From positions 1 to 24,220 of the IMG/VR virus record IMGVR_UViG_3300045999_005723: a DNA stretch of 24,220 bases. One strand, given 5' to 3'. This DNA comes from a virus. Shown piece after piece: positions 1 to 24,220 of the stretch (positions are counted from its first letter, which is position 1; the number at the start of each line of letters is the position of its first letter). The translations under genes were made by a program, and so were the position numbers. The notes beneath the pieces were generated by a model that made no database searches, was not told the origin of the DNA, and saw only the letters and a program-made list of their open reading frames with translations.

Positions 1-63
1 GAAAAGTTTCTCGCGGCTATGGCACGCAAGTTGCAGGGAAGGACCCGAAAGTCTCGATCTTAG
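1..63 (+). CDS. Possible C-terminal end of an unknown protein (partial)
   Basis: Frame 1 is open from the window edge to a TAG at 61-63 and would encode about 20 residues with a strongly basic end (motif ARKLQGRTRKSRS). A second plus-strand frame is also open until a TGA at 66-68, so the frame choice is uncertain. No family can be recognised from so short a piece. If real, the gene reads toward rusA, and the two tandem palindromes at 80-113 would lie between the convergent ends. Confidence 0.2.
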   Translation, partial: EKFLAAMARKLQGRTRKSRS

Positions 64-77
64 ACTGAGACACCAAA

Positions 78-115
78 ATTCTCATTTTGAGACGAATTTT
101 TCTCATTTTGAGACG
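78..115. repeat. Two tandem copies of a 13-bp palindrome
   Basis: The palindrome TCTCATTTTGAGA occurs at 80-92 and again at 101-113, inside a 17-bp near-identical direct repeat (78-94 and 99-115). The spacing is 21 bp, about two helical turns. Each copy has 5-bp arms around a 3-nt centre. A further GAGAC half-site lies at about 67-71. The right copy overlaps the last codons and stop of rusA. Two same-face palindromes suggest a repressor or dimer-binding operator. Alternatives are a weak bidirectional terminator or a small duplication of the rusA 3' end. Confidence 0.55.
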
Positions 116-483
116 CCTGCATCAGTTTGGCTAATCTTCCACACGTTAACGATGGCGATCCCATCCTCGGTCATGCGATCACGCTCGATCAACAGCCGAT
201 CGATCTGGCAATCATCGTCGTACACCCCCGCCCCAGCCAGGGCGTCCAGGATCGCTTTGGCCGTGTTGTCAATGTCCCTGCGTCTGCGATCCGGTGGTCT
301 CAGCACGATCGACACAGAGACGCGATCCTTGGGCCCTATGGCCTCCCTGCCCGCTTCGGTGACCACAGCGGCGACTGCCTGTTTGTAGTCCCTGGCCCTG
401 GCCGATAGGAATCTTCGGCTGCCTCGTTGATGCCAGTAGTGATTCACGCTCGGCGGCCACGGTAGCCGGTATTCCTTGCCCAT
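103..483 (-). CDS. rusA: RusA-family Holliday junction resolvase
   Basis: This 126-residue protein should cut four-way DNA junctions made during phage recombination or replication. It opens with the family motif LPWPPSVNHYW and carries D70, D72 and N73 in the motif DIDN, K76, and D90/D91 in the motif YDDDCQI. These match the spacing of the catalytic D70, D72, D91 and K76 of E. coli RusA. The length is typical of the family. The ATG at 481-483 is preferred over an upstream in-frame start at 516 because AAGGAGGGGG lies just before it. It is the only leftward gene at this end and appears to have its own promoter at 516-521. It probably serves the recombination module at 7.1-9.7 kb. Confidence 0.9.
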   Translation of the reverse strand: MGKEYRLPWPPSVNHYWHQRGSRRFLSARARDYKQAVAAVVTEAGREAIGPKDRVSVSIVLRPPDRRRRDIDNTAKAILDALAGAGVYDDDCQIDRLLIERDRMTEDGIAIVNVWKISQTDAGVSK

Positions 484-515
484 CTCGATCCCCCTCCTTG
501 CTGGTGGTGCGGGCA

Positions 516-521
516 ATTATA
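516..521 (-). promoter_or_regulatory. Candidate -10 box for rusA
   Basis: The minus strand reads a perfect TATAAT here, about 33 nt upstream of the rusA ATG, with the strong ribosome binding site in between. That would give a leader of roughly 25 nt. The region about 17 bp further upstream is T-rich (TCTTTT-like) and does not match TTGACA well, so a -35 element is weak or absent. This placement also argues against the longer rusA start at 516, which would overlap the box. Confidence 0.45.
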
Positions 522-595
522 GCGAATTTTGCGCACTAAAAAGAGAAAGACACCCCAAAAGACCCCAAAACCGGAAGGAAAGACACTCCTATGGA

Positions 596-664
596 ACATT
601 CATATTAATTACATAATATATATTATTATCCTTATTTTTATTGGGTTTTATGAGAGGAGTTAAT
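596..664 (+). promoter_or_regulatory. AT-rich control region upstream of the rightward genes
   Basis: About 65 bp consisting almost only of A and T stand out sharply from the GC-richer surroundings. They lie directly before AGAGGAG and an ATG at 665. Several TATATT/TAATAT-like hexamers overlap, so no single -10 box can be picked. Together with the leftward TATAAT at 516-521, this makes 500-660 a likely divergent promoter or operator region. The rest of 522-595 is purine-rich and holds nothing else recognisable. Confidence 0.45.
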
Positions 665-748
665 ATGTATGAAGCAATAGTCGGCTGCGCAATAACTCGG
701 GCCTGTTTCGAGTGGTTCTTGCGAATGTGCGATCCGGTTTTCGCATGA
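665..748 (+). CDS. Possible 27-residue peptide behind the AT-rich region
   Basis: An ATG follows a strong GAGAGGAG ribosome binding site by 6 nt and opens a 27-codon frame ending in TGA. The peptide begins MYEAIVGCAITRAC and contains three cysteines and two tryptophan/phenylalanine clusters. No family is recognised. It could be a real microprotein or a leader peptide controlling the genes downstream. The support is the binding site and its position just after the likely promoter. Confidence 0.4.
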   Translation: MYEAIVGCAITRACFEWFLRMCDPVFA

Positions 749-777
749 TCGTTTCGCAACATTGACCACCCCCACAA

Positions 778-993
778 GTGGCAATCCTGCTCAAATACCA
801 AGTGTCCAACCAGTACTGCACTTTGGCAAACGTTGGTTTCCTTTGGTTCCCTTGCGATTTCCCATATCGCCAAAAATTTTTTCCAAAATCTTCCAACTGG
901 GCTGGACACGGCGGGAAGTTTTGCCGATACTGCTCATGTGGTCGCAACGGTGCGACTGACAGCAGCAAACTTTTTTTGGAGTCTCGGAAATGA
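778..993 (+). CDS. Possible small cysteine-containing protein
   Basis: A GTG-started frame of 71 codons has a CRYCSCGRNG segment that resembles half of a metal-binding knuckle. Its TGA overlaps the ATG of the next gene as ATGA, a coupling pattern used throughout this genome. Against it, no ribosome binding site precedes the GTG, an in-frame stop lies 13 nt upstream, and homopolymer-rich codons occur around 870-890. The stretch 749-989 also contains hairpins at about 853-871 and 940-955, so it may instead be untranslated leader. Confidence 0.3.
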   Translation: MAILLKYQVSNQYCTLANVGFLWFPCDFPYRQKFFPKSSNWAGHGGKFCRYCSCGRNGATDSSKLFLESRK

Positions 994-1247
994 TCGCAGG
1001 CAACGTCAAGTTGGGCACTTGGACACATCCCACCACTGGCCAGGTTCGCATCTACATCAACAGCCCTCGCCTGAACCGTGGCGTGAAGCTGTTCGCGGTC
1101 GAAGCGACTGACAACCCGCTCGGCATGGACATTCAGAACAGTGGCTGCCAGACGATGATTGATCGGCAGGATTGCGAAGCTGTGAGCCAGCAGGTGTTGC
1201 AGGCTTGCGGGTTTGAGTGGTCGAAGTTGGTCGAGATGGCAGGTTGA
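990..1247 (+). CDS. Hypothetical protein, 85 residues
   Basis: The ATG follows TTTGGAGTCTCGGAA, giving a good ribosome binding site. The protein is small and mixed in character. It has a beta-rich first half (motif GNVKLGTWTHPTTGQVRIYI) and a short C-terminal helix. I do not recognise a family. It is the first solid gene of a run of small rightward genes, followed 22 bp later by the next one. The AT-rich region at 596-664 probably drives the run. Confidence 0.7.
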   Translation: MIAGNVKLGTWTHPTTGQVRIYINSPRLNRGVKLFAVEATDNPLGMDIQNSGCQTMIDRQDCEAVSQQVLQACGFEWSKLVEMAG

Positions 1248-1269
1248 TTTACACTAACGAGGAGTCGGG

Positions 1270-1548
1270 ATGATGACCAGCACAACGAAAAAGATCGACG
1301 TCCGGTTTCAAATCGGCTTAGAGCGGCACCTTGCGATGGCATACAGCGGAGCAGCTGCCAAGGAGGCTGCTGAGCTAGCCTGCAAGCTGCAGTCGCAGGG
1401 ACGTAAGCCACACCTGTATGTTGTTTGGGTTGATGATTCGGAGGGCATCAGGACTCACCTGGTACCCATCACCACCACCCGAGACACTACGGCCAGGCTA
1501 AGCAGCCTGAAGAAGATGATTCAAAACGGCGAACCGATTGACGGTTGA
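1270..1548 (+). CDS. Hypothetical protein, 92 residues
   Basis: GAGGAGTCGGG precedes the ATG at good spacing. The protein has a likely helix rich in alanine (around residues 24-42), then a beta-like stretch with the motif HLYVVWVDDSEG, and a charged end. No family is recognised. A second ATG one codon later is an equally possible start. It lies between two other small unknown genes with short spacers and the same orientation, so it is probably cotranscribed with them. Confidence 0.7.
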   Translation: MMTSTTKKIDVRFQIGLERHLAMAYSGAAAKEAAELACKLQSQGRKPHLYVVWVDDSEGIRTHLVPITTTRDTTARLSSLKKMIQNGEPIDG

Positions 1549-1570
1549 AACTTACTTTGGAGGTAGGGCA

Positions 1571-1906
1571 ATGAGCGACAAAAAAATCATCCGAATTTGT
1601 GGCAGTGACGAATGGTTTCTGGTGTTCAGCGCGATTGACTGGTCTGGCGTCAAGCCTGACGAGAAACACCAGGCGGTTGGCGATCTGATGGATCGCATTT
1701 ACGATCACCTGTACGACGCTGGCTACCAGCCTGTGATGGCTGTGACAAGCTGTCACAACTGGAACGGGCTGCCAGGTCGCATCTGTGGCGGGATCCTGAG
1801 GCCTGCGGCTGATCTGACGGTGGCTGAGTCGCAGCAGGTAAACGACATCGTTTACGGCGCGATTGACTGGGTTCAGCAGTGGCATAAGGTGCCATCTGCT
1901 AATTGA
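1571..1906 (+). CDS. Hypothetical protein, 111 residues
   Basis: The start at 1571 is chosen because TTTGGAGGTAGGGC lies directly before it. A TTG start at 1538 would overlap the preceding gene and lacks such a site. The protein contains the motifs SDEWFLVFSAIDWSGV and MAVTSCHNWNGLPGR, and looks like a small globular alpha/beta protein. It is not recognised as any family. It is the last gene before the first tRNA-like element, with about 105 nt of structured non-coding sequence in between. Confidence 0.7.
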   Translation: MSDKKIIRICGSDEWFLVFSAIDWSGVKPDEKHQAVGDLMDRIYDHLYDAGYQPVMAVTSCHNWNGLPGRICGGILRPAADLTVAESQQVNDIVYGAIDWVQQWHKVPSAN

Positions 1907-1915
1907 CTACCTGTT

Positions 1916-1945
1916 GCCGAGGCGGTTGTTACTTGACGCTTCGGT
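1916..1945 (+). ncRNA. Hairpin in the non-coding stretch before tRNA-like element 1
   Basis: GCCGAGGCG at 1916-1924 can pair with CGCTTCGGT at 1937-1945, nine pairs including two G-T, around a 12-nt loop. A second short stem (TCCGC with GCGGA) follows at about 1951-1973. No U-tract follows either stem, so this is not a standard terminator. The whole spacer 1907-2011 is non-coding and looks structured, perhaps as the 5' part of the tRNA-like transcript. No known RNA family is recognised. Confidence 0.35.
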
Positions 1946-2011
1946 AGGGCTCCGCTTCGCTGGATTAGGCGGACAAAAAGCATAGCCAGCCTTCGAGACT
2001 CCTTTCGGACG

Positions 2012-2078
2012 GTGCCCGTGGTGTAGCGAACACGCTGGAGCGATCCAGAGACGCAGGATTCGACGCCTGCCGGGTGCT
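2012..2078 (+). tRNA. tRNA-like element 1, anticodon arm capped by a GCGA tetraloop
   Basis: The acceptor strand GTGCCCG (2012-2018) pairs with CGGGTGC (2071-2077), seven pairs with two G-T. A TG linker precedes a 4-bp D stem, GTGT with ACAC (2021-2033), around a 5-nt loop. The anticodon position holds CTGGA/TCCAG (2035-2048) closed by the four bases GCGA, a GNRA-type tetraloop, so no anticodon loop is possible. The T-arm GCAGG/CCTGC (2053-2070) carries an 8-nt loop ATTCGACG, one base longer than normal. CCA is not encoded. It is clearly tRNA-derived but cannot decode. The third acceptor pair is G-T, as in alanine tRNAs, though the next-base context is not alanine-like. Confidence 0.6.
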
Positions 2079-2118
2079 TGGTTTTGGTAACGTGGTTTTA
2101 CTTTGGAGATTGATTATG
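2078..2118 (+). repeat. Shared leader, copy 1 (matches 5015-5056)
   Basis: The stretch from the end of tRNA-like element 1 to the next start codon matches the stretch after tRNA-like element 4. Shared blocks are TTGGTTTTGGT, GTGGTTTT and GGAGATTGATT followed by ATG or GTG. The genes behind both leaders are also homologous. A looser version, TTGGGTTTTGGG, follows tRNA-like element 5. This shows that RNA element, leader and gene were duplicated together. Confidence 0.7.
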
Positions 2119-2313
2119 GGAATCATTGAAGCGTGCCTGTTGGTGTTCTGCTTGGAGTTTAATTTCAACGTGTTCGAACGGACGGCGGAGTGGGCGACAG
2201 GCTGGGACATCGGAAAGACAGGCAAGGCGGCTGAGCGTGGTCCCTGGTGGGTGAATCCATCGGGTACGTTTGGCCCTCCTCCTGGCGACGTTAAGCCGCC
2301 GACTGTGGAGTAG
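2116..2313 (+). CDS. Small membrane protein, paralogue of the 5054-5272 gene
   Basis: The ATG at 2116 follows TTTGGAGATTGATT. An upstream in-frame GTG at 2074 is rejected because it lies inside the tRNA-like element. The 65-residue product has an N-terminal hydrophobic stretch starting GIIEACLLVFCLEF, then ERTAEWATGWD, a WW pair, and a proline-rich end finishing KPPTVE. The gene at 5054-5272 shares GIIEA, the ER.AEW.TG motif, the WW pair and the KPPTVE end. Function unknown. It is probably a one-pass inner-membrane protein with a soluble tail. Confidence 0.65.
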   Translation: MGIIEACLLVFCLEFNFNVFERTAEWATGWDIGKTGKAAERGPWWVNPSGTFGPPPGDVKPPTVE

Positions 2314-2347
2314 GCGTAACCTCGGATTTTAGAAAGGACAACTTGGG

Positions 2348-2602
2348 ATGAATGATTTCGATGAAGCCACTGCAAAGCAGTTTGGAGAGATGCTAGGAAA
2401 GCAGCTTCAATCTGCTATTGAGGCATGGGAAAACGCAATGAAGGTTTTCCCTATCCGCAGCAAGCAGTACAAGGCGATTTGCAAGGCTGGTCTGGCGTGC
2501 CAGGATGCCTACCATGCGGCAAGGAGCCTGACTGAGGAAAGGCTGGGGATGGATGTAGCTAGCCGGTTCTTCACGGTTGGCGTTTACTGCGGGTTTTCTT
2601 GA
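2348..2602 (+). CDS. Hypothetical protein, 84 residues
   Basis: The ATG follows AGAAAGGACAACTTGGG. The product looks largely helical, with the motifs AKQFGEMLGKQLQSAIEAWE and CQDAYHAARSLTEERLG. There is no signal sequence and no recognised family. Its stop lies 7 nt before tRNA-like element 2, and only 34 nt separate it from the preceding membrane-protein gene, so it belongs to the same transcript. Confidence 0.65.
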   Translation: MNDFDEATAKQFGEMLGKQLQSAIEAWENAMKVFPIRSKQYKAICKAGLACQDAYHAARSLTEERLGMDVASRFFTVGVYCGFS

Positions 2603-2609
2603 TGTTGGC

Positions 2610-2684
2610 GGGTCGGTCGTCTAGTGGTCCAGGACAACTATGGCGTGACGCTGTGAAACGCGGGTTCGAATCCCGCCCGACCTG
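2610..2684 (+). tRNA. tRNA-like element 2, glutamate-tRNA-like frame with an abnormal anticodon arm
   Basis: The acceptor GGGTCGG (2610-2616) pairs with CCGACCT (2677-2683), all seven positions with one G-T. TC precedes a D-arm GTCT/GGAC with loop AGTGGTCCA (2619-2635), very like bacterial glutamate tRNAs. The T-arm GCGGG-TTCGAAT-CCCGC (2660-2676) is perfect. The 24 nt between D- and T-arms do not form a standard anticodon arm. The best fold is TATGGCG/CGCTGTG (2639-2655) capped by TGA. Forcing a 7-nt loop gives CGTGACG, which lacks the invariant U33. CCA is not encoded. A tRNA finder may call it with an odd or undetermined anticodon. Seven T residues follow at 2699-2705. Confidence 0.65.
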
Positions 2685-2686
2685 AT
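2660..2686 (+). repeat. 27-bp exact repeat, copy 1 (T-arm and acceptor 3' strand)
   Basis: These 27 bases are identical to 4449-4475. They span the T-arm, the 3' acceptor strand and three bases beyond in tRNA-like elements 2 and 3. The flanks on both sides differ, as do the middles of the two elements. The 3' half has therefore been copied or conserved as a unit. Confidence 0.85.
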
Positions 2687-2746
2687 GGAACTGAACGGTT
2701 TTTTTGAAGGGTTGAAAGGAGCTAGCGATGAGCGTGGAGGTGACAG

Positions 2747-3070
2747 ATGACCTTCGGTAGGTGGGCTAAGTTGCAGCGAATCAATTCTTTGCGAGTCAAA
2801 AGCCGTGGAGCGGCGGCTAGGCTGAACATCAGGCTAGATGATATTTACGGAGCTGATCCAATGCCAGAAAGCGAAGAGGAAGCGATGGCGAGTGACGTCG
2901 ACGAGATGGCCGCTACGCTGGATGAGCGGTACGGCAAGAACGGTTGGGATCTGTACCGTGGGATATTTTTTTGGATAGCAAGGATCGATAAAGATGGATC
3001 CACTCATCACGGCGACACCATCGGCCAGGCGATCATGGCAGCAATTGACCACAAGCCCCAGCCAAGTTGA
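2747..3070 (+). CDS. Hypothetical protein, 107 residues
   Basis: GTGGAGGTGACAG precedes the ATG. A ten-codon frame with its own AAAGGAG site starts at 2728 and overlaps this start in another frame, so the first gene may be a short leader peptide or a decayed start. The product has a basic N-terminus, an acidic middle with PESEEEAMASDVDEM, and a C-terminal part with ERYGKNGWDLYRGIFFW followed by DGSTHHGDTIGQAIMAAID, which looks like a phage domain of unknown function. It is cytoplasmic by composition. Confidence 0.65.
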   Translation: MTFGRWAKLQRINSLRVKSRGAAARLNIRLDDIYGADPMPESEEEAMASDVDEMAATLDERYGKNGWDLYRGIFFWIARIDKDGSTHHGDTIGQAIMAAIDHKPQPS

Positions 3071-3078
3071 GGTGACAG

Positions 3079-3168
3079 ATGGCGAGTGATTTGAACCTAG
3101 CCGATCTAGTCGGCATCGTGGCGGTTTTCGTTTTGATCTTGGCGGTTCAGTTTGCGGGGGGTGAGTGA
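3079..3168 (+). CDS. Tiny single-pass membrane protein, 29 residues
   Basis: GAGGTGACAG precedes the ATG, the same ribosome-binding sequence as before the 2747 gene. The product is almost entirely one hydrophobic helix (motif LVGIVAVFVLILAVQF, residues 10-25) with an acidic N-terminus and a short GGE tail. Its TGA overlaps the next ATG as TGATG, which suggests coupled translation. Small one-helix proteins of this kind are common in phage early regions. No function can be assigned. Confidence 0.55.
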   Translation: MASDLNLADLVGIVAVFVLILAVQFAGGE

Positions 3169-3395
3169 TGGGTGGCTGGCAGATGTGGCGGGTGCGAGCG
3201 TACACCGGCAAGAATCGAAACATCAACCTTGGCGATTCGTTTGTCCGAGCGGACACCGAGCAGCGAGCGAGGGAGCTTGGCAAGTCGGCTTTGCGGATGA
3301 CTGGCGTGCGTGGTACGTACAGGGTGGAGGCGGTGCCTTATTATCCTTGGACCGATTGGGCGTTCGCGGGATTAGTGCGGAAGGTGGGTGAGTGA
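3168..3395 (+). CDS. Hypothetical protein, 75 residues
   Basis: The ATG at 3168 overlaps the stop of the upstream mini-gene, and its own TGA overlaps the next ATG, so three genes are coupled in a chain. The protein is basic and mostly beta-like at the start (motif MWRVRAYTGKNRNINLGDSF), then has a helix with ADTEQRARELGKSAL. It resembles small phage proteins that remodel an argument-like fold, but no family is certain. A GTG one codon upstream is an alternative start. Confidence 0.65.
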   Translation: MGGWQMWRVRAYTGKNRNINLGDSFVRADTEQRARELGKSALRMTGVRGTYRVEAVPYYPWTDWAFAGLVRKVGE

Positions 3396-3682
3396 TGAGC
3401 GACAAGTCTGATCTACTGGCCGAGTTGGTCGTGGCAGATGTGACGATCAGGGAACAGGCGGAGGAAATCGAGCGGCTGAGGAAGGAAGTGGCGGAGATGC
3501 GATGGAGAGTCGCCAGTAAAGAGCATCCGGCGGGGTCTGAGTGGTGCTTGGTGTTGTCGGATGGTCCACGGTTTTCTTTGGCGTGGTTTGGCGGTTGTTG
3601 GGTTTCGTCGGATGGGTCGCCAGTAGAGCCTACCCACTGGATGCCACTTCCCAAGCCGCCAGCCGTGGAGGGTGGCGAGTGA
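3395..3682 (+). CDS. DUF551-domain protein with N-terminal coiled coil
   Basis: Residues 15-45 form a charged heptad-like helix (motif EQAEEIERLRKEVAEMRWR). The C-terminal half has the DUF551 pattern: SLAWFGGCWV followed by the family hallmark THWMPLPKPP near the end. DUF551 is frequent in phage early regions and its role is unknown. The length of 95 residues fits a coiled coil plus one domain. The start overlaps the previous stop. The end overlaps a 14-codon frame at 3679-3723 that is probably meaningless. Confidence 0.75.
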   Translation: MSDKSDLLAELVVADVTIREQAEEIERLRKEVAEMRWRVASKEHPAGSEWCLVLSDGPRFSLAWFGGCWVSSDGSPVEPTHWMPLPKPPAVEGGE

Positions 3683-3733
3683 CGACGGTATCGGCAACGG
3701 CGCGCCGACTATCGAGCAACTAGGGGAGCTATC

Positions 3734-4180
3734 ATGAAACGCGTCTATCTAGCGGGACCGATCAACCGTTGTACGGATGAGGAGGCGAAGGGCTGGCGCG
3801 AGCGGATCAAAGCGGCGTTGGCCGGTGAGGTTGCGTTTGACGATCCGATGGACCGCGACTACCGGGGCGCCGAGCGAGGAAACGAGCAGGAAATCGTCGA
3901 GGGTGATTTAGATCGGGTGTTTGACTGCGATCTACTTCTAGCGAATTGCTGGAAGCCGTCATGGGGAACGGCGATGGAGATAGCGGAAAAGGTGATGGCC
4001 GGTGGCCGCGTGCTGGTGATCCATCCGGGCGACTCGATCAGTCCGTGGCTAGAGTTTTACGCTACAGTTGTGGTTGGTGATGAGGCGGAAGCTATCGTGG
4101 CGATTCGCCGGATATTGGGTTTCGATTCGAAAGGCGACGAATGCTGCATTCATTGCGGCGCACCAGAAGAGAGGCAGTAA
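3734..4180 (+). CDS. Nucleoside 2-deoxyribosyltransferase-like protein (DUF4406 type)
   Basis: The 148-residue protein begins MKRVYLAGPI, the typical first strand and loop of the nucleoside deoxyribosyltransferase-like fold. It then has DPMDRDYRG, DRVFDCDLLLANCWKPSWGT and AMEIAEKVMAGGRVLVI, in the order expected for the active-site acidic residues and the GT.mEi helix. Family members move deoxyribose between bases or hydrolyse nucleotides. The C-terminus adds CCIHCG, a possible metal-binding knuckle. AGGGGAGCTATC precedes the ATG. In a phage this suggests adjustment of the nucleotide pool or production of a modified base, possibly together with the DUF5664 protein at 15.2-15.6 kb. Confidence 0.75.
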   Translation: MKRVYLAGPINRCTDEEAKGWRERIKAALAGEVAFDDPMDRDYRGAERGNEQEIVEGDLDRVFDCDLLLANCWKPSWGTAMEIAEKVMAGGRVLVIHPGDSISPWLEFYATVVVGDEAEAIVAIRRILGFDSKGDECCIHCGAPEERQ

Positions 4181-4417
4181 ATGGCAAGTACACAAATTGA
4201 AATTGCACTAGCAGACGACGACAGGAAACGCATCGACCGGTTGTGCGGCTTGATCGAGGGCAAAAACGCAATCGATGAGTTTGAAGGATGGTTACGGAAA
4301 AGGTACGCATCGCATGTGTTCACATACAACGGTAGCGGTCTTGGCATTCACAAGCGTCTTGCGGATGAAGTCAAGGAAATCATTGAACAACTACACGAAG
4401 CTAAGACCACAAGTTAG
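4181..4417 (+). CDS. Hypothetical protein, 78 residues
   Basis: The ATG directly follows the TAA of the previous gene, with AGAGAGGCAG as binding site. The product is charged and helical, starting MASTQIEIALADDDRKRIDR, which resembles the opening of small phage regulators or ribbon-helix-like proteins, but no family is assigned. Its TAG overlaps the first bases of tRNA-like element 3 by two nucleotides, so processing there would trim the mRNA at the stop codon. Confidence 0.65.
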   Translation: MASTQIEIALADDDRKRIDRLCGLIEGKNAIDEFEGWLRKRYASHVFTYNGSGLGIHKRLADEVKEIIEQLHEAKTTS

Positions 4418-4473
4418 GTCCGTGGAACAGTCGTTATACAGAGCTGAGGCGGGTTCGAATCCCGCCCGACCTG
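4416..4473 (+). ncRNA. tRNA-like element 3, shortened (one arm missing)
   Basis: The acceptor AGGTCCG (4416-4422) pairs with CCGACCT (4466-4472) at six of seven positions. The T-arm GCGGG-TTCGAAT-CCCGC (4449-4465) is perfect and identical to that of element 2. Only 26 nt lie between acceptor and T-arm, against about 41 in a normal tRNA. They can form at most one short weak stem (CAG with CTG). No anticodon is visible and CCA is not encoded. It may be a deleted copy of element 2 or a minimal acceptor-plus-T-arm hairpin kept for its own sake. Confidence 0.5.
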
Positions 4474-4475
4474 AT
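4449..4475 (+). repeat. 27-bp exact repeat, copy 2
   Basis: Identical to 2660-2686. It covers the T-arm, 3' acceptor strand and three following bases of tRNA-like element 3. The two copies are about 1.8 kb apart in the same orientation. Confidence 0.85.
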
Positions 4476-4498
4476 TCATAGAGTTTGTGGTAGCCGAG

Positions 4499-4526
4499 CC
4501 GGACGGCAACTCCGGTGCATTTTTTT
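4499..4526 (+). terminator. Possible rho-independent terminator or further tRNA-arm relic
   Basis: CCGGA (4499-4503) pairs with TCCGG (4511-4515) around the 7-nt loop CGGCAAC. Seven T residues follow at 4520-4526 after TGCA. This fits a modest terminator just before the gene at 4542. The 5-bp stem with 7-nt loop also matches the geometry of an anticodon arm with GCA in the anticodon place, though U33 is absent. The preceding GTGGTAGCC resembles the D-region of elements 1 and 5. Either reading is possible. Confidence 0.35.
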
Positions 4527-4541
4527 GTTATCGGGTGATTT

Positions 4542-4889
4542 ATGACAATGCCACACTTGCAGAACTGCGACCACAGCGATACTGGATGGTGCCTAGATTG
4601 CGTCAAGAAGTTGCATGATGAATGGGAACTGAAACTTGATATTCAAAAATCTTGCCGGTTCCAGCACAATGCCGAAGAACTGAAGGCCATTGGCGAACTG
4701 CTGGCTTTTCTTGAAGCGTGGCCAGAGTCTACGAATCACGCTGATCTTGGCATTGAAGGTAAGATCGAAGTGTGGTGGACCGATTCGCTGATGGGCGTTA
4801 TTGAGGGCGACTGCGAAAGTGGATGGGACTACCATCCAGTTGCGTTTGGTGAGAAGGGAACGCAGGAACGACACGGCAAGAACATTTGA
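4542..4889 (+). CDS. Hypothetical protein with possible N-terminal metal-binding site, 115 residues
   Basis: The N-terminus has the spacing HLQNCDHSDTGWCLDCVKKLH, with four cysteines/histidines that could bind zinc. The rest is acidic and mixed, with motifs LLAFLEAWPESTNHADLGIEG and KIEVWWTDSLMG. No family is recognised. The binding site (TCGGGTGATTT) is weak, and an ATG two codons later is an alternative start. The stop lies 8 nt before tRNA-like element 4. Confidence 0.65.
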   Translation: MTMPHLQNCDHSDTGWCLDCVKKLHDEWELKLDIQKSCRFQHNAEELKAIGELLAFLEAWPESTNHADLGIEGKIEVWWTDSLMGVIEGDCESGWDYHPVAFGEKGTQERHGKNI

Positions 4890-4897
4890 CGGAGACT

Positions 4898-5014
4898 GGA
4901 TCGGCGGCGTGGCGTGTCGACTGTTGCGCAGCAGTTGGCCGGAGACGCGTCTTTCCTGCGGAGATTAATTACCTCCGGCGAAAGAAGACGCAGGTTCGAT
5001 TCCTGCCCGATCCA
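4898..5014 (+). tRNA. tRNA-like element 4, 117 nt with an oversized middle
   Basis: The acceptor GGATCGG (4898-4904) pairs perfectly with CCGATCC (5007-5013). The T-arm GCAGG-TTCGATT-CCTGC (4990-5006) is perfect and A5014 sits at the discriminator position. The middle is 85 nt, about twice normal and too small for a group I intron. It can fold as one hairpin, CGACTGTT/AGCAGTTG (4919-4938), closed by GCGC. It can also form a long arm at 4950-4986 in which TCTTTC pairs with GAAAGA and CGGAG with CTCCG. Within that arm a 7-nt loop TTAATTA could present AAT with a proper U33, so a decoding role is not fully excluded. CCA is not encoded. Confidence 0.55.
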
Positions 5015-5056
5015 TTGGTTTTGGTTTTGTGGTTTTCAACAAGGAGATTGATTGTG
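5015..5056 (+). repeat. Shared leader, copy 2 (matches 2078-2118)
   Basis: Same TTGGTTTTGGT, GTGGTTTT and GGAGATTGATT blocks as copy 1, in the same order and spacing, between tRNA-like element 4 and the paralogous membrane-protein gene. The start codon here is GTG where copy 1 has ATG. Confidence 0.7.
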
Positions 5057-5272
5057 CGACGTGACAAGAGAAATCGACTCGGTATCGGCATCATCGAGGC
5101 GTGGTTGATTTTCTGGGGCGTGGTGGGTGTGCTGGGTACCGTTGAAGGCTTTTTCCAGCCCGGCGAGCGACTGGCCGAATGGGTGACAGGCGAGGATGTT
5201 TTCATCGATGGCAAGCCGTCAGAATGGAATCCGTGGTGGGGCGACAAGCCAAAGCCACCGACTGTTGAGTAG
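5054..5272 (+). CDS. Small membrane protein, paralogue of the 2116-2313 gene
   Basis: The GTG at 5054 follows AAGGAGATTGATT. The frame stays open far upstream through tRNA-like element 4, but starts there would translate the RNA element and have no binding site. The 72-residue product has a basic start (RRDKRNR) and one hydrophobic helix with the motif AWLIFWGVVGVLGTV (residues 16-30). Next come ERLAEWVTGED and a WW pair, and it ends KPPTVE. The basic start predicts the N-terminus inside and the acidic, proline-rich tail outside. It shares its tail motifs and leader with the earlier gene. Function unknown. Confidence 0.65.
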   Translation: MRRDKRNRLGIGIIEAWLIFWGVVGVLGTVEGFFQPGERLAEWVTGEDVFIDGKPSEWNPWWGDKPKPPTVE

Positions 5273-5275
5273 TCG

Positions 5276-5352
5276 GCTCCCGCCGTGGTGTATCCAGGAA
5301 ACACAGTCGGGCGATCGCTCGAAAGTTGCCGGTTCAACTCCCGCCGGGTGAA
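5276..5352 (+). tRNA. tRNA-like element 5, degenerate, short anticodon-arm loop
   Basis: A D-stem GTGT/ACAC (5288-5304) with a 9-nt loop follows TG, exactly as in element 1. The next arm is TCGGGC/GCTCGA (5307-5322) closed by GATC, so there is no normal anticodon loop. The T-arm GCCGG-TTCAACT-CCCGC (5328-5344) has one C-C mismatch. The acceptor strands CTCCCG and CGGGTG pair at five of six positions, with two or three extra bases before the D-arm. CCA is not encoded. It starts within a few bases of the upstream stop codon and is followed by a looser version of the shared leader. It is weaker than elements 1, 2 and 4. Confidence 0.45.
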
Positions 5353-5388
5353 TTGGGTTTTGGGAATGTAACTTTTTGGAGGTGTGGG

Positions 5389-5748
5389 ATGAAATACGAT
5401 TTGGATCAACTACTGCCAGATGAAAGGTGTCACGTTGACGGCTCAAACAAAAGGATGGATCAGTTTACGGATAAGCATGGCATTGTCTGCCTAAACAGCA
5501 TTCCTATTGATTTCCACAGTGAAAAGGTTTTCCCTGAGATCACAATGCGATTTGACGTACAGCTTGGGTACATTCGGCCAATGATCGCAGATGGAACCGC
5601 TGATGTCGAACAGATGGCCGTTGTCATCAGAAAAGCAATCAAGGACGCTATCGATCAGACAATCGGCCCCTGGCCTGCATCTCATGTCCAGATTTGGGAT
5701 CGCTCTGTAATGTTGCACCGTGAGACCATTGAGTACGATTTTTCCTGA
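5389..5748 (+). CDS. Hypothetical protein, 119 residues
   Basis: The ATG at 5389 follows TTTTGGAGGTGTGGG. A longer frame beginning at 5326 lies inside tRNA-like element 5 and is rejected. The product starts MKYDLDQLLPDE, has GIVCLNSIPIDFHSEKVFP and a C-terminal helix with VVIRKAIKDAIDQTIG. It looks like a small soluble alpha/beta protein and no family is recognised. The next gene starts 7 nt after its stop. Confidence 0.65.
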   Translation: MKYDLDQLLPDERCHVDGSNKRMDQFTDKHGIVCLNSIPIDFHSEKVFPEITMRFDVQLGYIRPMIADGTADVEQMAVVIRKAIKDAIDQTIGPWPASHVQIWDRSVMLHRETIEYDFS

Positions 5749-5755
5749 GGCACCC

Positions 5756-6052
5756 ATGAACAAAACCAAACTGAAAACCTACATCGACACCCTAAAAGCC
5801 TACCGCAAGGCGGAAGCCGATATGCAGCAAGCAGCGATGGAGCTAACCGGCGACCTGTTCGCGGATCGCTACACTGGCCCCATGATCGCTGAAGCTACTG
5901 GGTGGTCAAAAACGATCGTCTACAAAGTCGCCAAGGGGCACTGGCTGGCTTCGGCTGACTACCTCGAGGCGATGATTGGGCTGGCTGCTGGTGAGCCGGT
6001 AATCAAGCAACGTGTTTCCCGAGCAGCACAACCTGACTTCCACGGAGCATAG
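5756..6052 (+). CDS. Small putative helix-turn-helix DNA-binding protein
   Basis: This 98-residue protein is basic at the N-terminus. Residues 40-61 (motif GPMIAEATGWSKTIVYKVAKG) have the spacing of a helix-turn-helix: a helix, the T-G-W turn, then S-K-T-x-V-Y as recognition helix. The rest is helical. It could regulate the early promoter at 596-664 or bind the origin, but that is inference. The start at 5756 is weakly supported by TGAGGCACCC. A start at 5720 would overlap the preceding gene. Confidence 0.6.
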   Translation: MNKTKLKTYIDTLKAYRKAEADMQQAAMELTGDLFADRYTGPMIAEATGWSKTIVYKVAKGHWLASADYLEAMIGLAAGEPVIKQRVSRAAQPDFHGA

Positions 6053-6055
6053 ACC

Positions 6056-6553
6056 ATGAGCAAAAAGACGATCGCACAAATCACCCTGCGTGATGGCGTA
6101 TGGCGGATCGATGCACCTGGCGTAAAGGATGGTTTCGTCTGCATGGGCGACCGTGAGGCAGATCGGGCGGCCTGGTTCGCGGAAATGGTATACGGCTACG
6201 GTGCGCCACGTTCAAGGCCGTGGCCTCCAGGTGAGTGGTCCTGCGAAAAGGATCGAGCCACCTACTACTCAATGAGCGACACGGTCGAACTCTCACCCGA
6301 GGCACAAGCCATCCTGCTTGACCAGCCCGAGCCAGCGAACGGAGAGCCGGTTGAAGGTGGTGCCCTGTGTATCGCCTGCATCTGCGGCCTCGCTGCGGTG
6401 GTGATCCTGCTGATCGCAATGGTGGTCGGTATCGTCCAGTCGTTTGCTGCGATGCTCGATGACAGCCCAACAGCGGCGACTGGTGCACTGCTGGCGGCTT
6501 GGTGTGGGATAACTGCATGGTTCGGTGCGTGGTCATTGGATATTGGAGGTTGA
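6056..6553 (+). CDS. Hypothetical membrane protein with two transmembrane helices
   Basis: The first 100 residues are soluble and charged (motifs VWRIDAPGVKDGFVCMGDRE and WPPGEWSCEKDRATYYSMSD). Two hydrophobic segments follow, about residues 103-134 (motif CGLAAVVILLIAMVVGIV) and 141-161. The protein therefore probably sits in the inner membrane with its N-terminal domain in the cytoplasm. No family is recognised. It starts 3 nt after the previous stop, and its end is followed at once by the binding site of the nuclease gene. Confidence 0.7.
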   Translation: MSKKTIAQITLRDGVWRIDAPGVKDGFVCMGDREADRAAWFAEMVYGYGAPRSRPWPPGEWSCEKDRATYYSMSDTVELSPEAQAILLDQPEPANGEPVEGGALCIACICGLAAVVILLIAMVVGIVQSFAAMLDDSPTAATGALLAAWCGITAWFGAWSLDIGG

Positions 6554-6554
6554 A

Positions 6555-6953
6555 ATGGACTCGATTTTGACGCAGCGGGAACTGGTCGAGCAGCGGCTAA
6601 GGCAGCCGGACGACCTAGGCAAGATGGCGTGGGTTTTCAAAGCGCACTCACTCACTGCGGTTGATGGTGACACATTTGACGCTGTCATGGACCTCGGTTT
6701 TGGGATTTGGAAAAAGGAAAGGTTTCGCCTGTTGCGGTGTAACGCTCCTGAGCGCGGACAACCGGGGTGGTATGAGGCAAAAGATTTGCTGGAGAATCAG
6801 TTCCCGATTGTCGGGAGTTGTTATCTTTGGTCCCGAAAGACCAAACGTGACAAGTACGGGCGATACCTTGGCGATGTTTGGTTCAGTGGTCGCCAAAAGT
6901 GGCTGTCGGACATCATGCTTGCCAGTGGGCTGGTCGAGGAGTATTTGCCATGA
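6555..6953 (+). CDS. Staphylococcal nuclease-like (SNase/TNase) protein
   Basis: The 132-residue protein has the SNase core in order: D37-G-D39-T, then F57-R58-L-L-R-C-N63-A-P-E66, then D99-K-Y-G-R103-Y-L, and MLASGLVEEYLP at the end. R58, E66 and R103 line up with Arg35, Glu43 and Arg87 of staphylococcal nuclease. N63 replaces the calcium ligand Asp40, which could weaken or alter metal use. No signal peptide is seen, so it would act in the cytoplasm on DNA or RNA. ATG at 6555 follows TTGGAGGTTGAA. The next gene overlaps by four bases. Confidence 0.8.
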   Translation: MDSILTQRELVEQRLRQPDDLGKMAWVFKAHSLTAVDGDTFDAVMDLGFGIWKKERFRLLRCNAPERGQPGWYEAKDLLENQFPIVGSCYLWSRKTKRDKYGRYLGDVWFSGRQKWLSDIMLASGLVEEYLP

Positions 6954-7294
6954 GCGACGATCTATTACAACGGGCACGCCAGTGGGCGGATCGATTCGGG
7001 CCAGCGAATTGCTGGACGGGCACCAGTGGCGAAGCAGCAACGATCATTCACCATCTGCTGGAAGTGATCGAGGCGAAACAGGCGGAGGTTGATGGCTTGA
7101 CTGTCAGGCTGTCAGGGCAACGGTTAGAGGGCACGGTTGAGGAGGTGATGATTTATGGGCACGAGATTAGAAGCAGTGACGTCTGCGGAGTACGATGCTG
7201 CAAGAAGAAAGTACATGGGCAGTCACAGCCTGGAGCGGTTCAGGCGGAGCCCGCTGGAGTTCCAGTTGATGGCCAAGGGGATGATCCAAGATAA
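6950..7294 (+). CDS. Hypothetical protein with a long overlap into the exonuclease gene
   Basis: The ATG overlaps the previous TGA as ATGA. Residues 1-65 look genuine: a helical, charged stretch beginning MSDDLLQRARQWADRFGPAN and later HHLLEVIEAKQAEVDGL. The remaining third is translated from the other frame of the exonuclease gene for 140 nt and looks like an arbitrary tail. Either the tail is simply tolerated, or a stop has been lost. Similar short helical proteins often precede phage recombination genes. No family is assigned. Confidence 0.55.
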   Translation: MSDDLLQRARQWADRFGPANCWTGTSGEAATIIHHLLEVIEAKQAEVDGLTVRLSGQRLEGTVEEVMIYGHEIRSSDVCGVRCCKKKVHGQSQPGAVQAEPAGVPVDGQGDDPR

Positions 7295-7970
7295 GGACTC
7301 CAGCGCGTACGCTTTTGGGCGTGCGTTTCATTGCTGGTTCCTGGAAGGTGAGGCGGAGTTCCATCATCGGTATGTGGTATCGGAGGGACCAATTAACGAA
7401 AAGACTCTCAAGCCCTACGGTCGCGATACCAAAGCGTTTCAGGAGTGGATGGCTGATAACGTCATGCCGGGGCAAGAACTGATTACTGGCGAGGAATTCA
7501 GCCGGATACAGCAGATGGCGGAGGCGACGAAGGAGACTGCTGGAATCGAGATGCTTGACAATGGGCAGCCAGAGCAGACCATCCGAGGCGACATCTTCGG
7601 CGTTGACTGCCAGAGTAGGCTGGACTGGCTCAATGTTATGGCAGGCTACTTTGTAGACGTTAAAACCGATGCGGAGCTTGACACATTCGTCTATCGCTTC
7701 GGCAAATTCGGCTATGCTAGACAGCTTGCGTTTTACCGTGAGATGGTTCGGGCGTTGGGTACCGGTCATGAGTGGTCAGTCTTTGTGCTCGCCATTGAAA
7801 AGGAAATGCCGTTTCGCTCGCAGCTTTACAGGGTGATGGATTCAACCCTACTGGCAGCACGGGAAGAGGTGATCCAGGCATTGGACCAATACAAGCAGTT
7901 GCGACTGCGTGAAGATGAGTTTGAGTGGCCGATTTCGTTGGTTTATGGGCAGAAAGTGGAGGTGATTTGA
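7155..7970 (+). CDS. PD-(D/E)XK exonuclease, RecE/exodeoxyribonuclease VIII type (DUF3799)
   Basis: The 271-residue enzyme should digest one strand of linear double-stranded DNA to expose single strands for annealing. Visible motifs are FGRAFHCWFLE (H59 region), E140 before the core strand, and the core itself: SRLDW with D157, then FVDVKT with D168 and K170. A helix with the Q.AFYREM pattern (residues 190-197) follows. This is the order seen in RecE-like nucleases, and the length suits the nuclease domain alone. GTTGAGGAGGTGATGATTT precedes the ATG. It is coupled to the downstream genes and works with the Sak4-like ATPase and SSB-like protein. Confidence 0.85.
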   Translation: MGTRLEAVTSAEYDAARRKYMGSHSLERFRRSPLEFQLMAKGMIQDKDSSAYAFGRAFHCWFLEGEAEFHHRYVVSEGPINEKTLKPYGRDTKAFQEWMADNVMPGQELITGEEFSRIQQMAEATKETAGIEMLDNGQPEQTIRGDIFGVDCQSRLDWLNVMAGYFVDVKTDAELDTFVYRFGKFGYARQLAFYREMVRALGTGHEWSVFVLAIEKEMPFRSQLYRVMDSTLLAAREEVIQALDQYKQLRLREDEFEWPISLVYGQKVEVI

Positions 7971-8383
7971 TGAGTGAAAAAAGTTGGGTTCCGGACGGCT
8001 ACAGCGTTGTGGAGATGGCGGTGCCGGATGAGATGGCTAAGGACATCGGGCAAAATAACTCTTTGCTTTGGAAGCGTGTTAGGCGCAGAGAAAAGTTTGT
8101 CTCTGTAAACTCTATGACGTACACAGCAACAAACGACATGGTAGAAGGCAATTCGCTGCCAGTGATTGTCTCGAATGTCCCAGATCCCAAATACCGTGAA
8201 CCAACGGCGGAGGACGCTGGCAAAATGGTTGAGGTCAGCGATTCGGAGCAGCAATGGTTTACATACGAACTTCTCGCAGTTTTGCCAGAGGACATTTACA
8301 GCCGTTTTATTGTTAGGGGCAAGACAGGCGCTCAGTCGTACTCGTGCACGTACGCCCGCATCAAGATCGAGGAGGGGAAGTAA
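7970..8383 (+). CDS. Hypothetical phage protein, 137 residues
   Basis: The ATG overlaps the previous stop (TGATG) and its own TAA overlaps the next ATG. The C-terminal half has the pattern EPTAEDAGKMVEVSDSE followed by ELLAVLPEDIYSRFIV and YARIKIEEGK, a layout common in small phage proteins placed among recombination genes. Its biochemical role is unknown. The N-terminal half includes the motif VPDGYSVVEMAVPDEM. It is cytoplasmic by composition. Confidence 0.65.
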   Translation: MSEKSWVPDGYSVVEMAVPDEMAKDIGQNNSLLWKRVRRREKFVSVNSMTYTATNDMVEGNSLPVIVSNVPDPKYREPTAEDAGKMVEVSDSEQQWFTYELLAVLPEDIYSRFIVRGKTGAQSYSCTYARIKIEEGK

Positions 8384-9135
8384 TGGAGCTCTACTCAACC
8401 CGCGTCATCAAGCCGCGCCGAACATTCCTTTACGGCGTGGGCAAAATCGGGAAGTCAACGTTTTGCAGCGAGGCTCCTAGCGTTGTCTTCATCCAGACGG
8501 AGGACGGGCTAGCCAACATCGATGCTGTTACCTTTGGGCTGTGCACCGATCCCGAACAGGTGTTTGACCAGATCGCACAGTTGCGAACCGGCGAGCACCA
8601 GTTCCAGAACCTCGCTATCGATTCCGTGGACTGGTTCGAGAAGCTTGTCCATGAACGCATCTGCCATGAGGCTAGCGTCTCCAGCCTGATCGATATGGGC
8701 CACGGGCGCGGCTACACGATGGCTCAAGGTTGGTTCAACCGGCTAACCAGGGAGCTAGACGCACTGATTGCTGAGCGTGGAATGGGCGTGTTTCTGATCG
8801 CCCACGCTGAGCCGGTGAGGTTCGAGGATCCAGACACCGCAAGCTACGATCGCTGGCAACCTAAGCTGGCTAACTTGGTTGTCAAGCACTTGCGGGAATG
8901 GTGCGATGAAATCTTCTTCGCCTGCGAGAAAGTCGCGGTCAAGAAGGAGGAAGGAAAAATGGGGCGAGAGGTCGCAAAGGCTGTTCGCGCAGGCGGACGG
9001 ATCCTGAGGACCACTCCGAAGCCGTCAGCGATGGCGGGCAACAGGCTGAAGGGGATCCCAGAAGAGATTCCTTTGAGCTACAGCGAGTATGCGAAGTATC
9101 TACCACAACATCAGGAGGTGACGAAGAATGGCTGA
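8383..9135 (+). CDS. Sak4-like RecA-fold ATPase (AAA_24), putative recombinase
   Basis: The 250-residue protein carries Walker A GVGKIGKST (residues 18-26), an early acidic pair in IQTEDGL, Walker B with LAIDSVD (D80, D83), and a sensor-like strand GVFLIAHAE. This is the architecture of Sak4-type phage single-strand annealing or strand-exchange proteins, which are RecA-core ATPases. The C-terminal part is basic, with KKEEGKMGREVAK. It sits between the RecE-type exonuclease and a DUF669 protein, the usual partner set. Its end overlaps the next gene by 8 nt. Confidence 0.8.
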   Translation: MELYSTRVIKPRRTFLYGVGKIGKSTFCSEAPSVVFIQTEDGLANIDAVTFGLCTDPEQVFDQIAQLRTGEHQFQNLAIDSVDWFEKLVHERICHEASVSSLIDMGHGRGYTMAQGWFNRLTRELDALIAERGMGVFLIAHAEPVRFEDPDTASYDRWQPKLANLVVKHLREWCDEIFFACEKVAVKKEEGKMGREVAKAVRAGGRILRTTPKPSAMAGNRLKGIPEEIPLSYSEYAKYLPQHQEVTKNG

Positions 9136-9673
9136 GCTATGGATCAATTGGGATGAAGTGCCAGAGGAGCGGAGCTACACACCGATCCCCGATGGAGACT
9201 ACTTCGTAGAAATCACCAGCGCCGAACGCGATGATAACCAGATGGAAGGTACCAGCACGCTCAAGCTTGAGTACACCATCATCGACCAAAGCCCATTTAA
9301 CGGGCGGACGGTGCGGAGCAATCATTCGCTGTACCATCCAGACGCATCGCGGGTTGAGATCGGCATGGCGACGCTCCAGAACGTCTGCCGCGCGATTGGG
9401 CTGATGCGACCTACTGACGATCAGCAGTTCCTGGGTGGTCAGTGCTTCGTTCGGCTGGTGGCGTCTACCGGGAAGAACGGCAAGACCTACACCAACATCA
9501 AGGTCTGGTGGTCTGTTGACTCGCAAGCACCGCCACAAAAGGGCGGAGCAATGAAGGCACCAGCTGCCAGGCCAACGGCACCGACGCCACCACCACAGCA
9601 GCGACCAGCGGCACCTCCATCGGGTCCGCAGGTTTGGCGACCTGGCCAGGTGCAACCACCCAAGGGATTCTGA
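9128..9673 (+). CDS. DUF669 protein, probable single-strand DNA-binding partner
   Basis: The 181-residue protein starts with the DUF669 pattern: IPDGDYFVEITSAE, then LKLEYTIIDQSPFNGRTV, and later GGQCFVRLVASTGKNGKTYTNI. About residues 140-181 form a low-complexity tail rich in proline, alanine and glutamine that ends in hydrophobic GF. A disordered tail on an OB-like body resembles single-strand-binding proteins. DUF669 proteins regularly accompany Sak4-type ATPases. The ATG at 9128 lies inside the previous gene after AGGAGGTGACGAAGA. Confidence 0.75.
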   Translation: MAELWINWDEVPEERSYTPIPDGDYFVEITSAERDDNQMEGTSTLKLEYTIIDQSPFNGRTVRSNHSLYHPDASRVEIGMATLQNVCRAIGLMRPTDDQQFLGGQCFVRLVASTGKNGKTYTNIKVWWSVDSQAPPQKGGAMKAPAARPTAPTPPPQQRPAAPPSGPQVWRPGQVQPPKGF

Positions 9674-9685
9674 TCGGAGGCAGTC

Positions 9686-10084
9686 ATGGAAGATGAGACG
9701 CTCAAGTGGCTCGATACTACCGCAGGCTGGTTAGCGTCTCGCTTCCGAACGCCCAAATATGAGGTCTACCAGATGCTGGCGTTGCAGTTGGTATCTGGTC
9801 AGCCGAGAAAGTTCGCCAGGCTCCGCGTCATGCGTGAGCTAGGGCAATCGGAAAGAGCCCACCAAGGGCCATCGGTTGAACGTGAGGCGGTAGAGATGGG
9901 CCAGTCAGTAGCGGAACTGACAGCGGCAGAAGTGCTGGATGAGCGATCCTGGCTGATTGTCCAACTGCGGGTACAGCACGGGTACACCGTGAAACAGGTG
10001 GCCGATCAGCTTGGGATTTCTCGGCAGCGTGTTGGGCAGATTTATACACAGGCGATCGAACGATTAAGGGAGGAATTGGGATGA
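9686..10084 (+). CDS. Sigma-70 region 4-like helix-turn-helix protein
   Basis: The last 45 residues (about 88-132) match sigma region 4: LRVQHGYTVKQVADQLGIS, then RQRVGQIYTQAIERLREEL. A helical, basic N-terminal part (SGQPRKFARLRVMRELG) precedes it. No region 2 is present, so it is unlikely to be a full sigma factor. It may redirect host RNA polymerase or act as a regulator of the late, leftward genes. ATCGGAGGCAGTC precedes the ATG. The next gene overlaps by four bases. Confidence 0.75.
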   Translation: MEDETLKWLDTTAGWLASRFRTPKYEVYQMLALQLVSGQPRKFARLRVMRELGQSERAHQGPSVEREAVEMGQSVAELTAAEVLDERSWLIVQLRVQHGYTVKQVADQLGISRQRVGQIYTQAIERLREELG

Positions 10085-10431
10085 GCGGCGAAACACCATC
10101 GGACTTGTTGGCGACACTGAGGAAGCAATTTGCGAAGCTTCATTTGGAACTAGCGGCAGGCAGGCAGGAGGCAGCGGAGGCGAGGATCGATGCACTCGAC
10201 CAGATGATCGAGGTGCTTCAGTTTGAGGATGAGCAAAACCGGAAATTGATGGGGGTCGATGAGGAAGGGGCGATCGTCTGGAGATTGCTGGTCGAAGGTG
10301 ACAGCCTAAAAGCAGGCGATCAGCTCTGGGATGGGTTCGATCAGGAGTGGCGAGAGATTTCGGACGATCTGCACGGTGATTCCGTTGAGCAGTATAGCGT
10401 GATCCGTCGCAAAATCTTTATCGCTGGGTGA
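10081..10431 (+). CDS. Hypothetical protein, 116 residues
   Basis: Its ATG overlaps the sigma-like gene's TGA as ATGA. The first 50 residues form a long charged helix, probably a coiled coil (motif LHLELAAGRQEAAEARIDALDQMIEVLQ). The second half has WRLLVEGDSLKAGDQLWDG followed by EQYSVIRRKI, which resembles small phage domains that end in an RRK-type strand. No function is known. It precedes the helicase gene by 6 nt and has the same orientation. Confidence 0.65.
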   Translation: MSGETPSDLLATLRKQFAKLHLELAAGRQEAAEARIDALDQMIEVLQFEDEQNRKLMGVDEEGAIVWRLLVEGDSLKAGDQLWDGFDQEWREISDDLHGDSVEQYSVIRRKIFIAG

Positions 10432-10437
10432 TCGATC

Positions 10438-12315
10438 ATGCAGCCAAGATGGTATCAGACTGAGGCAGTCGAGGCGATCGCTGCGCACTTCGCGACCAGT
10501 AGCACCAGCCCTGCGATCATCCTTCCAACGGGGGCTGGTAAGTCGCTGGTCATAGCCATGCTAGCCCAAAGGATGGTCGCCAATGGTGGCCGTGTGGCAG
10601 TGTTCCAGCATCGAGCCGAACTGATTCGGCAGAACGCGCAGAAATTTCAGGCGATCTGCCCTGATGTTCCGGTTGGGATCTGGTCCGCCAGTCTCAACCA
10701 GAAGAGCGGTAGTCAGCCTGTGGTTTTTGCCGGGATCCAGTCAGCGGCGAAGGAGGAGAGCCTGCTACACCTGGGCTGGCGGGATCTTATCATCGCAGAT
10801 GAATGCCACTTGATTCCGCCCGATGGTGATGGGCAATGGCTGTCAATGCTGCGTTACTGGCAACGGCTGAACCCTGATTTCCGCTTTGCTGGTTTGACTG
10901 CTTCACCGTGGCGACTGGATAGCGGGTCGATCATTGGTCCCGATAGGATCCTCCAGACGGTGGCGTTCTCGGCACCTATCACACGGCTGATTGAGGAGGG
11001 CTATCTTTGCAATCTGATAAGCAAGGATCCCGATAACCATATCGACACATCGGGCGTCAAAATGGCTGGCGGTGAGTACATCCTAAAGCAGCTCGATGAT
11101 GCTGCCAGCAAGGACGCTGCTAAGGTCGATCTGGCTTGCCGAGAACTGGTGGCGAGGACTGCGGGCAGGAATTCGGTGCTAGTCTTTTGCTGTGGTCGCA
11201 AGCATGCCAGGATGGTGGTGGAAGCAATCGCGAATCTGGAACCAGGAAACGTTGCCTACGTTGATGGGACCACCAGCAAAAGCGAGCGAGAGGAGACGCT
11301 AGAAGCGTTTGCATCGCAGCAGTTTAAGTACCTCGTAAACATCGATGTTCTTACCACTGGCTTTGATGCTCCTTGCATCGATGCCATTGCAATGCTACGC
11401 CCGAGCCAATCGAAGGGGCTTGTCTACCAGATGATTGGTCGAGGGTTGCGGACGCATCACACGAAGCAGGACTGCTTAGTCCTTGACTTCGCGGGGAATC
11501 TGATCACTCATGGCCCGATCGATTCCTTTGCCGATGACTACCGAACTACCCAGCGTGGCGAAGGTAACGAGGCACCCAGCAAAGTTTGTCCGGAGTGCAA
11601 AGAGATCGTTCACGCAGCAGCGACCCAGTGTACCCAGTGCGATCACCAGTTCCCAGAAAAGGAAATCAAGCACGACATCAGGCCTGCGGAAGTGCGGGTG
11701 CTATCAGGTGGTGAGGATGCAATGGAGACGGTGGACGTGGAGAGCGTGAGCTACAGCGTCTACGCACCTGAGCATAAACCGAGGATGCTCAGAGTCACGT
11801 ACAAGCTGATCGGCGCCGCAGCGGTGGCTGAGTACGTTTGTTTGGAGCACGCCCAAGGATCCTGGCAGCAGAAGAAAGCGGCGGCATGGTGGAAAGAGCG
11901 GTCAGATGTGCCGGTTCCCGATTCCGTTTGGGCAGCTTATCGATTGCACAAGGCAGACGAATTTGCTATTGCATCGCCTCGGCAGTTGGTTTTAAAGTGG
12001 ACCAAAGGCAAGCGATGGCCTGACATCGTTCAGTACATCGGCATTCAAAAAGCGATTATCGAGGCGGGCTATCTAGCTGATTTGCAGGACACCATTTACA
12101 TCGACAGGGACGTTTTTCGTGGACTTAAAAAAAAAGAACTGACTTGGAGGGATAGGGATCAGCGGTGGCAGAAGCTTTACAAAGGGAGGCTGCTCTACTT
12201 TTCTGGCAAAGGTGGCGAGGAGGCTAGTTACGAGCGGGCACTTGAGGAATTCAGGGCGAAGAAGGAAGAGATTGACCACGAGATTTTTCTATCTGGGCTG
12301 AAAAAAGGAGGCTAG
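10438..12315 (+). CDS. SF2 DEAD/DEAH-type helicase with a zinc knuckle
   Basis: The 625-residue protein carries the SF2 motifs in order: PTGAGKS (30-36), DECH (121-124), TASPWR (154-159), a motif V segment in NIDVLTTGFDAP (301-312) and QMIGRGLR (331-338). A four-cysteine knuckle, CPEC and CTQC, lies at 384-401. The C-terminal 200 residues form a phage-type domain with motifs AAAWWKERS and LVLKWTKGKRWPDIV. It should unwind or translocate on DNA during replication or recombination. Nine A residues at 12127-12135 lie in the coding frame. The binding site is weak. Confidence 0.85.
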   Translation: MQPRWYQTEAVEAIAAHFATSSTSPAIILPTGAGKSLVIAMLAQRMVANGGRVAVFQHRAELIRQNAQKFQAICPDVPVGIWSASLNQKSGSQPVVFAGIQSAAKEESLLHLGWRDLIIADECHLIPPDGDGQWLSMLRYWQRLNPDFRFAGLTASPWRLDSGSIIGPDRILQTVAFSAPITRLIEEGYLCNLISKDPDNHIDTSGVKMAGGEYILKQLDDAASKDAAKVDLACRELVARTAGRNSVLVFCCGRKHARMVVEAIANLEPGNVAYVDGTTSKSEREETLEAFASQQFKYLVNIDVLTTGFDAPCIDAIAMLRPSQSKGLVYQMIGRGLRTHHTKQDCLVLDFAGNLITHGPIDSFADDYRTTQRGEGNEAPSKVCPECKEIVHAAATQCTQCDHQFPEKEIKHDIRPAEVRVLSGGEDAMETVDVESVSYSVYAPEHKPRMLRVTYKLIGAAAVAEYVCLEHAQGSWQQKKAAAWWKERSDVPVPDSVWAAYRLHKADEFAIASPRQLVLKWTKGKRWPDIVQYIGIQKAIIEAGYLADLQDTIYIDRDVFRGLKKKELTWRDRDQRWQKLYKGRLLYFSGKGGEEASYERALEEFRAKKEEIDHEIFLSGLKKGG

Positions 12316-12318
12316 ATC

Positions 12319-12873
12319 ATGGGCTGGCAGGATGTTTACACCGAAGGCGCGGCAAGGGCTGAGAAGATCCGCAAGTCAAAGAAGCTTAGCGAGTCGCGGA
12401 AGTCAATCATCATGGCGACCGAGCAAGCCAGCATGGACACCCCTTGCGATATCGGTTTGCCCTGGGTCAGCGATGAAGCGGAGCGGCTGATACATCAGTT
12501 GATCGAGGAGGAAGGCGTCAAAGGAATCCGACTGGTTGAGGAACGCTGGTTGTCCTCGATATTCAACGAGCGGACGCGGGTGTTCTCGCTCATTCGCCAG
12601 CATTTCTGTGACCCCACCGAGTCAGTGGAGCAGGGCTTAAACCGTCGCCTTGGGCTGACGCTCAGGCCATCAGGCCAGTACAACAAAAGCAAGGTCTATT
12701 GCGATCAGCTCAAGCACGCTTACCAGTTGGCTTGGGCGAAGATTCAGTCCGGCTATCAGCGACCAAAGGAGAAGTCACCAGAGCAGCGGTCACGGGAGAA
12801 GTGCAACGAGGGTTTGCGGAAGAAGCACATCCAGAAGCACCAGAAGCGGCTGATTAAGGTTGGTGCAGAATGA
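12319..12873 (+). CDS. Hypothetical basic protein, 184 residues
   Basis: GGAGGCTAGATC precedes the ATG, just after the helicase stop. The N-terminus is lysine-rich (AEKIRKSKKLSESRKS) and the C-terminus is very basic (motif KKHIQKHQKRLIKV). Its middle has VSDEAERLIHQLIEEEGVKG. Basic ends suggest nucleic-acid binding, perhaps as a helicase or primase accessory. The gene overlaps the primase gene by four bases. No family is recognised. Confidence 0.65.
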   Translation: MGWQDVYTEGAARAEKIRKSKKLSESRKSIIMATEQASMDTPCDIGLPWVSDEAERLIHQLIEEEGVKGIRLVEERWLSSIFNERTRVFSLIRQHFCDPTESVEQGLNRRLGLTLRPSGQYNKSKVYCDQLKHAYQLAWAKIQSGYQRPKEKSPEQRSREKCNEGLRKKHIQKHQKRLIKVGAE

Positions 12874-15011
12874 ACCTAGGCAGCATTCCAAAGGAGCTAT
12901 TGGACCAACCGAACTGGGTCCGCTGGTGGTACACACCAGACGGGAAAAAGATGTTCGTCGGCAAGTCGAACGATCGATCGACGTGGCACACCATAGACGA
13001 TTTGGCGACCTCAGAGGCGGTGGCGTTCGTTATTCCGGAAGCTGGCCATTATGTAGGCGTGGATCTGGACGATGTTATCGGGCTGGATGGCGTGATGAGC
13101 GATGAGGCTAGCGAGATACTGAACCGATTCATCGGTGTTGCCTACGCTGAATTGTCGCCATCTGGTAGCGGTTTAAAGCTGATTACCAGGGGACGCAAGC
13201 CGGACTGGGCAAAGTGTGAGCTAAGCACCTGGCTTGAGTGCTACGATCATGCGCGATTTTGGTGTATGACGGGTCGCCCTGTCGATCCATCCGAGGCGGA
13301 TTGGATGGAGATTGGCGATGGGCAGGAGGCGATCGACTGGCTTTGTGATAAGTACTTACGACCATCCCAACCAGTCAAGCGACCAAAGCAGATTCAGGTG
13401 GTCACCACCGAACCGGCCAGCGGATCGCTTATCGATCGTGCAGAAGCTTACGTTGCAGCCTACCCGCCAAGCTTGGAAGGTGGTCGCAACAATGCAGCAT
13501 TCAAGCTTGCCGGACACCTGTTCGCGATCGACCACTACGGAGAACGGCTAACGGTGGACCAGTGTTTCCACCTCGTTTGGCAGTGGAACTGTGGACTGCC
13601 CAACCCGCTAGACGAAGTGGAGATCCGATCGGCGGTGGAGTCCAGCAGTCGCAACGGTACACCGATGGAAACCAAGCCAGCCACATCTCGGGCTGTCACG
13701 GTTGCTAGGGTGCTGTCTAGTGACGATGAGATCCAGCCATCATTGAACGATCTGATCGAAGGCGTCAAGGACGCTCACACCGCGGGTTGGCCAGCACGAT
13801 TGATGCGACCACCTGGATTCATGGGCGAGGTTGTTGACTTCATCCAGCAGCAGAACCCTCGGCCATCAGCGATCCTTGCCCTCCCAGCAGCAATCGCATT
13901 GCAGGCTACCCTGCTAGGCAACAAGTGGCGGGATCGATCGGGCAACCGTGCCAATCTTTACTTGATTGCTGTCGCTCCGCCTGGTGCGGGGAAGGCGGCA
14001 CCAATTCGGGTCGTCCAGGATGTACTCACCGCGGCAGGAGCTGAGGAACTGTGGGGAGGTAAGCCGTCGAGCGATTCCGCGATGGCTTCCGATATGCGGG
14101 TTAAGAGCACCAAGCTTTACGTGTGGGATGAGTTTGGAAAGTTCCTTCAGAAAACCAAGATGACCAGCGGAGGATCCGCCACACTCAACACCATTCAGGA
14201 TGCAATGCTTGAGCTGTGGTCGATCAACGGAGGAACGTGGAAGCAGAAGAGCTATTCTGATTCCAAGCTAAACAAACAGGTTGATGATCCTTGTATGCTG
14301 CTTCACGGATCGACCACGCCCGGTACGCTGTGGGCAGGGTTCGATGAGTCGAATCTATTGGATGGTTTCTGTGCTCGCCTACTAATCTTCCAGGAGCATC
14401 AGTATGGACCACTCCAGGAAACGGAACAGCAATCGCCACCTGAGTCGATCATCCAACAGGCAAAATACTGGGTCCAGGTCAAGCACCACGATGGCAACAT
14501 GACTGAGTTTACATCTGGCTGTAAGGTAATCCCAGAGACTGGAAATGCCCGCCACTACTTCCGAGAAATGGCTGGGCTGATGGAGGACAACCTACACGAC
14601 GAAGCGGCAGCGGCGCAATGGGCGAGAAGCAGCGAGAAGGCCCGCAGATTGGCCATCTGCTACGCTTGCAGCAGGGACTACGAATCACCGCTAATTGATG
14701 ACGAAGCGGCTCAGTGGGCCTGTGATGTGGTCAGAATCGCCACCCAGCAGTTCCTCAAGGCGGCAAGGTCAGAGATTACCGGTAGCGATTGGCAGACGGC
14801 AAGGTGGAAGAAGGTGCTATCATACATCAAGAGCGAGACCAAGCGACGCCAGCCGGTTAGCCGATCGTCGATCATGCGTAAATTCAGGATGACGGCAACT
14901 GACACGGAGAAGATTCTTTCGGCGCTTTCCGAGGCACGGGAGATTGAGGCTGTCGCTGTCGCTGATCCCCGTCCAGGTCGCCCTGCGACGTACTACCGGG
15001 CGATGGGATAA
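12870..15011 (+). CDS. Primase-polymerase fused to DUF3987-type helicase
   Basis: The 713-residue protein starts with a prim-pol domain: VGVDLDD with D65 and D67, then SPSGSGLKLI (96-105). A helical primase-C-like segment follows at about 204-261. From about 318 it has a DUF3987-type ATPase domain with Walker A APPGAGK (369-375), where the usual S/T after the lysine is alanine, and Walker B KLYVWDEFG (415-423). The last 60 residues, with SRSSIMRKFRMTATDTEKIL, look like a winged helix. It probably starts and drives phage replication. K103 stands where many prim-pol proteins have histidine. Its last 128 nt overlap a convergent gene. Confidence 0.8.
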   Translation: MNLGSIPKELLDQPNWVRWWYTPDGKKMFVGKSNDRSTWHTIDDLATSEAVAFVIPEAGHYVGVDLDDVIGLDGVMSDEASEILNRFIGVAYAELSPSGSGLKLITRGRKPDWAKCELSTWLECYDHARFWCMTGRPVDPSEADWMEIGDGQEAIDWLCDKYLRPSQPVKRPKQIQVVTTEPASGSLIDRAEAYVAAYPPSLEGGRNNAAFKLAGHLFAIDHYGERLTVDQCFHLVWQWNCGLPNPLDEVEIRSAVESSSRNGTPMETKPATSRAVTVARVLSSDDEIQPSLNDLIEGVKDAHTAGWPARLMRPPGFMGEVVDFIQQQNPRPSAILALPAAIALQATLLGNKWRDRSGNRANLYLIAVAPPGAGKAAPIRVVQDVLTAAGAEELWGGKPSSDSAMASDMRVKSTKLYVWDEFGKFLQKTKMTSGGSATLNTIQDAMLELWSINGGTWKQKSYSDSKLNKQVDDPCMLLHGSTTPGTLWAGFDESNLLDGFCARLLIFQEHQYGPLQETEQQSPPESIIQQAKYWVQVKHHDGNMTEFTSGCKVIPETGNARHYFREMAGLMEDNLHDEAAAAQWARSSEKARRLAICYACSRDYESPLIDDEAAQWACDVVRIATQQFLKAARSEITGSDWQTARWKKVLSYIKSETKRRQPVSRSSIMRKFRMTATDTEKILSALSEAREIEAVAVADPRPGRPATYYRAMG

Positions 15012-15237
15012 GCTCCTCCACACTCAGGATCGTCGATCTCAGGATCGTGTAAACGTGTTGGTTCGGGTCGTCTGGTTCGTACTTACCATCTATCAGCCAG
15101 CAACCCAGCGTAATGGTCTTCCTGCCCTTGGCGACCAGTTCACCTACTAGGCGGATCTGATAGGCATCGTCGCCCTCGGCATGATCGAGGAAGACAACTC
15201 GGTAGAGTCGCCCTAGTTCAAACTTCTGGATGGTCAT
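14884..15237 (-). CDS. Hypothetical protein overlapping the primase gene end
   Basis: The 117-residue frame starts MTIQKFELGRLYRVVFLDHAE and has the beta-like motifs YQIRLVGELVAKGRK and TITLGCWLI, which look like a genuine small domain of about 75 residues. The last 35 or so residues are encoded opposite the primase 3' end and are low in complexity (SQGDLDGDQRQRQPQ), so they may be tolerated read-through. The ATG at 15237 is inside the end of the DUF5664 gene, suggesting coupling. An in-frame start at 15264 is possible. No family is recognised. Confidence 0.55.
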   Translation of the reverse strand: MTIQKFELGRLYRVVFLDHAEGDDAYQIRLVGELVAKGRKTITLGCWLIDGKYEPDDPNQHVYTILRSTILSVEELIPSPGSTSQGDLDGDQRQRQPQSPVPRKAPKESSPCQLPSS

Positions 15238-15601
15238 AGGTTGGTGCCTGCAATCCTGCTTCAACTGCCAGAGTCAAGGCGAACGCAACACGGGTCAGGG
15301 CGTTGACTAGGTGAGGTTCGGAGCGATCACCAGCGGACCACTCGACCAGATGATTCATGGCGTGCCCGATATGCTCTTCCATCGGTATCTTTTTCCAGTT
15401 GTGGAGCCCGTACTTGCGCAAGCCGAATCCGTTGCACTGGGCCAGTAGCCTAAGAACCACAGGTGGAATTGCATCGTACCTTGCCAGCGTGAACGAGTGC
15501 TTTCCACCCTGGGCGTTAGTCTCGGTGTCGCCTTCCTTTAGCTTGGGAGGTTTCACCCATTCTAGGCGGGATTGTTTTTTCGTTGGCTTCTTGGTTGTCA
15601 C
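15218..15601 (-). CDS. DUF5664-type protein (dATP/dGTP diphosphohydrolase N-terminal family)
   Basis: The 127-residue protein carries the family pattern ARYDAIPPVVLRLLAQ, then KYGLHNWKKIPMEEHIGHAMNHL, then HLVNALTRVAFAL. In the family this helical bundle with a K.G..NW and H...H layout is linked to purine deoxynucleotide pyrophosphatases. The N-terminus is basic. It starts with GTG, and this overlaps the methyltransferase stop as GTGA. Alongside the deoxyribosyltransferase-like gene it suggests that the phage adjusts its nucleotide pool. Confidence 0.65.
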   Translation of the reverse strand: MTTKKPTKKQSRLEWVKPPKLKEGDTETNAQGGKHSFTLARYDAIPPVVLRLLAQCNGFGLRKYGLHNWKKIPMEEHIGHAMNHLVEWSAGDRSEPHLVNALTRVAFALTLAVEAGLQAPTYDHPEV

Positions 15602-16719
15602 TTCTTTACCGCCTCAATTCTAGCCTTGGCAATCTCCACGTATTCCGCCTCCCGTTCGATGCCGATGAACTGGAAGCCCTCCAGCATCGCGGCTTTGCCG
15701 GTTGAACCTGATCCCGTGAACGGGTCAAGGATGGTTCCGTTTGGTGGGGTTACAAGTCGGCAGAGGTAGCGCATGAGGTCGGTGGGCTTGACCGTGGGGT
15801 GGGTATTCTTGCCCATCGCTGGCGGCTTTCCGTCTGCTCGAACCACCTCATCCATGCGCCGAGAATAGTGCTTTGCGTGGACGTCGGTGATCTGTGTGGC
15901 GAAGGAATCCAGCCCATCATCCCGATCCCGCTTGCTCGCCTTCGCGCAGTAGAAGAACCGGGCGGAATCGCTTAGCAGTTCGGTTACATCCTCGCTGCCG
16001 TCGTGGATGAGGTTCGCGGGCCAGCGACCGGGAGCGCACTGTTTACCTTGGCTTGCGCGTTTGCCGTTTCCAAAAGTCCCGTCCTGATTCCATTCGCGGT
16101 CCCATTGGCCGCTCATGTCCTCAGCCCCCACCCTGCACCCATCCACATTGATTGCCCCGGTGCCATGCTCCAGCACGTTGGCGGCAACGGTGCCAATAAG
16201 CGGCTTACGGGCAACGGTGATCGGCTCCATCGCGGGCTTTAGGGCAGTGCCCCAGCCGGACCATTGCTTGGCTTCGGGGGTGGCGGGGGCGGTGATCAAG
16301 TTGTCTCCGGCCATGGCTCCGTAAGTGCCGGCCTCTTTACCTGTGCGCTTGCAGTGACCCACCACCTCCCGCGCTGCCCCCGCCGCCTTATCAATCGCCT
16401 TGCTCACATCCAGCGACTTCGGGAACCCCGATCCGTAGACCCAAGCGATCATGTCGCGGATCTCAAACCCCGCGTCCTCAATCCGCACCGCCATCCGGTG
16501 CTGCGTCCTCGTTCCAGCGAACGCCAGCAGATGACCACCCGGCTTGAGAACACGCAAGCACTCAGCCCAAACATCGACCGCAGGAACATCGTAGTCCCAA
16601 CGCTTACCCATGAAGGCTAAGCCGTATGGTGGATCTGTTACCACAGCGTCTACGCTGCTATCCGCAAGCGTTCGCAATACTTCCAGGCAGTCGCCGTGAT
16701 GTAGAACATACTCGCCCAC
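15598..16719 (-). CDS. DNA adenine-type methyltransferase (N6/N4 family)
   Basis: The 373-residue protein has the catalytic motif DPPYGL at 29-34 and the AdoMet-binding motif DPFTGSGSTG at 332-341. The catalytic motif comes first, the circularly permuted beta-class order. The 200 residues between form the target-recognition region. DPPY favours N6-adenine methylation. No restriction enzyme gene is adjacent, so it is an orphan enzyme that probably protects phage DNA or affects regulation. GTG start overlaps the upstream stop (TAGTG). Numerous GATC sites in the window are suggestive, but the target is unknown. Confidence 0.85.
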   Translation of the reverse strand: MGEYVLHHGDCLEVLRTLADSSVDAVVTDPPYGLAFMGKRWDYDVPAVDVWAECLRVLKPGGHLLAFAGTRTQHRMAVRIEDAGFEIRDMIAWVYGSGFPKSLDVSKAIDKAAGAAREVVGHCKRTGKEAGTYGAMAGDNLITAPATPEAKQWSGWGTALKPAMEPITVARKPLIGTVAANVLEHGTGAINVDGCRVGAEDMSGQWDREWNQDGTFGNGKRASQGKQCAPGRWPANLIHDGSEDVTELLSDSARFFYCAKASKRDRDDGLDSFATQITDVHAKHYSRRMDEVVRADGKPPAMGKNTHPTVKPTDLMRYLCRLVTPPNGTILDPFTGSGSTGKAAMLEGFQFIGIEREAEYVEIAKARIEAVKK

Positions 16720-17597
16720 TATTTAGCCCTCACCGCTTCAAGATTGAGTCGATCCACGCCACTCTTGCCACGGCTGACCGTTATCCCTAGCCAAGCCGAT
16801 CCGATATTCTTCGGTCCCATGCCTCGCTCTACCTCCCACCCGCCCGAGCCATCACCCCAGGCGTCCTTGTAGCCAGGGCACCGAACGTGCAATTGCTCAT
16901 CACGGTACACCTTCCCGTTTTGGCTGATGCGCTGGCGAGGGATCGAAAAGATCCAATCATCATGCGTGTGACCAGTAAGCACCACGTTAGCGTCTGGCGT
17001 GTAGTTCGCAATCCGGTTAGTCTGGATCACCCCTTTCGTTACTGGTCCACCACCTCCCGATCCGTGGTAATGGTGGAGCCAGGCGGACGCGACGTATCGA
17101 TCTGGGTTGGCAGATGATTTGACTGATAGCCGAACCCAACCACTGTAGCCAGAGGAAAGCGTGACGCCTCCAACCGATCGCAGGCCAGCAGTCAGCCTAT
17201 CGGTTAGATCCGTTTCATGATTCTTCTGGATCGCCGTTTCATGGTTCCCGCGACCACAGATAGCAAGGATCGATTTGTAGGGCTCGTAGAATTCAACCGC
17301 AGTAGAGACCAGCGAATCGAGGTAGTTATTCGTTTGGTGTTCTGGCCTGATTGATTCCTTCGAGCTGCGTCGATCGTACTTGCCTTGCATCGCGCAATAC
17401 AAGTCTCCGTTGTCCAGCACTGGGCAATTAGATTCTAGTGCCTCATTTAAGTGCTTCCGCTCTAGATCCTGATCGCATTTGGGGTTGTCATGATGAACGT
17501 CAGAGCGAAGCAACATCCAAGCTGTATCCTGCCCTAGGTCCCAGAAGCATATCTCAAAGACGTTAGGCCCGATCTGTTTTAGCGTCCACTTTTGCAT
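16719..17597 (-). CDS. Calcineurin-like metallophosphoesterase
   Basis: The 292-residue protein has the metallophosphoesterase metal-binding blocks in order: D33-V-H35-H (DVHHD), N63-G-D65, GNHE (117-120), HHYHG (175-179) and GHTH (209-212). All usual ligands are present, so it should be an active phosphatase, phosphodiesterase or nuclease. Phage members can act on nucleic acid ends or signalling nucleotides, but the substrate here is unknown. TTGAGGAACGACC precedes the ATG. The gene overlaps the Rmf-like gene upstream and the methyltransferase downstream. Confidence 0.85.
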   Translation of the reverse strand: MQKWTLKQIGPNVFEICFWDLGQDTAWMLLRSDVHHDNPKCDQDLERKHLNEALESNCPVLDNGDLYCAMQGKYDRRSSKESIRPEHQTNNYLDSLVSTAVEFYEPYKSILAICGRGNHETAIQKNHETDLTDRLTAGLRSVGGVTLSSGYSGWVRLSVKSSANPDRYVASAWLHHYHGSGGGGPVTKGVIQTNRIANYTPDANVVLTGHTHDDWIFSIPRQRISQNGKVYRDEQLHVRCPGYKDAWGDGSGGWEVERGMGPKNIGSAWLGITVSRGKSGVDRLNLEAVRAK

Positions 17598-17781
17598 GGT
17601 CGTTCCTCAAATTGAGTTTAGATCGGATCGCCTGAATACGATTCTCGCCCCATTCATCTAGCCAGCCCTGAAACCAATAGAGGCGATCAAGCTCGCCCAT
17701 CTTGTGAGGGTTGCTATCAAATGGATCGCCGTTATTGAACGCCTCCCGGCCTCGGCTGTTCGCTGTTTTCTTCTTGCCCAT
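17563..17781 (-). CDS. Rmf/CrpP-like small basic protein
   Basis: The 72-residue protein contains GREAFNNGDPFDSNPHKM, then LYWFQGWLDEW. This matches the G..A...G....NP......W..GW pattern of ribosome modulation factor and CrpP-like proteins. In that family Rmf binds ribosomes and promotes dimerisation under stress. Here the role could be ribosome or host control, or a virion-linked function. The start is basic (GKKKTANSRG). It overlaps the genes on both sides by 50 and 35 nt. The C-terminal 20 residues lie in the overlap. Confidence 0.55.
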   Translation of the reverse strand: MGKKKTANSRGREAFNNGDPFDSNPHKMGELDRLYWFQGWLDEWGENRIQAIRSKLNLRNDHAKVDAKTDRA

Positions 17782-18238
17782 CGATCGCCTCTTTCGTGAG
17801 TCGGCAAGCTTCTTTGATTATTGATTGCCACGGGTCAAACGGGTTGAGCCATCGCAACGCACCAGTCATTGTAGCCCGAAGTGCGGCAAAAACGGTGACG
17901 CTCCAATCGAACTTCTCCGCATTGCCCCTTAGTTCATCGGCCAAGCTATCAATCTCGGCTAGGCATTTCTCCCACCCTTTGGCATTCATGTTGGACTGCA
18001 CCCGCCTGCATCCACAACCCTTGGGCGGATCAATCCCGAAGTGCTTTTTGATGAGGTAGTAGACTGCATCTCCTGGGCGGTCGAGTCGGTTTCGTGCTGG
18101 GCGTGCTTCGTGGCGGATCACCTGGAGGAGCGATCGATCCACGATGGGCGTGGAGTCCACCAGGCAGCAACCGAAGTGCGTTACCGGGTTCGGTGCTTTA
18201 TGGATAGCACCACAGCGAGGGCAGGCGGATTCGATCAT
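17732..18238 (-). CDS. Hypothetical zinc-finger-like phage protein, 168 residues
   Basis: The N-terminus has CPRCG and a later HFGCC, making a possible metal knuckle. The middle has GDAVYYLIKKHFGIDPPKGCGCRRVQSNMNAKGWEKC. This pattern (a G-I helix, then GCGC, R and MN-x-W) occurs in small phage proteins found after tail genes. Its function is unknown. The C-terminal helix region has motif SIIKEACRLTKEAIDG. The ATG at 18238 overlaps the stop of the cysteine-rich protein. The last 15 residues are translated from the overlap with the Rmf-like gene. Confidence 0.65.
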   Translation of the reverse strand: MIESACPRCGAIHKAPNPVTHFGCCLVDSTPIVDRSLLQVIRHEARPARNRLDRPGDAVYYLIKKHFGIDPPKGCGCRRVQSNMNAKGWEKCLAEIDSLADELRGNAEKFDWSVTVFAALRATMTGALRWLNPFDPWQSIIKEACRLTKEAIDGQEENSEQPRPGGVQ

Positions 18239-19743
18239 GGTTGGCAGTTGATTGTGATTGTTGCTGTGGTCGCTGATGTGAAATTGACTGGCAATGTGGT
18301 ATCTGCTGGGTCGGTTCCCTGGCAGCAGTCACTTAGCCACGACCGGCAGGATACCGGATCTGCTTCAGACTCGTTGCACTGGCTCACCGGGCATGTTGTC
18401 CATGTCATTGTGATGCTATTTTTGGTGGCACCGAATGCGCGGTTAATCGTGTGATTGCCACAGACATCGTCACAGTCAACCGTCAGCGTCCCCTGAAATT
18501 GATCGTTTGCGATCCCGAATCCTCGGCAAGGTTCCTGGCAAGTGCCATAAATGCCACCAGCTACAGGATCCATGTCGAAGCTATCACAGATTTCGTCATA
18601 CGCTCCATTGTTTGAAAGCGAGTTTGTAAACGGTGTAGCGTAGTTTAAGAACTGAACGATCATATTATTCAGCGGCGGAGGGAATCCCATCACTTGATTG
18701 TTGAAATAGGTTTCAGAATTGATCGCGGCACAAGTCGGGTCGTTTGGGCGATCAGTCCACCATTGCTCATCAGCATCTCTTTCACCACTTCCGCATGGTG
18801 CAATTGAGTTGCACTCTGCTGCATATGTCTGACTTGAGTCGAAACAAAACGTGCTTGTTGTCATCTGCACCCAGTTTGGAGCGTCTACAGCGCAATCAAT
18901 AAAGCGGAAGCTATAGAGAGGACCTGGTGTCCCTGCAGGATACTGATAAGAGGTAATCTGCTGCTGACCAAATAGGCAATAGAAAAAGCCCATCAGCCCA
19001 CCTAACCCGCCTTCATCGCAAGTTGGGGAAATGATTGTGCAATCACTGTTGCGTGGGCAGTTGTCATTGTAGTGCGCAGATATTTTGTAGCGTATTGTGC
19101 GTTCTGTTTTCGCGTAGACGGTTCGGCCAAACACCGCGAAGATCTCTTGCTGCGTACCGCTCGGCGCAAACGTCAAGAGCAGTGACACCTCTTGCCAGGT
19201 TGTGACTTTGTAGAACAGTTCAAGGTCCTCTACCTTGAACGTAAAGACGTAATACTCAGTCGGTTTACATCCTCCCCACTGCGTATAAATGTTTGGGTAG
19301 AATGGATCTTCTTCATAGTCTTTCGCGTTGTACCAGGTGGAACACGGAACGCAGGAACCAGCAGGAACAGGACCACCACCGGGACCACCGAACGCCTCGC
19401 CGTAGCCAGTGCCCTGAAATCCTGGCCCGCCTCCTCCTTGCGGATTGCAGCAGTCTACGTTTGAACCACCAGGAAGCCACGAATTGTAGAACGCTTTCCA
19501 GCAGTCTCCCTGGGTTCCGTCCCATGCGACGGCAGCGGAGTAGTCAACAATCTCATATTCCACGGGCGTGGAGCAGTATCGCAACACCAGCGAGCAACCA
19601 GGGATCGCGTTGATCGCCTGGTTGATTGTCCACGAATAGGTATCGCTACCAACCGACGCGGCGATCGTGGTGATCGTCTCAGTGCATGGACCACAATCAC
19701 CACCAGCACAGCATGTACACCCAGCCCCATGCTTGTTAGCCAT
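18235..19743 (-). CDS. Very cysteine-rich putative virion protein, 502 residues
   Basis: About 33 of 502 residues are cysteine, spread along the whole chain and often paired (GCTCCAGGDCGPC at the start, DCC, CVPC, DCCQ). The protein is also rich in glycine, asparagine, serine, threonine and aromatic residues, and low in lysine. It lacks a signal peptide. It lies downstream of the tape measure and tail proteins in the same transcript, so it is probably a distal tail, fibre or surface protein. Disulfides could form after release. The ATG at 19743 overlaps the previous stop. No family is recognised. Confidence 0.65.
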   Translation of the reverse strand: MANKHGAGCTCCAGGDCGPCTETITTIAASVGSDTYSWTINQAINAIPGCSLVLRYCSTPVEYEIVDYSAAVAWDGTQGDCWKAFYNSWLPGGSNVDCCNPQGGGGPGFQGTGYGEAFGGPGGGPVPAGSCVPCSTWYNAKDYEEDPFYPNIYTQWGGCKPTEYYVFTFKVEDLELFYKVTTWQEVSLLLTFAPSGTQQEIFAVFGRTVYAKTERTIRYKISAHYNDNCPRNSDCTIISPTCDEGGLGGLMGFFYCLFGQQQITSYQYPAGTPGPLYSFRFIDCAVDAPNWVQMTTSTFCFDSSQTYAAECNSIAPCGSGERDADEQWWTDRPNDPTCAAINSETYFNNQVMGFPPPLNNMIVQFLNYATPFTNSLSNNGAYDEICDSFDMDPVAGGIYGTCQEPCRGFGIANDQFQGTLTVDCDDVCGNHTINRAFGATKNSITMTWTTCPVSQCNESEADPVSCRSWLSDCCQGTDPADTTLPVNFTSATTATITINCQP

Positions 19744-20098
19744 TGTCGATTCCAAAAACTACCTGGAGAGTACGCGCAGCACCTTCACTTGATCCGCTCA
19801 CCAACTTGAGATTAGTTGGCGTCGTCGATGGTCCACCAATCACACCACGGAACGCGGCTGCATCCAGTGCAACGTGGCGACTAGTTCCCACCGTCACGCT
19901 GTACTCAGTACCTTCCTTGTAGACCGGCTTGTAGGTGGTTCCGCCATCGTCGCTAACCTCGAACTTCATTGAAGTTCCAGTCAACGCGGCTGGCGTGACC
20001 ACTGCCAGAGGAATTTTATCCAGTGGCACCGACACAGCGGCACTGGTCGTTGCTCCGTTCGCGATCACCACATTAGCCCGCTCGATTTTTGTTGCCAT
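19736..20098 (-). CDS. Putative structural protein, 120 residues
   Basis: The sequence is beta-like and rich in alanine, threonine and valine, with motifs VVIANGATTSAAVSVPLDKIPLAV, MKFEVSDDGGTTYKPVY, then YSVTVGTSRHVALDAAAFRG. This layout of strands with a single G-G-T-T turn is typical of small Ig-like or decoration domains in phage virions. The role could be a tail-surface or fibre-linked protein. It starts 3 nt after the upstream gene's stop and ends overlapping the cysteine-rich gene. Confidence 0.6.
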   Translation of the reverse strand: MATKIERANVVIANGATTSAAVSVPLDKIPLAVVTPAALTGTSMKFEVSDDGGTTYKPVYKEGTEYSVTVGTSRHVALDAAAFRGVIGGPSTTPTNLKLVSGSSEGAARTLQVVFGIDNG

Positions 20099-20100
20099 GT

Positions 20101-20715
20101 TTAGCAGTCCTCAAAGTCAACAAACCAATAACCAGAATACCATTCACGCTTGCATTGTACCCACTTATCCGCAGCAATCGAAGCAGCGGAGATATTGTAG
20201 ACGGTATGAGTCGTGCTTGTGCTTGTCAAACTCGTGCCAGAAAGTTTGTAGGCTGTCACTGTACCAGAGCCGACAGTTGTGCCACTTCGTGCCGTAATCC
20301 CGCCAGAATTTACCTTAGCAATCATCGCGACACCTGGCCTAGCGTAAACGTCAACTACGATCAGCGTTCCGTCTTGCGTGCGTGTTGCTAGGAAGAAATC
20401 GTTATCCTTAATGAGCCGATCGCTAAGGTTGAATACTTCGGTTATCACACTGGTACTGTTGGGCGTGTGCGCGGAGATGACGTCGGTTGATTTGTCCCGA
20501 GTCGCAACCCTAGCATCGCCATTGGCGACCACTGGAACCGCTGCCCCATAATCACCAGCGGCGATGTCCTCCTCCGCCTGCATCAGCCAGGTAGCACCAG
20601 TATTTGCTGGCACGTTGCGACTACCTGGAGTGCTGTAGCCTGCCACCTGTTCGCGGACCATCTTTTGGACCGCCTTGGCTAGCTCAGGGCTTAGGACTGC
20701 GTATTGTCGCGTCAT
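20101..20715 (-). CDS. Putative structural protein, 204 residues
   Basis: The start ATG at 20715 follows CCTGGAGTTGGGC and overlaps the upstream stop. The N-terminal 30 residues form a helix (LSPELAKAVQKMVREQV). The rest is beta-rich and full of serine and threonine, with VITEVFNLSDRLIKDNDFFLA and LIVVDVYARPGVAMIAKV, ending WYSGYWFVDFEDC. This composition suits a virion or tail-tip component. No family is recognised. An in-frame TTG at 20721 is a less likely start. Confidence 0.6.
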   Translation of the reverse strand: MTRQYAVLSPELAKAVQKMVREQVAGYSTPGSRNVPANTGATWLMQAEEDIAAGDYGAAVPVVANGDARVATRDKSTDVISAHTPNSTSVITEVFNLSDRLIKDNDFFLATRTQDGTLIVVDVYARPGVAMIAKVNSGGITARSGTTVGSGTVTAYKLSGTSLTSTSTTHTVYNISAASIAADKWVQCKREWYSGYWFVDFEDC

Positions 20716-21620
20716 GCCCAACTCCAGGGACCAAGCGATAGGTCGTTAAAGTTGGCTGATTTGTAGCGATTGAAGCTAGGCGAGATAAACACAGGAGTTG
20801 TCAGGCTAGTATTCTTCCCGCCCGAGCCGTTAAGGTTGCCGGTAGTTTGCTGGAAAGCATCGTCACCGAACGGAACTTTTGCACCCGTCCCCTTGGATCC
20901 GCCCGACCAGTAGTAGGTTCCTTCGTCCAGTAGTTTGATCTTCCAGCCTTCGCCGTTGTTTGACCAGAACTTGAATTGGTACTCCACATTCCAATAAGCT
21001 ACCTGCTCTTTCCGCTCCTGGGTCGCACTGATCGAAGCACAAAGCACCGTGTTAGCAGCGGCACCCCAGAACGCTTGCGAGTTGACGCGGTTCATGTAGT
21101 TGGGAATCTGGGTGTAGTCAAAGTACAGTTCCGCTCTACTGATCGTCAGCACCTGGATTGTTTCAGGTGTGGTCAGTGGTGGCAGTGACTCGCCAGCCGA
21201 GTTGTAGAATGGCCTGGTAGGATCCTGAGCATCGAAGAGTAGCGGAACCTCGATCGTCTCAGCGGACCATGACCACCTGGGCGTGATGTCCCAAGGTTCC
21301 TGGTTAGATTCGTTGGCCTTGATGGTCTGGTTGTCAAAGACACATTCCACCTCCCAGGTAGCCGGACCAATCTCCGTGCATGTGCGGGAGATGCAGTACG
21401 CGCCGGCTGCAATGTCCGACGCGGCACCGATGGCAGGGATCCCGGGGACTAGGACAACTTCGTTCTCCCTTGCATCCTCATCGGGACTACCAGCGAGACC
21501 CACGCCATCAGTCATACGGACAACAAAGACTACCGAATGCTGGAGGTTTACCCGCAGCTTATCGAGGTCGAACGTCTCTTGGCTGTTGATCCCGACACGC
21601 TTGCCGATAACGGCACTCAT
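20712..21620 (-). CDS. Putative tail or baseplate structural protein, 302 residues
   Basis: The protein begins MSAVIGKRVGINSQETFDL and has beta-rich stretches, including WNVEYQFKFWSNNGEGWKI followed by LLDEGTYYWSGGSK. Its end is glycine- and asparagine-rich (TTGNLNGSGGKNTSL). It lies directly downstream of the tape measure gene, where distal-tail or baseplate proteins are usually encoded, so a tail-tip role is likely but not proven. ATGA couples it to the tape measure gene. No recognised signature was found. Confidence 0.6.
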   Translation of the reverse strand: MSAVIGKRVGINSQETFDLDKLRVNLQHSVVFVVRMTDGVGLAGSPDEDARENEVVLVPGIPAIGAASDIAAGAYCISRTCTEIGPATWEVECVFDNQTIKANESNQEPWDITPRWSWSAETIEVPLLFDAQDPTRPFYNSAGESLPPLTTPETIQVLTISRAELYFDYTQIPNYMNRVNSQAFWGAAANTVLCASISATQERKEQVAYWNVEYQFKFWSNNGEGWKIKLLDEGTYYWSGGSKGTGAKVPFGDDAFQQTTGNLNGSGGKNTSLTTPVFISPSFNRYKSANFNDLSLGPWSWA

Positions 21621-23278
21621 AGTGCGAACTCCACAAAGGCGGCGGCTGGGTTGGTGAGTGCTTTAGCGATCTTCTGCAAGAAGGCTGCTTGCTGTCGCTC
21701 AAGAACCAATTGCTGGTTCATGGCGTTCTCTCGGAACTTCTCGAATGCTGCTGTACTTGTCGCCTCCAGTGCTTGCGGCTGAGCGAGTTGTACGGCTTGC
21801 TGGGTAGTCTCCTGCGCTGCTGCTGTAACTTCGTCGCGTCCCTGTCTAGCAGCATCTACACCAGTTGCCAGCCCTTGCAATGACTCATCGCTAATCGCAT
21901 CACGCAGGTCGTCTGCTACTTCCTGGGCCTGCTCCGCTGTCTTCTGGATGGTCAACGCTTCCAGTTTCTTGGCGTTCTCGCTGGCTTGCAATTCGGAAGC
22001 CTTCTTCGCGGCTTCTGCTTCGTAGGTAGCTCGCATGTCGGCCATCGTTCGCTGGAAATTCTCGATGGCATTTTTGCCGAGGTCCTCTGGTGCGACTGCT
22101 TTTTCAAACGATTCAAACATCGCTTGTTTGCTAGTCTCCATCACCTGGACCATTCTTGCCTGAATCCTGGCAGCCTCCTTATCGAGGCTTTGGACTGCAT
22201 CCTCCCCGAACATTCCACGGGTCAGAGGATTGTTAGCAAGGACCCTGAAGAGATCCCAAAACACATTGATGATCGATGCACCCATGCCTACGATGAAATT
22301 CATAGCGGCTTTGAGTGCATGGAAGCCACGGATTGCAGCGTCTAGCGGGCCAGTGACGTATGCCATCGTCTCGCCAACCATTCCAAAGACTCGGCTTGAG
22401 TTGTCAGCGGCGGTGGCGGATAGGCCGAAACTATTGAACAATTCCTTCAACCAGTTAACGGCTAGGGTTGCATACGGCAGGAACGCTGTACCGATCGCGG
22501 TTGCAACATCAGTCCATCCCGCAACCAACGCTTTTTGCTGATTGGCATAGGAGCCAGAGGAGCGGGCTAAGTCTCCTTGCGCCTTTTCCGTTCCAACCAG
22601 AATGAGGTTATACCTGGCCATTGTCTTTTGGGCTTCGGTGGCTGTTTTTGGGTTTAGCCCCTGCTTTAGTAGTTCAGCACTAACAGCCGCCTCGTTTACC
22701 CTTGCACCAAACCTCTCTATTGCATCAGCCTCTCCCCGCAAGGCAGACTGCAGCGCATTAAATGCCTCAATATCTGTAACCTTATGGAAAGATCCCATGT
22801 CATATGCTAATCGAGTGAGATCCTTGCTCATTTGCTGAGAAACGGCAGGATCCAAACCAAGCGGCACAATCAACGCTTGGCTGTCAGCCATGAACTGGAG
22901 CACCTCGGATCTGCCGCGCCCCATCTGCTTTGCGAACTGGTCACCCCACGCTTGCATCTGATCGGAGCTGTCGCCAAAGATAACACGGAACTTATTCAGT
23001 GTTTCCTCAAGCGTAGACGCCTGATCGATTGCGTTTTTAACTGTGAACGAAACACCGACAGCGGCACCGAGGGCGGTGGCCTGAACTGTCAAACTGCGCA
23101 GCATTCTGCCAATACCACCAAGAGCGGATCCCATCGCACCGAACCCGACCCGCCCGACCATTTGCACCTGGGCTGAGAACTTCCGGATTTGTGCTTCCAT
23201 CGACGCAAAGGCACGGCGGAAAGCGGCCTGGCCTTCAACACCCATCTCAACATATGCGCGGCCTGCAAACTGTGCCAT
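21617..23278 (-). CDS. Tail tape measure protein
   Basis: This 553-residue protein has the features of a tape measure protein. The N-terminal region has repeats of helix and hydrophobic glycine/alanine stretches (motif MGSALGGIGRMLRSLTVQA). A phage tape-measure core follows, with FRVIFGDSSDQMQAW and ADSQALIVPLGLDPA. Two hydrophobic segments (one with FIVGMGASIINVFWDLFRVL) come next, then a long alanine/glutamine-rich coiled-coil tail. It sets tail length and is ejected during infection. At 553 residues it implies a rather short siphovirus tail. The ATG overlaps the upstream stop as TAATG. Confidence 0.85.
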   Translation of the reverse strand: MAQFAGRAYVEMGVEGQAAFRRAFASMEAQIRKFSAQVQMVGRVGFGAMGSALGGIGRMLRSLTVQATALGAAVGVSFTVKNAIDQASTLEETLNKFRVIFGDSSDQMQAWGDQFAKQMGRGRSEVLQFMADSQALIVPLGLDPAVSQQMSKDLTRLAYDMGSFHKVTDIEAFNALQSALRGEADAIERFGARVNEAAVSAELLKQGLNPKTATEAQKTMARYNLILVGTEKAQGDLARSSGSYANQQKALVAGWTDVATAIGTAFLPYATLAVNWLKELFNSFGLSATAADNSSRVFGMVGETMAYVTGPLDAAIRGFHALKAAMNFIVGMGASIINVFWDLFRVLANNPLTRGMFGEDAVQSLDKEAARIQARMVQVMETSKQAMFESFEKAVAPEDLGKNAIENFQRTMADMRATYEAEAAKKASELQASENAKKLEALTIQKTAEQAQEVADDLRDAISDESLQGLATGVDAARQGRDEVTAAAQETTQQAVQLAQPQALEATSTAAFEKFRENAMNQQLVLERQQAAFLQKIAKALTNPAAAFVEFAL

Positions 23279-23910
23279 TAGCCGAACCTCGCCTTGTAGT
23301 AGTCAACCCAGATCTTTGTCATCTTGTTTCGATGTCTTGCCAGTGCCGGTGCCATTGTTGGGCGCTTCGGCATCCTAAAGTTCATCGGTCTACCAGTCTT
23401 GCTACTAATCAACGCTAGATCCTGATGAGCAATCGTCGTTTTACCCTTGCGTCGCTTGATATTTTGAAGTGTTATCAATGCTGGGATGTAACGCACCTTA
23501 GCCGTAAACGTCCCGCCAAACTCATGAAGCTCAGCACCCCATTTCGATCCTAGCTTTCGGCTCCATCCAGCAAAGCCGATCTTTACATCACGCTTGCCGA
23601 GATTCACCTCGTAAACAATTTTGCGGATCCCGAAGTCACGATCGCCATATCTCGCCATCGGTGGTTTGCCTGGTGGCCGTGGCTTGCGTCCCTTCTGGTA
23701 GACTGCAACAGGCTTACCGTCGATCACCTCAGTTCTAATCTGCTTCTGTGGTTTGACTGGATTCCCGATAAGCTTCCTGGCATCCTGCCGAATGATCGCA
23801 CCAAACCTTTCAAGGGCTCGGCGGTCGATATCTTGGATTGCTGAGATTCTGCGGTTGGCTTGCTGGATGATCCGCTGAAAGCCCCGCGTTTTTGCTTTCA
23901 GCTTGAGCAT
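23278..23910 (-). CDS. HK97 gp10-like tail completion or minor tail protein
   Basis: The 210-residue protein is basic throughout. It has ALERFGAIIRQDARKLIGN, then ELHEFGGTF near the middle and MPKRPTMAPALARHRNKM near the end. The HEFGG motif followed by a P-x-x-x-P-A-L helix is the layout of HK97 gp10-type proteins. It would close or join the tail. AAAGGATAAACGCG precedes the ATG. It lies between the tail assembly chaperone and the tape measure gene and overlaps the former by about 100 nt. Confidence 0.6.
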   Translation of the reverse strand: MLKLKAKTRGFQRIIQQANRRISAIQDIDRRALERFGAIIRQDARKLIGNPVKPQKQIRTEVIDGKPVAVYQKGRKPRPPGKPPMARYGDRDFGIRKIVYEVNLGKRDVKIGFAGWSRKLGSKWGAELHEFGGTFTAKVRYIPALITLQNIKRRKGKTTIAHQDLALISSKTGRPMNFRMPKRPTMAPALARHRNKMTKIWVDYYKARFG

Positions 23911-24220
23911 CGCGTTTATCCTTTGGAAGCATCAGTTTCAGCATCGAAATAGTCTGCGAGTTGATCGGCCACCGCTCCTTGCCATCCTTTTTGTTGGCGT
24001 CAACAAAAAGCTCTGGGCGTGCTCCCCTCGCCATCTCCATTAACTGCCAGGCTGTCAATCCTGATGGGTCGATTCCGACGATTCCAGCCAGTCGATAGAG
24101 AGCTTGCCAAACGCTTGTTTGATCCGCTCCGCTTGTACCTCCTGGCCCCGCTTGCTGCTTGACCACAGACCGGCCAGCAGTTCCTTTTTTGCGGGTGCCA
24201 GGCGCGAAAAAAAACCAGAC
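23810..24220 (-). CDS. Tail assembly chaperone, downstream (-1) frame, 5' end outside window
   Basis: The frame is open from the window edge to 23810. Its core, WQALYRLAGIVGIDPSGL then TAWQLMEMARGARP, matches small phage tail-assembly chaperone domains just before tape measure genes. A GTG at 24166 is the only internal start and has no clear binding site. The overlapping upstream frame runs through a slippery A AAA AAG at 24184-24190, so this frame is probably reached by -1 frameshifting, as in lambda gpG-gpGT. The last 35 residues overlap the gp10-like gene in another frame. Alternatively it is simply the 3' end of one continuous gene. Confidence 0.6.
   Translation of the reverse strand, partial: VWFFFAPGTRKKGTAGRSVVKQQAGPGGTSGADQTSVWQALYRLAGIVGIDPSGLTAWQLMEMARGARPELFVDANKKDGKERWPINSQTISMLKLMLPKDKRDAQAESKNAGLSADHPASQPQNLSNPRYRPPSP
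24055..24220 (-). CDS. Tail assembly chaperone, upstream (0) frame C-terminus (partial)
   Basis: A second minus-strand frame is open from the window edge to a TGA at 24055-24057. It reads a believable soluble helical segment with the motifs FSRLAPAKKELLAGLWSS and QAERIKQAFGKLSIDWLE. It contains A AAA AAG in the exact 0-frame register for -1 slippage. The helical, charged look and the overlap with the chaperone core frame fit the shorter product (gpG-like) of a G/GT pair. The rest lies beyond 24220. Confidence 0.5.
   Translation of the reverse strand, partial: SGFFSRLAPAKKELLAGLWSSSKRGQEVQAERIKQAFGKLSIDWLESSESTHQD
24150..24190 (-). promoter_or_regulatory. Candidate -1 ribosomal frameshift signal
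   Basis: On the minus strand AAAAAAG (24190-24184) is followed after three bases by a stem: CTGCT at 24180-24176 pairs with AGCAG about 20 nt later, and inside it GGCC pairs with GGTC with one bulged A. Slippery heptamer, short spacer and stem are the standard parts of a -1 frameshift site. A second slippery run of eight T (24214-24207) lies just upstream in the same frame. Confidence 0.55.

Follow-up and report, generated by a model that had tools for sequence, protein, structure and literature searches.

The DNA studied here raises the question of why tRNA-like sequences that have lost the capacity to decode are placed between the protein genes of a phage. In the window, by which we mean the entire analysed stretch of 24,220 nucleotides, an earlier note had described five spacers holding tRNA-derived elements and had proposed that these punctuate a polycistronic mRNA. 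All five spacers do contain a tRNA-like element (Table 1), with the bounds of element 3 corrected from 4416-4473 to 4416-4474. The elements are recovered by R1, a covariance model trained mostly on elements of other phages, with element 2 contributing one of its 12 rows; the weakest match, to element 4, is partial and has an E-value of 0.067. A strict scan for T arm and acceptor over 1.0 Mb of related loci returned 48 copies on the gene strand, one on the opposite strand of a locus that was unoriented and none after shuffling, which excludes a chance origin. Covariance modelling, as envisaged in the earlier note, has proven productive in that R1 finds the elements of the window. About 100 distinct relatives were collected. 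The detectors of ordinary tRNAs, also envisaged there, gave a divided result: ARAGORN found none of the five elements in the window, and the curated cut-off of the Rfam tRNA model RF00005 (29 bits) is passed by element 2 alone and exceeded by few relatives. Anticodons assigned by ARAGORN in several relatives differ in identity within one conserved family (Val, Asn and Leu) and are for the most part regarded as artefacts. The tmRNA model RF00023 had no match among the window elements.

Table 1. Elements, leaders and open reading frames in the region of the window that carries the five tRNA-like elements (names beginning with L denote related phage contigs; bit scores are those of R1 unless stated)
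Feature	Position	Strand	Remarks
tRNA-like element 1	2012..2078	+	minimum-energy fold a cloverleaf; 34.2 bits; orthologue in L007
Leader from element 1 to next start	2079..2115	+	37 nt; U-rich 5' end; Shine-Dalgarno
Small ORF after element 1	2116..2313	+	no Pfam match
Small ORF before element 2	2348..2602	+	no Pfam match
tRNA-like element 2	2610..2684	+	57.2 bits; Rfam tRNA model 41.7 bits
tRNA-like element 3	4416..4474	+	25.8 bits; orthologue in L017 at 8383-8444
ORF between elements 3 and 4	4542..4889	+	no Pfam match
tRNA-like element 4	4898..5014	+	19.4 bits, partial; 97% orthologue in L017
Leader from element 4 to next start (GTG)	5015..5053	+	39 nt; Shine-Dalgarno AAGGAG
Small ORF between elements 4 and 5	5054..5272	+	resembles ORF 2116-2313
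tRNA-like element 5	5276..5352	+	27.6 bits; intact orthologues in L007, L008 and L009
Leader from element 5 to next start	5353..5388	+	36 nt; Shine-Dalgarno TGGAGG

The elements share the upper half of a tRNA, an acceptor stem and a T arm with the TTCRA loop of RF00005, the acceptor being damaged in element 5. In element 1, the acceptor (GUGCCCG/CGGGUGC) is accompanied by a D arm and a T arm with an 8-nt T loop, while the anticodon position is occupied by the hairpin CUGGA-GCGA-UCCAG, whose GCGA tetraloop replaces the anticodon loop within the full cloverleaf that constitutes the unconstrained minimum-energy fold. Element 5 carries a hairpin with a 4-nt loop at the same position, confirming the tetraloops noted earlier for both elements; its acceptor forms at best five of seven pairs in the window phage, and its relatives in L007, L008 and L009 show seven of seven pairs and a tetraloop anticodon hairpin. 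Element 2, previously described as having no proper loop, indeed lacks a 7-nt loop, but a 6-bp hairpin with a UGA triloop is discernible by eye at the anticodon position, although the unconstrained fold favours another pairing; its D arm, again by eye, resembles that of tRNA-Glu. Element 3, from which an arm was known to be missing, consists of an acceptor (six of seven pairs) and a T arm only, with both the D arm and the anticodon arm absent. The extra domain recognised in element 4 (117 nt) corresponds to two additional helices in the anticodon region, next to a perfect 7-bp acceptor and a T arm. Folding energies by themselves do not decide the matter, with z-scores from -0.5 to -2.8.

The placement of the elements relative to the neighbouring genes is equally distinctive. 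Elements 2, 4 and 5 start 7, 8 and 3 nt after the upstream stop, and the acceptor of element 3 begins within the stop codon TAG (4415-4417) of the overlapping ORF 4181-4417, whereas element 1 is not located at a gene end, the closest clear upstream gene stopping at 1906. The view that the elements begin close to stop codons thus holds for four of them, and the claim that they end before ribosome binding sites stands for elements 1, 4 and 5, after which the leaders were delimited. Among the relatives, the distance to the next start is 35-40 nt in many copies. Positions between -3 and 12 nt from an upstream stop are found for 48% of elements compared to 7% of random positions, a start with a Shine-Dalgarno sequence 10-60 nt downstream for 48% compared to 16% in the control, and the combination of both boundaries for 29% compared to 1.6%. 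Promoters show no excess in this region of the window. The ORF following element 1 terminates in KPPTVE, as does the ORF following element 4.

The relatives, gathered from contigs of uncultured phages via DNA anchors or neighbouring genes, retain the acceptor stem, the T arm and, in most cases, the D arm, whereas the anticodon arm is absent or has given way either to a tetraloop hairpin or to a larger domain that reaches about 130 nt. A 46-nt minimal element in L017 is composed of acceptor, linker and T arm only. Decoding has been lost, as a canonical anticodon arm (5-bp stem, 7-nt loop, U33) is found in none of the five window elements and in 3/59 relatives, compared to 24/30 control tRNAs of T5/BF23 and T4-like phages, which, unlike the elements, also encode CCA. 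In contrast, the RNA structure is maintained by compensation. In elements retrieved by their D arm only, nearly all acceptors pair even though their sequences, which compensate one another, differ in dozens of ways. Covariation in the acceptor amounts to 0.570, 0.435 and 0.587 in three such sets, compared to 0.190, 0.151 and 0.154 after shuffling, and the observed value was reached by none of 500 shuffles in each set; an initial MAFFT alignment in which classes were mixed and 5' ends misplaced did not enter the pair counts. Out of sample, 34 of 36 acceptors form at least six of seven pairs, compared to 8.5% with strands swapped. The abundance of compensatory changes in related genomes, on which the earlier note had staked its reading beforehand, also upholds its argument against simple decay, which they rule out for the class. 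Selection acts on the sense RNA, as evident from the excess of G-U over A-C pairs (24 compared to 0, and 16 compared to 2 in a second set), and the last set contains 43 elements on the gene strand and none on the opposite strand. At corresponding sites of the D1 set, pairing of the anticodon hairpin is preserved while its sequence drifts, and the D arm GGCGTGGTGGGAACACG is conserved base for base in dozens of contigs. Some elements are arranged in tandem and separated by TTTT alone. One element, in L196 (5205-5296), matches RF00023 at 53.1 bits and represents the top half of a tmRNA without its mRNA part, located 5 nt past a stop and directly before a Shine-Dalgarno-like sequence.

The 3' boundary carries determinants of its own. 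A U occupies position +2 in 58/59 elements, and in 43 distinct leaders it is present in 98% at +2 and in 79% at +1, compared to about one quarter for T further on. The independent last set shows a U within two nucleotides in 25/34 elements where 40% are expected, which is weaker than in the first set. CCA is encoded by none of the elements. The activity of RNase Z in Bacillus subtilis is about 200-fold higher when a U lies no more than 2 nt from the discriminator (PMC10100781). RNase Z is repressed by CCA, and its contacts to the D arm and the anticodon loop are dispensable (PMC7479834).

We consider it probable that these tRNA-like sequences act as processing signals in polycistronic phage mRNA (‘phage t-elements’), at which the RNase P and RNase Z of the host cut. 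Their properties include both a tRNA-like fold between cistrons of the same strand and the sequence determinants of RNase Z, a U close downstream and the lack of CCA. The punctuation role suggested previously is supported by position, gene strand, absent CCA, near-invariant U and the tmRNA half of L196, whereas the cleavage, the enzymes and the benefit, separate fates for the cistrons, are what we infer. In the proposed mechanism, the element would adopt the acceptor/T-arm half of a tRNA, in most cases together with a D arm, as it is transcribed, while the anticodon arm, which would be free to change because nothing is decoded, is capped, enlarged or deleted. RNase P would cut at the 5' end of the acceptor stem, a few nucleotides past the upstream stop, and RNase Z after the discriminator, aided by the lack of CCA and by the U at one of the next two positions, thus leaving the downstream gene with a leader of 35-40 nt and its own Shine-Dalgarno sequence. 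The excised RNA might have a second role. Such cleavage would imply that phages cut their own operons with the tRNA maturation machinery of the host, a principle known from mitochondria, and it would give tRNA scaffolds a precedent in nature and connect gene expression in phages with the activity of RNase P and RNase Z. Several observations argue against processing signals: a single cutting signal would suffice where tandem copies are found, the D arm is more strictly conserved than either enzyme needs, the domain at the anticodon position can be as long as about 130 nt, only about half of the elements directly follow a stop, the acceptor of element 5 is damaged in the window phage and the U signal is weaker in the last set.

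Some of these features would be accommodated if the elements were tRNA-scaffolded small RNAs or decoys, whose top half confers processing and stability while a variable domain or mimicry acts on host factors such as tRNA-targeting defences, EF-Tu, tmRNA/SmpB or RNase P. A constant scaffold whose hypervariable domain ranges from 0 to about 130 nt, the tandem arrangement, the strict conservation of the D arm and the tmRNA-like mimic in L196, where a G3-U70 pair is seen by eye, make this possible, and excised decoys would point to unknown tRNA-centred defences. We nevertheless regard it as rather unlikely, as it leaves the tight spacing between stop, element and Shine-Dalgarno sequence unexplained, the drifting but paired anticodon hairpin of the D1 set fits a cap better than a payload that depends on its sequence and no tRNA identity is visible in discriminators and acceptors. 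Slightly more doubtful still is a combined scheme for a widespread family of phage RNAs: the top half of a tRNA or tmRNA, with its near-invariant D hairpin, would be a natural scaffold that host RNase P and RNase Z excise from phage mRNA. Its hypervariable domain would act in trans on the RNA biology of the host, and the element would thereby both separate genes and release a stable effector RNA. A start codon at a constant distance of 35-40 nt in many copies might instead suggest cis-acting regulators, tRNA-like folds that govern how the gene downstream is transcribed or translated, similar to the tRNA-shaped yjdF riboswitch or to T-box-like systems. The upstream stop is linked just as tightly, though, tandem copies occur, neither a conserved alternative pairing nor a ligand pocket was seen and the U at the RNase Z position is conserved, which together render such regulation highly improbable.

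It is only marginally less improbable that the tRNA 3' halves act as DNA recombination sites, cassette boundaries resembling att or attC at which small genes are shuffled among phages. Gene order differs between relatives, 23/52 alignment ends lie inside or at most 15 nt from elements where 7.3 are expected, a chimera in L005 joins the 5' part of element 4 to the 3' end of element 1 and an attC-like AACAAGCGTTATAC lies ahead of some of the 3' halves in L007. Yet the excess of G-U over A-C pairs places selection on the sense RNA, the freely varying acceptors leave no common core site, the acceptor of the chimera is broken and rapid divergence can equally produce alignment ends; recombination more probably follows as a side effect from the repeated T-arm homology. 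The integron attC boxes RYYYAAC/GTTRRRY were not found at both hairpin ends; pieces resembling AACAAGCGTTATAC are seen by eye on one side only, in a few copies of L007, L017 and L019. The least credible account, which is refuted for the class and might apply to single copies only, is that of decaying phage tRNA genes: ordinary phage tRNAs adjoin elements in L128, L154 and L171, and a few copies are clearly damaged (element 5 of the window phage and L017 9760), but compensatory changes abound in acceptor and T stems, tetraloop hairpins are retained and 56/59 elements have no canonical anticodon arm.

We thus return to processing signals and their relationship to known systems. Among sequenced phage isolates, the left end of the window gave short chance matches only, the D3 and D2 elements gave tRNA T-arm or chance matches only and the linked protein family had no protein match; the D2 D arm alone had no phage match and two chance plasmid matches. 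In bacterial and archaeal genomes, neither the exact T-arm/acceptor 3' half nor the linked protein family was matched. In the literature covered, mostly outside subscription journals, phage tRNA-like elements that lack an anticodon or act as punctuation are not described. The elements constitute a widespread, conserved and uncatalogued class of structured RNAs in many uncultured phages, apparently undescribed, which tRNA finders miss since the anticodon is absent. They lie between same-strand coding genes, an arrangement reminiscent of mitochondrial tRNA punctuation, which mostly employs functional tRNAs, whereas the phage elements have no anticodon. Gammaherpesvirus TMERs and RNAs of the MALAT1 mascRNA type are tRNA-like and serve processing by RNase P and RNase Z rather than decoding, but these are eukaryotic and not repeated, unlike the repeated spacers between bacterial-type genes described here. 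Like the tRNA genes of phage BF23, the elements are interspersed among small ORFs, and like the tRNA-like domain of tmRNA (RF00023), they consist of a tRNA top half without anticodon, although the mRNA-like part is absent. In plant mitochondria, according to PMC8003010 (citing Forner 2007 and Hanic-Joyce 1990), intercistronic tRNA-like structures termed t-elements set sites of endonuclease cleavage. The phage elements are likewise tRNA-like and located between cistrons; in contrast to the plant t-elements, they are phage-borne, often present in several copies per genome, tightly placed between stop and Shine-Dalgarno sequence, covarying and spread over many phages, with cleavage being proposed here.

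The left end of the 24,220-base window is a small-gene region in which five spacers hold tRNA-like sequences, and the replication genes of the window comprise an exonuclease, a Sak4-like annealing protein, an SSB, a helicase and a primase. ARAGORN reported no tRNA in the window, and a single site exceeded the cut-off of the Rfam tRNA model (see table). For comparison, protein searches yielded an identical contig (L004/L006) together with the related phages L005 and L007-L014, the 3' half of the elements, used as a query, added the loci L017, L019 and L020, and a gene family from the element region retrieved 69 loci, many of them only distantly related. A strict scan of 1.0 Mb for a T arm combined with acceptor pairing found elements of 46 to 143 nt, with 48 on the gene strand, none in shuffled sequence and one on the opposite strand, in L020, which had not been oriented beforehand.

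Coordinates of the elements and of neighboring or related features
Locus	Position	Feature
Window	2012-2078	Element 1; free fold a perfect cloverleaf, GCGA tetraloop as anticodon loop
Window	2610-2684	Element 2; sole Rfam tRNA match above cut-off, 41.7 bits
Window	4416-4474	Element 3; 5' end within preceding stop codon, lacks D and anticodon arms
Window	4898-5014	Element 4; two additional helices; weak Rfam tRNA match (4986-5006)
Window	5276-5352	Element 5; acceptor damaged here, intact in relatives; weak Rfam tRNA match (5279-5352)
Window	4498-4523	Terminator-like hairpin and T run 3' of element 3; T run absent from L007 and L019
Window	2116-2313, 5054-5272	Similar small ORFs ending KPPTVE, each 3' of a tRNA-like element; more variants in L007 and L019
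L007; window	1007-1053, 1783-1811, 2268-2320; 4425-4440	AACAAGCGTTATAC-like sequence 5' of several 3' half elements; stop codon inside; recalls integron attC ends
L017	about 7537-7550	Reverse complement of AACAAGCGTTATAC-like sequence
L007 and others	2890-3252 (L007)	Gene family of alignment A1 (GIPGVPEGWELV...); diverse phage proteins, 69 viral loci; no relatives among sequenced bacterial/archaeal genomes or phage isolates
L030; L106; L107; L154; L171	10428-10497; 10966-11035; 145-213; 2666-2740; 1884-1957	ARAGORN tRNA-Met (CAT) calls near anticodon-less elements
L025; L091	3570-3644; 6567-6641	ARAGORN calls with 8-nt anticodon loop and gggc as four-base anticodon; may arise by chance in a variable hairpin
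L196	5205-5296 (minus)	tmRNA-like element, 92 nt
L005	7850-7963	Chimeric element

Pairing was itself a search criterion for part of this first set, and our claims on pairing therefore rest on sets anchored by D-arm sequence, which puts no constraint on the acceptor. The observed D-arm classes served as DNA anchors in three more scans to collect relatives and in a fourth reserved as an out-of-sample test; several of the contigs overlap or are redundant. In two such classes, the acceptor and T stems of 24 distinct elements (excluding a damaged copy in L017), which carry about 13 different acceptor sequences, contain 261 Watson-Crick and 24 G-U pairs, no A-C and three other combinations. The out-of-sample class, anchored on GGCGTGGTGGGAACACG, contains 25 different acceptors, and at least six of seven acceptor pairs form in 34 of its 36 T-arm-bearing elements, compared to 8.5% with 3' strands swapped among elements; 11 other anchor matches have no T arm in reach. 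Double changes are found in all seven acceptor pairs and in four of five T-stem pairs. Covariation amounts to 0.570 vs 0.190 and 0.435 vs 0.151 upon shuffling in the first two classes and to 0.587 vs 0.154 out of sample, with none of 500 shuffles reaching any of these values, and although such counts are inflated by relatedness, slid controls are nevertheless far lower. The 17-base D-arm identity of the out-of-sample set is a product of the search design; the sharing of this arm by 74 contig stretches is not built in. The structure of the tRNA-like elements is thus conserved by compensation.

This conservation does not extend to decoding. A canonical anticodon arm, defined by a simple test, is present in 3 of 59 elements (7 of 63 before the removal of four ordinary or unrelated matches), compared to 24 of the 30 tRNAs annotated in phages BF23 and CF1 and 4% of shuffled middles. 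The arm in its place is frequently a short hairpin, capped by a GCGA, GCAA, GAAA or UUCG tetraloop, whose pairing is kept at corresponding sites while its sequence drifts, and 19 of 24 middles in the D-anchored set fold more than one standard deviation better than their own shuffles.

The elements are placed between genes, with fractions that are approximate due to a simple ORF-calling rule (n=63): 48% start -3 to 12 nt past a stop codon, mostly at 4-8 nt (control 7%), 48% precede a Shine-Dalgarno start by 10-60 nt, peaking at 35-40 nt (control 16%), and 29% combine a stop within 12 nt with such a start within 80 nt (control 1.6%). Longer distances often result from tandem elements with TTTT between them. 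The strand ratio of the out-of-sample set is 43 to 0. CCA follows none of 59 elements and U occupies the second position after the discriminator in 58; among 43 distinct leaders, U accounts for 79% at the first and 98% at the second position, with background levels beyond. A U at most 2 nt from the discriminator stimulates RNase Z of B. subtilis about 200-fold (PMC10100781). The feature is weaker in the independent set, where 25 of 34 elements carry U within 2 nt (expected 40%).

In L196, an element starting 5 nt past a TAG and followed by an SD-like sequence matches both ends of tmRNA at 53.1 bits (RF00023) but lacks the mRNA-like part; G3-U70 is recognizable by eye. An element of class D2 about 1 kb upstream shows the identical arrangement. 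Since tRNA-like top halves of more than one type are found at sites of this kind, it is the top half that appears to matter; the L196 element itself is possibly a tmRNA decoy. The nearest described systems are tRNA punctuation and the t-elements of plant mitochondria (PMC8003010). The phage elements resemble t-elements in their anatomy and are putative members of that class, with cleavage a predicted step. In Rfam 15, no family except tRNA covers them, and the literature surveyed, to which subscription journals contributed little, holds no report of such elements in phages.

The gene order flanking the elements is shuffled among relatives and 23 of 52 alignment ends fall in or near elements, compared to 7.3 expected. 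The elements are thus likely crossover points, a role that leaves selection at the RNA level unexplained. In the chimeric element of L005, a product of recombination, the 5' part of element 4 is fused with element 1's 3' end and the acceptor is broken.
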